64,000 nucleotides of DNA from contig OMXS01000012.1 of the NCBI GenBank assembly GCA_900315095.1, positions 31,916-95,915 on the forward strand, read 5' to 3'. Under the pieces are notes generated by a model. That model worked only from the letters and a program-made list of their open reading frames with translations. It made no database searches and was not told the DNA's origin. Made by a program: the position numbers and the translations under genes. Positions 1-64,000 of the stretch are shown in pieces (the stretch's first letter is position 1; every line of letters starts with the position of its first letter). This DNA comes from an uncultured Prevotellaceae bacterium. Lineage in GTDB: Bacteria > Bacteroidota > Bacteroidia > Bacteroidales > Bacteroidaceae.

Positions 1-2
1 AT

Positions 3-113
3 TCATACTCTGAATTTATGACAGAGCAAGATCAAGTTGATATTATTAACGCAATAGGCAACTATCTTAATCTGTTTATCGAAACTCATGGTTTCACAAA
101 TAAAAGGCTCTAA
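3..113 (+). CDS. C-terminal end of an unidentified protein (partial)
   Basis: An open frame enters from the left edge and stops with TAA at 111-113, giving 36 residues that include MTEQDQVDIINAIGNYL. The next gene starts two bases after this stop, so it belongs to the same operon. The 36 residues are too few to assign a family; hsdM or an accessory gene of the restriction operon are candidates by position only. Confidence 0.5.
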   Translation, partial: SYSEFMTEQDQVDIINAIGNYLNLFIETHGFTNKRL

Positions 114-114
114 T

Positions 115-348
115 ATGATTACTGTACAAGACTTATACAATATTGTAGGCAATAAGATTGCCAATGAGGCTCAGAAATCAATAATTCGATACGACTTACC
201 TCCGCAAACAGCGGAACAGATGTGTAATGCTATAGACCATCATGAGGCTGCTGATCTTTTTCAGCGTTTCTTGACTGAATGGATAGAAGCTCAACAGAGA
301 CAACAGCAGGCTATACAATCGTTCCTACAATTGTACTACAACAGATGA
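115..348 (+). CDS. small hypothetical protein upstream of hsdS
   Basis: A 77-residue protein, glutamine-rich near the C-terminus (EAQQRQQQAIQSFLQLYY) and predicted mostly helical, with no signal peptide or metal motif. The ATG at 115 is preferred over the in-frame ATG at 88 because the upstream gene stops at 113 and AAAAGG lies about 7 bases before it. Its TGA overlaps the hsdS start (ATGA at 345-348), so translation of hsdS is probably coupled to it. I do not recognise the family. Position suggests an accessory of the restriction-modification operon, but nothing in the sequence shows what it does. Confidence 0.6.
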   Translation: MITVQDLYNIVGNKIANEAQKSIIRYDLPPQTAEQMCNAIDHHEAADLFQRFLTEWIEAQQRQQQAIQSFLQLYYNR

Positions 349-1571
349 CTAACAAAGAAAAACATATACCACAAGGATATAAGGACTCTCCACTTGGTAT
401 CATCCCTAAGGAATGGGAAGTGAAGAGGTTAGGAGACATATGCGATTATGTTGATTATAGAGGAAAAAGCCCTAATAAATCTTCTAAAGGTATATTCCTC
501 GTTACTGCAAAAAACATTCGTGAAGGATATATTGATTATGAGGTTTCACAAGAATTTATTCCAATAGATGAATTCGAAGATACAATGCGCAGAGGAAAAG
601 CACAGATTGGGGATGTCTTAATTACTACCGAGGCACCTTTAGGACATGTGGCCCAAATTGACAAATCTAATATTGCACTCGCTCAACGAGTAATCAAATA
701 CAGAGCCAAAAATGGACTTCTTAATACATACCTGAAATATTATCTTATGTCCGAAAAGTTCCAGACCATATTGACTGCGAATGCTACTGGAAGTACTGCT
801 TTGGGCATAAAAGGTAGCAGATTACATCAGTTGCCAATTGCCTTTCCGTGCATAGTAGAACAGAAAAAAATACTTAATATTTTGAATCTTTGGGACACCG
901 CCATAGAGAAGCAATCAGAATTGATTGAAAAACTCAAATTGCGCAAACGCGCATTGATGCAGCAACTCCTTACAGGCAAGAAGCGCCTGCCAGGATTTAG
1001 TGGGGAGTGGAAAGAGGTTAAATTAGGAGATGTCTTTGATGAGCGTAATGAAACAAACCGTGATGATTTGCCCCTGCTGTCAATAACAGGTGACAAAGGG
1101 GTTATATATCAATCTGATTCAGATAAAAGAGATATTTCTAATGACGACAAATCAAAGTATAAGCGAATTTGTCCCAACGACATCGGTTATAATACCATGA
1201 GAATGTGGCAAGGCAGAAGTGCATTGTCAAGCATAGAAGGTATTGTAAGCCCAGCTTATACTATTGTCACTCCACACAAGAATGTTGACGTTAGATTCAT
1301 GGCAATGCTCATTCAGCAGCCACGTGTAGTATATGATTTCTGGACACACTCGCAAGGTTTAGTTAGTGATACGCTTAACTGCAAATATCCAGACTTCTGC
1401 CAAGTGAAAGTCCGAATACCTTCTAAAGAAGAGCAAACAGCCATAGCTGATTTGCTGTACGAATTCGACAAAGAAATAAATCTTGCCAACGAGAAATTAG
1501 CAAACCTGCAATCTCAAAAGCGAGGCTTAATGCAGCAATTATTAACTGGTAAAAAAAGAATAAAATTATGA
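345..1571 (+). CDS. hsdS: type I restriction-modification specificity subunit HsdS
   Basis: A 408-residue S subunit, which gives a type I restriction-modification complex its DNA target. It shows the classic two-fold layout: a first target-recognition domain starting at PLGIIPKEWEVKRLGDI, a conserved helical spacer ending in KRALMQQLLTGKKRLPGF, a second recognition domain starting GEWKEVKLGDV, and a second spacer ending in KRGLMQQLLTGKKRIKL. The repeated RxLMQQLLTGKKR motif is typical of this family. The ATG at 345 overlaps the preceding stop; longer in-frame starts would run deep into that gene. Its own stop overlaps the next start (ATGA 1568-1571). HsdM is not in the window and is expected to the left. 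Length is normal, with no sign of recombinational truncation. Confidence 0.95.
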   Translation: MTNKEKHIPQGYKDSPLGIIPKEWEVKRLGDICDYVDYRGKSPNKSSKGIFLVTAKNIREGYIDYEVSQEFIPIDEFEDTMRRGKAQIGDVLITTEAPLGHVAQIDKSNIALAQRVIKYRAKNGLLNTYLKYYLMSEKFQTILTANATGSTALGIKGSRLHQLPIAFPCIVEQKKILNILNLWDTAIEKQSELIEKLKLRKRALMQQLLTGKKRLPGFSGEWKEVKLGDVFDERNETNRDDLPLLSITGDKGVIYQSDSDKRDISNDDKSKYKRICPNDIGYNTMRMWQGRSALSSIEGIVSPAYTIVTPHKNVDVRFMAMLIQQPRVVYDFWTHSQGLVSDTLNCKYPDFCQVKVRIPSKEEQTAIADLLYEFDKEINLANEKLANLQSQKRGLMQQLLTGKKRIKL

Positions 1572-2302
1572 GTTTAAGAGATGATATTATAAAAAAGGCA
1601 AAAGAAATTGAATCAGAGACCTTCTTAGTAGAAGATGTTTCTTACGTTCCAACAATTTCTAACAGCAAACTCACTTTTGGTTGCAAAGGATTAGAGTTTG
1701 AGGCTACTGTTCTATATATAGACATGAGAGGGTCAACTGCTATTTTGAATTCACACAGAAAAAGAGTCGTGGCAAAGATACACATGCTATACTATCACGC
1801 CATTGTCAAGATTGCAAAAGCTACAGGAGGTGAAATACGTAGCTTTAATGGCGATAGTTTGTTAGTATTTTATCAAGGAACAACAAAACAATCGTTGTCA
1901 AACGCCGTAAAAGCTGCAATGCAAATGAAATATGCAATTAAAACTTTGCTAAATGACAATTTGAAAAATTATACTGATATAGATTTTGGAATTGGCATAG
2001 ATGATGGGAAAATTTTAGCAACAAAAGTAGGTGTCGGTGGTACTGATGAAACCAAAGATTTAATATGGATTGGTAATGCTGTAAATAAATCCACTAAAAT
2101 TAGCGATAATTGTAAATCATCTTTTAACATCGGCATTTCTAAACGAGTATATGACAATCTTCTTGACAACGTAAAGTATCATGAGAAAGACAATGGTGTT
2201 TTTGGTAAACAGAAAATAAATATGTGGAACCAAAACTATTTTACATATAATGGAGCAAACGAAATGTTCTATAAAACGAGTTATTATTGGACGATTGAAT
2301 AA
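1568..2302 (+). CDS. pycC: class III nucleotide cyclase, probable Pycsar cyclase (PycC)
   Basis: A 244-residue soluble protein with one class III cyclase homology domain (about residues 45-200). The two metal-binding aspartates are visible as D52 in YIDMRGST and D96 in SFNGDSLLVF. The ribose-orienting asparagine is N173 in GNAVNKSTKIS. The residue four positions later, usually the transition-state arginine, is Lys177. There is no sensor, membrane or HAMP domain. In the Pycsar defence system such stand-alone cyclases make cCMP or cUMP on phage infection and a neighbouring effector responds. The start overlaps the hsdS stop by four bases, and the PycTM-like gene follows after 24 bases. Cyclase identity is clear from sequence; the pyrimidine product is inferred from the neighbouring effector. 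An ordinary adenylate cyclase is the alternative. Confidence 0.82.
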   Translation: MSLRDDIIKKAKEIESETFLVEDVSYVPTISNSKLTFGCKGLEFEATVLYIDMRGSTAILNSHRKRVVAKIHMLYYHAIVKIAKATGGEIRSFNGDSLLVFYQGTTKQSLSNAVKAAMQMKYAIKTLLNDNLKNYTDIDFGIGIDDGKILATKVGVGGTDETKDLIWIGNAVNKSTKISDNCKSSFNIGISKRVYDNLLDNVKYHEKDNGVFGKQKINMWNQNYFTYNGANEMFYKTSYYWTIE

Positions 2303-2326
2303 TTCAAATAAAGATAAAGAACAATT

Positions 2327-2869
2327 ATGGAAAAAAAAGATTATTGTACTGAATTACACAACCAAATAATTGGTTGGACAAGTAATTGCGACACAAAGGC
2401 ATCAATTGTACTTGCCTTTATTGGAATACTTGTTTCCATTACATTTACCAGCGAATATCTCTTAGTAGGTGTTCAAACAGAAATTGAAAACATCATAAAC
2501 TATTGGAAAAACGGCATCGGTGGCTTCAGTTTATTGTCTACATTTATGTTTCTTTCACTATTCGGCTTCGTTATTTCCACGCTGTTATGCTGTTATTATG
2601 TAATATCATCGTTAAAGGCTAATCTCGAATGTCCTAATGATTCCATTATCTTCTTTAGAAAGATAGCGGAATTGTCCAAAGAAAAATATATCGAAAGAGT
2701 AAATAGTTTATCAGAAGAGGAATTCGATCAAGACAAACTTTCTCAAATACATATTTGTGCAAAAATATGTGATGAAAAATTCAAGTTTTACAATAAGAGC
2801 ACCAAGTATCTAAAATGGGGCTTATTGTTGTTTGTTTGTTTAGTGTTTTTTGTAGTTTTATTGAAATAA
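2327..2869 (+). CDS. pycTM: PycTM-type membrane effector (DUF5706-like)
   Basis: A 180-residue protein with an N-terminal amphipathic stretch, a membrane segment following the family-like motif CDTKASIVLAFIGILVSI (residues about 22-45), a second at about residues 64-90, a charged cytoplasmic loop, and a C-terminal segment (WGLLLFVCLVFFVVLLK). This layout and the DxKAS..L..IGIL motif match PycTM effectors, which bind a cyclic pyrimidine nucleotide and damage the inner membrane to abort phage infection. It follows the cyclase by 24 bases, the expected gene order for Pycsar. Family assignment is by pattern recognition and context; the length matches compact PycTM proteins. Confidence 0.78.
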   Translation: MEKKDYCTELHNQIIGWTSNCDTKASIVLAFIGILVSITFTSEYLLVGVQTEIENIINYWKNGIGGFSLLSTFMFLSLFGFVISTLLCCYYVISSLKANLECPNDSIIFFRKIAELSKEKYIERVNSLSEEEFDQDKLSQIHICAKICDEKFKFYNKSTKYLKWGLLLFVCLVFFVVLLK

Positions 2870-2892
2870 ACTAATGCCGAAAAGCATTTGAA

Positions 2893-3240
2893 ATGTTTAA
2901 TCAGGGAATCAGGCGTGTACAAGAAATGCTTCGAGAAAATAATAACGAGGAAGCTGTTTTTGATGTTTCTAAGTTAACCGTTTTTGAAGTGAATGTTTTC
3001 TCAACTGTTGATGATGTCACTCAAGATGTCACTCAAGATGTCACTCAAGGTGATACCCAAGGTGATACCCTTGATGCTTGGATAGAGACTCAGATAAAGA
3101 AAAATCCCAAAGTGACAACTGAGGAATTGGCAAGTTTGAGTAATAAAGGGGTTGCTACAATTAAACGTCATCTTGCGAAATTGCCTCATATTAAATATGT
3201 AGGAAGTGGTTATAGTGGGCACTGGGAAATAGAAAAATAG
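2893..3240 (+). pseudogene. C-terminal remnant of an AlbA_2/Schlafen-type ATP-binding regulator
   Basis: A 115-residue open frame that begins in the middle of a known architecture. Residues 1-35 (GIRRVQEMLRENN...FEVNVF) look like the end of the AlbA_2/RecG-like putative transcriptional regulators, where this segment normally lies about 350 residues into the protein. A low-complexity linker of VTQD/GDTQ repeats follows, then a winged-helix-like end (TTEELASLSNKGVATIKRHL). No upstream sequence encoding the N-terminal AlbA_2 or ATPase part is present, so this is probably a deletion remnant left when neighbouring defence genes were exchanged. It could still be translated as a small DNA-binding protein. 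It ends 7 bases before hsdR. Confidence 0.6.
3013..3072 (+). repeat. five tandem 12-bp units inside the remnant gene
   Basis: Three copies of GATGTCACTCAA are followed by two diverged units (GGTGATACCCAA, GGTGATACCCTT). Each unit encodes four residues (DVTQ or GDTQ). Because the unit is a multiple of three, copy-number change would keep the frame. Confidence 0.85.
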
Positions 3241-3247
3241 GGCAAAT

Positions 3248-6200
3248 ATGGATAGAATATCATTCAAGGAAAACGATATAAGCCAAAAGCCGGCTTTGGA
3301 ATTGTTGCAGAAGTTGGGCTATCAGTATCTTTCGCCAGAGGAAGCGTTGATGATGCGAGGCGGAAAGACTTCCAATGTGTTGTTGGAAGAGGTGCTGAGA
3401 CGGCAGTTGCGAGAATTGAACTCCATACGGGTGGGCAGTCGCAAGGAGGAACGTTTCTCGGAACAGAACATTGAGAACGGCGTGATAGCCATGCGGAATG
3501 TGCCAATGGAAGGCGGTTATCTAAGTGGCAATGAGGCTGTTTATAACATGCTAACGCTTGGAAAGGCTTTTGAGCAGAGTATTGATGGGGACAAGAAAAC
3601 CTATACGATGCGCTATATTGACTGGGAACACCCTGAAAACAATGTTTATCACGTAACAGAAGAGTTTGCAGTTACCCGTACCGGCATTGCTGACACCTAC
3701 CGTCCTGACATCGTGCTGTTCGTGAACGGTATTCCATTGGTGGTGATAGAGTGTAAACGACCAGATATCAAGGGGGCTGAAGAACAGGCTATTTCTCAGC
3801 ATCTGCGTAATCAGCAGGATGACGGCATCAGGGGACTTTATGTATATAGTGCCCTACTATTGGCTATCGGCAATAACTTCGGAAGTTACGCCACCACTGG
3901 TTCAGCTCAGAAGTTCTGGTGTAAATGGCGCGAGATGCATATCAACAAAGATGAGGAATTGGAGTATGAGAAAAGACTATTAGATATCGTAAACAGAGAT
4001 GAGGATGAAGTACGGACCGCCACAGAGCAAGACAGATATATCTACAACCTATGTCGTCCAGAGCGTTTACTGGAACTGATCTACCATTTTACAATCTATG
4101 ATGCTGGTATCAAGAAGTTAGCTCGCTATCAGCAATTCTTCACGGTGAAAGAGATTGTTGAGCGAGTGAAACGAATTGAAGCAGGCAAACGCAATGGTGG
4201 TGTAGTGTGGCACACTCAAGGAAGCGGTAAGTCACTGACAATGGTGATGCTGGCACAAAAGATTGCTACTGTTGTGCAGAATCCAAGGATTGTCTTGGTG
4301 ACAGACCGTACCGACTTGGATGCACAAATCACCAAGACATTCCGTAAATGTGGTAAGGATGTGGAGAATGCGACAACTGGCATCAAACTGGTGGAGTTAT
4401 TGGAAGGTAATACAGATTCCGTCATTACAACCATTATCAATAAGTTTGCAACCGCCATTAAGAAAATCAAGCAGCCATTGACTGACCCGAATATCTTTAT
4501 TTTAATCGATGAGGCCCATCGAAGTCAATATAAGGAAATGGCCATACAGATGAATCGCGTTCTGCCCAATGCATGTAAAATTGCCTTTACGGGTACGCCT
4601 CTGATGAAAAAAGACAAAAATACAGCTCGCACTTTCGGAGGTATCATCAAACCTGTCTATACTGTGAAGCAGGCTGTAGAAGACCATGCTGTGGTGCCAC
4701 TTCTCTATGAAGGGCGCATTGTGCCCCAATTCGTCACGGAAGGACCTATCGACAGTTTCTTTGATCGTGTGTGTGAGGACTTGACGGAAGAACAGTCTGT
4801 GGATTTGAAAAAGAAATTTTCTAGAACGGACATCCTGAATCAGACTGAGCAACGCATCTTTTCAATTGCAACAGACATTTCAGAGCATTACGCAGACAAC
4901 TGGAAGGGAACTGGCTTTAAGGCCATGTTGGTGACACCCAAGAAACGAGTTGCCATCCTATACAAGAAATATCTGGATGAGATTGGCAAAGTTACATCAG
5001 AAGTGCTGATTACGGCACCAGACGATCGTGAGGGTGAAGAAACAGCTTACGGAGGGACACCTGAGGAGGTAAAAGTCTTCTGGAAAAAGATGATGGATGA
5101 GCATGGAGCCCCACATAAATATCAGGAGAATCTGATTGCCAGATTCAAGGGACAGGAGGATCCGGAAATTATGATTGTCGTTGATAAATTGCTGACTGGA
5201 TTTGACGAGCCAAAAGTAACAGTCATGTATATTGACCGTCATCTGACAGGACATACACTACTGCAGGCTGTGGCTCGTGTCAATCGTAATTGTGACGGAA
5301 AAGACTATGGCTATATCATTGACTACTATGGCGTGCTGGCAGAATTGGATGATGCGTTAAGCATCTACTCTGAGTATGACGAAGAAGACAAAGAAGTATT
5401 CCGTGAGACACTGGCCCCTGTTAGTGACAAGATTGCAGAACTTCCTCAAAAGAATGCCGACTTATGGGATTTGTTCAAGACAATTCCCAACAAACGTGAC
5501 TTAGAGGCATACGCCCAATCATTGCGACTGGAAGACAGGCGTCATGAGTTCTATGACCGTCTGACAGCTTTCTCATCAGTGCTTCAACTGGCTCTTTCTA
5601 CTAAGGAGTTTCATGAGAATACAGATGAAAAGACGATTGAACGATACAAAGAAGATTTACGTATGTTTGCCAAACTGCGCACTTCTGTTCAATTGCGCTA
5701 TTCCGATGCCGTTGACTATAAGAAGTACGAGGCAAGGATTGAAAAACTCATTAATCGTCATGTGGAGAGCGATGAGGTAAAGGTCATCACAAAGTTGGTT
5801 AACATCTTCGATACAGAGAATTTCCAGAAGGAGGTTGACAGTATTGTTGGAACGGCAGCCAAAGCAGATACCATTGCTTCGCGTACCTCTAAATATATCA
5901 AGGAGAATATGGATTCTGATCCTGCCTTCTACAAGAAATTCTCTCAACTGATTCGTGAGGCTATTGAAGCATACGAGCAGGGACGTCTTAGCGATAACGA
6001 GTATCTGGAAAAGATGATGCAGTATAAGGAAGATGTACTGAATCATACGGACAGTGAACTACCAGCAGAGTTAGAGCATAACAATGCTGGTAAAGCCTAT
6101 TATGGTATCGCATTGGAGAATTATAAACGACTTTTCTCAGATCAGCCCATCAAAGAAATGGCTCTTGCTACAACCAAAGCTTTCGATGAGATTATCCGTA

Positions 6201-6394
6201 AAGCAGTAATTGTTGACAATGCGATCTTAGTTGATTGGCAGTCAAAGAGTGATATCATCGGAAAAATGAAGATTGATCTGGAAGACGAGTTGATAGATAA
6301 TATCAAGCGGAAGTACGAACTTGAATTCTCATTCGACGACATGGATGTGATTATTGACGGTTGTGTAGATGTGGCTAAGATATGGCTCAAATAA
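3248..6394 (+). CDS. hsdR: type I restriction enzyme endonuclease/translocase subunit HsdR
   Basis: A 1048-residue R subunit that cuts DNA after ATP-driven translocation. The N-terminal PD-(D/E)XK nuclease shows D154 in YRPDIVLF and E168/K170 in VVIECKRPD. The superfamily 2 helicase motor follows: Walker A TQGSGKS at about 323-329, DEAH at 421-424, FTGTPL near 448, then the second RecA-like lobe with DKLLTGFDEPKVTVMY and QAVARVNR. The C-terminal helical part contacts the methylase core. Length and motifs are complete, so the enzyme should be functional. It is the last large gene of the operon and overlaps the next gene by 13 bases. Confidence 0.96.
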   Translation: MDRISFKENDISQKPALELLQKLGYQYLSPEEALMMRGGKTSNVLLEEVLRRQLRELNSIRVGSRKEERFSEQNIENGVIAMRNVPMEGGYLSGNEAVYNMLTLGKAFEQSIDGDKKTYTMRYIDWEHPENNVYHVTEEFAVTRTGIADTYRPDIVLFVNGIPLVVIECKRPDIKGAEEQAISQHLRNQQDDGIRGLYVYSALLLAIGNNFGSYATTGSAQKFWCKWREMHINKDEELEYEKRLLDIVNRDEDEVRTATEQDRYIYNLCRPERLLELIYHFTIYDAGIKKLARYQQFFTVKEIVERVKRIEAGKRNGGVVWHTQGSGKSLTMVMLAQKIATVVQNPRIVLVTDRTDLDAQITKTFRKCGKDVENATTGIKLVELLEGNTDSVITTIINKFATAIKKIKQPLTDPNIFILIDEAHRSQYKEMAIQMNRVLPNACKIAFTGTPLMKKDKNTARTFGGIIKPVYTVKQAVEDHAVVPLLYEGRIVPQFVTEGPIDSFFDRVCEDLTEEQSVDLKKKFSRTDILNQTEQRIFSIATDISEHYADNWKGTGFKAMLVTPKKRVAILYKKYLDEIGKVTSEVLITAPDDREGEETAYGGTPEEVKVFWKKMMDEHGAPHKYQENLIARFKGQEDPEIMIVVDKLLTGFDEPKVTVMYIDRHLTGHTLLQAVARVNRNCDGKDYGYIIDYYGVLAELDDALSIYSEYDEEDKEVFRETLAPVSDKIAELPQKNADLWDLFKTIPNKRDLEAYAQSLRLEDRRHEFYDRLTAFSSVLQLALSTKEFHENTDEKTIERYKEDLRMFAKLRTSVQLRYSDAVDYKKYEARIEKLINRHVESDEVKVITKLVNIFDTENFQKEVDSIVGTAAKADTIASRTSKYIKENMDSDPAFYKKFSQLIREAIEAYEQGRLSDNEYLEKMMQYKEDVLNHTDSELPAELEHNNAGKAYYGIALENYKRLFSDQPIKEMALATTKAFDEIIRKAVIVDNAILVDWQSKSDIIGKMKIDLEDELIDNIKRKYELEFSFDDMDVIIDGCVDVAKIWLK

Positions 6395-7089
6395 CAAGAG
6401 ACCATATACAATATGGAGCAACTATTATCGATTATGATATAGAGTTCTCCCCAAGAAAGACACTGAGCATTTGTGTCAATCCTGATAGTACCGTCTGTCT
6501 GAAGGCGCCTTTAGATGCGACCTTAGAACAGGTTCAACAGAAAGTGCACAAAAGGGCCAGTTGGATTCTCAAACAAAAGCGGTTTTTTGAGTCATTCGGC
6601 ACACCTACAACGAAGCGCCAGTATATCAGTGGAGAATCGCATCTATATTTGGGACGCCAGTATATGCTCAAGGTAAGGGAAAGTAATGTGAATGCGGTCC
6701 ATTATCAGAATAACATCATTGAGATAGAGTGTCGTCACAGAAAGGATGCCGGTGTGCTGTTACAAACTTGGTATCGCCAACGGGCCAACATCAAATTCCT
6801 GGAATATGCGAAGCCTATCATTGAACAATTCTCTGCTTATGGTGTAAAGCCCCAAAGTCTTTCTATTAAGAAGATGGATAAACGATGGGGGTATTGTACC
6901 ATTGATGGACATATCACGTTAAACCCTCGGTTGATTTGTGCCCCCAGATGTTGTATTGAGTATGTCATCACACACGAATTATGCCACCTCATCCATCGCA
7001 GCCATAATAAGGATTTCTACGCACTTCTTACCAAGGAAATGCCACATTGGGAGAAGTGGAAAAACAAACTTGAGCGAATAATGTCATAA
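6382..7089 (+). CDS. YgjP/DUF45-type zinc metallopeptidase
   Basis: A 235-residue protein of the YgjP-like (DUF45) family. The zinc site is visible as HELCH at residues 198-202, with H208 as the likely third ligand (HELCHLIHRSHNKDFYALL). The preceding KRWGYCTIDGHITLNPRL block is also characteristic. The N-terminal half (about 1-110) is a beta-rich domain without a signal peptide, so the protein should be cytoplasmic. The start overlaps the hsdR end by 13 bases, so it is co-translated with the restriction genes. This family is often found beside type I restriction operons in bacteria; its substrate there is not known. Confidence 0.85.
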   Translation: MAQITRDHIQYGATIIDYDIEFSPRKTLSICVNPDSTVCLKAPLDATLEQVQQKVHKRASWILKQKRFFESFGTPTTKRQYISGESHLYLGRQYMLKVRESNVNAVHYQNNIIEIECRHRKDAGVLLQTWYRQRANIKFLEYAKPIIEQFSAYGVKPQSLSIKKMDKRWGYCTIDGHITLNPRLICAPRCCIEYVITHELCHLIHRSHNKDFYALLTKEMPHWEKWKNKLERIMS

Positions 7090-7250
7090 ATAGAAATTTT
7101 TTTAGGACAGATTTAGATTTTTACAAAAAATGATGACAATTTAATATTTAGTTATCGATTATATGTATGCGATATACCGCCGTATCTCACAAATCAATAT
7201 ATTATTTGAATAAGTAAAAGAAGGAAATATAACGATAACAACTAATAATT

Positions 7251-7286
7251 TGGCGCATGGTCTTAGTGACTGTGCGCCATTTTTTA
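7251..7286. terminator. intrinsic terminator between convergent genes
   Basis: The arms TGGCGCA (7251-7257) and TGCGCCA (7273-7279) form a 7-bp stem followed by a T run (7280-7285). It lies between the end of the restriction operon and the end of the convergent transporter gene. Confidence 0.75.
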
Positions 7287-7310
7287 TAATATATATATGT
7301 AGTGGCTGCT

Positions 7311-8306
7311 TTATTGTTCCTTTGAACTTGCATCTCTCTTTGCTTCGCGCTCCATGTCGCGGCGAGACTTGGACTTGGTGACTTGCCACACTCCAACAAA
7401 TACGAGGATTACGGCGAGGGCTTGCGACCACCGGAAGATGCCTATGCCGGTAATTATGCTGACTGTGACGGAGACGATGGGTTGAACGTAGTTGTAGATT
7501 GAGACAACGGTAGGACGCAGGGTGCGCTGGCCAATCATCGTGAGGATGTAACCGATGAAAGTGCCGAAGACAACGACGTAGGCTGCTTCCCACCATGCAG
7601 AGACGGTGACTGCCGACCATTGCAAACTGAGAAGGTGCGGCATGGTTAGCGGTATGACGATAATCGTTGCCCAAAGGAACATCCAGCGGTTTATGGTGAA
7701 CACCGAGTAACGGCGAATGAGCGGGTTGAAGAGCGAGAGGTAGAGCGCAAACGAGAACTGAGCCCCGAGGCAGAGTAGGTCGCCGCGAATGTCACCCACC
7801 TTGTCGGTAGTGGCGGCAGCACTCGTGAGTATCAGAATCAACGCTCCCGAGCATCCCATCAAAACGCCCAACGCCTTCTTCCCAGTAATGGGTTCCTTCA
7901 AAATGACGGCTGCTAGAATCATGGCGAAGATGGGCATGGAGGTTGTCACGATGCTGGCGTTGATGGGGGAGGTGAGCGAAAGGCCGATGGTATAACAGCA
8001 TTGGTTGAACACCAGGCCGAACAATGCCGCTCCGCAGAACATCAGGCGGTCGCGCACAGGCACATGCTCTTTGACAGGTGACAGATTATTAGTGTTGGGT
8101 GTTCGTGACTTGAAAAGTTGCATAAGCAGCGACGTAACCCAAAAGAGAAACATTCCGCCGGCAACACGCATAGACACCATAGTGAGGCCGTCAAGCCCGT
8201 GAGTCATGGCGTCTTTTCCCAACGGTGCCATAAGTCCCCAGATGGCACAAGCGTCGAACATGCTGAGATGTGCTATCAGCGGTCGCGAGTTGCGTTTCTT
8301 TTCCAT
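7311..8306 (-). CDS. EamA/DMT-family membrane transporter
   Basis: A 331-residue inner-membrane protein with about ten hydrophobic segments in two homologous halves, the layout of drug/metabolite transporters with duplicated EamA domains. Recognisable pieces are FDACAIWGLMAPLGKDA in the first helix and VVFGTFIGYILTMIGQR...PTVVSIYNYVQPIVSV in the second half. The C-terminus is short and basic (KSKSRRDMEREAKR). Such proteins usually export amino acids or other small metabolites, but the substrate cannot be read from sequence. It is divergent from the ATPase gene, and a TAATTTTG box for this strand lies at 8326-8333. Confidence 0.88.
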   Translation of the reverse strand: MEKKRNSRPLIAHLSMFDACAIWGLMAPLGKDAMTHGLDGLTMVSMRVAGGMFLFWVTSLLMQLFKSRTPNTNNLSPVKEHVPVRDRLMFCGAALFGLVFNQCCYTIGLSLTSPINASIVTTSMPIFAMILAAVILKEPITGKKALGVLMGCSGALILILTSAAATTDKVGDIRGDLLCLGAQFSFALYLSLFNPLIRRYSVFTINRWMFLWATIIVIPLTMPHLLSLQWSAVTVSAWWEAAYVVVFGTFIGYILTMIGQRTLRPTVVSIYNYVQPIVSVTVSIITGIGIFRWSQALAVILVFVGVWQVTKSKSRRDMEREAKRDASSKEQ

Positions 8307-8353
8307 TGATTTCTCTTTTCGGCTGCAAAATTAGAAAATAATAATGACGTAGC

Positions 8354-8384
8354 ATTGCGGAATGGAAAAGATTTTATATATTTG
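8354..8384 (+). promoter_or_regulatory. Bacteroidetes-type promoter of the ATPase/DUF4435 pair
   Basis: ATTG at 8354-8357, a 19-nt spacer, then TATATTTG at 8377-8384, matching the TTTG / TAnnTTTG consensus. Transcription would start near 8390, which rules out the ATG at 8362 and fixes the ATG at 8404 as the gene start. Confidence 0.75.
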
Positions 8385-8403
8385 CAACAAAAATTACCGG
8401 CTT

Positions 8404-9207
8404 ATGAAATACGCAGAATACATTGAACAGATAGAGATTGACTCGCTTTGGAGCGGCAAGCGTCATGTGGTGTGGAATCTCGACCGGCGTGTGAACGTGC
8501 TGAGCGGTATCAACGGAGTGGGCAAGAGCACGATATTAAACAAGGTGGTGAAGAGTGTAGAGGTGAATGGCGACATTCTGAACCATCTGCTCAAGGGAGT
8601 GCATATAAAGACCAACCCTGCCGATGCTACTCACCTGCGCTTTGATGTTATACGCTCGTTCGACCGCCCTGTGGTGAACGGCGATGTTATAAGCCGTATG
8701 GACATCAGGCTTGCCACAGAACTCGACTGGCAGTTGTATAAACTTCAGCGCAAGTACCTTGACTATCAGGTGAACATGGGCAACCGCATCATTGAGTCTC
8801 TGCAACAAGGCAACCCTCAGGAGGCGCAGCAGTTGAGTGAGCCGAAGAAGCGTTTCCAAGACCTTATCGACGACCTCTTCAAGGACACGGGCAAGAAGAT
8901 TGTGCGCACGGAAAACGAGATAAGGTTCTCGCAGATAGGTGAGACGCTGGTGCCTTACCAATTGTCATCGGGCGAGAAGCAGATGCTCGTAATCCTGCTC
9001 ACGGTACTTGTTGAAGACCAGCAACCCTATGTCCTTTTCATGGACGAACCGGAGGTCAGTCTGCATGTTGACTGGCAGGAACGTCTCATAGATATTATTT
9101 TGCAGATGAACCCTAATGTGCAGATTATCCTTACAACGCACTCGCCAGCGGTGATTATGAACGGATGGATGGACAGAGTGACAGAGGTGAGCGACATTAC
9201 GACATGA
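8404..9207 (+). CDS. compact ABC-type ATPase (OLD/AAA_15-like), PARIS AriA-like
   Basis: A 267-residue soluble ATPase of the ABC/SMC-like type. Walker A is GINGVGKST at about residues 35-43, the signature is LSSGEKQMLVILL, Walker B is YVLFMDEPEVSLH, and the switch histidine is in ILTTHSPAVI. There is no membrane domain and no coiled-coil arm long enough for RecF/RecN. Such ATPases are regulatory subunits of defence or repair pairs. The next gene encodes DUF4435, and an AAA_15 ATPase plus DUF4435 is the composition of the PARIS system (AriA, AriB). This ATPase is shorter than AriA as I know it, so membership is a hypothesis. The start is set by the promoter, not by the longer open frame from 8362. 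Confidence 0.85.
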   Translation: MKYAEYIEQIEIDSLWSGKRHVVWNLDRRVNVLSGINGVGKSTILNKVVKSVEVNGDILNHLLKGVHIKTNPADATHLRFDVIRSFDRPVVNGDVISRMDIRLATELDWQLYKLQRKYLDYQVNMGNRIIESLQQGNPQEAQQLSEPKKRFQDLIDDLFKDTGKKIVRTENEIRFSQIGETLVPYQLSSGEKQMLVILLTVLVEDQQPYVLFMDEPEVSLHVDWQERLIDIILQMNPNVQIILTTHSPAVIMNGWMDRVTEVSDITT

Positions 9208-9275
9208 TAACGTGGAATGTTGATTTCGAAAGTTGAGTTTTATCGTTAATCAACCTTCTTAATTCGTAATTCAAA

Positions 9276-10274
9276 ATGGGTAAGCGACTAAAAGACAGCA
9301 TCTCATCAAAATATATCGAGGCAGCCAACAAGTTGCGCTCGAAGACTTCACGTCGCCGCATTGTGGCGTATGTGGAGAGTTATGATGATGTTTTCTTTTG
9401 GCGCACGGTATTGTCGAAGTTTGAGGACGATACTCGTTATTTCGAGGTGTTGCTGCCATCGAACCATACTTTGGAGCGAGGGAAAAAATCGGCGATGATG
9501 AGAATTCTTGAAGACAAGGTGGGACGCGACATGATAGCGTGTGTAGATGCCGATTACGACTATCTAATAAACGGCGCCACCGAGACGAGCAAAAGGATGA
9601 TAAACAACCCTTATGTGTTCCATACCTTTGCCTATTCTATAGAGAACTTGCAATGCTATGCTCCTTCGTTGCATAACGTTTGCGTCGCCGTGACGCTCAA
9701 CGACCATCAGTTGATTGACGTTGAGGAGTTTATGAAGCAATACAGCATTGCTATTTTCCCGCTCTTCGTATGGAGCATCTGGCACTATCGCCGACCTATT
9801 TATACTGAGTTTACTATTACCGACTTCAACCGCATCATAGAACTGGGCGGTTTCAATCTAAACCAACCTTTCGCTGCAATTGCCAACCTGCGGCATAAAG
9901 TTGGCAGCCGTATTGCTATGCTTCAAAAGAAGAATCCCGATGCGAAGGAGAGTTACTTGGAACTGAAGCGCGAACTGATTGAGGATTATGGTATAAATCC
10001 AGAAGATACCTATCTATACATTCAAGGGCATCATCTTTTCGACAAGGTGGTGGTGCAGGTTCTAGACAAGATTTGCTCGCAACTCATTCGTGAGCGTGAG
10101 AACGAGATACGTCGTCAGGCAAGGCATCAGACGCAGATGCGTAACGAACTCTCATGCTATTCGCATAGCACTCAAGACATTGCGCAAATGTTGAAGAAAA
10201 ATCTCGCTTATGTTATGTCCGAACCGTTTAGGAGAATTCAGGATTCGGTGGAAAGGTTCCTTAATTCTACTTAG
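9276..10274 (+). CDS. DUF4435 Toprim-like protein, PARIS AriB-like
   Basis: A 332-residue protein with an N-terminal DUF4435 domain. The Toprim-type acidic residues are visible: E34 in [13 protein letters not shown] and D91/D93 in [11 protein letters not shown], followed by [11 protein letters not shown], typical of DUF4435. In PARIS the DUF4435 subunit AriB is a nuclease released from the ATPase complex that cleaves a host tRNA. The gene lies 68 bases after the ATPase gene on the same strand and overlaps the convergent trmB by 8 bases. The C-terminal half is helical and basic. Nuclease activity is inferred from the family, not shown; a chromosomal housekeeping role cannot be excluded. Confidence 0.8.
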
Positions 10275-11043
10275 CTTTTTCCTTTCCGCTTCTTTTATCC
10301 CTTTTGTAACTACGATACTCGTCGAGAGGGATTTCTATCTCGCTTTCAGTTAATTCTCCGTCACGCGGAAGCAGGAATTTAAGGTATTTGATGTTCAGGC
10401 CGCGGTCTATCCACATTTGCTCGTAATAGGTGTGGATAGAGAGTATGCTCTTGGTTCCCTCATCCATTGCTGAGTTGTTATCGGCATAAAGGTCTTCCGT
10501 ACACATCAGTACTGGCAGGTTGTTGTGTTCAACCATCAGTCGGGTGTATGTGAATAGGAAGTTGGAGTCGGTTTTCAAGTGAATTATGCCGCGGTCAACG
10601 AGGAAGCGGCGATAGCGTTCCATGAAATATGTTGATGTTAGTCGCTTGCGTGGGTTCTTCATCTGCGGGTCGCTGAAGGTTAACCATATTTCCTGCACCT
10701 CATCTGGTGCGAAGAAACGGTCGATAATCTCGATATTGGTGCGCAGGAATGCCACGTTCTTCAGACCTTCATTGATAGCCTGTGTGGCGCCTGTCCACAT
10801 TCTCGCGCCTTTGATGTCAACCCCAATAAAGTTTATGCCGGGGAACATGCGAGCAAGTCCCACGGCATATTCTCCCTTTCCACATCCCAGTTCCACTACG
10901 ATGGGATTGTCGTTATGGAAATACATCTCGCGCCAGTGACCTTTCATGTCGAAAGGTACGTCGTCAATCACCGAATAAGGATACTGAAACACGTTCTCGT
11001 AGCGTTCCATGTCAGCGAATTTTGCCAGTTTGCCTTTTCCCAT
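10267..11043 (-). CDS. trmB: tRNA (guanine-N7)-methyltransferase TrmB
   Basis: A 258-residue SAM-dependent enzyme that methylates G46 of tRNA. The SAM motif [16 protein letters not shown], the block [13 protein letters not shown], and the family signature [16 protein letters not shown] are all present. The start at 11043 ([18 protein letters not shown]) is chosen over 11130 because a TATCTTTG promoter box lies at 11062-11069 on this strand, inside the longer reading. The gene is convergent with the DUF4435 gene, overlapping by 8 bases. That neighbour may itself act on tRNA, but the orientation argues against co-regulation. Confidence 0.95.
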
Positions 11044-11061
11044 ATATGCTGTTTTTGCATG

Positions 11062-11069
11062 CAAAGATA
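11062..11069 (-). promoter_or_regulatory. -7 box of trmB
   Basis: TATCTTTG on the minus strand, 19 bases before the trmB ATG. A matching -33 TTG is not well placed, so only the -7 element is claimed. Confidence 0.55.
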
Positions 11070-11165
11070 AGAAATTATTTCCTGACAATGCCAATTTCGG
11101 CGACAAAAATCTGCGAACACATATCACCAATGATTATTATATGAATTGATGCAGCGCATCAAGTG

Positions 11166-11246
11166 TCATAATGCTATTCCAATAAACATTGCTGCGGTAA
11201 GGATACTTATAAGCATCATCTTAACCAAATCCGTCATTATCTTCAT
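11166..11246 (-). CDS. 26-residue hydrophobic peptide (new small ORF)
   Basis: A short frame, ATG at 11244-11246 and TGA at 11166-11168, encoding MKIMTDLVKMMLISILTAAM plus six more residues (one membrane segment after a charged start). An AAAAAACAGAAG leader precedes the ATG, and a well-formed promoter (-33 TTG at 11336-11338, -7 TATCTTTG at 11307-11314) lies upstream on the same strand. A 7-bp inverted repeat (11146-11162) follows the stop. No other gene uses this promoter. Small single-pass peptides of this kind can be membrane regulators or type I toxins, but the family is not recognised. Confidence 0.5.
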   Translation of the reverse strand: MKIMTDLVKMMLISILTAAMFIGIAL

Positions 11247-11306
11247 AATCTTCTGTTTTTTAAAGTATAATGTTTTATTTCGTCTGACTTTCGTCATTTG
11301 ACATTG

Positions 11307-11338
11307 CAAAGATATGCTTAGAATACGCTCTGTTCCAA
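11307..11338 (-). promoter_or_regulatory. promoter of the 26-residue peptide
   Basis: Minus strand: TTG at 11336-11338, a 21-nt spacer, TATCTTTG at 11307-11314. This matches the Bacteroidetes consensus and points at the small peptide gene. Confidence 0.65.
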
Positions 11339-11366
11339 CAGTTTACTAAAATTTCTTCTTGGTTTG

Positions 11367-11425
11367 TTGCGACATATATTGGTTATTGCGACAAAAACTG
11401 AAAAACTATCTCATTCTTGTCGCAA
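11367..11425. promoter_or_regulatory. TTGCGACA inverted motif, candidate operator
   Basis: TTGCGACA occurs at 11367-11374 and again at 11386-11393. The inverse TGTCGCAA is at 11418-11425, exactly 24 bases after the second copy. The site lies between the divergent small-peptide and dxs promoters. The same inverted pair with the same 24-base gap is found at 57091-57130. The remaining 11426-11534 is AT-rich with nothing recognisable. Confidence 0.5.
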
Positions 11426-11534
11426 GAAAGGCTGTTCTACATAGCAAATTACTATATAATGATTGAAGCGATAGTGTCATAGTGCTGATTTAAAATGTAA
11501 AAACGAGTCGTTTTTACCGAAAATGTGATAAATA

Positions 11535-11566
11535 TTGTGCTTAATCTGAAAAATTTATTAACTTTG
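11535..11566 (+). promoter_or_regulatory. dxs promoter
   Basis: TTG at 11535-11537, a 21-nt spacer, TAACTTTG at 11559-11566; transcription would start near 11572, just before the GTG at 11591. Confidence 0.7.
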
Positions 11567-11590
11567 CCCCAAATTTAGATATAATACTAA

Positions 11591-13468
11591 GTGGAACAAA
11601 GCGAATATAAACTGCTGAACAAGATAAATGGCGTCGAGGACTTGCGCAAGTTAAGCATCGACCAGTTGCCATTGCTATGTAAGGAATTGCGAAGCGACAT
11701 CGTTAACGAGTTGTCTGTCAATCCTGGTCATTTGGCATCAAGTCTTGGTGTGGTGGAGATTACCGTTGCGCTACACTATGTGATGAACACTCCTGAGGAC
11801 AGGATTGTGTGGGATGTGGGTCATCAGGCATACGGACATAAGATTCTTACTGGCCGTCGCGAGTCTTTCTGCACAAACCGCAAACTCGGCGGTCTGCGCC
11901 CGTTCCCGTCACCACTTGAGAGTCCTTTCGATACCTTCACCTGCGGACACGCTTCAAACAGCATTTCTGCTGCTTTGGGTATGGCTGTTGCCGCAAAGGG
12001 AACCAAGAGGCATGTTGTGGCTGTGATTGGTGACGGTGCTATGAGTGGCGGTCTTGCATATGAAGGACTCAACAACGTGTCGAGTTCGCCCAATAATCTG
12101 CTAATCATTCTTAACGACAATAATATGTCCATCGATCGTTCGGTGGGTGGAATGAAACAGTTGTTGCTCTCGCTGAACACCAACGAGACCTATAACCGCT
12201 GGCGTTTCAAGGCTTCCAACTGGCTGAAAGGCAAGGGCTATCTGCGTGATGACCGCCGCAACGGGCTTATACGTCTGGGCAATGCGGCAAAGAGTGCCAT
12301 CAGCGGTCAACAGAACATCTTTGAGGGAATGAATATTAGGTATTTCGGTCCCTTTGATGGTCATGATGTAAAGGAAATAGTGCGTCTCCTAAGACAACTG
12401 AAAGATATGGAGGGACCTAAACTGCTGCACTTGCACACGCAGAAAGGTCACGGATATAAACCGGCAGAGAAGCAGGCAACAATATGGCACGCGCCAGGAA
12501 AGTTCAATCCTGACACAGGTGAGCGTCTGACCGCTGACACCTCTGATATGCCTCCGAAGTTCCAGGATGTGTTCGGAGAGACATTGCTTGAACTTGCAAA
12601 GCAAAACCCGCGCATCGTGGGAGTGACGCCAGCAATGCCTAGCGGATGCTCTATGAACATTATGATGAAGCAGATGCCCGACCGTGTTTTTGACGTAGGT
12701 ATCGCCGAAGGTCATGCTGTGACATTCTCAGGCGGTATGGCTAAGGATGGACTCCAGCCATTCTGCAACATTTACAGCGCTTTCTCACAACGTGCTTACG
12801 ATAACATTATACATGATGTGGCGTTGCTTAACCTTCCGGTAGTGATTTGTCTCGACCGTGCCGGTCTTGTCGGCGAGGATGGCCCCACACATCACGGCGC
12901 TTTTGACATTGCCGCATTGCGTCCCATTCCAAATCTAACGATTGCCTCGCCGATGGACGAGACAGAGTTGCGCAAGATGATGTTCACGGCTCAATTGCCC
13001 GACAAGGGAACATTCGTTATACGTTATCCGCGCGGTCGTGGCTCGGTGGTTGATTGGCGCTGCCCTCTTGAAGAGATTGCCGTTGGCAAGGGACGTTGTC
13101 TGCACGAGGGTACTGATGTGGCTGTCCTCAGCTTCGGTCCTCTCGGTGTTGAGGTTGAGAAGGTCATTGATGATGTCTCGCTGAGTGTTGCTCATTATGA
13201 CATGCGCTTCGCAAAGCCTCTTGATGAGGAAATACTTGACGAGGTGGGACGCAAGTTCAAGCGTATTGTGACAATAGAAGATGGTTCGCGTGAAGGCGGT
13301 TTCGGTTCGGCTGTCCTCGAGTGGATGTCCGATCACGGTTACACACCACAGATAAAGCGTCTCGGTCTGCCAGACAAGTTTGTTGAACACGGAACTGTGG
13401 CAGAGTTGCAAAAGATAACTGGAATAGATGCAGAGAGCATAAAGAAGGCTGTGGAAGGCACTCTATAA
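11591..13468 (+). CDS. dxs: 1-deoxy-D-xylulose-5-phosphate synthase
   Basis: A 625-residue thiamine-diphosphate enzyme that condenses pyruvate and glyceraldehyde-3-phosphate, the first step of the MEP isoprenoid pathway. Visible signatures are [16 protein letters not shown], the cofactor site [27 protein letters not shown], and the transketolase-type pyrimidine domain with [14 protein letters not shown]. Length is normal. The start is a GTG at 11591; there is no upstream ATG in frame before the promoter. It is followed after 48 bases by trkA on the same strand. Confidence 0.97.
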
Positions 13469-13516
13469 TCAAGAGAGAAAGACTACCCACTCCTGTTTTC
13501 CTAAACTCCTGATATA

Positions 13517-14866
13517 ATGAATATAATCATTGTTGGCGCTTACGCCATAGGAACACATTTGGCAAAGTTGCTGTCGAGAAGCAACAACGACACGGTGCTG
13601 ATAGACGACAGCGAGGTGCGCCTCGCTGGTGTCAGTGGCGATTATGACCTGATGACATACCTTGCCCCGCCGGCCAGTTTCAAGACTTTGAAGGAGGCAG
13701 GCGTCAGCAATGCCGACCTGTTCATTGCCGTCACTCCCGACCATTTCCTGAATATCACGTGTTGCATGATGGCTCATTCGCTTGGCGCGAAGAAAACTGT
13801 TGCCAAAGTTGACGAGAATGAATATCTTGAAGAGAACCACCAGGCGTTCTTCAAGGAGGTGGGTATCGACTCGCTTATTTATCCTGAGCATTTGGCGGCA
13901 ATAGACATCTGTAACGGACTGAAGATGAGTTGGGTGCGCCAGCGTTGGGATGTACATAACAGCGCTCTTGTGATGCTTGGTATCAAGATGCGCGAGACAG
14001 CAGAGATACTTAACCAACCGTTGAAAGAACTCAGCAAGCCTGACACTCCATATCATGTGGTTGCCGTGAAGCGTGGTGACGACACAATCATACCGCGTGG
14101 TGATGACGAACTGAAACTGCACGACATGGTTTATTTCATGACCAAGCGAGACACCATCCCTTATGTCCGCAAGATTGTGGGCAAGGAGCATTATGTTGAC
14201 GTAAAGAACGTAATGATAATGGGTGGCGGTACTACGGCGGTGAGAGCGATAAGTCTGCTGCCTGAATATATGAATGCCAAGATTATCGAGATGGATGAGG
14301 CGCGATGTGAAGAACTTAACGAACTCATCGATAATGACCGCGTGATGATTATTAATGGCGACGGTCGTGACCTCACGTTGCTACGCGATGAAGGCATCGG
14401 CAACACTCAGGCATTCGTGGCCCTGACAAGTAATGCAGAGACTAACATTCTCGCCTGTCTCACCGCTAAACGCATGGGAGTGCGTAAGACGGTGGCCGTG
14501 GTTGAGAACATGGACTATGTCAGCATGGCCGAGAGTCTTGACATCGGAACAATCATCAATAAAAAAGCACTTGCTGCAAGTCGTATCTATCAGATGATGC
14601 TTGACGAAGATGTCAGCGTGAGCAATATTAAATTTCTCACAACGGCAAATGCCGATGTGGCGGAGTTCACCGCCCAGCAGGGGTCTAAGGTGACACGCAA
14701 GAGGGTGTTCGAACTCGGACTCCCCAACGGAGTGACCATTGGTGGACTAGTACGTAATGGGGTAGGGCAGCTCGTTAGCGGTGGCACGCAGATAGAGGCG
14801 GGCGATAACGTGGTGGTGTTCTGCCATAATATAAACATGAGTAAGGTGGAGAAATTCTTCAAATGA
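13517..14866 (+). CDS. trkA: Trk potassium uptake regulatory protein TrkA
   Basis: A 449-residue cytoplasmic NAD(H)-binding subunit that gates TrkH. It has two RCK modules: the first Rossmann motif at residues 1-20 (MNIIIVGAYAIGTHLAKLL), a TrkA_C domain, a second Rossmann motif near residue 233 (VMIMGGGTTAVRAISLL), and a second TrkA_C domain at the end. In the first motif the usual GxGxxG reads GAYAIG, so the middle glycine is tyrosine. Its stop overlaps the trkH start (ATGA), which indicates coupled translation. Confidence 0.95.
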   Translation: MNIIIVGAYAIGTHLAKLLSRSNNDTVLIDDSEVRLAGVSGDYDLMTYLAPPASFKTLKEAGVSNADLFIAVTPDHFLNITCCMMAHSLGAKKTVAKVDENEYLEENHQAFFKEVGIDSLIYPEHLAAIDICNGLKMSWVRQRWDVHNSALVMLGIKMRETAEILNQPLKELSKPDTPYHVVAVKRGDDTIIPRGDDELKLHDMVYFMTKRDTIPYVRKIVGKEHYVDVKNVMIMGGGTTAVRAISLLPEYMNAKIIEMDEARCEELNELIDNDRVMIINGDGRDLTLLRDEGIGNTQAFVALTSNAETNILACLTAKRMGVRKTVAVVENMDYVSMAESLDIGTIINKKALAASRIYQMMLDEDVSVSNIKFLTTANADVAEFTAQQGSKVTRKRVFELGLPNGVTIGGLVRNGVGQLVSGGTQIEAGDNVVVFCHNINMSKVEKFFK

Positions 14867-16320
14867 TAAACCTGAAGATCATATATAAAATCATTGGGCA
14901 ACTGCTTTACATCGAGGCGTTCCTCATGGCAGTATGTGTTGCTATGGCATTTGCTTATGGCGAGACCGACTCAATGGGTTTTCTCTTCTCTACAATCATT
15001 ACTGTTGGTGCGGCTCTGATATTCCGCTATTTGGGACTTAACGCCAACAACTCCCTTGGTCGTCGCGATGCTTATCTGCTGGTGACGCTGGTGTGGGTGG
15101 TGTTCAGTTTCTTCGGCGCATTGCCTTTCTACATCACGGGATATCTGCCACATTTCACCGATGCATATTTCGAGACGATGTCAGGGTTCTCAACAACTGG
15201 TGCCAGCGTCATCGATAACGTGGAGCGACTGCCTCATGCCTTGAAGTTCTGGCGCTCGCTGACACAATGGATAGGCGGATTAGGAATAGTGTTCTTCACC
15301 ATAGCCATTATTCCTTCGCTTGTGGGAGGCAACATGCGAGTGTTCTCGGCCGAGGCCACGGGACCGATACGTGCCAAGATGCACCCGCGGCTGAAGACAA
15401 CGGCAAAGTGGATTTGGAGCATGTACACGCTGCTTACTATCGGTTGTGCCCTTTGCTTCTTCTTCTCAGGAATGGATGTATTTGACAGCGTTAACTATTC
15501 CATGACCATAACTGCCACGGGAGGTTTCGCCACTCACGACGCCTCTACGGGTTATTTCCATTCCGCAGCGATAGACTATACCGCCATAACGTTCATGTTC
15601 CTTTCGGGAATCAGTTTCGCCTTGCTCTACGCATTGTTCTTCAAAGGCAAGATAAAGGCGTTTTTCAAGAATCTTGAACTACGGTTGTTTATCATACTTA
15701 TCGTTATTGCCACAATTGCAATAACAATAATATTGCTTCATAATAACAACTATGGGTTCCATGATGCCTTCCGCTATTCGTTGTTCCAAGTGGTTTCTTT
15801 CATTACCACCACAGGAATTTTCAACGACGATGCAGGCAAGTGGCCGCATATCACATGGGTGATACTATCTGTTTGCATGTTCTTTGGAGGATGTGCAGGC
15901 AGTACCAGCGGCGGTTTCAAGTGCGTGCGCGGAGTGATGGTTCTCAAGGTGCTTTTTAACGAACTAAAACGTGTCATTCATCCTCGCGCCGTACTGCCGG
16001 TAAAGGTGAACGACCGGATAATACCATACGGGGCGCAGGTATCGGTGCTCACATTCTTCGTGCTGTACATGTTGCTGTGCCTCTTGTCTTATTTCATAAT
16101 GATTATTGCAGGTGTCGATAGCACCAACTCGATAACAATTGCACTCAGCTGTGCAAGCAACGTCGGTCCTACCCTCGGACTCGAGATAGGTCCCACCATG
16201 TCGTGGAGCATATTGCCCGACGTCGTGAAATGGCTGTTGTCTGGTCTCATGCTGATGGGACGTCTCGAGATTACTACTGTTGTGGTTCTCTTCACCAGCG
16301 CGTTCTGGAAAGACAACTAA
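14863..16320 (+). CDS. trkH: Trk potassium uptake channel subunit TrkH
   Basis: A 485-residue polytopic membrane protein with four pore repeats. The selectivity-filter segments can be seen in FETMSGFSTTGASV, MTITATGGFATHD, VVSFITTTGIFNDD and SCASNVGPTLGLEIG. The GGCAGSTSGGFKCVRG loop is typical. It imports potassium with TrkA, with which it overlaps by four bases. No TrkG paralogue lies nearby. Confidence 0.96.
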   Translation: MINLKIIYKIIGQLLYIEAFLMAVCVAMAFAYGETDSMGFLFSTIITVGAALIFRYLGLNANNSLGRRDAYLLVTLVWVVFSFFGALPFYITGYLPHFTDAYFETMSGFSTTGASVIDNVERLPHALKFWRSLTQWIGGLGIVFFTIAIIPSLVGGNMRVFSAEATGPIRAKMHPRLKTTAKWIWSMYTLLTIGCALCFFFSGMDVFDSVNYSMTITATGGFATHDASTGYFHSAAIDYTAITFMFLSGISFALLYALFFKGKIKAFFKNLELRLFIILIVIATIAITIILLHNNNYGFHDAFRYSLFQVVSFITTTGIFNDDAGKWPHITWVILSVCMFFGGCAGSTSGGFKCVRGVMVLKVLFNELKRVIHPRAVLPVKVNDRIIPYGAQVSVLTFFVLYMLLCLLSYFIMIIAGVDSTNSITIALSCASNVGPTLGLEIGPTMSWSILPDVVKWLLSGLMLMGRLEITTVVVLFTSAFWKDN

Positions 16321-16389
16321 CCCAATTAATAAATGATAAATGCGTAAATAACAACTTGAAAATTGTAACTCTAAATTTGTAATTCGAAT

Positions 16390-17352
16390 ATGCTGCTAAT
16401 AAAGTTTGAACCGCTATTAAAACAAACTCTGTGGGGAGGAGACAAGATAATTCCCTTCCAGAGAATGACATGTAACTTGGAAAATGTAGGTGAGAGTTGG
16501 GAAATATCTGGCGTAAAGGACAACGAGACTGTTGTCTGTGCAGGACCGATGAAAGGCAAACGACTCAACGAGTTGGTTGCAGAGATGAAGGAAACACTCG
16601 TGGGAAAGGAAAACTATGAGCGTTTTGGTAATGAGTTCCCTCTGCTCGTAAAGTTCATCGATGCACGTCAGGACCTTTCCATTCAGGTGCATCCTAATGA
16701 CGAAATAGCCCGCCGACATGGCAAACCTCACGGAAAAACAGAGATGTGGTATGTACTCCCTTCCGAGCCAGGTGCAAAACTCTATTGTGGACTGAAGAAG
16801 CAGATAACGCCCGAGCAATACACAGAAATGGTGGAGAACGACACTATATGCGACGCTCTTGCGCAATATGAGGTGCATGAGGATGATGTGTTCTTTCTGC
16901 CTGCAGGTCGCATCCATGCTATAGGTGCGGGAAGTTTCGTGGCAGAGATACAGCAGACAAGTGATGTAACATATCGCATCTACGACTACAAGCGAAAGGA
17001 CAAGGATGGCAACTACCGAGAGTTGCACACTCGAGAGGCTGCAGAGAGCATCAACTACACCGTGGAAAAGAACTACCGCACGGAGTATCATCCGCGCAAG
17101 AATCAGGGGGTGCCACTCGTCACATGCCCGTATTTCAGCACCGCCGTCTATGACCTCGACGAACCAATGACGCTAGATTACTCAGAACTCGACTCCTTCG
17201 TTATTCTCATTGCCGTCAAGGGAGAAGGCAGCATTACTGATGAACAGGGCAACAAATACACGTTCATAGCCGGAGAGACAGTTCTTGTTCCTGCCAACGT
17301 AAACACCGTTAGGGTAGAGGGCACCGTAAAATTCCTTGAGACATACGTATAA
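16390..17352 (+). CDS. manA: mannose-6-phosphate isomerase, class I
   Basis: A 320-residue zinc enzyme of the cupin fold that interconverts mannose-6-phosphate and fructose-6-phosphate. Zinc-site motifs are LSIQVHPNDEIARRHG and HGKTEMWYVL, followed by the FLPAGRIHAIGAG block. The N-terminus FEPLLKQTLWGGDKI is characteristic of the short type I form found in Bacteroidetes and Firmicutes. It feeds GDP-mannose and surface glycan synthesis. It lies 69 bases after trkH, with AT-rich spacer between, and ends before a strong terminator. Confidence 0.95.
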   Translation: MLLIKFEPLLKQTLWGGDKIIPFQRMTCNLENVGESWEISGVKDNETVVCAGPMKGKRLNELVAEMKETLVGKENYERFGNEFPLLVKFIDARQDLSIQVHPNDEIARRHGKPHGKTEMWYVLPSEPGAKLYCGLKKQITPEQYTEMVENDTICDALAQYEVHEDDVFFLPAGRIHAIGAGSFVAEIQQTSDVTYRIYDYKRKDKDGNYRELHTREAAESINYTVEKNYRTEYHPRKNQGVPLVTCPYFSTAVYDLDEPMTLDYSELDSFVILIAVKGEGSITDEQGNKYTFIAGETVLVPANVNTVRVEGTVKFLETYV

Positions 17353-17379
17353 TCTCCACACAAAATGTTCCTAAAAAAG

Positions 17380-17418
17380 AAGAAGGGCACCGAGACTCAA
17401 TCCCGATGCCCTTCTTTT
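17380..17418. terminator. bidirectional terminator, duplicated at 23164
   Basis: AAGAAGGGCA (17380-17389) pairs with TGCCCTTCTT (17407-17416) and is followed by TT; an A-run precedes it for the opposite strand. It ends manA and the minus-strand cassette. The loop CCGAGACTCAATCCCGA is shared with the second copy at 23164-23203, so the terminator was duplicated along with the cassette. Confidence 0.85.
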
Positions 17419-17448
17419 AAATTATGGTATTACGATTAATCGTCATCA

Positions 17449-17649
17449 CTATTCTGTGCTCCAGTCTGTGTGCATAGGTGAATAACTAAGATCGTCGTCG
17501 TCTTCTACAACCTCGTCATTATCCTTGGCAAAACCGTCTTCCACTTCGTAACTTACACCTCCTAATCCTATGTCTGGGTTGTCAAGTAACGAACCGAAGA
17601 GTTTTACGTCTACAACTGTAACAGAAGGCTTGCTATATACTTTTTTCAT
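17449..17649 (-). CDS. acidic 66-residue small protein, cassette 1
   Basis: A short protein starting MKKVYSKPSVTVVDVKLFGS and ending with an acidic stretch and a SYSPMHTDWSTE tail. It starts 9 bases after the stop of the large secreted protein, so the two are one transcription unit. A close paralogue with the same length and identical last 20 residues lies at 23233-23433 behind a related large protein. The MKKxYxKPS opening followed by VVxVxL is common among small orphan proteins of Prevotella and Bacteroides with no assigned function. No signal peptide is evident; the acidic end carries about ten Asp or Glu residues. It could be a chaperone-like partner, a leader or a processed peptide. Confidence 0.75.
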   Translation of the reverse strand: MKKVYSKPSVTVVDVKLFGSLLDNPDIGLGGVSYEVEDGFAKDNDEVVEDDDDLSYSPMHTDWSTE

Positions 17650-17658
17650 CTCTTTTGC

Positions 17659-20600
17659 TTATTTAATGATTATTTTTTTGCCATTCTTGATATAAATACC
17701 GCTCTTTGTCGGATGGTCAACCTTTATTCCACTCAGCGTGTAGTAAGAGTCCTCCTCAGCAGCGTCGTTGACTTCAATACCTGTCACAGCGGTAACCGTG
17801 GTGTTGTCTTCCACATCATTTTCATCAACAAATACGATGTGCATCTTGGCTCCTCCCAGGTTTCCTGTGGATGGCTGAACTGCAGATGTCAAGATAGGCA
17901 GGTATGCCTTGTTCGGTCCTAACTTCGCAGTCTTTGAAGCACGGTAGAATGCTATGCCTTCAACAGTCTTGCCTGTTACCGGATTTGTGCCTTTTGCGTT
18001 GAGCAGGTAGTTGGTGTATTCGCCAGGATTTGCTCCTATGCTGTTGTTTTGCTCGAGGTTAGCGCAAAGCATGTTTGTCTCGCTCAACTTCAAGTCGGCA
18101 TTGCTCTTGTCGTGCATGTCTGGAACAAACAGATGGAAGTCTGAAGACTTGTCCTCTCCTTCCTTAGTGTTATAAATAATCACACCAAGACCTTCTTCAC
18201 CGTTTGCGCTTGCAGCAGGAAGAATCTTATTAACCTCTGCCAGTTCAATCTTGCTCTCGTTATAGTTAACATCGCTCACACGATAAGCCTTGATATTGTC
18301 TGCGCTGAAATATGGTGTCAGTCTATGGTCGATGTCGCGTGCGCGGCATTCTGTAGAATAACCATAACTGTTCACACTCTTCGGGTCAGTTGAAACTGCA
18401 ATCTTCTTCAGTACCCATCCGCCCAGCGCAAGTGTCAGATTTGCCTTTGAGCCAGTGTTCTTTATGGCCACGATATAGTCACCAGAGTTGTCATTAGCCT
18501 CATAGTAGCTGCAGTTAGTGGCATTGATATCTGCAAATGAGCCAGTTCCAAGCTTATATTTCTTGACAGCAGCGGAAGTACCCTTCATACGCAGATATAC
18601 TGCACCGCCTGCCGGAACGTCAGGAACAACCATCTTGTTGCACCAGTCATTTTCTCCAGCATCCAGAGTGAGACCTTCTGACGTAATCTGCATCTTGCCA
18701 TTGTTCTCAGGATCGTTGTTGTCCATATAGAACCATAGACCTTGTGTCTCAGGAATAACGATACCGGTAGCCTCGTCGCCTGTCCCGTGCTTTGCCCACA
18801 ACTGGTTAGCGCTCTGCTCGCTGTTGGACTCGAATATGTTGTCTTGTCCTTTTGTGTCAATTGCCTGACTGTTCACGCGCATAGAACCATCCTCATCCCA
18901 AAGGGCGAGGTTGTAATGAGTATCAACAGGGATGCTATTCTGCACCTTATTATTATTAACAGTCCACTCGTTAGCAACATCTGGGCCTGAGTACGGATTG
19001 ACATCTGTGAAGTCCCAAGTGTATGGATAAGACTGTGCCTCCTGATATGCGATGGTGACGTTATGCTCTGCATAGTCGGCCACGAAGTTCAGATTCTTCT
19101 CCATATCTTTGCCACGAACGCGGATAGTACCGATGTCACCCTTTGTACCGGTGTAAGAGAATGACACCACCTTGCCGTCCTCGCTGGTGTTGTTCGTCAG
19201 AACAGGGTATGATGCGAATTTACCTGTAGAGGCAGAGATGTCGTTCATCTGATAGTACCTGCCAGAATAGTTGGCCAACTGTTCATCCTTACCTAAATGT
19301 TTCAACGTCCAGGTATTGGTCTTGCTGGCGTTATCATTCTCCGTAGTTACCTGATAGAAAGCGTCACCTTCAATTTCGTTGGTATAGATACGGTCACCGC
19401 GGTAGATTTGTATGCTGTAAATCTTGCACATGCTTCCGCCAGTCATCTTGAATACAATGTCGGCTGGACCACCGTCATGTCCTTTAGCAAAGAAGTGGTA
19501 GCAGCCACGGTAGTTATTATCGCCATCAGCACCATCCCAATGAGAACCGCCAACGATGTAGTCGTCGCTCTCGCTGATATCGTTATACACGGCATCGTAC
19601 GCACCTCTGATGTTGAATACAGCCTGGTCGTTGAAAGCGCCCTTGCCAGTACCCATGTAAATAATCACGCGGTCGCCGGGCATCAACCAAGGAATACGGA
19701 ATTCTCCGCCCTTCAAGATGCCCACGTAGCGGTCGGGATCTACAGTTGACTGATGGATGTCTTGTCCTTTAAACTCGTTGAACATAACGCTCGCGTTGGC
19801 GCTGGTTCTCAACACCATGCCCTCGGTATTCCAAATCAAATCGGCGTTGTCACCTTCCAAGTCATATTTGTTAGTGAACAGGGGGTCGTACAACTTGCCG
19901 GCATTCACCAGATTGTAGTTGAACATCCAGTCGGATGCGTCACCACTAATCTCATCATAGAGCAGTCCCGTTCCGGATTTTGGCAGAGCCTCCAACACCT
20001 CATCATTGCTACTGTAATTACTAATATCTGCACCAAAGTAATCAGCGAAATATTGGCCGTAGGATATAGGATTTGCTGCATTATGAGTGTAAACTGCTGC
20101 ATGGCCGTTGTGACCGGGTTGTTCGGGCGATTCTAATTTCGGTTCATACTTCAGACCATTCAGAGCATTGGACGAGTAGTCCCAAATATGTCCTCTGGTA
20201 CCTGTTCCTGAATTTCCGTCAAATGTAGGATCTGCACTATAAGCGATGGTAAGGGCATATACAGGATTGCCCTTTATTCTTGCATCACCAATCTTTATAA
20301 GGATGGTACCACCCTTGTCCCCATCACCATATTGGATGCCGTCAATCATCAGTTTGTAATGATTCTCATGTCCTGGTCCACCTCCTCCATTTACATGTTT
20401 TAAATACGGGTGGCAAGCCGTGATATTGCCGGACATCTTTTTGATAGTGAGCGAGGTTTTATCATTATAACCATATAAATCAGCCAGTTCATACTCTGTC
20501 TCAAAAGTATCAGGATTAGGCACACCAATTTTCCCGTCTTTATCGTCTTTTACTGCTGTAGTGCCGTTGGGCACCCATTTAGCCAACGGATAAATCTTCT

Positions 20601-22581
20601 TGTTAGGATTGAACACTACCTGCAAAAGCTTTGCCACACCGCAGGCTTTCTGTGCACCTCCATTGCCACTACCATAAGGAAGGTACTCAAGATTATTCTG
20701 GCCCTGTCCGCTACCGTTGAAACTTAAACCTGTGGCATTCCATCCACCATACAGGTAATATGTCTCTTCTGCTTTTACTTCTCCAGGGATTTCATAGGTA
20801 ACTTCTTCTCCATTCGAATAGTCGCCGATTTTGGTAAACGTTTTATTTCCTCCCGCATCAACTTTCACCAAATAATATGGACAAGTAACATCTACTGTCT
20901 GTTCGTTTGGACGGTCAAACAGCTTGCTCCAATTATCGTCACCGTAACTGCCATTGTCTCCATAATAAACTTCATCGCCGTCAATGGCATAACTATAATA
21001 GTTCATGCTGGCAGCTTGGAACGTCAGGCTCATCTTACCGTCTTCCAAAGGCATGAACTTATAGAACGTACCCGTCTCAGGAATGTTGTGAGCCAAGTCG
21101 AACTCAAACTGGGGATTTCCATTCTCATCGAGGCTCATTCCTGGAAGTTTATAGCCGTTGACGCCATTGACAATCGACACTGGGCCATGTGGTGAAGTGA
21201 CGACATGAGCATGCTGAGAGGCATCATTGTCACCCACATGCACCTCCAAGCCGCCAGGAACGATGTGCTCCATAGCCTGCAACTCACCTGTGATGTCGAA
21301 TTTTGCAGTGTACTTATCTGCGTCATACTCATCCACCATCGATGCTTGGTGGTCGCTGAAAATCTTGATTTTCACGATACGGGTATCGGGAGCAATGGCA
21401 ATGTCCAGATGCCCGTCTTCAGTAATCACGTAGCGTGTGTATCTAAGCGGATTGACATCGGGAGAATCATTATAAGTGCCATTGTTGTCTTCTGCATATA
21501 TATTACCCTCGCCTCGATACCAGTCTGTCTCCGGAGTAGCACCTGACGTTATGTAAACGTCTTCGCCTTCATCGAAAGTACCGTCGTTGTATTTGTCAAA
21601 AAACGCTTTACTGCCCATATACGAGCCGTTTTCTCCTGCACTAGAGAATTTGGGTGCCGTTCCGGTATAAGAGAATACCACACGGTCACCTTCTCTCAGG
21701 TTACAGATACTGAAGGTTCCCCATGTACCCGATGGCGAACGAAGTCCATAGTTAAAACGCCAATCTCCAGCATTCGGGTCAATCGCAATTCTGTTATTCG
21801 CCGTGTTTTTCGAGCCGGAAAGTATAATATATTGAGCCGAATTCCCATTTAGAGTAAAACCTGTTTCTTCCGTAGAAAGAGTATACGAGGTATGGTATGG
21901 CTGACCATTGTTATTATATTTCTTAGGGTCATTCTCGCTAAAATCATCATACAAGTCATACTCCTCGTAGCCAGGGTCGTAGTCAAAGTGGGGAGTTTCT
22001 CTTTCCACAGTCTGAATGGTTATCCTTTCGACTCCAGAATATTGGCCAGTGAATAGAAGCTGAAGTGTTCCATCACTATTCATCGTAATTACTTGGCCAG
22101 CGTTTCCTAAATCCCATTCTAAACGTATAGTTGTGTTTGGGTCGTAGCGGTCATTGTTATCAGACATAACTCTGAATCCACCGTTGTTAGCATCATTGCC
22201 ATTATCTCCCCAAACTGTCACAATATCGCCCTTTTTCAGGTTGGCGATGTTGAAATTGTCATTGTTGGCGTCGCCTTTCTGCAGGTAAGTTATACTATTG
22301 GAACCTTTCCACAGATGCCAATAACTACTATTTCCAACTGAAATTGGATGTTCGGAGAATGTTCTCAGTGTTTGACCATTAGAAGAGATACTTGAGATGG
22401 CATTGCCATTCCAAACGACATTTGCATTTGGTTGCTGATTAATTCCGTCAGGCGCGGGAAGTCCCGTAAAGTCGATGGTCTCGGTAACAGGCTTCATGAT
22501 AACACGCCTCTGCGCTAGGGCACCATTCCCCAGCAAACATGTTAGTACAAATAGTACTGCTAAGGATAATACTTTTTTCAT
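17659..22581 (-). CDS. large secreted surface protein, cassette 1
   Basis: A 1640-residue protein starting MKKVLSLAVLFVLTCLLGNG with a signal peptide cleaved after ALAQ. The start at 22581 is chosen over 22638 because only this places the signal peptide at the N-terminus. The body is rich in Gly, Asn, Asp and Tyr with several repeated beta modules (for example VVFSYTGTAPKFSS and VVSFSYTGTKGDIG, and WDFTDVNPY). The end reads YYTLSGIKVDHPTKSGIYIK then NGKKIIIK, resembling the short C-terminal sorting-type tails of Bacteroidales secreted proteins. About 200 C-terminal residues are closely shared with the 814-residue protein of cassette 2. No catalytic motif is recognised; adhesin or glycan-binding roles are guesses. 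A possible -7 box TAATTTTG lies at 22692-22699. Confidence 0.8.
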   Translation of the reverse strand: MKKVLSLAVLFVLTCLLGNGALAQRRVIMKPVTETIDFTGLPAPDGINQQPNANVVWNGNAISSISSNGQTLRTFSEHPISVGNSSYWHLWKGSNSITYLQKGDANNDNFNIANLKKGDIVTVWGDNGNDANNGGFRVMSDNNDRYDPNTTIRLEWDLGNAGQVITMNSDGTLQLLFTGQYSGVERITIQTVERETPHFDYDPGYEEYDLYDDFSENDPKKYNNNGQPYHTSYTLSTEETGFTLNGNSAQYIILSGSKNTANNRIAIDPNAGDWRFNYGLRSPSGTWGTFSICNLREGDRVVFSYTGTAPKFSSAGENGSYMGSKAFFDKYNDGTFDEGEDVYITSGATPETDWYRGEGNIYAEDNNGTYNDSPDVNPLRYTRYVITEDGHLDIAIAPDTRIVKIKIFSDHQASMVDEYDADKYTAKFDITGELQAMEHIVPGGLEVHVGDNDASQHAHVVTSPHGPVSIVNGVNGYKLPGMSLDENGNPQFEFDLAHNIPETGTFYKFMPLEDGKMSLTFQAASMNYYSYAIDGDEVYYGDNGSYGDDNWSKLFDRPNEQTVDVTCPYYLVKVDAGGNKTFTKIGDYSNGEEVTYEIPGEVKAEETYYLYGGWNATGLSFNGSGQGQNNLEYLPYGSGNGGAQKACGVAKLLQVVFNPNKKIYPLAKWVPNGTTAVKDDKDGKIGVPNPDTFETEYELADLYGYNDKTSLTIKKMSGNITACHPYLKHVNGGGGPGHENHYKLMIDGIQYGDGDKGGTILIKIGDARIKGNPVYALTIAYSADPTFDGNSGTGTRGHIWDYSSNALNGLKYEPKLESPEQPGHNGHAAVYTHNAANPISYGQYFADYFGADISNYSSNDEVLEALPKSGTGLLYDEISGDASDWMFNYNLVNAGKLYDPLFTNKYDLEGDNADLIWNTEGMVLRTSANASVMFNEFKGQDIHQSTVDPDRYVGILKGGEFRIPWLMPGDRVIIYMGTGKGAFNDQAVFNIRGAYDAVYNDISESDDYIVGGSHWDGADGDNNYRGCYHFFAKGHDGGPADIVFKMTGGSMCKIYSIQIYRGDRIYTNEIEGDAFYQVTTENDNASKTNTWTLKHLGKDEQLANYSGRYYQMNDISASTGKFASYPVLTNNTSEDGKVVSFSYTGTKGDIGTIRVRGKDMEKNLNFVADYAEHNVTIAYQEAQSYPYTWDFTDVNPYSGPDVANEWTVNNNKVQNSIPVDTHYNLALWDEDGSMRVNSQAIDTKGQDNIFESNSEQSANQLWAKHGTGDEATGIVIPETQGLWFYMDNNDPENNGKMQITSEGLTLDAGENDWCNKMVVPDVPAGGAVYLRMKGTSAAVKKYKLGTGSFADINATNCSYYEANDNSGDYIVAIKNTGSKANLTLALGGWVLKKIAVSTDPKSVNSYGYSTECRARDIDHRLTPYFSADNIKAYRVSDVNYNESKIELAEVNKILPAASANGEEGLGVIIYNTKEGEDKSSDFHLFVPDMHDKSNADLKLSETNMLCANLEQNNSIGANPGEYTNYLLNAKGTNPVTGKTVEGIAFYRASKTAKLGPNKAYLPILTSAVQPSTGNLGGAKMHIVFVDENDVEDNTTVTAVTGIEVNDAAEEDSYYTLSGIKVDHPTKSGIYIKNGKKIIIK

Positions 22582-23163
22582 TAGTGTTTGTGATTTGATT
22601 ATTTGGATTATTTTTATATTATTATATAAGTTATGCAAGACTGTTCATTTTAAATGCATAGAATAATGCGGTGTTTATTTGTCATCTGTTACAAAATTAA
22701 TAAAATTCGTTTGAATATGTAAGATAACGATGTAAAATACATATATGCATTAAACTTTATTAAGAGTTCATTCTCTTGTTTTAACGTACATTGACAAATG
22801 TTCGTATATATATGCAGTTGTAAAAGAGAAGGATAATAGCAATGGATAATGTGCCGAAAGGTGCGGTGTCAAAAGATTTTACGCCTATATAGGATGGTCG
22901 TTGACAGTAGAATATAATAGTGTGTTTATGAATAAATATTTACAAATCCGCAAGGCAAGCACCTTGGGACAACAAACCGACTGTGCATCAGATATTCTAC
23001 AAGTTGTTGTCAATGGTGAAAGCGAGGAAGTAATGCAATTGGGGTGAGGTGTGGGGACTGCGTTTTCCTCTTCATCGCTTGTCTTCCTCTCTACCAGACC
23101 ATCAAGTGCACAGATGAGTTTTTTGCTTGCAGATAGGGCATAGGGCTCGACTCAGAAGAAAAG
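22582..23163. other. 582-bp intergenic region between the two cassettes
   Basis: AT-rich near the cassette 1 start. It holds a possible minus-strand -7 box (22692-22699) and a 39-codon plus-strand frame (22928-23047, MNKYLQIRKASTLGQQTDCA...) with no promoter and no recognised family, perhaps a gene remnant. Bases 23077-23130 resemble the start of the repeat region at 50473-50525 (shared TCAAGTG, GAG, and CTTGCA blocks). Nothing else was recognised. Confidence 0.4.
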
Positions 23164-23203
23164 AAGAAGGGCGCCGAGACTCAATCCCGATGCCCTTCTT
23201 TTA
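23164..23203. terminator. terminator, second copy
   Basis: AAGAAGGGC (23164-23172) pairs with GCCCTTCTT (23192-23200) and is followed by TT. Sequence and loop are nearly identical to 17380-17418. Confidence 0.85.
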
Positions 23204-23232
23204 AATTATGGTATTACGATTAATCGTAATCA

Positions 23233-23433
23233 CTATTCTGTGCTCCAGTCGGTGTGCATAGGTGAATAACTAAGATCGTCATCGTCTTCTACAACCTCGT
23301 CATTGGTCTTTGCAAAACCATCTTCTGTCTCGTAACTATTACCTCCCACCCCAATGTTAGGGTCGTCAAGTATTGAACCGAAGAGTCTAACATTAACAAC
23401 AGAAACAGAAGGTTTGCTATATATCTTTTTCAT
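23233..23433 (-). CDS. acidic 66-residue small protein, cassette 2
   Basis: A paralogue of the 17449-17649 protein: same length, opening MKKIYSKPSVSVVNVRLFGS, same acidic block, identical SYSPMHTDWSTE end. Differences cluster in the middle (DDPNIGVGGNSYETEDGF against DNPDIGLGGVSYEVEDGF), and most are conservative, which suggests selection on the protein rather than drift. It starts 9 bases after the stop of the 814-residue protein, exactly as in cassette 1. Function unknown. Confidence 0.75.
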   Translation of the reverse strand: MKKIYSKPSVSVVNVRLFGSILDDPNIGVGGNSYETEDGFAKTNDEVVEDDDDLSYSPMHTDWSTE

Positions 23434-23442
23434 CTCTTTTGC

Positions 23443-25887
23443 TTATTTAATAATTATCTTTTTACCATTCTTGATATAAATGCCGCTCTTGGTCGGGCAA
23501 TCCACCTTCACACCGCTAAGGGTGTAGTATGTGTTGTCTTCGCCACGCTTGGTGTTCACCACCGCAATACCTGTTGTCTCGCCGCTTTCACCATCATCTT
23601 CGACGGCAAAAACCATGCTCATCTTTGAGCCAGCAGATGCACTCATCGGCAGATAAGCCTTGTTAGGTCCTAACTTCGCTGTCTTTGAAGCACGGTAGAA
23701 TGCAATGCCTGTAACTTCCTGGCCTGTCACCACATTTGTGCCTTTGGCGTTGAGCAGGTAGTTGACGGTGCTGCCATCATTATTCTTACCTATCTCGTTG
23801 TTCTGTGTGAGGTTTGCGCAAAGCATGTTCGAGCCGCTCAGGGTTTTTGTGTCATGTATGTCGGCCACGAAGAGTCCGAAATCGTAAGATGTTTCTTCGT
23901 TGTTATAGAGTATCACGCCAAGCCCTGCATCGCCGTTTGCACTTGCTGCAGGAAGGATCTTGTCAACCTGTGACAGAACAATCTTGCTGTTGTCATAATC
24001 AACATTGCTCACGCTATAAGCCTTGACCTTTCCAGCCGTGAAATATGGTGTCAGGTTATGGTCGATGGCACGAGTGCGGCTCTCTGTAGAATAACCGTAA
24101 CTATTCACACTCTTAAAGTCCTTGGTAACGGCAATCTTCTTAACCACACACCCGTTAAGCCAAAGCACCACGTTGTCGTTGGAGGTTATCTGAGGAGTTC
24201 TGTAAACAAGCTCAGAGGTTTCAGCGTCTGTTCCTACAAGTTCCATATCTGTAGCACCGGCAGAACCTTTTTGATATTTGAAGCATGCTTTTGAAGCGTC
24301 AATTTGCTTCACTCTCACATATACAGCAGCTGGCTCACTATTATTGCCACCAATTTCAGGAATGTGGAACTTGAAAGGAGTGTTTTGATTTACACCGTTT
24401 ATTACTGCTTCAGAATTGATTTCTATGCCTTCAATAGTAACCTTCAACTGGTCATTATAAAGATGACCTCCCCAATTGTATGCCGAAACACCAAGACCTT
24501 TCAGTTCAGGGAATGCATAATCGCCAAGATGCAGTTCTCCGCCGTTAACGTATTGGGCATTGTGTCCTGCACCTTCTCCTATCTTATTAACTCCCATTTG
24601 GAAACAATATGGGTCACGTTGATAATCGCCATATACTTTCCAGAAAGCGAGATCTCCATCTTGTAGATTGGCGGGATTCTCTTTCCCTGCTACAGCTTTA
24701 AAATAATCATGCAAATCTGTAAAGTCCCAAGTGCAAGGATAGTTCACCTTGTTAAGATAGGTCTGACTGCAGATACGGTCAGCATAGTCTGTAGCGTAGT
24801 TCCCAAAATGATCCATACTTGCCATACGAATTTTGAAGATACCCCACTTACCGGCAATTGATTGCAGATAGTATTTATACTGTTTATCGTCAGTTGTGAA
24901 ATCATTTATTGTATAAGGGAGATTTCCACTTGTTAAAACACTTACAACCTTTGACTTCTCTGCCTTTCCACGGAAGTGTAACGAATAGTTTCCTTTCTTG
25001 TCAGCACCAGAGTTGGTATCATCCTTATAATAATAGAATGTCTGTCCATAGTGTCTTTCACAAACGATACTATTCTCCGAAGGATAAACATTATAATCCC
25101 GATATACTTTTATATTATATAATTTCAGCATCTGGCCACTATAAGCGGTGTTGTTGACAAATGTAAATGTCATACTGTTGCCTGTAGCTTTGAAGTGATA
25201 TTCTCCTCTCCATGACGGAAGTGTATTCGCGCCATTATTAAACCACTGGCAACCACCGATTCCATAATTGGTATTGGGGTCTATGGATTTGCCTAAAGCA
25301 TCCTGTGCGCCATTGATATGCAGAATTGCAGTTCCGGCATTGCGGTCCATCTTGATAACCACCCAGTCGTTAGGCTGCAAGTCGGGAATTGAAAAAGAAG
25401 CTCCAGCCTTAAGTGCAATATATCTATCTTGGCAATCATGACCTACTTCGTCGTATTCCGATTCATTGCAGAATCCGAAGCAGCCTGCTGGTGCATTGAA
25501 ATTGATGTTGTCCATACGATGCCCAAACATATAAGTTGTTTCGTTCAGGGGCCAACTATTATCAATCACACTGTTTACTATGTTTTTTTTGCTAAAAGCG
25601 TGAGCCAAGTATACTGTAGATTTTTTAGTTTTTAGTTCATCATTTTCCCAGTAAGCCTCTTCTATTTCTTCATCCCAATCTATTTTTTCCCAATCATTTG
25701 CAGCTGCAGGCATGTTGATAGAACCAGAATGGTCACGATACCTACCAATCTTTTCAAACAATTTGTTGTTGAAGTCCCACTCCCTCCAAGGTGTAGGTGC
25801 TACGTCTTGAGCAAACACATCGATGCTCCCCATTGTTACTGCTGCCAGCAACAACAATAATCTAATACTCTTTAAACTCGGTTTCAT
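23443..25887 (-). CDS. secreted surface protein, cassette 2
   Basis: An 814-residue protein with an N-terminal signal peptide (LLLLLAAVTMGSIDVFA then QD). It shares with the 1640-residue protein the WDFTDLH-type segment, the VNSYGYSTESRTRAIDHNLT block, KILPAASANGDAGLGVILYN, FYRASKTAKLGPNKAYLP, and the tail YYTLSGVKVDCPTKSGIYIK then NGKKIIIK. It is therefore a shorter paralogue lacking the extra N-terminal modules. A TAATTTTG box at 26023-26030 on this strand suggests a 5' leader of about 130 bases. No enzyme motif is visible. Confidence 0.8.
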   Translation of the reverse strand: MKPSLKSIRLLLLLAAVTMGSIDVFAQDVAPTPWREWDFNNKLFEKIGRYRDHSGSINMPAAANDWEKIDWDEEIEEAYWENDELKTKKSTVYLAHAFSKKNIVNSVIDNSWPLNETTYMFGHRMDNINFNAPAGCFGFCNESEYDEVGHDCQDRYIALKAGASFSIPDLQPNDWVVIKMDRNAGTAILHINGAQDALGKSIDPNTNYGIGGCQWFNNGANTLPSWRGEYHFKATGNSMTFTFVNNTAYSGQMLKLYNIKVYRDYNVYPSENSIVCERHYGQTFYYYKDDTNSGADKKGNYSLHFRGKAEKSKVVSVLTSGNLPYTINDFTTDDKQYKYYLQSIAGKWGIFKIRMASMDHFGNYATDYADRICSQTYLNKVNYPCTWDFTDLHDYFKAVAGKENPANLQDGDLAFWKVYGDYQRDPYCFQMGVNKIGEGAGHNAQYVNGGELHLGDYAFPELKGLGVSAYNWGGHLYNDQLKVTIEGIEINSEAVINGVNQNTPFKFHIPEIGGNNSEPAAVYVRVKQIDASKACFKYQKGSAGATDMELVGTDAETSELVYRTPQITSNDNVVLWLNGCVVKKIAVTKDFKSVNSYGYSTESRTRAIDHNLTPYFTAGKVKAYSVSNVDYDNSKIVLSQVDKILPAASANGDAGLGVILYNNEETSYDFGLFVADIHDTKTLSGSNMLCANLTQNNEIGKNNDGSTVNYLLNAKGTNVVTGQEVTGIAFYRASKTAKLGPNKAYLPMSASAGSKMSMVFAVEDDGESGETTGIAVVNTKRGEDNTYYTLSGVKVDCPTKSGIYIKNGKKIIIK

Positions 25888-26251
25888 TTTGTTTTTTAAA
25901 GAATTTGTTATAAATTTTGTTGTTATATTTGTTATCTATTTCTTTATACCTTGAGCATCTTTTGTTAGTGCTTTGGGCTGTTGCTATTTGGCAATTTTGT
26001 CATAAACATGTAATTTCGGGTGCAAAATTAGTACCTTTTATTAATAAATATATAATATTGTGTCTTTGTTTGTTTGCATTAGGTGTCAAAATACACCGTT
26101 TGATACATAAAATAAAAGAGACGTTACGCAAACAAAAGTAATAATATGTCAGCTAATCGTTCGAAGCGGTGTTGAAGAAACAGATAATGTTGTCTGCGCA
26201 CATATATCAGAAGCCAGTCCCGTTTGTGCCTTCTTGGTGTTGTCCTCTCGC

Positions 26252-26440
26252 TAGATTGCAAGATTGCATATTGCATTCGTTTTTTTTCAGAGAGAGGAGA
26301 AATTATAGTTAATAAAGTATAATTTTATTATATAATATATTGATTATTAATTATTTATATAATATTTACTATACCTTTACTTTAATCTCAACTACACGCT
26401 TCATAAAAATTTTGAATGCAATATGCAATCTTGCAATCTA
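26252..26440. repeat. 189-bp element with perfect 27-bp inverted ends
   Basis: Bases 26252-26278 are the exact reverse complement of 26414-26440. Each arm contains three ATTGCA hexamers. The 135-bp core is very AT-rich and contains further dyads. No transposase is inside and no clear target duplication flanks it. It sits in the 759-bp gap (25888-26646) between cassette 2 and cydB. Confidence 0.8.
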
Positions 26441-26461
26441 ACTCCCCGTCCACTGCCCCGT

Positions 26462-26556
26462 GGTGGTCAGGAGTGCCTCCCAGCATGCTCACTTGTGCTT
26501 CCTGAGTTGGTTAGGGGTGCCTCCTGACATGCTCACTTGTGCCTTTTCTGGGAGTG
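26462..26556 (+). repeat. CACTTGTG-type intergenic repeat, two units
   Basis: Two copies of a GTGCCTCC..(C/A)GCATGCTCACTTGTG-like unit, each followed by CTTCC or CTTTT. A related CGTTTGTGCCTTCTTGG lies at 26221-26237. Related arrays occur at 38881-39057 and, inverted, at 50511-50672. Confidence 0.6.
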
Positions 26557-26646
26557 TGGAAACTGGGGTGGTTATGCAGATAAAAAAGAAGGCAGAAAAA
26601 GACTGCACATATCTTCTTCTACCTTCTTATGTCTGTGAGGTGAGTT

Positions 26647-27789
26647 TTAGTATGCTTCTTCCTCTGCAATCTCCTTCTTGGTGATTTGCTTGCGGTCGAG
26701 TGAGCGCCATACGTAGGCGATGTAGGCAAGCACGAAGGGGATGAGCAGCGAGACATAGAACATCGTGCGCAGAGTGAACTCGCTGCTTGAAGAGTTCTGT
26801 ATGCTTAGCGAACTCTGCAGGTCGACGTTAGAAGGGTAGTATGCGGTGTTGTTCCATCCTGCAAGGAGGAAGAGCACAAGTACCGTGAGGACCGTACCGA
26901 TGCCTGCCGGCCATATTCCTTTTATATATGTTTGGCTTCGAACGGTACGTATTATACCATAGAGGACGAGTGACACGCCTATTAATAAAATAATAAGGAG
27001 ATACCACATGTCGAAAATGTTGTGCAGGTATTTCATCGGCTCAATAACTATTGCGCCTGTGGCCTCGTCGACAGCATAACCATCCTTCAGCAATGTGCGC
27101 ACGAGGAATGCCACGAAGAGGATGAGGAACGGCACGGCATCGCCTATGACCTTCATGCTGCATCGGCTCTCAAGCACGTCGTCCTTGATGTTGTTCATGA
27201 AATAGAGCGAGCCGAGGACGCGTGCAAGGAAGAACACCGCGAGACCGAGGATAAGGTTCCAGGGGTCGAGCAGGGCATCGAGACCGTGTGAGGCATTTGC
27301 CCAACTGCTTATCACGGGCTGCATGCCGTCTGTGAGGTTCTGTTTCTCCACGATGAAATTGGAGCCGTTGAAGAACGTGGCTACGGCGCCGCCGAGCAAC
27401 AATGGGCCCACAATGCCGTTGATTACGAGGAACCATTGGAATGTCTTTGTTCCGAGGATGTTGCCCAACTTGTTCTGGAACTCATAACTCACCGCCTGCA
27501 GTACGAAGGAGAAGAGAATGAGCATCCACAGCCAGTAGGCACCGCCGAAACTGGTGCTGTAAAACAGAGGGAAGGAGGCGAAGAACGCTCCGCCGAATGT
27601 TACAAGTGTGGTGAATGTTATTTCCCACTTGCGACCGGTGCTGTTTATCATCAGGCGACGTTCCTCTGCGGTTCTGCCTAGAGTGAAGAGCAACGAGTTG
27701 CCGCCCTGCACGAAGAGCAGGAACACGAGTAGTGCGCCAAGAAGCGACACGAGGAACCACCAATAATGTTGCAGAAAATCGTATGTCAT
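26647..27789 (-). CDS. cydB: cytochrome bd oxidase subunit II
   Basis: A 380-residue membrane protein of the CydB family with about nine hydrophobic segments. It is the second core subunit of the bd quinol oxidase, which reduces oxygen at low tension. The N-terminus LQHYWWFLVSLLGALLVFLL and the segment FVQGGNSLLFTLG fit the family. It follows cydA by 96 bases; the gap contains short AACTTTGAA-type repeats. In strictly anaerobic Bacteroidales this oxidase scavenges nanomolar oxygen. Confidence 0.95.
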   Translation of the reverse strand: MTYDFLQHYWWFLVSLLGALLVFLLFVQGGNSLLFTLGRTAEERRLMINSTGRKWEITFTTLVTFGGAFFASFPLFYSTSFGGAYWLWMLILFSFVLQAVSYEFQNKLGNILGTKTFQWFLVINGIVGPLLLGGAVATFFNGSNFIVEKQNLTDGMQPVISSWANASHGLDALLDPWNLILGLAVFFLARVLGSLYFMNNIKDDVLESRCSMKVIGDAVPFLILFVAFLVRTLLKDGYAVDEATGAIVIEPMKYLHNIFDMWYLLIILLIGVSLVLYGIIRTVRSQTYIKGIWPAGIGTVLTVLVLFLLAGWNNTAYYPSNVDLQSSLSIQNSSSSEFTLRTMFYVSLLIPFVLAYIAYVWRSLDRKQITKKEIAEEEAY

Positions 27790-27885
27790 GATACTTTGAA
27801 CTTTGAATTTTTAACTTTGAACTTTGTTGTGTGGGCTGCGACGGCGTCGCGGCATAGGGGAATATTGGCGCTCAGCGCTCAACCC

Positions 27886-29550
27886 TCATCCCTCATATTC
27901 CGGGCCTTTCTTTATTTGCTTGAGGAGAATGTTGATTTCAACTGCAAGCATAGTGGTGAAGAGAACGAGGAAGATGAAGAACGTCAGAGCCACAGAGCCA
28001 GAGGAGATGTTGCTGACGGCCACTCCTGTGGGCAGCATGTCCTGAATGGTCCACGGCTGACGGCCGAACTCTGCCACAAGCCATCCGCTCTCAGACGCGA
28101 TATATGCCAGCGGCACAAGCGCTATTGCCAGCCAGTAGTGCCACTTCGGCAGTCCTGTGAGTTCGCTGGCGTCGGCATGAGTCTCTGGAAGTAGTCCGAA
28201 TGTCGCCAACAGACGGCGAGTTGTTACTGACAGCAATGGCACTCGGAACGAAAGTAACGACATTACGGCAAAGAAGAGAATGAAGATGCAGCCCAGTCCC
28301 ACCATCGTGCGGAACGCCCAGAAGTTGATGGGTACGAAAGGCACCACCTGGCTCTTGTCTTTAATATACCCGTAGCCGAAGTATTTCATGTTTTCGTTCA
28401 GGCAGTCGCTTGCTGCTTTGAGAGCGGCCTTGTCGTTCTCGGGAATCGCAGTTTGTCCTTTATATTTCGTCTTCAACTGCCGATAGGTGTTGAGTGCGGC
28501 GATGGCTTTCTTTCCGCGGTCCATTTTCTCGTCCATAGAAGGTTCGGTCTTGCCGTCAGGTGTGGTGTAACCGTTGAGGATATCGTTGATTCCTGGTACA
28601 TATCCGTCTGGTTTGTCTGTTGCCATGATACTTAGTGCGTATGGCATGTCAATCTTCAGTGCCGGCGCCTCGGTGTTGGCGTAGTCGGGTTGTTCCAAAG
28701 GGTTCACCCATGCTACGGCCGTAAGTCCCTGCTCTGTTCCTCCGTTGTAGAGCGCTTCCATTGCTGCCAGTTTCATCGGCTGCGCCTCAGCCACCTGCTG
28801 GCCGGAGATGTGTCCCGTGAAGGCTGCTCCAAGAGAGGCGATAAGTCCTACCACGGAAGCAATCTTGATGCTCTCAATGGCCAGTCTCTTCTCACGTTTC
28901 TTCCATAGATACCAGCATGAAACAGCCACCACGAAGATGGCGCCGATAATCCATGACGAAATGACGGTGTGGCAGAATTTTCCCACCGCGAATGGCGAGA
29001 AGGCAACAGCAAAGAAATCTACCATCTCATGGCGCATAGTGTCGGGATTGAACTCGCATCCCACGGGGCATTGCATCCAAGAGTTAGCCACGAGAATCCA
29101 CCATGCAGAGATGGTGGCGCCAAGTCCTGTAAGCCATGTTGATGCGAGATGGAATCCGCGCGACACTTTCTGCCACCCGAAGTACATCACGGCAACGAAT
29201 GTGCTCTCCATGAAGAATGCCACGATACCTTCGATAGCGAGCGGCGCGCCGAAGATGTCTCCCACAATCCATGAGTAGTTGCTCCAGTTGGTTCCGAACT
29301 CGAATTCAAGGATGATTCCTGTCGCCACACCCATGGCGAAGTTCACTCCGAAAAGTTTCTGCCAGAAGCGTGCCGCGTCTTTCCAGAACTGCTCTCCTGT
29401 GCGGTAGTAGCGTGTTTCCACGATGCCCATGATTACCGCTAATCCAAGTGTCAGCGGTACGAAGAGCCAGTGGTAGATGGCTGTTAGAGCGAATTGCGCC
29501 CTTGCCCAGTCTACTGCTCCGGCATCGATTGCAAGAAATAGGTTGTTCAT
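27886..29550 (-). CDS. cydA: cytochrome bd oxidase subunit I
   Basis: A 554-residue heme-bearing subunit. Visible signatures are QFALTAIYHWLFVPLTLGLA with a heme ligand histidine, FGVNFAMGVATGIILEFEFG, and the conserved ESGWLVAEFGRQPW near residue 495. The soluble region about 255-400 is the quinol-binding loop and carries TAIPENDKAALK-type insertions. It lies between the DUF4492 gene and cydB, the standard Bacteroidales arrangement. Expression probably starts at the promoter upstream of DUF4492. Confidence 0.97.
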   Translation of the reverse strand: MNNLFLAIDAGAVDWARAQFALTAIYHWLFVPLTLGLAVIMGIVETRYYRTGEQFWKDAARFWQKLFGVNFAMGVATGIILEFEFGTNWSNYSWIVGDIFGAPLAIEGIVAFFMESTFVAVMYFGWQKVSRGFHLASTWLTGLGATISAWWILVANSWMQCPVGCEFNPDTMRHEMVDFFAVAFSPFAVGKFCHTVISSWIIGAIFVVAVSCWYLWKKREKRLAIESIKIASVVGLIASLGAAFTGHISGQQVAEAQPMKLAAMEALYNGGTEQGLTAVAWVNPLEQPDYANTEAPALKIDMPYALSIMATDKPDGYVPGINDILNGYTTPDGKTEPSMDEKMDRGKKAIAALNTYRQLKTKYKGQTAIPENDKAALKAASDCLNENMKYFGYGYIKDKSQVVPFVPINFWAFRTMVGLGCIFILFFAVMSLLSFRVPLLSVTTRRLLATFGLLPETHADASELTGLPKWHYWLAIALVPLAYIASESGWLVAEFGRQPWTIQDMLPTGVAVSNISSGSVALTFFIFLVLFTTMLAVEINILLKQIKKGPEYEG

Positions 29551-29619
29551 GATTTATTATGTTTAGTGTTTTTATTCTTTTTGGCTGTGATGGCATCGCA
29601 GCATACTGGACTGAGGGGC

Positions 29620-29835
29620 TTATCGGTCAAGCACCTCTGTTGCCACGAAGTCAGCCTCCTCGCCTTTCTCGCTGTGCTGCGAGATGAAGTTGGGGAAGAA
29701 AAAGAGTTTCAGTATTATGAAGATGATAAACAGTTTTATGCCTATTATAAGCCACAACGTCTTGCCCAGCTTCATGTTGCGGAAGCCGTCATAATAGAGG
29801 TCGAAGACTCTGTAAAGGAAACTGTTTTTCTTCAT
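29620..29835 (-). CDS. DUF4492 small membrane protein of the cyd operon
   Basis: A 71-residue protein (MKKNSFLYRVFDLYYDGFRN...) with one membrane segment (LWLIIGIKLFIIFIILKLFFF), typical of DUF4492, which precedes cydA in Bacteroidales. It may be a small accessory subunit of the oxidase, in the way CydX is in Proteobacteria; that role is inferred from position. The ATG at 29835 is preferred to 29844 for the usual MKK start. Confidence 0.85.
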   Translation of the reverse strand: MKKNSFLYRVFDLYYDGFRNMKLGKTLWLIIGIKLFIIFIILKLFFFPNFISQHSEKGEEADFVATEVLDR

Positions 29836-29873
29836 GAATGTCAAAGGTTTGATAAATCAAAGGTAATACTCCG

Positions 29874-29904
29874 CAAAGATAGCAAAAAGATTTTATAATC
29901 CAAA
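29874..29904 (-). promoter_or_regulatory. cyd operon promoter
   Basis: Minus strand: TTTG at 29901-29904, a 19-nt spacer, TATCTTTG at 29874-29881, a full match to the Bacteroidetes consensus. Confidence 0.8.
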
Positions 29905-30029
29905 TCTTTTACATGCAATTTTACCACATCACACAGCACAAATAATTGCATATTTAATGATAATTTGTTCATTTTTTCCTTAAAATTCAACATTTTAAAG
30001 TTACTTAATGTTTTATAATTGTAGAAATG

Positions 30030-30060
30030 TTGGTCAATTTGAGAAAATATACTACTTTTG
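30030..30060 (+). promoter_or_regulatory. promoter of the export operon
   Basis: TTG at 30030-30032, a 20-nt spacer, TACTTTTG at 30053-30060. It overlaps a longer reading of the first gene, which sets the start at 30097. Confidence 0.7.
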
Positions 30061-30096
30061 CATTCGTTATTATTAAACAAAGAGTGTAGAGTAAAG

Positions 30097-30969
30097 ATGA
30101 ATAAGAAAATCCTTATCCCGCTTATACTGGTTATCGCATTGCTATTAGGCGGTGTGGCGTGGCTGGGACTAAGCCTGAAAGAACAGAAGAAGGAAAACAA
30201 GGACATGCAAGAACTTGCTGAACTCGACAAGAAAGAGATGGAGAACGAGTATCAGCGTTTTGCCGAGCAGTATACTGAGATGAAGTCGCGCATCAACAAC
30301 GACTCTATTGTAGCGCAGTTGACTCGTGAGCAGTTGCGCACGCAACAGTTGCTGAAGGAACTGAAATCAGTCAAGGCCAACGATGCCCGTGAGATTACAC
30401 GACTGAAGAAAGAACTTGCTACATGCCGCGCCGTGATACGCAGTTATGTGCTTGAGATAGATTCGCTGAATAGGCTGAACCAGAATCTTACCGAGGAAAA
30501 CACTCGTGTGAAGGGGCAGTACGAGGAGGCGACACGCCAGATAGAAGGACTAAATGCTGACAAGCAGTCGCTTACCGAGAAGGTTGCCATTGCTGCGCAA
30601 CTCGATGCCACAGGCATACAGATGCAGATGCTCGACAAGAAAGGCAAGGCAACAGAGAAGATGAAGAAGGCTAAGCAGCTGAAAGTGTCATTTAAGATAG
30701 CAAAGAATGTAACGGCAACCAATGGTATCCGCACCCTGTATGTTCGCATCACGACCCCTGCGGGAACAGTACTCGGTAATGCAGGCACATTCCAGTATGA
30801 GAACCGCCAGTTGCAATGCTCTATGAAGAAAAGCGTGGAGTATGGCGGAAACGAAACGCCAGTCACACTATATTATGACATCAATCAGTTCCTCGATGAG
30901 GGCAATTACCAGGTGAGCATCTTTGCAGATGGCCAAATGATAGGTTCAAAGAGTGTGAGGTTTGAGTAA
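30097..30969 (+). CDS. membrane-anchored coiled-coil protein (often misnamed ParA in Bacteroides)
   Basis: A 290-residue protein with one N-terminal membrane anchor (LIPLILVIALLLGGVAWLGL), a long coiled coil (residues about 30-180, with ENEYQRFAEQYTEMK and LTREQLRTQQLLKELKSVK), and a C-terminal beta domain (residues about 195-290) that reads like a periplasmic immunoglobulin-like fold (LYVRITTPAGTVLGNAGTF). It has no ATPase motif, so ParA-type names used for relatives are wrong. It is the first gene of the TolC-HlyD operon, 5 bases before tolC, which hints at an envelope-spanning or scaffold role in export. Confidence 0.75.
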   Translation: MNKKILIPLILVIALLLGGVAWLGLSLKEQKKENKDMQELAELDKKEMENEYQRFAEQYTEMKSRINNDSIVAQLTREQLRTQQLLKELKSVKANDAREITRLKKELATCRAVIRSYVLEIDSLNRLNQNLTEENTRVKGQYEEATRQIEGLNADKQSLTEKVAIAAQLDATGIQMQMLDKKGKATEKMKKAKQLKVSFKIAKNVTATNGIRTLYVRITTPAGTVLGNAGTFQYENRQLQCSMKKSVEYGGNETPVTLYYDINQFLDEGNYQVSIFADGQMIGSKSVRFE

Positions 30970-30974
30970 AGAAT

Positions 30975-32456
30975 ATGAATAGACTAACAGTTATATTATT
31001 GTTGTTCGCTTGCTGTGGCGTAGCCAATGCGCAGAGGGTACTCACGCTGGAGGAGTGCCGCAGCTTGGCTCTGGAAAACAACAAGCAACTGAACGTGGCG
31101 CGTCTTGGTCAGGAAGTGGCGGAGAACACTCGTAAGGTGGCGCGCACGAAGTATCTCCCGAGAGTGACGGCTCTTGGCGGATATGAACTGACGAGTCGCG
31201 AGGTGTCGCTGCTTAATGATGACCAGAAAACAGCGCTTAACAATCTTGGCACCAATATCGCGGGCAAGGCAGGTAATGCACTTACGGAGACTCTGACAGG
31301 CTTAGTGCAGAAGGGACTGATAGCACCCGATATGGCACAGCAGATAGGAGGGATGTTCTCTAATCTCTCTGCACCATTGGCACAGGCGCTTGACGGAGTG
31401 GGAAGTAGCGTGAGACAGTCGTTCCGCACTAATAACCGAAACATGATGGGCGCTTCGGTAATGGTGACACAGCCAATATATATGGGTGGCGCCATCACGG
31501 CAGCCAACCGTCTGGCAGACCTTGGCGAGAAGATGTCGGCAACGAAGTATGAACTGGCACGACAGACCACAATTTATGATATCGACCAGGCATACTGGCT
31601 CGTGGTGTCTGTGAAACACAAGGAGCGCCTGGCTCGCAACTATCTTGAATTGGTGAAGAAATTTGATAGCGATGTTGACAAGATGTTCAATGAGGGAGTG
31701 GCAACACGTGCCGATGCTCTTCAGGTGGATGTAAAGGTGAACGAGGCTGAGATGCAGGTGATGCAGGCAGAAGACGGTGTGGCTCTCGCAAAGATGTTGC
31801 TTTGTCAGTTGTGTGGAATGCCATGCGAGGAGAATATCACTCTTGCCGATGAGGACACCGAGAACCTCGCTCTGCCGATGTACGATGAGGGTAGGGAAGT
31901 GACAAACTACGACAACCGTCCAGAGGTTCAGATGTTGCAGACGGCAGTTGACATGACGAAAGCATCTACAAAACTCGCCCGCGCCACTTACCTTCCGCAG
32001 GTGATGGCGACAGGCGGTTATCTGGTAACAAATCCCAACTTATATAACGGTTTCGAGAAGAAGTTCGCTGGAACATGGAATGTGGGCGTAATGCTTCGAG
32101 TGCCTATATGGAACTGGAACGAAGGAGCGTATAAGGTAAGGGCAACAAAGGCAGCAACACAAATTGCTCAAATGGAACTTGCCGATGCAACAGAGAAAAT
32201 AACTTTGCAAGTGAGCCAGTGCCGCTTTAAGGTGAAGGAGGCCAACCGTAAGTATAATGTTGCTATCAAGAACGTGGAGAAAGCTGATGAAAACTTGCGC
32301 TGTGCTAATCTTGGCTTTGCCGAAGGCGTGATTCCTATCACCGATGTGATGGCAGCACAAACCGCATGGATGCAGGCGCAAACACTTAAGGTTGAGGCAG
32401 AGATTGAGGCACGCCTCAGCGCTGTGGCACTAAAGAAGGCTCTTGGAGAATTGTGA
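30975..32456 (+). CDS. TolC-family outer-membrane efflux protein
   Basis: A 493-residue protein with a signal peptide (ILLLFACCGVANA then QRVLTLEECRSLALENN). It has two homologous OEP halves rich in heptads, as in TolC channels. It forms the outer-membrane exit duct for the HlyD adaptor and the ABC-2 permeases encoded next. The spacing in the operon is 5 bases upstream and 56 downstream. Confidence 0.93.
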   Translation: MNRLTVILLLFACCGVANAQRVLTLEECRSLALENNKQLNVARLGQEVAENTRKVARTKYLPRVTALGGYELTSREVSLLNDDQKTALNNLGTNIAGKAGNALTETLTGLVQKGLIAPDMAQQIGGMFSNLSAPLAQALDGVGSSVRQSFRTNNRNMMGASVMVTQPIYMGGAITAANRLADLGEKMSATKYELARQTTIYDIDQAYWLVVSVKHKERLARNYLELVKKFDSDVDKMFNEGVATRADALQVDVKVNEAEMQVMQAEDGVALAKMLLCQLCGMPCEENITLADEDTENLALPMYDEGREVTNYDNRPEVQMLQTAVDMTKASTKLARATYLPQVMATGGYLVTNPNLYNGFEKKFAGTWNVGVMLRVPIWNWNEGAYKVRATKAATQIAQMELADATEKITLQVSQCRFKVKEANRKYNVAIKNVEKADENLRCANLGFAEGVIPITDVMAAQTAWMQAQTLKVEAEIEARLSAVALKKALGEL

Positions 32457-32512
32457 TTCTTTAATAAGCTAAATGGAAATAAGACAAAAAGAAACAAAAA
32501 CAATTATTTATT

Positions 32513-33499
32513 ATGTCAGTAAAGACGCAACATAACAATATTTTGCTTGCCGTTCTCGGCATTGTGGTAGTGGTGGCAATAGTGGCTATCATCGGACTCT
32601 TCGCTTTCGGGCATACAGACGAGGAGATTCAGGGTGAAATAGAAGTGACGGAGTATCGTGTGTCGAGCAAAGTGCCAGGCCGTATCCTTGAACTGCGTGT
32701 CAAGGAGGGCGACTATGTCAAGGTGGGCGACACTCTTGCCATTCTCGACGCCCCAGAGGTGGAGGCAAAGATGACTCAGGCACAAAGCGTGCAGAATGCA
32801 GCGGCTGCGATGAGTGAGATGGCTCAGAATGGTGCGCGCCACCAGCAGATACAAGGTGCTTACGAACTGTGGCAGCAGGCAACGGCAGGTCTTGAGATTG
32901 CCAAGAAGAGTTATGAGCGTGTGCAGCGACTCTACGATGAAGGCGTGATGAGTGCCCAGAAACGTGATGAGGCATTGGCACAATACAAGGCCCTTGAAGC
33001 ACAGGCTAAGGCTGCCAAGAGTCAGTATGATATGGCTGTTGAAGGTGCCCGCAAGGAAGAGAAGAAAGCGGCTGCAGCACAGGTGAACCAAGCTCAGGGT
33101 GCTGTTCAAGAGGTGAGGTCATATAAGCGCGAACTGGTACAGACGGCACAGATGGAAGGTGAGGTAAGCACAGTTTTCCCGAAAGTGGGTGAACTCGTAG
33201 GCACCGGCTCCCCTATAATGAGCATTTCTGTAATAAATGACATGTGGGGAACATTCAACGTTCGCGAGGACTTGCTGAAAGGAATGAAGGTGGGCAGTGA
33301 AATAACAGCTTATAGTCCTGCTTTCGACAAAAACATAAAGTTGAAAGTTTTCTACATCAAAGACCAAGGATCTTATGCCGTATGGAAAGCGACAAAGAGC
33401 AACGGACAGTATGACCTCAAGACATTTGAGGTGAAGGCGCGCCCTGTGGAGAAGGTTGATGGCCTGCGTCCTGGCATGTCGCTTATAGTTAAGAAATAA
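32513..33499 (+). CDS. HlyD-family periplasmic adaptor
   Basis: A 328-residue membrane-fusion protein with an N-terminal anchor (LLAVLGIVVVVAIVAIIGLF), a lipoyl half-motif (VSSKVPGRILELRVKEGDYVKVGDTLAILD), a coiled-coil hairpin (residues about 80-200) and a second lipoyl/beta-barrel half (EGEVSTVFPKVGELVGTGSP). It joins the inner-membrane permeases to TolC. Confidence 0.93.
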   Translation: MSVKTQHNNILLAVLGIVVVVAIVAIIGLFAFGHTDEEIQGEIEVTEYRVSSKVPGRILELRVKEGDYVKVGDTLAILDAPEVEAKMTQAQSVQNAAAAMSEMAQNGARHQQIQGAYELWQQATAGLEIAKKSYERVQRLYDEGVMSAQKRDEALAQYKALEAQAKAAKSQYDMAVEGARKEEKKAAAAQVNQAQGAVQEVRSYKRELVQTAQMEGEVSTVFPKVGELVGTGSPIMSISVINDMWGTFNVREDLLKGMKVGSEITAYSPAFDKNIKLKVFYIKDQGSYAVWKATKSNGQYDLKTFEVKARPVEKVDGLRPGMSLIVKK

Positions 33500-33546
33500 T
33501 TGAGGCAGGCGGAAACTTCTAACTCCTAAAACTCCTAACTCAAAGA

Positions 33547-34728
33547 ATGTACGTAAAGAGGAACCCTTTCCTTCGTATCTTAAGCGTTGCACGTCGCGAG
33601 TGCGGTTTGTTGTTGTCAACGCCGATATACATCTTCTGCATGGTGATATTCCCCATCCTAACGGTGATATTCTTCACTTCGTTGATGGATGACGGACTGC
33701 CACAGGAGATGCCTATAGGCATTGTCGACCTCGACAACTCTACCGTGACGCGCTCTATCATACGCCGTCTCGACGGAATGCAGACTAGCAAGGTGGTGGG
33801 TAAGTATGCCAATCCCGCTGAGGCTCGCAAGGCGATGCAGAAGAATGAGATATATGCGTTCCTCTATTTTCCAGAAGGCACCACCTCAGCGTTGATGTCA
33901 CAACGCCAGCCGAAGGTTTCCTTTTATTATAACAGCACGATGCTCATGGCTGGTGCATTACTCTTTCGCGATATGAAGACGGTGTGCACACTTGGTTCTG
34001 CTGCAGTAGGGCAAGCCACGATGCGTGCCCGAGGCTATACCGACGAGCAGATAGCGACGTTCCTGCAACCCACATCCATCGATCTTCACATGATAGGCAA
34101 CCCTTGGGCAAACTATAACATCTATCTCTCGGCATTCATGGTGCCAGGAGTGCTGTTGCTTTTCGTGTTTCTTATTACCGCCTATTCCATAGGTACGGAA
34201 ATGAAGTTCAACCGTAGCAAAGCGCTGATGCGACTGTCGGGTAATGACATCTGGGTGGCTATGCTGGGCAAGATGCTGCCTCAGACACTTGTCTTCCTCA
34301 TTATATTCTATGGCTACCTTATATATGTATTCGGATTCTTACATTTCCCCCATCAGGGTACGTGGTATCAGATAGCACTTATCGGACTGCTTGCCATCAT
34401 AGCATCGCAGTCATTTGGAATGTTTGTCTTCGGACTTGTACCTTCACTACGCATGTCGTTGAGTGTCTGCTCTTTGTGGGGTGTACTGAGTTTCACCATG
34501 TGTGGAGCGGCATTCCCGTTGTTCGCTATGAATCCGATGCTAGAAAGTCTGGCCCAACTCTTTCCGCTACGCCATTACTATATGTATTATCAAATATGCA
34601 TATTCAATGGTTTTTCTACAAGTGACGCTTGGGTTAATCTCCTTGCTTTATTCATCTTCATTTGCCTTCCAGTCTTCGTAATGAAGAACATCCGCAAGGC
34701 AATGCTCGAATATGTATATATTCCTTAA
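33547..34728 (+). CDS. ABC-2 type permease, first of pair
   Basis: A 393-residue YhhJ/YbhR-like protein: one membrane segment near residues 20-40, a large periplasmic domain (QEMPIGIVDLDNSTVTRSII), then five segments toward the C-terminus. It would form the inner-membrane channel with the next gene product. It overlaps the following open frame slightly. Substrate unknown; drug or lipid export are possibilities. Confidence 0.88.
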   Translation: MYVKRNPFLRILSVARRECGLLLSTPIYIFCMVIFPILTVIFFTSLMDDGLPQEMPIGIVDLDNSTVTRSIIRRLDGMQTSKVVGKYANPAEARKAMQKNEIYAFLYFPEGTTSALMSQRQPKVSFYYNSTMLMAGALLFRDMKTVCTLGSAAVGQATMRARGYTDEQIATFLQPTSIDLHMIGNPWANYNIYLSAFMVPGVLLLFVFLITAYSIGTEMKFNRSKALMRLSGNDIWVAMLGKMLPQTLVFLIIFYGYLIYVFGFLHFPHQGTWYQIALIGLLAIIASQSFGMFVFGLVPSLRMSLSVCSLWGVLSFTMCGAAFPLFAMNPMLESLAQLFPLRHYYMYYQICIFNGFSTSDAWVNLLALFIFICLPVFVMKNIRKAMLEYVYIP

Positions 34729-34741
34729 CACCAAGAAAGAT

Positions 34742-35989
34742 ATGCTACAACGAATAAAAGAAGGAATATACGACACCTGTTATATATGGACGAAGGAGAT
34801 GCGCTCTGTCATTAGCGATGAGGGAGTGCTGATATTCTTTATTCTTGTGCCATTAATATATCCATTACTTTACTCTTGGGCATACAATAATGAGGTGGTG
34901 CGCGATGTTCCTGTGGCGGTGGTTGATTTCTCCAATAGTCAGACATCTCGGCAGTTCATCCGCCAATGTGATGCGTCACCTGATGTTAGGGTGGCTTACC
35001 GTTGTGCCTCTCTCGACGAGGCCCGTCAGTTGGTTGGCCATCAGGTAGTGCGCGGAATACTGTATTTCCCTGCTGATTTTGAAGAAAAACTCGGGCGTAT
35101 GCAACAGTCAAAAGTGAGCGTATATTGTGACATGAGCATGATGCTCGCTTACAAGGCAATATATGCTACGTCGATGGCTGTTTCGCAGGACATGAATGCA
35201 GGCATACAAGTGAAACTCTCTGGCAACTACACCGACCGTGAAGATGCCATACTTACCAAACCTCTCGACTTTGAGGAGGTGCAGATGTTCAATACTACTG
35301 GAGGTTACGGAAACTTCATCCTGCCTTGCGTTCTTGTGCTTATATTACAGCAAACATTACTTCTCGGCATCGGCCTTAGTGCAGGTACAGCACGAGAGAA
35401 CAACCGTTATAAGGACCTTGTGCCTGTCAGCCGCCACTATAACGGCATTTTCCGAATAGTCTTCGGCAAGTCTTTGTGCTACTTTATGATATATGCTGTT
35501 ATGGCAGCATATATAACGCTTATCGTACCAAGGATTTTCAGTTTCACCAGCATACCTCAAGCGTCAGACCTCTTTGCGTTGATGCTGCCTTACTTGCTGT
35601 CTTGCATCTTCTTCGGTATGTTCTTGTCGTGTGTTGTGCGCTATCGTGAGAATGTAATCCTTCTTGTGGTTTTCACCTCTTTGCCGTTCCTCTTCCTCGC
35701 CGGAATCTCGTGGCCAGAGAGCAGTTTGCCTCCAGTTTGGCGCAGCTTAGCCTATCTCTTGCCTTCCACTTTCGGCGTGCGTGGCTTTGTTAGAATAAGC
35801 AGCATGGGTGCCACCCTAGATGATGTCACCCACGAGTATATGTGCTTGTGGATTCAGTCGTTGGTCTATTTCTTCGCCACATGTGCAGTATATAAGTTCC
35901 AGTTGACACAGGCGCGCCGTCATGCGGTAGAGACAATAGTTAAGATTAAGCGCAAGGCGGAGAAACATAAAATGAAGGTAGAAGGTTGA
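34742..35989 (+). CDS. ABC-2 type permease, second of pair
   Basis: A 415-residue paralogue of the preceding permease with the same layout: one N-terminal segment (VLIFFILVPLIYPLLYSWAY), a periplasmic domain starting VVRDVPVAVVDFSNSQTSRQ, and a C-terminal membrane bundle. The ATG at 34742 is chosen over 34712 because it follows the stop of the first permease and has an AAGAAAG leader. No ATP-binding subunit is encoded in this operon, so the energising ATPase must come from elsewhere. Confidence 0.86.
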   Translation: MLQRIKEGIYDTCYIWTKEMRSVISDEGVLIFFILVPLIYPLLYSWAYNNEVVRDVPVAVVDFSNSQTSRQFIRQCDASPDVRVAYRCASLDEARQLVGHQVVRGILYFPADFEEKLGRMQQSKVSVYCDMSMMLAYKAIYATSMAVSQDMNAGIQVKLSGNYTDREDAILTKPLDFEEVQMFNTTGGYGNFILPCVLVLILQQTLLLGIGLSAGTARENNRYKDLVPVSRHYNGIFRIVFGKSLCYFMIYAVMAAYITLIVPRIFSFTSIPQASDLFALMLPYLLSCIFFGMFLSCVVRYRENVILLVVFTSLPFLFLAGISWPESSLPPVWRSLAYLLPSTFGVRGFVRISSMGATLDDVTHEYMCLWIQSLVYFFATCAVYKFQLTQARRHAVETIVKIKRKAEKHKMKVEG

Positions 35990-36080
35990 GCGTTTAAGGT
36001 TGAGGGTTGAGCGATAATAGAATAATGCTAAATTCGCCCAACCATCAACTCTCAAATTTCAACTCTTAACCTTTAACTCC
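35983..36080. repeat. imperfect inverted repeat between convergent genes
   Basis: GGTTGAGCGTTTAAGGTTGA and later CAACTCTTAACCTTTAACTC, with AACCATCAACTCTCAA between, form an imperfect hairpin between the permease gene and mrp, and may act as a terminator for both. It is built from short repeated words. Confidence 0.5.
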
Positions 36081-37166
36081 CACAATTTTTGTAGGCGGTT
36101 GTTCCTTGTTGCGACGGTTCACGACTGTGACCACAGCTTGTGCAAGATTAAGGAATGCTATGCCCGTCATCGAGTCTGCAGACAGCGCGGCAGGCTTCCC
36201 TTCGTCGCCACTCTCGCAGATGCCCTGCACAAGAGGTATTTGTGCCAGCAGAGGAACATTAAGTTCTGTGGCCAGTTGCTTGCATCCTTCCTTTCCGAAT
36301 ATATAATATTTGTTTTCCGGCAGTTCCTTCGGGGTGAACCAAGCCATGTTTTCAACAAGTCCGAGTATAGGGACGTTCACTTTCTCGTTGCGGTACATGT
36401 CAACTCCCTTGCGTGCATCGGCAAGTGCCACTTGCTGAGGTGTCGACACGATTACTGCACCTGTAATGGCGAGTGTCTGCAACAGAGTCAGGTGGATGTC
36501 GCTTGTGCCTGGCGGAGTGTCAAGTATTAGATAGTCGAGTTCGCCCCAGTTGGCATCGCCGATGAGTTGTTTTAGCGCGTTTGACGCCATACCTCCGCGC
36601 CAAAGAGTTGCTGTGTCGGGATTCACGAAGAAGCCAATGGACAGCAGACGCACGCCGTATTGTTCTATCGGTTCTATGAGGTCGCGCCCGTCAACATGTA
36701 CTGCGTATGGCCGGGCATCCTCCACATTGAACATCTTAGGCATGCTTGGACCGAAGATATCGGCATCGAGCAGTCCCACACGATAACCCAGTCGTGCCAG
36801 CGAGATGGCAAGATTGGCCGATACTGTGCTCTTTCCTACGCCGCCCTTGCCGCTGCTTACCGCCACGATATTCTTCACTCCCGGCAGCATCTTGCCTGCT
36901 TCCGGGCGTGGTTTAGACTTGAACTCGGTTATTATTTCCACCTCCACGTCTTTAGAAACGTGGTAGTGTATTGCTGCTTCGGCAGCCTTTACGGTAGATT
37001 TCAGGAACGGGTCGGTGTCGCGTGGGAACTCCAGAACCACCTTCACTTTCATCCCGTCTATGGATGGTTGGTCTGCAACCATACCGCTCTCCACGAGGTT
37101 TTTCTTCGTGCCTGGGTAGGTTACCGTTGCCAGAGCATCCATTATCAGTTTTGGATATAGTGTCAT
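36066..37166 (-). CDS. mrp: Mrp/ApbC-family P-loop ATPase, iron-sulfur carrier
   Basis: A 366-residue protein with an N-terminal DUF59 (MIP18-like) domain (residues about 1-85) and a C-terminal MinD-type ATPase with the deviant Walker A AVSSGKGGVGKSTVSANLA. It is thought to carry iron-sulfur clusters to target proteins. In many Mrp proteins a CxxC pair follows the VENM block, but here the segment reads VENMAWFTPKELPENKYYIF with no cysteines. This may be normal for Bacteroidetes, where a different ligand set would be needed. Confidence 0.92.
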   Translation of the reverse strand: MTLYPKLIMDALATVTYPGTKKNLVESGMVADQPSIDGMKVKVVLEFPRDTDPFLKSTVKAAEAAIHYHVSKDVEVEIITEFKSKPRPEAGKMLPGVKNIVAVSSGKGGVGKSTVSANLAISLARLGYRVGLLDADIFGPSMPKMFNVEDARPYAVHVDGRDLIEPIEQYGVRLLSIGFFVNPDTATLWRGGMASNALKQLIGDANWGELDYLILDTPPGTSDIHLTLLQTLAITGAVIVSTPQQVALADARKGVDMYRNEKVNVPILGLVENMAWFTPKELPENKYYIFGKEGCKQLATELNVPLLAQIPLVQGICESGDEGKPAALSADSMTGIAFLNLAQAVVTVVNRRNKEQPPTKIVGVKG

Positions 37167-37230
37167 ATTGCCGTTGTTTTGTTTTCGACTGCGAAGTTAC
37201 TACTTTTTCTGTTAAGTACAAAAGCATGTG

Positions 37231-37998
37231 TCACTTTTCTCTTCCATATTCCATCCAATGGTGCCTTTCTCTCTCATCCATCTTCTCTATGGCATAACGC
37301 AGCGCCGTGCGGGGCATTTCTGAAGCATGCATGTCGAGGAATGAGCGCAGCAGTTCTATGCTCACGCGCTTGCCCATCTCGCGAAGCATCCATCCAACGG
37401 CCTTGTGCATCAGGTCGTGAGGGTGGTGCAGGTGGCGCTCGGCGTATCGAAGAGTGTAGGCGGGGTTGCCTTTCTGCAGCGAGCCCCATGTGCACACCAT
37501 AGATATTCGTTTCTTCCACAGATTGTCACTCTCGGCGAGCCGGTCAACAAGTGCCATCTTCTCGTCGTCGGTATAGCATGAAGGCATCGTCAGCCAGTAT
37601 CCAAGTGTCTTGGGCGCCGATAGGTCAACGAGGTCCCAGTTGTTCGCCCTTTCTGTGTTGGCTACGTAGAATTCAATCAACGAGTCGCGCTTTTTCATCG
37701 CCTCCTTGTTGTCGATTAAGCGTTTAGAGCATAGTTTGTTGAATTGCGAAACCAGTACCAGCAAGCCGCAAAGCCGGGCCTCGTGCCACTCGCTTTGCAG
37801 CAGTTGCTCAATCTCCTCGCGCGGCATGTCCTTGCATTCAGCCGCCACGCTTCGAGTCTTTGGCACCTTCAGACCAAGGAACTTGTCGCCCTCGCCATAC
37901 TCCCCTTTGCCTGTCTTGAAAAATCTCATCAGCACTTCGCGCTGTTTCTCGTCCGCCATCGCGCCCATTGCCGCAATTGCTTCCTTGGCTGTCTTCAT
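37231..37998 (-). CDS. AlkD-like DNA alkylation repair protein
   Basis: A 255-residue all-helical protein of the DNA alkylation repair family (HEAT-like repeats). Recognisable blocks are FKTGKGEYGEGDKFLGLKVP near residue 30, NNWDLVDLSAPKTLGYWL, and HDLMHKAVGWMLREMGKR. Members such as AlkD are DNA glycosylases that remove bulky N-alkylated purines. It is 64 bases upstream of mrp on the same strand. Confidence 0.9.
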   Translation of the reverse strand: MKTAKEAIAAMGAMADEKQREVLMRFFKTGKGEYGEGDKFLGLKVPKTRSVAAECKDMPREEIEQLLQSEWHEARLCGLLVLVSQFNKLCSKRLIDNKEAMKKRDSLIEFYVANTERANNWDLVDLSAPKTLGYWLTMPSCYTDDEKMALVDRLAESDNLWKKRISMVCTWGSLQKGNPAYTLRYAERHLHHPHDLMHKAVGWMLREMGKRVSIELLRSFLDMHASEMPRTALRYAIEKMDERERHHWMEYGREK

Positions 37999-38051
37999 CG
38001 TCTTTTTAAGAGTTAAAATGTTTTTGAGTTTGCAAATATACGCATTTTTTC

Positions 38052-38083
38052 TTGTTATTGTTATGGAAAAAACTGTATCTTTG
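38052..38083 (+). promoter_or_regulatory. promoter of the M15 peptidase gene
   Basis: TTG at 38052-38054, a 21-nt spacer, TATCTTTG at 38076-38083; the ATG at 38101 follows closely. Confidence 0.65.
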
Positions 38084-38100
38084 CAAAAAAATATGCCAAT

Positions 38101-38847
38101 ATGAAAAAGAGTATAGTTTCTTACCCGCTCGCAATAATGATATTAGTGCTGATGTCTATGTGCCTTTTCCCTGCTGATGGCTTTGCCAATATGCCGAGAG
38201 TGAGACTCGTAGACGACTGGAAGCCGGGAATGGTTGTGCAGGAGTGGGAGGTAGAGCAAGCAGGAATTGCCCGTTGCTTTGTGTCTGAGAAAATCAACGA
38301 CCAGGTATGGAGCCGCATGAAGGGCAAGTCGTGGAACGTGGGATGCCCCGTGAGTCGCGACGGCCTTCGCTATCTGCGACTGCTCCATTATAATGCTAAG
38401 GGCGAGATACAGACGGGAGAGATGGTGGTGAACAAGCAGATTGCCGACCGCGTGGTGAGCATTTTCCGCCAACTATACGAGCAGAAATACCGCATAGAGC
38501 GAATGGTTCTGATAGACGACTATAATGCTGACGACGACCGCTCGATGGAGGATAACAACACCTCATGCTTCAACTACCGTGTGGTGGCGGGCACGAAGAG
38601 CCTTTCCAAACATGCTTACGGACTTGCCATCGACCTCAACCCGCGCTATAATCCGTATGTCCGCAACGGCAAAGTGTCGCCCGAGAACGGCAAGGATTAT
38701 GCCTACAACCGCCAGAAGCGCAACGACATACCTTATAAAATAGACACCAACGACCTCGCTTACCGCCTCTTCATGAAGGCTGGAGCACAATGGGGTGGGG
38801 CGTGGAAAACGATGAAAGACTACCAGCACTTCCAGTTTGCGAAGTAG
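38101..38847 (+). CDS. M15-family peptidoglycan peptidase, exported
   Basis: A 248-residue protein with a signal peptide (LAIMILVLMSMCLFPADGFA). The zinc-site blocks of the M15 family (D-alanyl-D-alanine or L-alanyl-D-glutamate peptidases) are present: SKHAYGLAIDLNPRYNPYV, with a His and an Asp ligand, and DYQHFQF with the last His, plus GAQWGGAWKTM. It should act on cell-wall peptides in the periplasm. No lipobox is seen. It is monocistronic. Confidence 0.85.
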   Translation: MKKSIVSYPLAIMILVLMSMCLFPADGFANMPRVRLVDDWKPGMVVQEWEVEQAGIARCFVSEKINDQVWSRMKGKSWNVGCPVSRDGLRYLRLLHYNAKGEIQTGEMVVNKQIADRVVSIFRQLYEQKYRIERMVLIDDYNADDDRSMEDNNTSCFNYRVVAGTKSLSKHAYGLAIDLNPRYNPYVRNGKVSPENGKDYAYNRQKRNDIPYKIDTNDLAYRLFMKAGAQWGGAWKTMKDYQHFQFAK

Positions 38848-38880
38848 TTAGATGCACGTCTTCATACCTTATTATATTAT

Positions 38881-39057
38881 TAGACGGACCCTCACTTGTG
38901 CCTCCTGAGTGCTCACTTGTATACATCTGAGCATCTCACTTGTATACATCTGAGCACCTCATTTATATACATCTGAGCGTCTCATTTGTGCCTTTTGAGC
39001 ATCCCATTTGTGCCTTTTGAGCATCCCACTTGTGCCTTCTTGCACTTCCACTTGTCA
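38881..39057 (+). repeat. tandem 22-23 bp intergenic repeat with CACTTGTG core
   Basis: About eight units of the form GAGCATCTCACTTGTATACATCT, some with CACTTGTGCCTTTT in place of the TATACATCT end. The unit length is 22 or 23 bases, so no frame is kept and the array is noncoding. It fills most of the 334-bp gap before the yceD promoter. The inverted version forms the array at 50511-50672. Confidence 0.85.
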
Positions 39058-39133
39058 AAGTAGTAATGACGAGGAATTTGCATTAAAAAAGCAAAAAAAC
39101 GTGCAGAATGGTTTTTAAATGAAAAATTATTTG

Positions 39134-39141
39134 TACCTTTG
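39134..39141 (+). promoter_or_regulatory. -7 box of the yceD-rpmF-fabH operon
   Basis: TACCTTTG at 39134-39141, about 40 bases before the yceD ATG. A -33 TTTG is not clear. Confidence 0.5.
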
Positions 39142-39181
39142 CACCCCGAAGTATGCCACAAAATGGCATGCTGCAACGTAA

Positions 39182-39715
39182 ATGAGTGGTTTAGAGTCTC
39201 TTAGGATTGATTTGAAGGGTTTGAAAGAAGACGTTAATGTCTTCGAAAGTGACCTTGACGATACGTTTTTTGAAACTCTAGACAGTCAGGAAGTGCACGG
39301 AGGCCGATTGCATGTGTCGCTGTCTATACGCAAGGCAAGCGGCTTTTATGACCTCACGTCGCATGTTGCTGGCACCGTTAGCGTTGCGTGCGACCTATGC
39401 TTAGACGATATGGACGAGGCAATAGACACCGAGAACCGTCTCGTTGTGAAGCTTGGAAGCGAAGACTCTATTGACGACGACGTCGTGACAGTTGACGAAA
39501 ACGAAGGAATACTCGACATGTCATGGCTCGTCTATGAATTTGTCACGTTGTCATTACCCATCAAGCATGTGCATGCACCTGGTAAGTGTAACCCTGCTAT
39601 GACAGAAGTTCTGGAGCGTCTGTCGTCTGACCGAAGCAGAGATGAAGGTTCCAGCAGCGAGATAGACTCACGTTGGAGTGAATTATTAAAATTAAAAGAT
39701 AAAACAATTAAATAA
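39182..39715 (+). CDS. yceD: YceD/DUF177-family protein
   Basis: A 177-residue cytoplasmic protein of the YceD family, which precedes rpmF in many bacteria and is linked to 23S rRNA accumulation. The block GTVSVACDLCLDDMDEAIDT, with a CxxC, and the late GKCNPAM are family features. It is 9 bases upstream of rpmF. Confidence 0.9.
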   Translation: MSGLESLRIDLKGLKEDVNVFESDLDDTFFETLDSQEVHGGRLHVSLSIRKASGFYDLTSHVAGTVSVACDLCLDDMDEAIDTENRLVVKLGSEDSIDDDVVTVDENEGILDMSWLVYEFVTLSLPIKHVHAPGKCNPAMTEVLERLSSDRSRDEGSSSEIDSRWSELLKLKDKTIK

Positions 39716-39724
39716 TAAAGAATT

Positions 39725-39913
39725 ATGGCACATCCTAAAAGAAGACAGTCGAAGACTCGTACCCTGAAAAGAAGAACTCACGACAAGGCAGTTCTCCCAA
39801 CATTGGCAAAATGCCCTAACTGCGGCTCTTTCCACATCTATCACACCGTATGTCCTTCCTGCGGTTACTATCGTGGTAAGATTGCCATTGTAATGGACGA
39901 AGCTGCTGAATAA
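39725..39913 (+). CDS. rpmF: 50S ribosomal protein L32
   Basis: A 62-residue ribosomal protein. The N-terminus [17 protein letters not shown] and two CxxC knuckles (KCPNCG and CPSCGYY) are diagnostic of the zinc-binding form of L32. It sits between yceD and fabH with short gaps of 9 and 2 bases. Confidence 0.97.
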
Positions 39914-39915
39914 AG

Positions 39916-40938
39916 ATGGGAAAGATCAACGCAGTAATCACTGGTGTCGGAGGTTACGTTCCCGATTATGTCCTCAATAACGAGGAACTGTCGAGAATGG
40001 TTGACACTAACGACGAGTGGATTATGTCGCGTGTCGGCATCAAGGAGCGTCGCATCCTCAACGAGGAAGGTCTGGGCACCAGTTATATGGCTCGCAAGGC
40101 TGCACGACAGCTTATGCACAAGACGGGAGTAGACCCTGACAGCATCGATGCCTTGATTGTTACCACTTCAACAGCCGACTATAAGTTCCCGTCCACGGCA
40201 TCCATAGTGCTTGGAAAACTTGGTCTTAAGAACGCTTTTGCATTCGATTTCTGGGCTGCATGCTGCGGTTTCCTCTACACTCTCGATGTTGCGGCATCGA
40301 TGATACAGAGCGGCCGCTTCAAGAGGATTATCGTTATTGGCGCCGACAAGATGTCGTCGGTAGTCGATTATCAAGACCGCAGCACCTGTGCGTTGTTTGG
40401 TGACGGCGCCGCTGCTGTGCTTCTCGAGGCAACAGAGGAAGAGAATATCGGCGTGATGGACTCATATTTCCGCACAGACGGCAAGGGCTTGCCCTTCCTC
40501 CACCTGAAAGCAGGCGGTTCGGTATGCCCTCCAAACCACTTTACTGTTGACCATCGTTTGCACTATCTCTATCAGGAGGGTCGCACCGTGTTCCGTTATG
40601 CGGTAACCAGCATGAGCGACGACTGCGCCTTGATAGCAGAGCGCAACGGTCTGAACAAGGACAACATCCGCTTTGTCGTTCCTCATCAGGCCAACATCCG
40701 CATCATCGAGGCTGTCGCAAAGCGCCTTGAACTGCCGATGGAACAGGTGATGGTGAACATCGAACACTTCGGAAACACTAGTGCAGCAACCATTCCTCTG
40801 GCGCTCTGGGAGTATGAAAGCCAGTTGAAGAAAGGCGACAATCTCATACTTACCGCCTTTGGTGCAGGATTCGTTCATGGAGCTTCTTACTACAAGTGGG
40901 CTTATGACGGTTCGGCTGCAGCGGCACCTGTGAAATAG
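39916..40938 (+). CDS. fabH: 3-oxoacyl-ACP synthase III (FabH)
   Basis: A 340-residue thiolase-fold enzyme that starts fatty-acid synthesis by condensing acetyl-CoA with malonyl-ACP. Visible active-site blocks are [17 protein letters not shown] with the catalytic Cys, VPHQANIRI with the His, and [17 protein letters not shown] with the Asn. The operon with yceD and rpmF is widely conserved. Confidence 0.96.
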
Positions 40939-40969
40939 AATCGATTAGGATTAGAACCCCAAACGAAAG

Positions 40970-41007
40970 ACGCATCCTATTAATAATTTAATAAGATGCG
41001 TTTTTTT
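40970..41007 (+). terminator. terminator after fabH
   Basis: ACGCATC (40970-40976) pairs with GATGCGT (40995-41001), with TATT/AATA extending the stem, followed by seven T. The ATG at 40996 lies inside this stem, so it is not the era start. Confidence 0.85.
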
Positions 41008-41037
41008 AGATTAAGACGACATTATAACAAAGCAAAA

Positions 41038-41961
41038 ATGCATAAGGCAGGATTCGTAAATATTGTAGGCAACCCGAATGTTGGCAAGTCAACCCTGATG
41101 AACCAACTTGTGGGAGAGCGCATCTCTATTGCCACATTCAAGGCGCAGACGACACGCCACCGCATCATGGGCATCGTGAATACCGATGACATGCAGATAG
41201 TGTTCAGCGACACCCCAGGCGTGCTGAAACCCAACTACAAAATGCAGGAGATGATGCTGGCATTCTCGGAGAGTGCCTTGGCCGATGCCGATGTGCTTCT
41301 CTATGTTACCGATGTGGTGGAGAATCCCGAGAAGAACACGGACTTTCTTGAGAAAGTGCAGAAGATGAAGATTCCCGTGATTCTGCTTATCAACAAGATA
41401 GACGAGCTATCATCAGAGCCAGGAAAGGCAGGGAAGGGCGGCAGCAAAAGCGGTGACACCCGTCTGGGCGATATCGTGGCTCGCTGGCACACGCTTCTGC
41501 CAAATGCAGAGATTCTTCCTATATCGGCAAAGAATAAGTTCGGCGTTGACATGCTGCTAAAGCGCATCAAGGAACTGCTGCCCGAGAGTCCTGCTTATTT
41601 TGACAAGGACCAGTTGACGGACAAGCCTGCGCGTTTCTTTGTTAGCGAGATAATCCGCGAGAAGATACTTCTCTACTACGACAAGGAGATTCCATACTCG
41701 GTAGAAGTGGCTGTGGAGAGTTTCAAGGAGACGCCTAAGAACATCCATATAAATGCCGTGATTTATGTTGAACGTGAGTCGCAGAAGGGTATTATCATAG
41801 GTCATCAGGGCGTAGCGCTCAAGAAAGTGAGTACCGAAGCGCGCAAGGCGCTGGAGAAATTCTTCGGCAAGAGCATCTATCTGGAAACCTTTGTCAAGGT
41901 GGACAAGGACTGGCGTTCGAGCCAGCGCGAGCTCGACTCGTTTGGATATAACCCCAATTAA
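41038..41961 (+). CDS. era: GTPase Era
   Basis: A 307-residue GTPase that assists 16S rRNA maturation and 30S assembly. The G1 motif is GNPNVGKST, G3 is DTPGVLKPNY, G4 is NKID, and the C-terminal KH domain (IIREKILLYYDKEIPYSVEV) ends in GQRELDSFGYN-like sequence. The start at 41038 gives the usual MHKAGFVNIVG opening. A 15-20 residue Gly/Ser-rich insert (PGKAGKGGSKSGD) follows the NKID motif and is unusual. Confidence 0.95.
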   Translation: MHKAGFVNIVGNPNVGKSTLMNQLVGERISIATFKAQTTRHRIMGIVNTDDMQIVFSDTPGVLKPNYKMQEMMLAFSESALADADVLLYVTDVVENPEKNTDFLEKVQKMKIPVILLINKIDELSSEPGKAGKGGSKSGDTRLGDIVARWHTLLPNAEILPISAKNKFGVDMLLKRIKELLPESPAYFDKDQLTDKPARFFVSEIIREKILLYYDKEIPYSVEVAVESFKETPKNIHINAVIYVERESQKGIIIGHQGVALKKVSTEARKALEKFFGKSIYLETFVKVDKDWRSSQRELDSFGYNPN

Positions 41962-42008
41962 AGAGGTAAAAGAATTTATTTAGAACTGAAAAGCAAACAT
42001 ATAAGTTT

Positions 42009-43325
42009 ATGGGAAACTTAGTAGCGATAGTGGGACGCCCTAATGTTGGCAAGTCCACTCTTTTCAACAGACTGACAAAGACCCGCCAAGCCATCGTTAG
42101 CGAGGAGGCAGGCACAACGCGCGACCGCCAGTATGGCAAGTGCGAGTGGTGCGGCAAGGAGTTCTCGGTGGTTGATACTGGCGGATGGGTAGTCAATAGT
42201 GACGACATCTTCGAGGAGGAAATCCGCAAGCAGGTGATTGTGGCTACCGAGGAAGCCGACCTTTTGCTGTTTCTTGTTGACACGCAGAACGGACTAACTG
42301 ACTGGGACCAGGATGTGGCAAAGATACTGCGCCGCACCAAGCTCCCTGTGATTCTTGTTGCCAATAAGGTGGACAACAGCAACCAGCAGTTTGACGCAAT
42401 GGAGTTCTATAAACTGGGACTCGGAGACCCGCAATGCATTAGTGCGGCTACAGGAAGCGGTACAGGCGACCTTCTCGACCTTGTTCTCGAGAAACTGCCG
42501 TCAGCAAAAGACGAGGATGACTTCATCGACGACACGCCCCGTTTTGCTGTTGTGGGACGCCCAAATGCGGGAAAGAGCAGTCTTATCAACGCCTTCATAG
42601 GCGAAGACCGCCATATTGTGACAGATATTGCAGGCACAACTCGCGATAGTATATACACGAAATATGACAAGTTCGGCTTCGATTTCTATCTCGTTGATAC
42701 TGCAGGAATACGCCGCAAGAACAAGGTTTCAGAAGACCTGGAGTTCTATAGCGTGATGCGTTCCATTCGTGCCATCGAGAATAGTGATGTCTGCATCCTT
42801 ATGATTGACGCCACACGAGGCATCGAGGCTCAAGACATGAACATCTTCCAGCTGATTCAGAAGAATAACAAGTCGCTCGTGGTGGTGGTTAACAAATGGG
42901 ACCTCGTGCAGGACAAGAGTCAGAAATCCATCGACACATTTATCAACGCTATCCGAGAGCGAATGGCTCCATTCACGGACTTCCCAATAATCTTCGCGTC
43001 GGCGCTAACCAAGCAACGCATCTTTAAAGTGCTTGAGACAGCCAAGGATGTTTATCTCAACCGCAAGGTGAAGATAGGAACCACGAAGCTTAACGAGGTA
43101 ATGCTGCCTATCATCGAGGCAACGCCGCCGCCATCAATCAAGGGCAAGTACATCAAGATTAAGTATTGTGCGCAGATTCCTGACACTCAAATACCGAGTT
43201 TCGTGTTCTATGCTAACCTTCCTCAGTATGTCAAGGAACCTTACAAGCGTTTCCTTGAGAACAAAATACGCGAGAACTGGACGCTCACAGGCTCCCCGAT
43301 AAATGTTTTCGTAAGGCAGAAATAA
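42009..43325 (+). CDS. der: GTPase Der (EngA)
   Basis: A 438-residue protein with two tandem GTPase domains (GRPNVGKST at the N-terminus and GRPNAGKSS near residue 180), each with DTxG and NKxD motifs, and a C-terminal KH-like domain. It acts in 50S ribosome assembly. It follows era by 47 bases, and the pair is probably co-transcribed. Confidence 0.97.
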
Positions 43326-43338
43326 TATCGATACCACT

Positions 43339-43737
43339 ATGCGCAGACTGATATATGCCTTGATGCTCGTGGCGGTTGTCGCTATAGATGCATGCAGCAA
43401 GAAAACAGGTGGCGACAACAAGGCGGCCGCATATTTCGCAAAAGGCTATTACGAGCGGCTTATCGAGGGCAACTACGAGGGTTATGTTGATGCTCTGAAC
43501 TATCCCGACAGCATTCCTTCGAGCTACCGCAGCCAGTTGGTGCTTAACGCAAAACTGTTCACCGAGAAGCAGAAAAGCATTCATGGAGGATGGGTCGGCG
43601 TTGAGATTGCAGGCTGCATTATCGACAGTTTATCGCCCACGGCACAGGCAATACTCAACCTATGCTATGCAGACAGCACGCGCGAGAAGGTTGTCGTGCC
43701 GATGGTGGAGCGCGACGGCCGCTGGTATATCAGGTGA
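43339..43737 (+). CDS. small putative lipoprotein
   Basis: A 132-residue protein with an N-terminal hydrophobic segment ending in IDACSKK, a possible lipobox with an unusual Asp at -2. The rest (AAAYFAKGYYERLIEGNYEG... and VPMVERDGRWYI) resembles DUF4878/NTF2-like small domains of Bacteroidales lipoproteins. It follows der by 13 bases. Function unknown. Confidence 0.7.
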   Translation: MRRLIYALMLVAVVAIDACSKKTGGDNKAAAYFAKGYYERLIEGNYEGYVDALNYPDSIPSSYRSQLVLNAKLFTEKQKSIHGGWVGVEIAGCIIDSLSPTAQAILNLCYADSTREKVVVPMVERDGRWYIR

Positions 43738-43771
43738 TATAAAGAAGTTAAGAAGTTAAGGAGTTATGAAG

Positions 43772-43834
43772 TTAAGGAGTTAAGACAAAAGAACCATGAT
43801 ACAGTATGGTTGTCTTAACTCCTTAATCTTTTTT
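43772..43834. terminator. 17-bp-stem terminator between convergent operons
   Basis: TTAAGGAGTTAAGACAA (43772-43788) is the exact reverse complement of 43810-43826, followed by CTTTTTTATT. The sequence just upstream (AAGTTAAGAAGTTAAGGAG) is built of the same short words. Confidence 0.85.
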
Positions 43835-43848
43835 ATTACTTTGACTCT

Positions 43849-44631
43849 TTAGTTCTTATGGTTCTGATGCATTTCCCTCATCTCCTCTTCCTTTACTTTC
43901 TTGAACAAGTCGGAAGCGAAGATGAAGTCGTTGAGCTTCTTGTTTTCTGACGTCATAATCTCATCTTTGTTGCCTGTCCATGCAGACGTGCCTTTATAGA
44001 TGAAGATGATATTCTCTCCGATGCCCATTACAGAGTTCATGTCGTGAGTGTTTATGATGGTCGTGGTGTTGTATTCCTGCGTGATGCTATGCAGCAGTTC
44101 GTCGATTACGAGACTCGTCTTGGGGTCTAGTCCAGAGTTCGGCTCGTCGCAGAAGAGGTATTTCGGGTTAAGAGATATTGCTCTTGCTATTGCCACACGC
44201 TTCTGCATACCTCCTGAGAGCTCGCCAGGGTACTTGTTCTGCGCATCCAGAAGGTTCACGCGGTCGAGACATTCCTGCGCGCGTTTTGTGCGTTCGCGGA
44301 GTGTCATCGAGGAGAACATATCGAGCGGGAACATCACATTATCAAGCACAGGCATCGAGTCGAAAAGCGCGGCGCTTTGGAAAATCATGCCCATCTCACG
44401 TCTCAGCTGCATCTTCTCGCGCTTTGACATCGCCACGAAGTTGCGTCCGTCGTATAGTATTTCGCCAGAGGTGGGGTCGAGCAGACCCACGATATTCTTC
44501 ATCAGGACGGTCTTTCCCGAACCGCTCTGGCCGATGATGAGGTTGGTCTTGCCGTTCTCGAACGTGGCGTTAATGTCCTTTAGAACGTCCTTGTCCTCGA
44601 AAGACTTATAAAGATTCTTTATCTCAATCAT
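43849..44631 (-). CDS. mlaF: ABC transporter ATPase of the Mla lipid-transport type
   Basis: A 260-residue ATPase with Walker A GQSGSGKTVLMKN, signature LSGGMQKRVAIARA, Walker B LFCDEPNSGLDP, and the MlaF-like IINTHDMNSVMGIGENIIF. With MlaE it moves phospholipids between inner and outer membrane. MlaD and others are not encoded here. Confidence 0.92.
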   Translation of the reverse strand: MIEIKNLYKSFEDKDVLKDINATFENGKTNLIIGQSGSGKTVLMKNIVGLLDPTSGEILYDGRNFVAMSKREKMQLRREMGMIFQSAALFDSMPVLDNVMFPLDMFSSMTLRERTKRAQECLDRVNLLDAQNKYPGELSGGMQKRVAIARAISLNPKYLFCDEPNSGLDPKTSLVIDELLHSITQEYNTTTIINTHDMNSVMGIGENIIFIYKGTSAWTGNKDEIMTSENKKLNDFIFASDLFKKVKEEEMREMHQNHKN

Positions 44632-44658
44632 TTCTAATCCCCTAAGTTAGGGGGTGTG

Positions 44659-44735
44659 GGGGTCTGAACAAGCGGGGTATCAGATCCATTTAACATTTTG
44701 TTTTTAATATTGGAGTCTGCGCTTGTTCAGACCCC
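44659..44735. repeat. 16-bp inverted repeat between mlaE and mlaF
   Basis: GGGGTCTGAACAAGCG (44659-44674) is the exact reverse complement of 44720-44735. A separate 15-bp palindrome, CCCCTAAGTTAGGGG, lies at 44639-44653. The gap between the two genes is 123 bases. Confidence 0.75.
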
Positions 44736-44754
44736 ATCCTCCAGTCTCGTGGGA

Positions 44755-45501
44755 CTACGAGAGCATTTGCGTCAGGAACACGTCGGAGAAGAGGATTAAC
44801 ACCGAGCTGCTCACTACAGCGGTGGTAGATGCCTTGCCCACCTCAACCGAACCGCCTTCAACAGTATACCCGCAGAAGGCAGAGACGCTACTTATAATGA
44901 ATGCAAACACAAGACTCTTGATAATACTCATCCAGATAAACCATTGATTGAAGTCGTGCTGCAGTCCCAATGTAAGGTCGTCGGGCGACAGCACATGGCC
45001 TATATAGGCTGTGGCATAAGCGCCCACTATGCCGAGTGCAGACGAGAAGATCACGAGGAACGGCATCATTGTTATCATGCCTAGAATCTTCGGCAGGATG
45101 AGATAACTTGCCGAGTTGACGCCCATTATCTCAAGAGCGTCAATCTGTTGCGTCACCCTCATGGTGCCCAGCTCTGACGCAATATTCGAGCCCACCTTTC
45201 CCGAGAGAATTAGACACATGATACTTGAGGAGAACTCCAGCAGCATGATCTCTCGCGTGGTGTAGCCGCTTACCCATCGGGGCATCCACGGGCTCTGGAT
45301 GTTCAGTTTCATCTGAATGCAAATAACGGCACCTATGAAGAACGAGATGAGCAGCACTATGCCGATGGAGTCGACACCCAGCTGCGTCATGTCCTTGGTG
45401 TATTGCTTGAAGAACATCCTCATGCGCTCGGGCACCGAGAACACACGCCCCATCAGGATGAGGTAACGTCCGAAAACTGTGAGATATTTCTTGATAAACA
45501 T
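44755..45501 (-). CDS. mlaE: ABC transporter permease of the MlaE type
   Basis: A 248-residue membrane protein (MFIKKYLTVFGRYLILMGR...) of the MlaE/Ttg2B family. It shows SGKVGSNIASELGTMRVTQQ and the ALEIMGVNSASYLILPKIL segment. The start at 45501 is preferred to 45528 because the TACTTTTG -7 box lies at 45526-45533, over the longer start. It is the first gene of the unit with mlaF. Confidence 0.93.
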   Translation of the reverse strand: MFIKKYLTVFGRYLILMGRVFSVPERMRMFFKQYTKDMTQLGVDSIGIVLLISFFIGAVICIQMKLNIQSPWMPRWVSGYTTREIMLLEFSSSIMCLILSGKVGSNIASELGTMRVTQQIDALEIMGVNSASYLILPKILGMITMMPFLVIFSSALGIVGAYATAYIGHVLSPDDLTLGLQHDFNQWFIWMSIIKSLVFAFIISSVSAFCGYTVEGGSVEVGKASTTAVVSSSVLILFSDVFLTQMLS

Positions 45502-45885
45502 AAAGCTTCTTATGTAATTCGTTTGCAAAAGTAATTAAAATCAGTCTAAAAATGGCAACTATTATGTTATTTTTTCTTTTTCAGTTATGCGAAACTTTTT
45601 CTCTACCTTTGTCTCATTATTATGGAAGTTACGGATACTTGTAAAAAAAGTTTATTTGTTTTTATTCTCTTTTGTTTTTTTGTGAATTTTCATTGGGGTA
45701 CAATTGTGTGCCAAGAGTTAAGATGACAAGTTTTTTAAATATTTCTTTTTTTTGTTCCGTTTTTTTGTTATCTTTGTGCAAAAATCATAACTGATACTAT
45801 ACAATGGCTGAGTGCTTGTAAAAATTGAAAGGAGTATTTAGCACACATAAGTGAATTTTATAAAGGATAAAGGAGACGGTTTGTT
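45502..45885. other. 384-bp AT-rich divergent intergenic region
   Basis: It holds the mlaE -7 box (CAAAAGTA at 45526-45533, minus strand) and a TATCTTTG box (45769-45776) for the gene at 45886. The rest is T-rich with no recognised element. Confidence 0.5.
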
Positions 45886-46554
45886 TTGGAAAGAAACAGG
45901 TATATACATTCGCTTAGAGAATCTTCTTATAGAATCAATTTAGATGGTCGTCTTCCTTCCGAGGATTTGACAGTAAACGTCTATGGGAGGGACGGTGAGA
46001 TCATTGGCTCATATCATTTTGAGCCTTCACAACTTCATGGTAAAAAAAATATTCATTTCAAGTATATAAATGGGAACGTGGAATGGATTGGTGGCATGAT
46101 TTGTGAAGACAATGTTTGTAGGAACAAATTGCCTTCATCTGCTCATGTATTGACCAACAGGGCTGGCAGGGATGAACTTTACGTAATAGATTTGTGTGAC
46201 GAGATACTTGGCCTAAAGGCTAAGCGTCAACATCGTTTTCCGTTCTTGCTTGGCGATACTGGGAAAGGTCTTCCTGTTGATGCATATTATGAAGAAATGA
46301 ATCTCGTGGTAGAATATTGCGAAAGTCAGCATAGTGAGGCGGTTCCTTTTTTTGATCGTCGATTGACTGTAAGTGGTGTGGGGCGAGATGAACAACGCAG
46401 AATTTACGACGAGCGTCGCAGGGAATTATTGCCTAAACATGGTATTCGTCTTGTAAATATAGCATATTATGATTTCGAGTATGATAGTAGGAAAAGAATT
46501 GTGAGAGACCACCAACAAGATATTCAAATTGTCAGAAGAAAACTCGAAGTTTAA
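45886..46554 (+). CDS. putative PD-(D/E)XK endonuclease, Vsr/DUF559-like
   Basis: A 222-residue protein. The C-terminal half (about residues 118-205) reads like a Vsr/DUF559-type nuclease: D132 in LPVDAYYEEMNL, E143 and H149 in VVEYCESQHSE, then RDEQRRIYDERRRELLPKHG and IRLVNIAYYDF, the usual final helix and strand. The N-terminal half is of unknown type. It has no ATG: the only start after the upstream in-frame stop (45868) is the TTG at 45886, with AGGAGA 10 bases before it. The gene is AT-richer than its neighbours and alone in its transcription unit, so transfer is likely. Family identity is by motif recognition. Confidence 0.55.
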   Translation: MERNRYIHSLRESSYRINLDGRLPSEDLTVNVYGRDGEIIGSYHFEPSQLHGKKNIHFKYINGNVEWIGGMICEDNVCRNKLPSSAHVLTNRAGRDELYVIDLCDEILGLKAKRQHRFPFLLGDTGKGLPVDAYYEEMNLVVEYCESQHSEAVPFFDRRLTVSGVGRDEQRRIYDERRRELLPKHGIRLVNIAYYDFEYDSRKRIVRDHQQDIQIVRRKLEV

Positions 46555-46650
46555 ATGAATAAAGTATGTACATCATAAACAAAGAACAGATATCAATGCG
46601 TTATTACTATACTCGATATTCAAAAAATATAGATTGACTCTTTCAATGTG

Positions 46651-47046
46651 TCAATTATTATTGCCATCAATTACTATATCAGTGGTAATTTCGGTTTCAT
46701 CATAAGGGTCGGAACGTAAATCCCCAGCGTCAACCCATGCACTTGCGCTTACTCTTTGAGTGATGCGGATTACTTTTATATTCTTTTTTGGCGGATCATT
46801 TCGATGTAATTCATTATATTCTTTCATTTTTTTCCTGCTAGCCCAGTAGTGTTCTTCAGTCATGCTTACAAAACTGCCATTTCCACAGGGAATACTTATT
46901 GTTCCGTCCCCATTGTGTATAATAGTATCACCGTACTCTGTAACTTCTCTGTTGTCTTGTAATAGAGGACCTGACTCCTGCTTTGGGGCTAAAATAATGG
47001 AACAGACAATAATTATTATCAAAATTCCGAATAAATACCATTTCAT
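46651..47046 (-). CDS. membrane-anchored hypothetical protein
   Basis: A 131-residue protein with an N-terminal anchor (MKWYLFGILIIIIVCSIILA) and a polar exported domain with no recognised motif (GDGTISIPCGNGSFVSMTEE). A TACCTTTG box for this strand lies at 47082-47089, about 36 bases before the ATG. It is AT-rich like the preceding gene. No neighbour suggests a function. Confidence 0.6.
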   Translation of the reverse strand: MKWYLFGILIIIIVCSIILAPKQESGPLLQDNREVTEYGDTIIHNGDGTISIPCGNGSFVSMTEEHYWASRKKMKEYNELHRNDPPKKNIKVIRITQRVSASAWVDAGDLRSDPYDETEITTDIVIDGNNN

Positions 47047-47216
47047 AATCTTTGAAATAATGTTATGTGATAATTTTGCCTCAAAGGTACGAAAAAAAAA
47101 GTAATATCCTTTATTGTGGTTAATAATATTATGAAATATTGAGAAAAAACTTAGTTCTTGCCAGTCTAATTATACTATTGCTTATGTTTTATAAGTTATG
47201 AACATACAGAATTTAA

Positions 47217-47366
47217 GCGTCCCGAAGGGGCAACAGGCACATGCACTAGGCAATACGTGTTAAAGTAATATCGCCCTGAAAGGGCAAAAGATTTATCGTA
47301 CTCTGGAATTCTTTTGCCCCGTCAGGGCGTCGTATGTGGTGTGGTTCTATATCCAGGGCGCTTCCA
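47217..47366. repeat. REP-like palindromic element
   Basis: CGCCCTGAAAGGGCAAAAG and TTTTGCCCCGTCAGGGCG face each other, with related CGTCCCGAAGGGGCAA and CCAGGGCG pieces at the edges. Similar GCCCTGAAAGGGC elements are common in Bacteroidales intergenic DNA. The rest of 47047-47589 is AT-rich with the lptB promoter at its end. Confidence 0.65.
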
Positions 47367-47535
47367 TGCAGATAGTCAACATGCTTCCGAAATTACAACC
47401 ATATTAATAATATCGAAGGAGTACTATGCAATTATTAAAAAAAACGAAATATGTTTGTTATTCCCTTGATATTTCGTAACATTGTTAATAAATCAGTAAA
47501 AAAAATCTATTCCAGAACAAAAAAGAATAAGTTAT

Positions 47536-47566
47536 TTTGTTCTAGTCTCGTTTTTTAGTACCTTTG
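47536..47566 (+). promoter_or_regulatory. lptB promoter
   Basis: TTTG at 47536-47539, a 19-nt spacer, TACCTTTG at 47559-47566. Confidence 0.75.
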
Positions 47567-47589
47567 CCGACAGAAAGTAATAGAGCGAA

Positions 47590-48414
47590 ATGGACGAAAC
47601 GAACAAAATGGGAACTTACCGCGAAGGTAACGCGGTGCTCAGGGCTGAAGGACTGGTGAAACGCTACGGCAAACGCACCGTAGTGAATGATGTCTCAATC
47701 AACGTGAGACAGGGCGAGATAGTGGGTCTGCTTGGCCCTAACGGAGCTGGAAAGACCACTTCTTTCTACATGACCACCGGTCTTGTGGTTCCTAATGCCG
47801 GCCATATTTTCATCGATGATCAGGACATAACTGACTATCCTGTGTACAAGCGTGCTCGTGCTGGAGTGGGATACCTGCCGCAGGAGGCAAGTGTGTTCCG
47901 CAAACTCAGCGTTGAGGACAATATCATGGCTGTGCTCGAGATGACCAACACCACAAGGAAATACCAGCAGGAGAAGCTTGAAAGCCTTATCAAGGAGTTC
48001 CGACTGGAGAAGGTGCGCAAGAACAGCGGCGACCGACTCTCGGGAGGCGAGCGCCGTAGAACCGAGATTGCGCGATGCCTGGCTATCGACCCTAAGTTCA
48101 TAATGCTCGACGAGCCGTTCGCAGGCGTCGACCCTATCGCCGTGGAAGACATTCAGCACATCGTGTGGCAGCTGAAGTATCGCAACATCGGAATACTCAT
48201 CACCGACCATAACGTGCACGAGACGCTCTCCATCACCGACCGCGCTTATCTGCTTTTCGAGGGCCGAATACTCTTCCAGGGAACGCCAGAGGTGTTGGCG
48301 GAGAACCCTATCGTGAAAGAGAAGTATCTCGGTCGCGATTTCAAGTTGTTCAAGAAGGATTTCCAGCTTATAGACGAAGAGAAACGCAAGCAAGAGCAAC
48401 AGGAAATAGGTTAA
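47590..48414 (+). CDS. lptB: LPS export ABC transporter ATPase LptB
   Basis: A 274-residue ATPase driving lipopolysaccharide transport to the outer membrane. Walker [19 protein letters not shown], signature [14 protein letters not shown], Walker [20 protein letters not shown] and [19 protein letters not shown] are typical of LptB. The C-terminal extension ([16 protein letters not shown]) is the usual LptB end. The true start may be the ATG at 47608. Confidence 0.95.
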
Positions 48415-48581
48415 AAAAACAAATTTTTCCACCTTATATAATATAATTACAAAAATATTGAGTAATTTTGCACCCCAATTCCAGTTATTGGAGAGCAGAA
48501 TTTAGTGGTTTATGTGCGATTGCTAAAGACTGAAACGAAAGCGAATATAAATATTAATTACAATAAGAATTAACAATACAG

Positions 48582-49934
48582 ATGAAAGTAACATTTGAGA
48601 ATCCTGACAAGGTGAACGGACTGATGACCTTGACTGTGGAAGAGGCAGACTTCAACGAGAAAGTAGAGAAGCAACTTAAGGACTACCGCAAGCGTGCCAA
48701 CATCCCTGGCTTCCGTCCGGGACAGGTGCCAATGGGTATGGTTCGCCGCCAGTATGGCGCTGCTGTGAAAGTGGATGTCATCAATAACGTGCTGGGCGAG
48801 GAAATTTACAAGTATGTACGTGAGAACAAGATACAGATGCTCGGCGAGCCGATGCCGTCAGAGAAGCAGGTAGCTGTAGACCTCGAAAAGGAGGCACCCT
48901 ACACATTCGTCTTCGATATTGCTGTAGCTCCAGAGTTCAGCATCGAGCTGACCGACAAAGACGCTGTCGACTTCTATAACATTACCGTTGACGACAAGCT
49001 GATTGACCAGCAGATAGAGATGTACGCATCACGCTCGGGCCACTACGACAAGGTGGAGGAGTATGCTGCTAACGACATGCTGAAGGGCGACCTTCGCGAG
49101 CTTGATGCAGAGGGTAACACCAAGGAAGGCGGCATTACCGTTGAGGGTGCTATCATGATGCCAGAATACATCAAGGTGGACGAGCAGAAGGCTCTGTTCC
49201 AGGGTGCTAAACTGGGCGACATCATCACCTTCAACCCCAAGAAGGCTTATCCTGAGAACTCTGGCGAACTGCAGGGCCTGCTGAAGGTTTCGCGCGAGGA
49301 GGCAGAGAACGTTACTGCTGATTTCAGCTATCAGATTACCGAGATTTCTCGCTACACCAAGGCAGACGTTAACCAGGAGCTCTTCGACCAGGTTTACGGT
49401 CAGGGCAACATCGCCGACGAAAAGGCTTTCCGTGAGCGTATCGCACAGGACCTCAAGGCACAGTTCGCTACTGACAGCGACTTCCGCTTCATGCAAGACC
49501 TGCGCAAGTACTGCGAGGACAAGGTTGGCGAATTGACATTCCCTGAGGAGGCACTCAAGCGCATCATGCTCAACAACAATAAGGACAAGGGCGCCGAGTA
49601 TGTTGAGAAGAACTTCGAGGCAAGCATCAAGGAACTGAAGTGGCACCTCATCAAGGAGCAGCTCGTGGCTGCCAACAACATCAAGATTGAGGACGCTGAC
49701 GTTAAGGATGCCGCTAAGGAGGCTGCACGCGCTCAGTTTGCTCAGTACGGCATGAACAATGTGCCCGACGAGTATCTTGAGAACTACGCAGCAGACATGC
49801 TGAAGAAGAAGGAGTATGTGGACAACCTCGTTGACCGCGCTATCGACCGCAAGCTGACAGAGGTGCTCAAGAAGGTTGTTAAGTTGAACGAGAAGGAGAT
49901 CACTCTCGACGAGTTCAACAAGCTGTTCCAGTAA
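48582..49934 (+). CDS. tig: trigger factor chaperone
   Basis: A 450-residue ribosome-associated chaperone. The N-terminal ribosome-binding signature NIPGFRPGQVPMGMVRRQYG is present; the middle peptidyl-prolyl isomerase domain is degenerate, as in other Bacteroidetes; the C-terminal helical arms are intact. A TAATTTTG box lies at 48463-48470. It is upstream of clpP-clpX, the order seen in many bacteria, but an 898-bp gap with its own promoter separates them here. Confidence 0.93.
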   Translation: MKVTFENPDKVNGLMTLTVEEADFNEKVEKQLKDYRKRANIPGFRPGQVPMGMVRRQYGAAVKVDVINNVLGEEIYKYVRENKIQMLGEPMPSEKQVAVDLEKEAPYTFVFDIAVAPEFSIELTDKDAVDFYNITVDDKLIDQQIEMYASRSGHYDKVEEYAANDMLKGDLRELDAEGNTKEGGITVEGAIMMPEYIKVDEQKALFQGAKLGDIITFNPKKAYPENSGELQGLLKVSREEAENVTADFSYQITEISRYTKADVNQELFDQVYGQGNIADEKAFRERIAQDLKAQFATDSDFRFMQDLRKYCEDKVGELTFPEEALKRIMLNNNKDKGAEYVEKNFEASIKELKWHLIKEQLVAANNIKIEDADVKDAAKEAARAQFAQYGMNNVPDEYLENYAADMLKKKEYVDNLVDRAIDRKLTEVLKKVVKLNEKEITLDEFNKLFQ

Positions 49935-49960
49935 GAACAACTCTCAATCATAATATAAAT

Positions 49961-49996
49961 GAAGCCTGAGGCACATCGCCTTGGGCTTCTTTTTTG
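49961..49996 (+). terminator. tig terminator
   Basis: GAAGCCTGAGGC (49961-49972) pairs with GCCTTGGGCTTC (49978-49989), followed by a T run. Confidence 0.85.
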
Positions 49997-50295
49997 TTAC
50001 AAATACATGCAAAAAAGTGCTCTGAACATGCTGAAATCGGCAATCGGATGCGTTATTTAAGTGCAAAGACCCCTTCAAAGTGAACTTTATGTGTTATTTA
50101 TAGGAACACACATTTTGCTTCAAACGTAGGTAAAAGTATCGAAAATAGCGTTTTACATACGATTTTAGAACCCTTTTAGAGAAGAAATTGATAGTTTTTC
50201 TGCCTTTTTAGAGTAATACACATATGATGTGGAGGGCGTGAGAAAATTGTATTTCGTTGATATACAGCCTTTTAGGAGAATTATTGGTTAATGTG

Positions 50296-50443
50296 CGTTA
50301 CAGTTACAGTTGTTACAGTTGTTTTTTTTGAAACGCACTTTACTCTATTATATATATAAATACTTATATATCAATTAGTTATATAATCATTAGAAGGGGG
50401 TGTCGTTACATATTTTTAATTGTAACAACTGTAACTGTAACGC
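50296..50443. repeat. 148-bp element with perfect 23-bp inverted ends
   Basis: Bases 50296-50318 are the exact reverse complement of 50421-50443. Each arm is made of GTTACA-type words (GTTACAGTTACAGTTGTTACA). The core is AT-rich. The layout is like the 26252-26440 element, though the arm sequence differs. The stretch 49997-50295 before it is AT-rich with nothing recognised. Confidence 0.8.
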
Positions 50444-50510
50444 TTCGATATAGGTTGGTAGTTACTCATCACTCTTCCTCTACGAGGCCCTCAAGTGCTC
50501 AGGGGAGTTA

Positions 50511-50672
50511 TCTCCTTGCATGCTCAAAAGGCACAAGTGAGGATGCAAGAAGCCACAAGTGACAACGCAAGAAGCCACAAGTGACAACGCAAGAAGCCAC
50601 AAGTGACAACGCAAGAAGCCACAAGTGAGGATGCAAAAAGCCATCAATGGCGATGCAAGAAGGCATCTTTCG
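50511..50672 (-). repeat. tandem 22-bp intergenic repeat, CACTTGTG core, inverted
   Basis: About seven units of GCAAGAAGCCACAAGTGACA plus AC (22 bp), some with GAGGAT in place of GACAAC. On the minus strand the core reads CACTTGTGGCTTCTTGC. The 22-bp period breaks any reading frame. Confidence 0.85.
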
Positions 50673-50739
50673 CAATACGGCTTTTGCTCTGCAGAAACAT
50701 AAAAAATATTATTTTTATAGATTTTTTTTGTTATAAGTA

Positions 50740-50769
50740 TTGCACTATCGACTTTTTTTGCTAACTTTG
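50740..50769 (+). promoter_or_regulatory. clpP promoter
   Basis: TTG at 50740-50742, a 19-nt spacer, TAACTTTG at 50762-50769. Confidence 0.75.
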
Positions 50770-50782
50770 TAATTACAAATCG

Positions 50783-50813
50783 CATGAAAAACATTAATAA
50801 CCGGTTTTTCATG
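50783..50813 (+). promoter_or_regulatory. hairpin in the clpP 5' leader
   Basis: CATGAAAAAC (50783-50792) is the exact reverse complement of 50804-50813. It lies about 8 bases after the predicted transcription start and 20 before the clpP ATG. Confidence 0.6.
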
Positions 50814-50832
50814 AAATAAAAGAACAGAAATT

Positions 50833-51498
50833 ATGAACGACTTTAGAAAATATGCTACCAAGCATCTTGGAATGAACGGACTGGTTCTCGATGACGTGAT
50901 GAAACTCCAGTCGCAGTATCTTAACCCGTATATCCTGGAGGAGCGCCAGTTGAACGTTACACAGATGGATGTGTTCTCGCGACTGATGATGGACCGCATC
51001 ATCTTCCTCGGAACGCAGATTGACGACTACACCGCAAACACCCTGCAGGCGCAGTTGCTCTATCTCGACTCTACCGACCCAGGCAAGGACATCTCTATCT
51101 ACATCAACTCTCCTGGCGGAAGCGTGACGGCAGGTTTGGGAATCTACGACACTATGCAGTTCATTCAGAGCGATGTGGCCACCATCTGCACCGGTATGGC
51201 TGCCTCGATGGCTGCCGTGCTGCTGGTAAGCGGACAGGAGGGCAAGCGCTCTGCCTTGACTCACAGCCGCGTGATGATACACCAGCCTCTCGGCGGAGTG
51301 CAGGGACAGGCTTCGGATATCGAGATTGAGGCAAAAGAGATATTGAAATTCAAGAAAGAACTCTATACCATCATCTCCGAGCATTCGCACACTCCATACG
51401 AGAAAGTGTATGCCGACAGCGACCGTAACTACTGGATGACTGCTGAGGAGGCGAAGGCTTACGGAATGATTGACGACGTGCTGACGAAGAAGAAATGA
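50833..51498 (+). CDS. clpP: ATP-dependent Clp protease proteolytic subunit
   Basis: A 221-residue serine protease that forms the 14-mer chamber for ClpX. The catalytic serine is S125 in GMAASMAAVL, the histidine H150 in MIHQPLGG, and the aspartate probably D197 in DSDRNYWMTAEEA. The active-site block is GMAASMA rather than the usual GQAASMG. Its stop overlaps the clpX start by four bases. Confidence 0.95.
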   Translation: MNDFRKYATKHLGMNGLVLDDVMKLQSQYLNPYILEERQLNVTQMDVFSRLMMDRIIFLGTQIDDYTANTLQAQLLYLDSTDPGKDISIYINSPGGSVTAGLGIYDTMQFIQSDVATICTGMAASMAAVLLVSGQEGKRSALTHSRVMIHQPLGGVQGQASDIEIEAKEILKFKKELYTIISEHSHTPYEKVYADSDRNYWMTAEEAKAYGMIDDVLTKKK

Positions 51499-52724
51499 AA
51501 AAGGTATGTAGTTTTTGCGGCAGAAGCGACCGCGAGGTGGGGCTCCTCATCTCGGGACTGACGGGCTATATCTGCGACAATTGCGTCAAGCAGGCTCACG
51601 ACATCTTGCTCAGTTCGGGCATGATGGACGGCAAGAAGAGCGGCAAGGACGGCAAGTTCAAGCTGAAGAAGGTGCCTAAGCCGCATGAGATAAAGGCATA
51701 TCTCGACCAGTATGTCATCGGTCAGGACGAGGCGAAGCGATTCCTTGCTGTGTCGGTGTACAACCACTACAAGCGCCTTCAGCAGCCCGAGGACAAAGAC
51801 GGGGTGGAGATAGAGAAGAGCAACATCATCATGGTGGGAAGCACGGGCACGGGAAAGACCTTGCTGGCGCGCACCATAGCCAAGTTGCTCGACGTGCCTT
51901 TCACCATCGTCGACGCCACTGTGTTCACCGAGGCGGGATATGTAGGCGAGGATGTGGAGAGCATCTTGAGCCGACTCTTGCAGGTGGCCGACTTCGACCA
52001 GGCTGCAGCCGAGCGCGGAATAGTGTTTATCGACGAGATAGACAAGATTGCACGAAAGAGCGACAACCCGTCAATCACGCGCGACGTGAGCGGCGAGGGA
52101 GTGCAGCAGAGCATGCTGAAACTGCTCGAGGGCTCGATAGTGAACGTGCCGCCAAAGGGCGGGCGCAAGCATCCCGACCAAGACTACATCCATCTGGACA
52201 CCCGCAACATACTCTTCATCTGCGGCGGTGCGTTCGACGGAATAGAGCGAAAGATAGCGCAGAGACTGAACACCCACGTTGTGGGATACAACTCCGTGCA
52301 GAACGTTAGGCGCATCGACAAGAACGACATGATGCAGTACATCCTGCCGCAAGACCTCAAGTCGTTCGGTCTGATACCCGAGCTTATAGGCCGTCTGCCC
52401 GTGCTCACCTATCTTAACCCGCTCGACCGCGAGGCGCTGCGCAAGATTCTGGTGGAGCCAAAGAACTCTATCGTGAAGCAGTATGAGAAGCTCTTCATGA
52501 TGGACGGCATAAAGCTGACGTTCCCTGAGGAGACCCTTGACTATCTTGTAGACCAGGCAATGGAATACAAACTGGGTGCCCGCGGACTGCGCTCCATCGT
52601 TGAGAGCGTGATGATGGATGCCATGTTCGACGTTCCTTCACAGAAGGTGAAGAGTTTCGTCGTCACTCTAGACTATGCAAAGAAGCAGCTGGGCAAGGCT
52701 CATCTGCAAAAACTCGCGAGTTGA
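51495..52724 (+). CDS. clpX: Clp protease ATPase subunit ClpX
   Basis: A 409-residue AAA+ unfoldase. The N-terminal zinc domain has C5, C8, C27 and C30. Walker A is [11 protein letters not shown], the pore loop GYVGEDVES, Walker [12 protein letters not shown]. The ATGA overlap with clpP couples translation. Confidence 0.97.
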
Positions 52725-52754
52725 CAAAGGCTAAAAGCCAAAGCAAATCATACT

Positions 52755-54935
52755 ATGAATGAAGTGAACCTTATTGAACCGCTGAAGAAATATTTCGGCT
52801 TCGACACTTTCAAGGGCGATCAGGAAGCGATTATACGCAACCTTCTCGCAGGCCACGACTCGTTCGTGCTGATGCCTACGGGAGGCGGAAAGTCGTTGTG
52901 CTATCAGTTGCCGTCGTTGATAATGGACGGTACCGCGATAGTCATCTCGCCGCTGATAGCGTTGATGAAGAACCAAGTTGACGTGATAAACGGCCTGAGC
53001 GAGGAGGACGGAATGGCGCATTACATCAACTCTTCGCTGAACAAGTCGGCCATCGACCTTGTCAAGAATGACATCAAGGAGGGCAAGACAAAACTCCTTT
53101 ATGTCGCTCCCGAGTCGCTCACGAAAGACGAGTATGTCGATTTCCTGCGCTCGGTGAAGATTTCTTTCTATGCCATCGATGAGGCTCATTGCATCTCCGA
53201 GTGGGGACATGATTTCCGCCCAGAGTACCGCAACATACGTCCTATAATAAACAAGATAGGCCGCGCGCCGATAATTGCGCTCACGGCGACAGCCACCGAC
53301 AAGGTGCGCAGCGATATAAAGAAGAGCCTCGGCATAGTGAATGCCGATGAGTTCAAGAGCTCGTTCAACCGTCCAAACCTTTATTATGAGGTAAGGCAGA
53401 AGAATAGCGAGGAGGCCACGAACATGCAGATAGTGAAGTTTGTGAAGCAGCATCCTGGCAAGAGCGGCATAATCTATTGTCTCTCGCGAAAGAAGGTGGA
53501 GGAACTGGCTGCCATACTGTGCGCCAACGACATCAAGGCAGCGCCTTATCATGCAGGCCTCGACAGCGCTACACGCTCGCAGACGCAGGACGATTTCCTC
53601 ATGGAGCGCATCGATGTGATAGTGGCTACCATTGCTTTCGGAATGGGTATTGACAAGCCTGACGTGCGCTTCGTTATCCACTACGACATTCCTAAGAGCC
53701 TTGAGGGATATTATCAGGAGACAGGCCGCGCTGGTCGTGACGGCGGCGAAGGCCTTTGCATCGCCTTCTATAGCAACAAAGACCTGAAGAAACTGGAGAA
53801 GTTCATGGAGAACAAGACTTCTGCCGAGCAGGAGATAGGTCGCCAGCTGCTGCAGGAGACTGCTGCTTATGCCGAGTCCTCGGTATGCCGCAGGAAACTG
53901 TTGCTACACTATTTCGGAGAGGAATACCATCAGGAGAATTGCAGAAACTGCGACAACTGCCTGCACCCGAAGACAAAGATTGAGGCGCAGGAGCCGCTTC
54001 TGATAGTGCTTACCGCTGTGGCCGCGCTGAAGGAGAACTTCAAGCAGGACTATCTTATAGACTTCGTGAAGGGACGCGGCACCGACGATATTGTCTCCCA
54101 CAAGCATAACGAACTGGAGTGCTTCGGCGCAGGAGAGGATGAAGACCCGAAGATATGGAACCCCGTAATCCGCCAGGCGCTCATAGCAGGATTCCTGAAG
54201 AAGGATGTTGAGAACTACGGACTGCTGAAACTCACTTCGGCAGGAAAGAAGTTCATAAAGAAACCGTCATCGTTCCAGATAGTGATGGACAACGAGTTCA
54301 ACGACGCCGAAGAGGAAACAACAGGCGAAGGACACGGAGGAGCACTCGACCCAGCACTCTACAAGATGCTTGTTGACCTGCGCCGTGACGTGGCCAAGAA
54401 GGTTAATCTGCCGCCATATGTCGTCTTTATGGATGTCTCGCTGGAGCAGATGGCAACTGTTTATCCCATAACGATAGAGGAGTTGCAGAACATCCAAGGT
54501 GTGGGAGCAGGCAAGGCACGCAAGTTCGGGAAACCTTTCATCGAACTTATAAAGCGCCATTGCGAGGAGAACGAGATTGAACGACCGGAGGACTTGCGCA
54601 TACGCACCGTTGCCAAGAAGTCTATGCTGAAGGTGAAGATAATACAAAGCATCGACCGCCAGATGGCTCTCGACGACATCGCTAACGCACAGGGAATAGA
54701 CTTCGACGAACTGCTGAACGAGGTAGATGCCATCGTTTACAGCGGAACGAAGCTCAACATCGACTATTTCCTTGAAGAAGTGATGGACGAAGACCACATC
54801 GACGACATCTACGACTACTTCCTTGAAAGCGAGACCGACGACCTGAAGGTGGCGATGAAGGAACTCGGCAACGAATACGAGGAAGACGAGGTAAGGCTCG
54901 TGCGCATAAAATTCCTTTCGGAAAAAGCGAACTGA
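52755..54935 (+). CDS. recQ: ATP-dependent DNA helicase RecQ
   Basis: A 726-residue superfamily 2 helicase for recombinational repair. Walker A is MPTGGGKSLCYQLPS, the DEAH box AIDEAHCISEWGHDFRPEY, motif VI QETGRAGRDG, the zinc site CRRKLLLHYFGE...CRNCDNC, then a winged helix and an HRDC domain near residue 540-610. A further C-terminal acidic extension (about 100 residues) follows HRDC, longer than the E. coli protein. Confidence 0.95.
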   Translation: MNEVNLIEPLKKYFGFDTFKGDQEAIIRNLLAGHDSFVLMPTGGGKSLCYQLPSLIMDGTAIVISPLIALMKNQVDVINGLSEEDGMAHYINSSLNKSAIDLVKNDIKEGKTKLLYVAPESLTKDEYVDFLRSVKISFYAIDEAHCISEWGHDFRPEYRNIRPIINKIGRAPIIALTATATDKVRSDIKKSLGIVNADEFKSSFNRPNLYYEVRQKNSEEATNMQIVKFVKQHPGKSGIIYCLSRKKVEELAAILCANDIKAAPYHAGLDSATRSQTQDDFLMERIDVIVATIAFGMGIDKPDVRFVIHYDIPKSLEGYYQETGRAGRDGGEGLCIAFYSNKDLKKLEKFMENKTSAEQEIGRQLLQETAAYAESSVCRRKLLLHYFGEEYHQENCRNCDNCLHPKTKIEAQEPLLIVLTAVAALKENFKQDYLIDFVKGRGTDDIVSHKHNELECFGAGEDEDPKIWNPVIRQALIAGFLKKDVENYGLLKLTSAGKKFIKKPSSFQIVMDNEFNDAEEETTGEGHGGALDPALYKMLVDLRRDVAKKVNLPPYVVFMDVSLEQMATVYPITIEELQNIQGVGAGKARKFGKPFIELIKRHCEENEIERPEDLRIRTVAKKSMLKVKIIQSIDRQMALDDIANAQGIDFDELLNEVDAIVYSGTKLNIDYFLEEVMDEDHIDDIYDYFLESETDDLKVAMKELGNEYEEDEVRLVRIKFLSEKAN

Positions 54936-54936
54936 T

Positions 54937-56187
54937 TTGCATATAGCACTAATAATTTTATTGCTTTTATTTACTCTCCCGTCAGTCGCTATGGCTGCGG
55001 AGCGTGATTCTTTGCGCCGTTTTGGTGCAGAGGTTTATGCCGTGCCGGGAACGGTATTGGCAATAGATGAGTATCAGAAGAAGTTTATGGTGAAGGAGGG
55101 AACACTCTCTTTCGGTGCCGCACTCAATTATAGTGCCCTGCCGAAAGACAGCGATGCCTTTGCTGCCGATTACGGTTATCCCACTTTTTCATTTGGACTG
55201 AGATATAGCGACCATCATCGTGTAAGGATGCATCGTGAGAAAGACTCCGAGTGGAGGACATACGAGCCGGTTGACTACGTTTCGCGACTGGGCGATGTCA
55301 TTACCGCTTACGCCACGTTCAACCGTCCGTTGCTGCGCACGCGGCGATGGGAGATTGACTATATGCTGTCGATGGGCGTGGGCTATTCTCACAAGAAATA
55401 CAACAATCGCGACGATATCGACAATCTTCTCATCGGCTCTCGATGGCTCGTCTATTTTGGTGCTGGCGCTCATGTCACCTACCACATTATGCCAGAGTGG
55501 GGCGTCCGTGCCGGCATCGACTACTATCATCATAGCAACGGAGGGATGAACATGCCCAACAAGGGCGTTAATGTGCTTGGCGCTTCGGTGGGATTGGTAT
55601 ATACTCCATATTATAAAGAGGTGACGGAGCATGCCCGTGACTATCGCCCAGGTGCGTTCCAGCGATACTGGTACCTTAATTTCTCTGCCGCAGCAGGCAT
55701 AAAGGCACTTAATGAGGAGTTCCAGTTGTCGCAGTTCTATTCGTCAACAGACTCTCCTGACTATTGCAAGAACCATTTCCACAGATATGTAACGTGGTCG
55801 GCACAGGCAGACCTCATGTACCGCTATGCCCGCCGCTGGGCATCGGGAGTGGGTGTTGACGTTTTCTACGGCACTTATACTGACGACGTGAAAGAGATGG
55901 AGAAGAACTGGCAACAGGCCGATAAATACAGCCGATGGTCGGTAGGTATAGCCGCAAAGCACGAGGTGTTCTATCATCAATGGTCGATAGCTATGAGCAT
56001 CGGCTATTATCTCTACCGTCATCAAGGTTTCAAGCCAGAGGCGCTTGAACAGCCTTATTATGAGCGTGTGGGCATTTACTACACTTTCTCTCGTCTTGGT
56101 GACATACGACTGGGCTTTAACGTGAAAGCTCACCGCACACGAGCCGACTACACCGAGATGTGCATCTCCGTGCCAGTCAGACTTTGA
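54937..56187 (+). CDS. PagL-like lipid A 3-O-deacylase (acyloxyacyl hydrolase)
   Basis: A 416-residue outer-membrane protein with a signal peptide (LIILLLLFTLPSVAMA). The family signature GIDYYHHSNGGMNMPNKGVN is clear, with H199/S200 the likely catalytic pair. A second half of amphipathic strands makes it longer than PagL. It would trim lipid A acyl chains and so affect host recognition. The start is a TTG directly after the recQ stop. Confidence 0.82.
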   Translation: MHIALIILLLLFTLPSVAMAAERDSLRRFGAEVYAVPGTVLAIDEYQKKFMVKEGTLSFGAALNYSALPKDSDAFAADYGYPTFSFGLRYSDHHRVRMHREKDSEWRTYEPVDYVSRLGDVITAYATFNRPLLRTRRWEIDYMLSMGVGYSHKKYNNRDDIDNLLIGSRWLVYFGAGAHVTYHIMPEWGVRAGIDYYHHSNGGMNMPNKGVNVLGASVGLVYTPYYKEVTEHARDYRPGAFQRYWYLNFSAAAGIKALNEEFQLSQFYSSTDSPDYCKNHFHRYVTWSAQADLMYRYARRWASGVGVDVFYGTYTDDVKEMEKNWQQADKYSRWSVGIAAKHEVFYHQWSIAMSIGYYLYRHQGFKPEALEQPYYERVGIYYTFSRLGDIRLGFNVKAHRTRADYTEMCISVPVRL

Positions 56188-56204
56188 ATAAAGTTGAATA
56201 AGCC

Positions 56205-56307
56205 AACACCTATCACCCAACACCCATAATCCATCACCCATAATCCATCACCCATCACCTACCATCCATCACCTATCACCCACCATCCATCACCCATCAT
56301 CCATCAC
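56205..56307 (+). repeat. short tandem repeat of CATCACC words
   Basis: Irregular copies of CACCCATAATCCAT, CACCTATCACC and CACCCATCATCCAT fill the gap between two convergent genes. Confidence 0.8.
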
Positions 56308-56308
56308 C

Positions 56309-56983
56309 TTACTTAAACCGCATGCCGTCCCACATGAAATGTCTTTCGGTCTTCTTGTCGCCCAAGAATGTTTCTTGAATGATGTCTTTGCCCTCGCGTG
56401 GCAGAATGAAAGCGTGAACAGGATATATATCCCCGACGTTCTTGTAGTCTATAGTGATGCCTAAGTCCTCGCTTGGAACTTGATACATCTTGCGGCTCTT
56501 ATTGTTATAGACGTAGAAGGTCACTCCGTCATATTGTCCGTTGGTCCATTTGCCGTTCTCCTTTCCGCGCATCGACACGGCGAACACTTTGTGCTTCTTG
56601 TCGGCACAGTTCCAGTAGCACATCTCTATGTAGTATTTGTCCTCCGCGGTAAAGTCGTCTCCGTATGCTTCTTTCAAGTTCTGGGTGAACTGCATGAAGC
56701 CGTTCTTGGAGTCAAGAAGAATATTGCACCCTTTCTCAAGACGTTTTCCTGCGATGTGGGCTTTCCATGCATCGCGGCATGTTCCCCATATCTCGGGCCA
56801 TTCTTCATCGCTGTCGAAGTAGGAACTGATGAAGTTGGTGATTGTCGGTTGCGCTCCCTTGTACTTCACTTGGAATGCCATTTCCTCGGCGAACATGTCT
56901 TTGGGATATGCCACCTGCGCTGAGATGCCGGCGCAGCAGAGCCATGCAACGATGGCAAATGCTAAAAGTCGTCTTGTCTTCAT
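56309..56983 (-). CDS. exported hypothetical protein
   Basis: A 224-residue protein with a signal peptide (LLAFAIVAWLCCAGISA then QVAYP). The body has no recognised motif; there are several conserved-looking aromatic blocks (EIWGTCRDAWKAHIAGKR and YIEMCYWNCADKKHKVFAVS). A full promoter (TTG 57065-57067, 20 nt, TATATTTG 57037-57044, minus strand) lies upstream, and the inverted TTGCGACA motif is next to it. Confidence 0.7.
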   Translation of the reverse strand: MKTRRLLAFAIVAWLCCAGISAQVAYPKDMFAEEMAFQVKYKGAQPTITNFISSYFDSDEEWPEIWGTCRDAWKAHIAGKRLEKGCNILLDSKNGFMQFTQNLKEAYGDDFTAEDKYYIEMCYWNCADKKHKVFAVSMRGKENGKWTNGQYDGVTFYVYNNKSRKMYQVPSEDLGITIDYKNVGDIYPVHAFILPREGKDIIQETFLGDKKTERHFMWDGMRFK

Positions 56984-57036
56984 ATCGTTTTCTTTATGAT
57001 AGTTGCTTGAAATAAAAGTCTTTTATACTTGCCTTG

Positions 57037-57067
57037 CAAATATACTCCTTATTTCTGATTTATACAA
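57037..57067 (-). promoter_or_regulatory. promoter of the exported hypothetical protein
   Basis: Minus strand: TTG at 57065-57067, a 20-nt spacer, TATATTTG at 57037-57044. Confidence 0.7.
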
Positions 57068-57090
57068 GTTATTTTGTTGTTTTTCTCTCT

Positions 57091-57130
57091 TTGCGACATT
57101 TTATATATCACCTCTCCTTTTTTGTCGCAA
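57091..57130. promoter_or_regulatory. TTGCGACA-N24-TGTCGCAA inverted motif
   Basis: TTGCGACA at 57091-57098 and TGTCGCAA at 57123-57130, separated by exactly 24 bases, between two divergent promoters. It matches the site at 11386-11425 in both arms and spacing. A weaker TTTGTCGTAA follows at 57141. Confidence 0.55.
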
Positions 57131-57178
57131 AACTTTGCCGTTTGTCGTAATAATATTAATAAAAAGCACGTTATATTG

Positions 57179-57209
57179 TTGCTTGAATTAGAAATAGCGA
57201 ATATCTTTG
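57179..57209 (+). promoter_or_regulatory. promoter of the DUF4468 gene
   Basis: TTG at 57179-57181, a 20-nt spacer, TATCTTTG at 57202-57209. Confidence 0.75.
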
Positions 57210-57266
57210 CACCATCTTAAAAGACAAAGTAATTAAGTGTAGAATAAACTAAAAAAGGTAAAGGAC

Positions 57267-57992
57267 ATGAAAAAGGTATTTGTTTTGGCTATTGTAGCCA
57301 TGATGGCAGTAATGAATGCTCAGGCTCAGGTGATGAAGGGCGCCGACCTGGAGAAGTATGCTAAGGAACGTTATGGAGATAAGTGGCTTGATGCTGCATT
57401 AAATCTTTCCAGAAATATAACGCTCGACAAGAACCAGGGCATTACATATCAGGAGGTCGTTAACGCTCCGGGCAAGACGCGCGAGCAACTTTACGTCGCT
57501 CTTAACTATTGGGCAACAGCCACTTTCAAGGAACATCAGGCAATCACCTTGAACGACAAAGAGGCGGGTTGCATTATCATTTCTCCCACAATAAAGTCGA
57601 TAGCGACTCATATGGGAACGCTGAATAAATATTCGGTGAACATCACCCCGTTGATAAGACTCGACATAAAGGACGGACGTGTGCGCGTCACTTTCACAGT
57701 TCAGAACTACGATATACTTGCCGATATTAGTGGTGGATGGCTCAGTCCTGCGGATTCCGACCATCGAACATACGGCGACTCGAAGCGCAAGGCTGACGAT
57801 AAGACCAACCCTAACCTCTATGACGAGCAATGGGAGATAGCACGTCACTATCCTTTCGTGGCAAGCGATAAGCAAAAACGCACCTGCGCCAAGGCATTCG
57901 TGATGACTCATGCATACTCAAACGCCATCATGGACAAGGTGGAGGAGGCCCTCAAGAATGGCATCATAGGCAATGAGGATGAAGACTGGTAA
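57267..57992 (+). CDS. DUF4468-type exported protein
   Basis: A 241-residue protein with a signal peptide (MKKVFVLAIVAMMAVMNAQA then QV). The region about 50-125 (TYQEVVNAPGKTREQLYVAL and KEAGCIIISPTIKS) looks like DUF4468, a TBP-like fold common in exported Bacteroidales proteins of unknown role. It overlaps the queuosine-transporter gene by about 20 bases. Confidence 0.75.
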   Translation: MKKVFVLAIVAMMAVMNAQAQVMKGADLEKYAKERYGDKWLDAALNLSRNITLDKNQGITYQEVVNAPGKTREQLYVALNYWATATFKEHQAITLNDKEAGCIIISPTIKSIATHMGTLNKYSVNITPLIRLDIKDGRVRVTFTVQNYDILADISGGWLSPADSDHRTYGDSKRKADDKTNPNLYDEQWEIARHYPFVASDKQKRTCAKAFVMTHAYSNAIMDKVEEALKNGIIGNEDEDW

Positions 57993-58701
57993 CAATACCG
58001 GAAAGTGCAAGGAACAGGTCACCGTGCTATTCATGCACATGTGCATAGTGTTCACGGTATGCCTTATTGCATCGAACATCCTGGAGACGAAGCAGATGGT
58101 CTTCGGCCCGCTCCATCTTACGGGCGGGCTGTTGATATTCCCGATCTCGTATATCGTTAATGATGTGGTGTGTGAGGTCTGGGGTTACCGCAAGGCAAGC
58201 ATCTTGATATGGACAGGCTTTGCCATGAACTTCGCCTTTATGATGGTGGCCTGCCTTGCCGATGCCATTCCTGGCGCTCCATATTGGGACAATGAGGAAG
58301 GCTTCCACGCCATTTTCGGACTTACTCCGCGCATCGCGCTGGCATCATTCGTGTCGTTCCTTGTGGGTAGTTTCGTCAATGCCTATGTCATGAGCCGCAT
58401 GAAGATAGCCGATAAGGGTAAGCGATTCCCTCTGCGTGCCATAGTGAGCACAATCTTCGGCGAGGGTGCCGACTCGTTGTTCTTCTTCCCGTTAGCATTC
58501 TACGGGGTGCTGCCGAATGAAGAGTTACCGTTGATAATGCTCTCGCAGGTAGTGTTGAAGACTGTCTATGAGATTATAGTGCTGCCGGTTACCATCCGCG
58601 TTGTTAATTGGGTGAAGCGCTACGAGAACGAGGACTTCTATGACAATGGCATCAGTTACAACATCCTCAGTATTTTCATGAATGACAATAAGAGGGGTTG
58701 A
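57973..58701 (+). CDS. queuosine precursor transporter (YhhQ/VUT family)
   Basis: A 242-residue membrane protein with about six segments. Family blocks are TKQMVFGPLHLTGGLLIFPI, SYIVNDVVCEVWGYRKA and FGEGADSLFFFPLAFYG. It imports preQ0 or preQ1 for tRNA queuosine modification. The start may be the ATG at 57979. No preQ1 riboswitch precedes it; it is transcribed with the DUF4468 gene. Confidence 0.88.
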   Translation: MRMKTGNNTGKCKEQVTVLFMHMCIVFTVCLIASNILETKQMVFGPLHLTGGLLIFPISYIVNDVVCEVWGYRKASILIWTGFAMNFAFMMVACLADAIPGAPYWDNEEGFHAIFGLTPRIALASFVSFLVGSFVNAYVMSRMKIADKGKRFPLRAIVSTIFGEGADSLFFFPLAFYGVLPNEELPLIMLSQVVLKTVYEIIVLPVTIRVVNWVKRYENEDFYDNGISYNILSIFMNDNKRG

Positions 58702-58734
58702 ACCAACATATAATTAACTCAAGTTTCGCATGTT

Positions 58735-58880
58735 AAGGAGATATAGGATGATAAAAGGAGATAAAAGGAGGTATAGGAAGATAAAAGGAGATAGAGGACA
58801 TCACTTTGTCTGCAATTATCACGCGCCAAAACTATTGTCTTATATCTCCCTCTATCTGCTTCTAACTCCCTCTATCTACA
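58735..58880. repeat. purine-rich tract and complementary pyrimidine tract
   Basis: Bases 58735-58800 are almost entirely purine with repeated AAAAGGAGATA words; 58842-58880 contain the matching TATCTCCCTCTATCTGC words. The tracts can pair imperfectly in RNA. They lie in the 239-bp gap before the lipoprotein gene. Confidence 0.6.
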
Positions 58881-58940
58881 TAGCATGCGAGGCTTGCGAA
58901 AGTTTAGTAATAAATATATAACCAGAAAAACATTCAGGAT

Positions 58941-60218
58941 ATGAAAACGAAAAGAAATGGGATTCTCGCCGCTGTCCTTATACTTTGCGGCGCGTTGGGA
59001 TTGACAACAGGCTGCAAGAGCGGCAACACCAACATTCAACAAGTGAAAGGAACGTTAGAGGCTAAGGTTGCAGACGACTCTGTGCCTGCAAAGGTGCGCG
59101 AGGCAATGGACCTTGCTTATGAAGGCCGTTACGAGAAGATTCTCGACGACACCGCCAGTCACGTCAGCGTGTGGAGTCTGCTGAGATGCAATCCCGAGGT
59201 GTCTTCCGAAGGCTTCGGCATCCATGTGGTTAAAGACAAGCAGGTGACCAAGATGCCCGAGATGCGTCACGGCAACAATCCTAAGGCGCGTTATGACAGC
59301 CAGAGCGGCAACCTGTGGATGGCATGTGCCGCAATGGAGGGAACGGGAGTGCTGGTTGAGAGACTCCACTTGCTGCGTTTCCATGATGACGGCACGGCAT
59401 ATAGCGTGGCCACCATCGACCCTTACGAGATGCAGCAGGCCCTTTGCCAGCGCTTAGGCTTCACCATCGACAGCATGAACGTTACGTTCTATGACCGTCA
59501 GCAGGCACTTGGAACAGTCACGAACACCATCACCGACATGGGTGGTTTCGATGCCGACGACCCCGTATGGATAGGTGAGCAGATGTCTTATGACATCAGC
59601 GGCGACAGCATCCGCGTGAAGATAGTGCCAGGAATTAAGTTCACTACCGGTCTTGTGCTTCATTACGAGGAAATGCCGACACTCTCGGCAATAGTAAGTC
59701 TTGCTGATGACGGTACATTCACCATTGGCGACATCTCATTCTCACCAGAAGAGGAGGTCGACACTTATCTCAAGGCCGTTGAGCGTTACCTTACCGACAA
59801 CAAGGGCAAGCAATACCGCTCGGGGCAGGTGTGCATCCCTTACTATACTGTGGTTGGCGTTGACGAGAGCAATGCCGATGACATCAAGGTGTGGGGCGAC
59901 TTCTGGTTGGACAACTACAACATCTCAGGCGACACGTTGCTGTCCGTTTCTGGTGGCAGTCATCCTGGTCTGATGCACGTCAGTCAGAAGGGCGAAAGTT
60001 TCGAGGTCACTTCTTTCGATGCTGTTGGCGATGGCTCGCAATTCCTTCCTACAGCCAAGAAAATCTTTGGCGACAAGTTTGATGCTTTCCAGAAGGTTAA
60101 CTCCGATGACAAGAAACGTAACGAGGTGCGCCGCGCTGCCGTTGCTGAGTATGTGAGAAGCCATCGCTTGCCAGTCAAGATGTATAAAGACTATGGCTGG
60201 GACCCTGTGAAGTTCTAG
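58941..60218 (+). CDS. large lipoprotein of unknown function
   Basis: A 425-residue protein with a lipoprotein signal (ILAAVLILCGALGLTTGCKS, lipobox TTGC). The mature part has an N-terminal helical module and repeated beta segments (ISGDSIRVKIVPGIKFTTGL and YNISGDTLLSVSGGSHPG). No family recognised; the GDTLLSVSGG block recalls stress-response lipoproteins of Bacteroidales but this is not firm. Confidence 0.7.
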   Translation: MKTKRNGILAAVLILCGALGLTTGCKSGNTNIQQVKGTLEAKVADDSVPAKVREAMDLAYEGRYEKILDDTASHVSVWSLLRCNPEVSSEGFGIHVVKDKQVTKMPEMRHGNNPKARYDSQSGNLWMACAAMEGTGVLVERLHLLRFHDDGTAYSVATIDPYEMQQALCQRLGFTIDSMNVTFYDRQQALGTVTNTITDMGGFDADDPVWIGEQMSYDISGDSIRVKIVPGIKFTTGLVLHYEEMPTLSAIVSLADDGTFTIGDISFSPEEEVDTYLKAVERYLTDNKGKQYRSGQVCIPYYTVVGVDESNADDIKVWGDFWLDNYNISGDTLLSVSGGSHPGLMHVSQKGESFEVTSFDAVGDGSQFLPTAKKIFGDKFDAFQKVNSDDKKRNEVRRAAVAEYVRSHRLPVKMYKDYGWDPVKF

Positions 60219-60409
60219 GTATGAGGGAGAATTCCTTAAGAAGAAAATTAAAGGCGGATAAAGTCCTATATTTAGCGACCAACCTCGATGCTTCCAGACA
60301 AACATCCTTGGAAGACTCTATCCATACGGAATCTGGCGTGCCTTTAACCGAGGGCAAAGATAAAACATCTTCTTTAAATACGCAAGGAAAATCTTTCGGA
60401 AAATGATAA

Positions 60410-60538
60410 ATTTCGTTCCGTATCACTCCTGAGGAGGATGCCGAGTACATGGATGCTGTGGAGAATGGCGACATGGAGAAAGCCTCTCCCCATCCAATTG
60501 CTTTTCCCTTCGGCCAGCGACCGTTGGTTCCCCCGTAG
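60410..60538 (+). pseudogene. fragment resembling polyvalent-protein repeats of mobile elements
   Basis: An orphan frame reads FRITPEEDAEYMDAVENGDM followed by EKA, a segment I associate with very large polyvalent proteins of Bacteroidales conjugative elements and phages. It has no start and ends soon after in unrelated sequence at TAG 60536-60538. It is probably a leftover of a degraded element. Surrounding bases 60219-60409 contain no convincing gene. Confidence 0.35.
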
Positions 60539-60650
60539 GGAGGGGGCAGAAATCACAATAATGATACTGATATTAAAAAGCCTCCCCTATGGGGGGAGGT
60601 GTGGAGGGGGCTCCACTCCCCTCCCTACGGGGGAGGGGGTGGGGGAGAGG
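60531..60650. repeat. cluster of C/G-rich palindromes
   Basis: CCCCCGTAGGGAGGGGG (60531-60547), CCTCCCCTATGGGGGGAGG (60581-60599) and CCCCTCCCTACGGGGGAGGGGG (about 60618-60640, shortened here by overlap) are variants of one CCTCCCTACGGGGGAGG palindrome. A further copy lies at 63629-63650. On the minus strand they follow the clpB stop and could terminate it. Confidence 0.65.
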
Positions 60651-60667
60651 CTTCTTCTTCTTTTTTT

Positions 60668-63253
60668 TTAGTTCCTGAACATCAGTCCTTCACCGTAACT
60701 GTCGATGACAATAGGTTTCTCGCGGTTCACTTCTCCCGAGAGGAGTTTCTTCGACAGGTCGTTGAGAACATACCTCTGGATGGCACGTTTCACAGGACGT
60801 GCGCCGAACTCTGGGTCGAAGCCCACATCGGCGAGGAAGTTGACAGCCTCTGGAGTGACATTAAGAGTGACGTCCTGCTCGGCAAGCATCTTCTGCACAG
60901 CCCCTATCTGCAGGCTCACGACGTCAGCAATCTCCTTCTTGGTAAGCGGCAGGAACATTATTGTCTCGTCGATACGGTTGAGGAACTCCGGACGTATGGT
61001 CTTCTTCAGCATGTCCATCACGGTGTGCTTGGTATTCTCAATCACCTCGTCGCGGTTCTCGTCGGTCATCTTCTCGAACTCACTCTGGATGTACTGCGAC
61101 CCGAGGTTAGAGGTCATTATTATGATGGTGTTCTTGAAGTTCACCACGCGACCCTTATTGTCGGTCAGACGTCCGTCGTCGAGCACTTGCAGAAGGATGT
61201 TGAACACATCAGGATGTGCCTTCTCAATCTCGTCGAACAGCACCACAGAGTATGGCTTGCGGCGCACCGCCTCGGTCAGTTGTCCGCCCTCGTCATAGCC
61301 CACATATCCTGGAGGCGCACCGATAAGGCGGCTCACGCTGAACTTCTCCTGATACTCCGACATGTCTATTCGCGTCATCATCTGCTCGTCGTTGAACAGA
61401 TACTCGGCAAGAGCCTTCGCCAGTTCGGTCTTTCCCACACCTGTCGTTCCCATGAAGATGAACGATGCGATGGGTCGTTTCGGGTCTTGAAGTCCTGCAC
61501 GGCTGCGGCGCACAGCATCGCTGACGGCCGTTATCGCCTCGTCTTGTCCGATTACACGGCGGTGCAGTTCCTCCTCCAGATGCAGCAATTTCTCGCGCTC
61601 GCTCTGCAACATTCGTGTCACAGGGATGCCTGTCCAGCGGCTCACCACCTCGGCAATGTCGTCGGCGGTCACCTCTTCGCGCACCATGCGGCTGCCTTCA
61701 CCCTGTGCCAGTTGCTTGGTCAGGCTGTCGATGTCGTCCTCAAGAGCCTTCAGCCGGCTGTACCTTATCTCAGCCACCCGTGCGTAGTCGCCCTCGCGCT
61801 CGGCACGTTCTGCCTCGAACTTCAGCTGTTCCATCTGCTGCTTGTCTTGCTGAATCTTGTTCACCAGCCCTTTCTCGCTCTCCCATTTAGCACGGAACTG
61901 GCTCTCGCGCTCGCGCAGTTCAGCAATGTCCTTGTCCAGCTGCGCCAGTTTAGCCTCGTCGTTCTCGCGCTTTATTGCCTCGCGTTCAATCTCCAGTTGC
62001 TTCAGCTGTCTCACGATGTCGTCAAGTTCCTCAGGAACAGAGTCGCGCTCCATACGCAGTTTGGCAGCGGCCTCGTCCATCAGGTCAATTGCCTTGTCGG
62101 GCAAGAACCTGTCGCTGATGTAACGTTCAGAGAGTTTCACCGCTGCTATGCAGGCATCGTCCTGGATACGCACCTTGTGGTGGTTCTCATAACGCTCCTT
62201 CAGTCCACGCAGAATGCTTATTGCCGACATCTCGTCAGGCTCGTCAACCATCACCGTCTGGAAACGGCGCTCCAGAGCCTTGTCTTTCTCGAAATACTTC
62301 TGGTACTCGTTAAGAGTGGTGGCACCTATCGAGCGCAGTTCGCCACGCGCAAGAGCAGGTTTCAGAATGTTTGCTGCGTCCATTGCGCCCTGTCCGCCGC
62401 CGGCACCCACCAAGGTGTGAATCTCATCGATGAAGAGTATTATGCGTCCGTCGCTCTTTGTCACCTCGTTGATGACGCTCTTCAGACGCTCCTCAAACTC
62501 ACCTTTATACTTCGCTCCTGCGAGCAAGGCACCCATGTCGAGGCTGTAGAGCTGCTTGTCCTTAAGGTTCTCAGGCACGTCACCGCGCACGATACGCTCT
62601 GCCAGTCCCTCCACGATGGCCGTCTTACCCGTTCCTGGCTCACCTATGAGCACAGGATTGTTCTTTGTCCTTCGCGAGAGAATCTGCAACACACGTCTGA
62701 TCTCGTCGTCACGTCCTATCACAGGGTCCAGTTTCCCGGCGCGCGCATCCTCCACCAGGTTCTTGGCATACTTTGAAAGACTCTGGTAGTTGTCGTCAGC
62801 CGACTGGCTCTTCACGTTCTGTCCCTGTCGCAGTTCCTGTATCGCCTTGCGAGTGTCGTTGTCGGTCATTCCCGCATCCTTCAGAATACGGCTTGCCGTG
62901 CTGCCGACGTTGAGCAGAGCGAGGATAAGAGGCTCCACGCTGACGAACTCGTCGCCCATCTTCTTTGATATCTCCTCCGCCCGTACCAGCACCTGGTTGG
63001 CGTCGTTGCTCAGGTAAGGCTGTCCCCCCTGAACGCGCGGCTGGTGTTGCAGCTCGCTGTCCACGAGTTGCTCCACATGCTGTCCGTTCACTCCCATTTT
63101 CTGGAACAAGAAGTTCGTGATGTCCTTTGCCTTTGTCAGCACGCCTTTCAAGAGATGAGTCGGTTCAATGGTCTGCTGTCCCGAACGTTGTGCCACGTTC
63201 ATCGCCTCCTGAATCGTCTCTTGTGCTTTGATTGTAAAGTTGTCAAGTGTCAT
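60668..63253 (-). CDS. clpB: ClpB disaggregase chaperone
   Basis: An 861-residue AAA+ protein that solubilises aggregates with DnaK. It has the N-terminal Clp repeat domain, a first ATPase ([18 protein letters not shown]), the coiled-coil middle domain (residues about 405-520) that separates ClpB from ClpA, and a second ATPase ([19 protein letters not shown]). A strong AAAGGAGAAAA leader precedes the ATG. Hsp20 lies next upstream on the same strand, a heat-shock neighbourhood. Confidence 0.97.
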
Positions 63254-63373
63254 AGTTTTCTCCTTTCTTTATTGTTTCTGCCAACAACGATTCAAATGAC
63301 GTGCCTTAATCCCTTTTCTGCCATTATGTCACTTAGTGTTGCAATTTTGTCACCACAAACACCTTTCCCCTGC

Positions 63374-63762
63374 CTTTCCAATAATACTATTCCGAAAAGG
63401 GCATTTGTCTAATTGTCTAATTTTACCATAGGAAAAGGCACCGCCGTATGGCAGTGCCTTTTATTGTTCCGCGTTTTACAAAGGTGTTCAACTCCCCTCC
63501 GAGGAGACTATCGGCAATTTAAATCGTGAGAGAGGCAATCCCCTCTTGACCTCCCCCTTCTAGGAGGAAATGTTCCGTGTAATCCCATCAATAATTTAAT
63601 GATGGTATGTGATTCAACCTCCCTCCCTACGGGGGAGGGAGATGAAACACCTATTTGAATCAGAAAATAGCAAAAGGCACTGCCATACGGCGGTGCCTTT
63701 TTATCTAGAAAAAGTCATCAATTCATCAAATGCCCTTTCGGGAACAGTATTATTGGCAAGGT
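63374..63762. repeat. 389-bp inverted duplication with about 95-bp arms
   Basis: The left arm (63374-63468) and right arm (63668-63762, reversed) match along most of their length: CCAATAATACT, AGGGCATTTG, AATTG, then AAAGGCACCGCCGTATGGCA and GTGCCTTTT. Each arm ends in a small hairpin with AAAAGGCAC / GTGCCTTTT stems that could act as terminators. The middle contains a CCTCCCTACGGGGGAGG palindrome. Confidence 0.75.
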
Positions 63763-63765
63763 ATA

Positions 63766-63815
63766 AAAGAAGGACCACTCTTTCGCTGCATAGTGCGGAA
63801 GAGTGGTCCTTCTTT
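63766..63815 (-). terminator. hsp20 terminator
   Basis: AAAGAAGGACCACTCTT (63766-63782) is the exact reverse complement of 63799-63815, a 17-bp stem; on the minus strand it is followed by TTTTATACC. Confidence 0.8.
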
Positions 63816-63838
63816 GCTGTGTTTATGAGGATCGGGCC

Positions 63839-64000
63839 TTATGATACCTCAATGGCCTTGCCGACTTTTTTCTGCTCTTTCTCCATCTTCGGAAGGACAA
63901 TGGTCAGGATGCCATCCTCCACTTTGGCCGAGATCTTGTCTTTCTCCACATCCTCGGGCAGCGTGTAGTTCTGCTCGTAGTTCGAGTAGCTGAACTCACG
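63839..64000 (-). CDS. Hsp20/alpha-crystallin small heat-shock protein (partial)
   Basis: The C-terminal 53 residues (REFSYSNYEQNYTLPEDVEK, then KISAKVEDGILTIVLPKMEK) of a small heat-shock chaperone. The GILTIVLPK motif, close to the canonical GxLxxxxPK, is diagnostic. The gene runs off the right edge; the stop is TAA at 63839-63841. Confidence 0.93.
   Translation of the reverse strand, partial: REFSYSNYEQNYTLPEDVEKDKISAKVEDGILTIVLPKMEKEQKKVGKAIEVS

Follow-up and report, generated by a model that had tools for sequence, protein, structure and literature searches.

Payne et al., in a bioRxiv preprint of 2024, are said to describe defences embedded within other immune systems, under a principle of guilt by embedding. 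Type I restriction loci offer described examples. Such loci harbour PrrC, in EcoprrI, and, in the hsd loci of Campylobacter, the rlo genes, and PrrC is silenced by the type Ic system, to which the available portion of the report describes it as invariably linked (PMC2610378). DarTG2 is positioned between hsdS and hsdR, a gap that the accessible text of that study presents as a potential recombination hotspot (PMC12255303). That type I operons can carry defence cargo is already known, and we found no report of a Pycsar system there; a literature search that left aside preprints and most subscription journals returned no title or abstract in which Pycsar appears together with hsdS or with type I restriction.

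For the Pycsar cyclases, the product used for BcPycC is cUMP and that of an E. coli PycC is cCMP (PMC9117128). The residues that read the base, as given in the available part of the source, are Y50/D94/R97 in BcPycC (UTP), F60/K104/F109 in the clade D enzyme AnPycC (UTP, cUMP), and F100/R142/Q144 in the clade E enzyme EaPycC (CTP, cCMP); in the receptor PsPycTIR uracil is read by N143, and Ala and Ser mutants at this position are without a cUMP response (PMC11224242).

We describe here a locus at the start of a stretch of 64,000 nucleotides (the window), in which a PycC cyclase gene and a PycTM effector gene are located between hsdS and hsdR. The window is drawn from a 3.24-Mb assembly. The reading we prefer, with a probability of roughly 0.78, is that the pair constitutes a Pycsar module for abortive infection that is complete in itself, occupies the hsdS-hsdR slot as exchangeable cargo, and is transcribed from a single upstream promoter that also serves the restriction genes.

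Gene order and identity of the pair

The first genes of the operon precede the window, and the operon was therefore read from a 19-kb segment spanning the window start (L010; Table 1). The ORF coordinates given in an earlier note on this DNA are exact, and its placement of a cyclase and membrane protein within a type I restriction operon holds, with hsdS upstream and hsdR downstream and the pycC ATG overlapping the hsdS stop codon (ATGA, 1568-1571). Its statement that hsdR follows the pair needs amendment; hsdR does lie downstream, at 3248, but not directly, as a 115-aa ORF intervenes. The hsdS start was chosen from the sequence: the ATG at 345 overlaps the stop of the 88-348 ORF, and the longest ORF begins at 279. 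The hsdS product matches PADLOC Specificity_I (6.8e-79, for the 279-1568 reading) and Pfam Methylase_S in two stretches. The whole Fic gene, as read from L010, also matches PADLOC PDC-S04 (1.7e-35), and Pfam returns nothing for the 86-aa ORF at E values up to 1.

Table 1. Features of the operon, in window coordinates (positions before the window start are negative)
Feature	Position	Strand	Evidence or remarks
Half-size specificity gene	-4353 to -3739		Methylase_S 5.5e-11
hsdM	-3767 to -2238		identity to hsdM of relatives
333-aa gene, function unassigned	-2213 to -1212		
Fic-domain gene	-1215 to 113 (window part 1..113 is the 3' end)	+	Pfam Fic 7.6e-21
86-aa ORF between Fic gene and hsdS	88..348	+	relatives in L011, L034, L045
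hsdS, type I specificity subunit	345..1571	+	likely start ATG 345
pycC, Pycsar-type class III cyclase	1568..2302	+	244 aa
pycTM, membrane effector	2327..2869	+	180 aa
115-aa ORF, AlbA_2/HATPase_c_4 gene tail	2893..3240	+	repeat-rich linker, weak helix-turn-helix match
hsdR, type I restriction subunit	3248..6394	+	1048 aa; NCBIfam TIGR00348 3.6e-146; PADLOC REase_I 1.7e-187
YgjP-like metallopeptidase, final gene ahead of terminator	6382..7089	+	Pfam YgjP-like 3.8e-54
Strong terminator-like hairpin	7251-7279 (L010 17167-17195)		

The proposed identity of the pair as PycC and PycTM is borne out by PADLOC models that match both proteins at levels well outside what chance would give. The pycC product matches the PycC models PDLC02367 (9.5e-68) and PDLC00766 (1.2e-44), and its best PDB match, by sequence as well as by fold, is the cUMP synthase 7r65. 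A genome scan yielded 14 relatives of this cyclase, giving 15 loci with the window, and in the 13 aligned rows (window included) the three residues named in the earlier note for a stand-alone class III cyclase, D52, D96 and N173, are invariant; they correspond to the two Asp that bind metal and the transition-state Asn. PycC cyclases have an additional helix at the N terminus. In the AlphaFold2 model of the window cyclase residues 3-16 are predicted as helix (block pLDDT 79 and 70), but residues 23-39 are below 50, which leaves the position of this helix tentative at best. With the cyclase family profile at 1e-25, six of 393 genomes of the order were matched; only the window and G226, the gene order of which is that of L012, score above 400 bits. 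Compared with L011, a Prevotella MAG from yak omasum that has an 89% identical cyclase and is the nearest relative with a named source, dN/dS is 0.11 for pycC and 0.16 for pycTM, and both genes are under purifying selection.

We do not assign the window cyclase to clade B. BcPycC falls outside the window's group in the tree, albeit on long branches flagged as unsafe. The PDLC00766 score of the window cyclase is 150 bits, against 201-341 bits for seven scanned cyclases with D94/R97; the clade letters of the PADLOC models are themselves deduced from model lengths. A phage origin of the cyclase is without support, as none of 18 candidate stretches in viral contigs was confirmed as a relative and 50,697 phage records gave one distant match. 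There are 40 matching plasmid records, all with less than 60% identity.

The effector gene begins 24 bp after pycC and encodes the multi-pass 180-residue protein described previously, with the CDTKASIVLAF motif at residues 21-31. Hydropathy gives three segments with peaks at 27-45, 75-93 and 161-179, the AlphaFold2 model is all helix (mean pLDDT 81.7), and there is no sequence match in the PDB up to E 1. Comparison with profile models, which had been suggested as a check, gave a divided result: the PADLOC PycTM model PDLC02364 matches at 4e-31, but Pfam PF18967 scores 23.8 bits, below its cut-off of 27.2. The equivalent proteins of L011 and L017 are likewise below it (26.0 and 25.9 bits), and that of L012, 61% identical to the window PycTM, passes with 32.4 bits; the cut-off is a threshold of one model and not a feature of the system.

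Gene spacing and a promoter scan suggest that the pyc genes are co-expressed with the restriction genes. Bacteroides-type promoters have the pattern TTTG-N17-23-TAnnTTTG, of which the + strand of L010 has a single full instance, at -4389, just 5' of the first operon gene, with none within the next 10.7 kb of the operon. Because shuffled operon sequence holds just 0.22 such patterns on average, the lack of an internal one is consistent with this arrangement but is not telling. Of 26 loci examined, 17 have the pattern ahead of the first gene, and seven (L014, L015, L044, L053, L054, L060 and L064) have it in the interior of the operon, where it lies within or before hsd genes and in no case directly before pyc genes. 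A sigma-70 scan resembled shuffles (43 sites versus 35.7, sd 6.7) and was set aside. The GC content of pycC and pycTM is 31-32%, and that of hsdM and hsdR 44-45%. We propose that one promoter upstream of the operon would drive both the pyc and the restriction genes, and that a phage cue would activate PycC, the active sites of which are expected at a dimer interface as for a class III cyclase. The enzyme would convert a nucleoside triphosphate to a 3',5'-cyclic mononucleotide, in response to which PycTM would disrupt the membrane and the infected cell would be stopped, presumably to the detriment of the phage.

The base pocket and the second cyclases

We regard the changed base pocket as the most interesting point of the locus. 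The window cyclase, in which the numbering coincides with that of BcPycC, has Y50, S92, N94 and S97. All 13 aligned members of its type have N94, with Ser (11 rows) or Gly (two rows) at position 97 and Tyr (11 rows) or Phe (two rows) at position 50; L023 and L024, one shortened and the other split and for this reason outside the alignment, also carry N94, with G97. Y50/D94/R97 is present in nine of nine sampled clade-B-like rows, which comprise BcPycC, the partner cyclase of L021, and seven cyclases from six plasmids picked by hand from the 20 of 40 matches that were listed; seven of the nine were scanned, and their best model is PDLC00766 or PDLC02367. The window pocket matches none of the three described sets. 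It retains Y50 of the BcPycC set and has N94 and S97 for the other two residues, has Y50, S92 and N94 in place of F100, R142 and Q144 of EaPycC, and has Y50, N94 and L99 in place of F60, K104 and F109 of AnPycC. As a control, the pocket of the L064 PycC has the F, R and Q of EaPycC, the enzyme that makes cCMP, and the alignment method therefore finds a known code. On the receptor side, the residue equivalent to N143 of PsPycTIR is Gly in the PycTIR encoded at L018 and Asn in those of L083 and L084.

The window signal may thus be other than cUMP, and enzyme and receptor in this lineage would, as a hypothesis, both be off the cUMP code. That the lineage uses a different signal, such as cCMP or a further cyclic mononucleotide, with its receptors having changed along with the enzyme, is possible, although we hold it tentatively and at less than even odds. 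The uniform N94 with Ser or Gly at 97, set against D94/R97 in the clade-B-like rows, favours it, as do the Gly in the L018 receptor and the placing of the N94 amide where EaPycC has Q144 (PMC11224242, in the part available). However, S92 stands where the CTP enzyme has its -4 Arg, and clade D makes cUMP with yet another residue set, so that unlike pockets can give one and the same product. A single event in an ancestor may also account for N94, and the pocket positions are taken from alignment rather than from a ligand structure. On the receptor side the observation is of one PycTIR of this lineage, in a locus with two cyclases, and this TIR may answer to the other.

A second, different cyclase lies beside the first in six of the 15 loci (L011, L013, L015, L018, L021 and L023), each with a single effector gene (PycTM in five, PycTIR in L018); four of the six (L011, L013, L015 and L018) are in restriction operons. 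In these four the second cyclase matches PADLOC PDLC02368 at 1.2e-85 or better and keeps both metal Asp residues and the Asn, with the K177 place occupied by Asn in three and by Lys in L018. The second cyclases of L021 and L023 are of other types, and a Streptomyces plasmid likewise has two cyclases and one effector. The second cyclase is not an obligate partner, as there is none in the window, L012, L014, L016 or L017, and in L077 and L078 a PDLC02368-family cyclase occurs by itself, accompanied by a PycTM-like gene of its own; in the L078 copy Gly replaces the catalytic Asn. Two cyclases sharing one effector would constitute a two-input alarm. A more ambitious combination, in which this is a separate Pycsar lineage with enzyme and receptors off the cUMP code, a signal that is either cCMP or a cyclic mononucleotide new to Pycsar, and a two-input alarm in the six relatives, we consider doubtful, at about one chance in four.

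An exchangeable slot between hsdS and hsdR

A search for further type I operons carrying this cyclase type, as had been suggested, was productive at five of the 14 other loci, so that six of the 15 (the window, L011, L013, L014, L015 and L018) are in type I operons. All three of hsdM, hsdS and hsdR are present in the window operon, L011 and L018; L013 has hsdS and hsdR on a contig that begins before hsdM, and the L014 and L015 contigs have hsdM and hsdS and stop before hsdR. The L018 order is hsdM-hsdS-PycC-PycTIR-second cyclase-AlbA_2-hsdR, with N6_Mtase and HsdM_N domains in its hsdM copy. Its HsdM and HsdR belong to a distant type I family and are only 29% identical to those of the window, and this embedding is therefore either separate or very old. 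The embedding of this Pycsar in type I operons is real and recurrent.

At the other nine loci (L012, L016, L017 and L019-L024) no ORF in the available flanks matches hsd queries that included the distant L018 set, the flanks being short upstream of L016 (2.3 kb) and downstream of L019 (1.3 kb) and L020 (3.2 kb). An effector gene adjoins the cyclase in all nine, with a weaker match in L022 (2e-12), and the module therefore seems independent of restriction genes.

The content of the slot was compared among relatives of the window HsdR, which were found in 33 of the 393 genomes sampled from the order (at 1e-180) and in four of 300 from the genus (at 1e-100), the window being counted in both. Neighbourhoods were compared for 29 of the 32 other order loci and all three other genus loci, 32 altogether; G101, G145 and G410 were excluded, as their contigs give little or no upstream sequence. 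The slot is complete in 26 of the 32, the remaining six being without a complete slot, and 25 of the 26 hold ORFs, L049 being empty; ORFs of less than 90 aa without a match were excluded from these counts, and some of those counted resemble transposases or spurious ORFs by eye (e.g. in L054, L063 and L065). The window's cyclase type is in none of these 26 slots, and one (L064) holds a Pycsar, with a PycTM (3.5e-44) and a 418-aa PycC (2e-140); Pycsar is thus a minority cargo. PADLOC models recognise four of the eight other slot proteins scanned (E of 1e-20 or better), namely a kinase, a HAD-like protein (PDC-S34), a ThsB-like one (PDC-S66) and a patatin. The closest operons (L034, L035 and L036, with HsdR 92-97% identical) have wholly different slot contents, namely a HAD protein and a protein without a Pfam family in L034, a relative of that family-less protein and an AlbA_2-like gene in L035, and a ThsB-like gene and a full AlbA_2 gene in L036. 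The hsdS-hsdR gap is an exchangeable cargo slot in related operons.

The junction with hsdR can be placed precisely. From exactly 2893 the window DNA is 94% identical over 368 bp to the AlbA_2 gene and hsdR start of L036, and there is no match to L036 before 2893 in the compared stretch. The L036 AlbA_2 gene has 472 codons, of which 357 precede the junction point, and the pyc genes therefore occupy the place of about three quarters of an AlbA_2 gene, with the 115-aa ORF as its tail; L014 has a full-length relative, with SLFN_AlbA_2 and HATPase_c_4 domains. We considered whether this ORF is a new regulator, but its DNA is that of an AlbA_2 gene tail, and a relic or kept tail is the simpler explanation. 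A similar tail is kept in L044 after an internal deletion, and given this the winged-helix part may be kept for a reason. The junction is common to the window and L011, and identity between the two is 91-100% at 1626-2075, 64-83% at 2076-2600, and 97-100% between 2601 and about 3700, and it declines further into hsdR; pieces of the module have been moved by recombination.

The earlier note suggested that a co-expressed Pycsar may act as backup when restriction fails or is inhibited, a role that is no more than inferred. The recurrent embedding could also reflect a backup gated by restriction, in which, by analogy with PrrC and EcoprrI, the Hsd complex would silence PycC and a phage anti-restriction protein would release it. 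The six loci in type I operons, including one of a distant family, the related operon of L064 with a different Pycsar in this slot, and the PrrC precedent (PMC2610378, as far as its available text goes) are in accord with such a device. We consider it unlikely, however. Many unrelated genes occupy the slot, the alignment gives no extra domain in embedded copies relative to free ones, and those relatives with no hsd match in the available flanks speak against strict dependence on restriction. Exchangeable cargo is favoured over a restriction-gated device because slot contents vary and because of the nine loci without hsd matches.

An ordinary class III adenylate cyclase beside an unrelated small membrane protein is very improbable. 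Pfam gives only the general Guanylate_cyc domain for the window cyclase and leaves its PycTM below cut-off, and purine cyclases are nearly as good as 7r65 in the fold match. Against these stand the specific PADLOC matches to both proteins, the adjacent PycTM-like gene in seven of seven loci (L011-L017), and the L012 PycTM that passes the Pfam cut-off. Moreover, in class III adenylate cyclases a Lys at -4 reads adenine, and in the window it is replaced by Ser. A decaying relic on its way out of the slot, as the adjoining truncated AlbA_2 tail, the L024 cyclase split into two ORFs and the shortened L023 copy might suggest, is scarcely credible given two intact window genes with dN/dS of 0.11 and 0.16.

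Comparison with described systems

If the pocket reading is true, Pycsar signal chemistry would extend beyond the cUMP and cCMP mapped so far. The presence of the same pair inside and outside type I operons in relatives provides a natural test of what a suicide system gains from embedding, and the loci with two cyclases and one effector bear on whether distinct phage sensors feed into a shared executioner.

The window pair resembles the clade B Pycsar of BcPycC (PDB 7r65) with its PycTM in having a stand-alone class III cyclase, the metal Asp pair and a PycTM neighbour, and differs from it in N94/S97 as against D94/R97 and in its location in a type I operon. As with the embedded defences attributed to Payne et al., a complete second system is found between hsd genes, slot contents vary among related operons, and some of the slot cargoes match PADLOC PDC models. 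The module shares with PrrC the insertion of an abortive-infection gene in a type I locus, but the invariable linkage described in the available part of that report (PMC2610378) does not extend to the window's type, which is without an hsd match at nine of 15 loci. The E. coli DarTG2 operon, as presented in the accessible text (PMC12255303), is similar in having a second defence in the hsdS-hsdR gap, a single operon and a metallopeptidase after hsdR; its cargo is a toxin-antitoxin whereas that of the window is a cyclic-nucleotide system, and its first gene is the repressor rptR whereas the window operon begins with a half-size specificity gene.

Mosaic pyc genes and additional cyclases

Across window positions 1626-3700, identity to L011, the locus carrying the nearest relative of the window's cyclase, is mosaic, running at 91-100%, then at 64-83%, and then at 97-100%. 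This pattern points to recombination inside both pycC and pycTM. At L011 and five other loci with the window's cyclase type, a second PycC-type cyclase adjoins the first (see table), and one effector gene is seen at each of these six two-cyclase loci.

Coordinates of features in the window and in compared loci (negative window coordinates lie upstream of the window)
Feature	Locus	Position	Context
Second PycC-type cyclase	L011	8249-8995	adjoins first
Second PycC-type cyclase	L013	3650-4399	adjoins first
Second PycC-type cyclase	L015	8249-8995	adjoins first
Second PycC-type cyclase	L018	8960-9703	adjoins first
Second PycC-type cyclase	L021	7448-8152	adjoins first
Second PycC-type cyclase	L023	3518-4465	adjoins first
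Cut-down AlbA_2 gene	window	2893-3240	before hsdR
Cut-down AlbA_2 gene	L044	13195-13587	before hsdR
Half-size specificity-like gene	L010	5563-6177 (window -4353 to -3739)	5' of hsdM
Two large slot genes (1149 and 715 aa)	L061	8123-13706	
Slot-filling 571-aa protein	L045	11806-13521	
Second cargo slot (333-aa gene and Fic gene)	L010	7703-10029 (window -2213 to 113)	between hsdM and hsdS

Contents of the hsdS-hsdR slot

In a related type I operon (L064, genome G381), the hsdS-hsdR slot is occupied by a PycTM and a 418-aa PycC; this Pycsar differs from that of the window, and its pocket is of the cCMP type. On a Hoyosella plasmid (L085, NC_015561.1), a Pycsar pair adjoins a gene for a SprT-type metalloprotease, and also hsdR, on the opposite strand. 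Neither the 715-aa slot protein of L061 nor the 571-aa protein of L045, both from related operons, has a PADLOC match at 1e-3.

AlbA_2 is shortened differently in the window and in the related operon L044, with the repeat linker and winged-helix tail retained 5' of hsdR in both. An AlbA_2-like gene also lies 3' of PycTM at L016 (3881-4966), matching one of those at L014 at 7e-22; both loci carry the window's cyclase type. No hsd genes were seen at L016 despite the presence of this gene, which is perhaps a trace of an earlier type I setting.

Genes flanking hsdM

Besides the full hsdS, a half-size specificity-like gene is located upstream of hsdM at 26 of the loci examined (the window's locus and 25 others); the Methylase_S test of this gene covers the window's copy only. 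The 333-aa gene and Fic gene of the second slot are paired in L044 as well. The Fic gene of this slot matches the PADLOC model PDC-S04 (1.7e-35).
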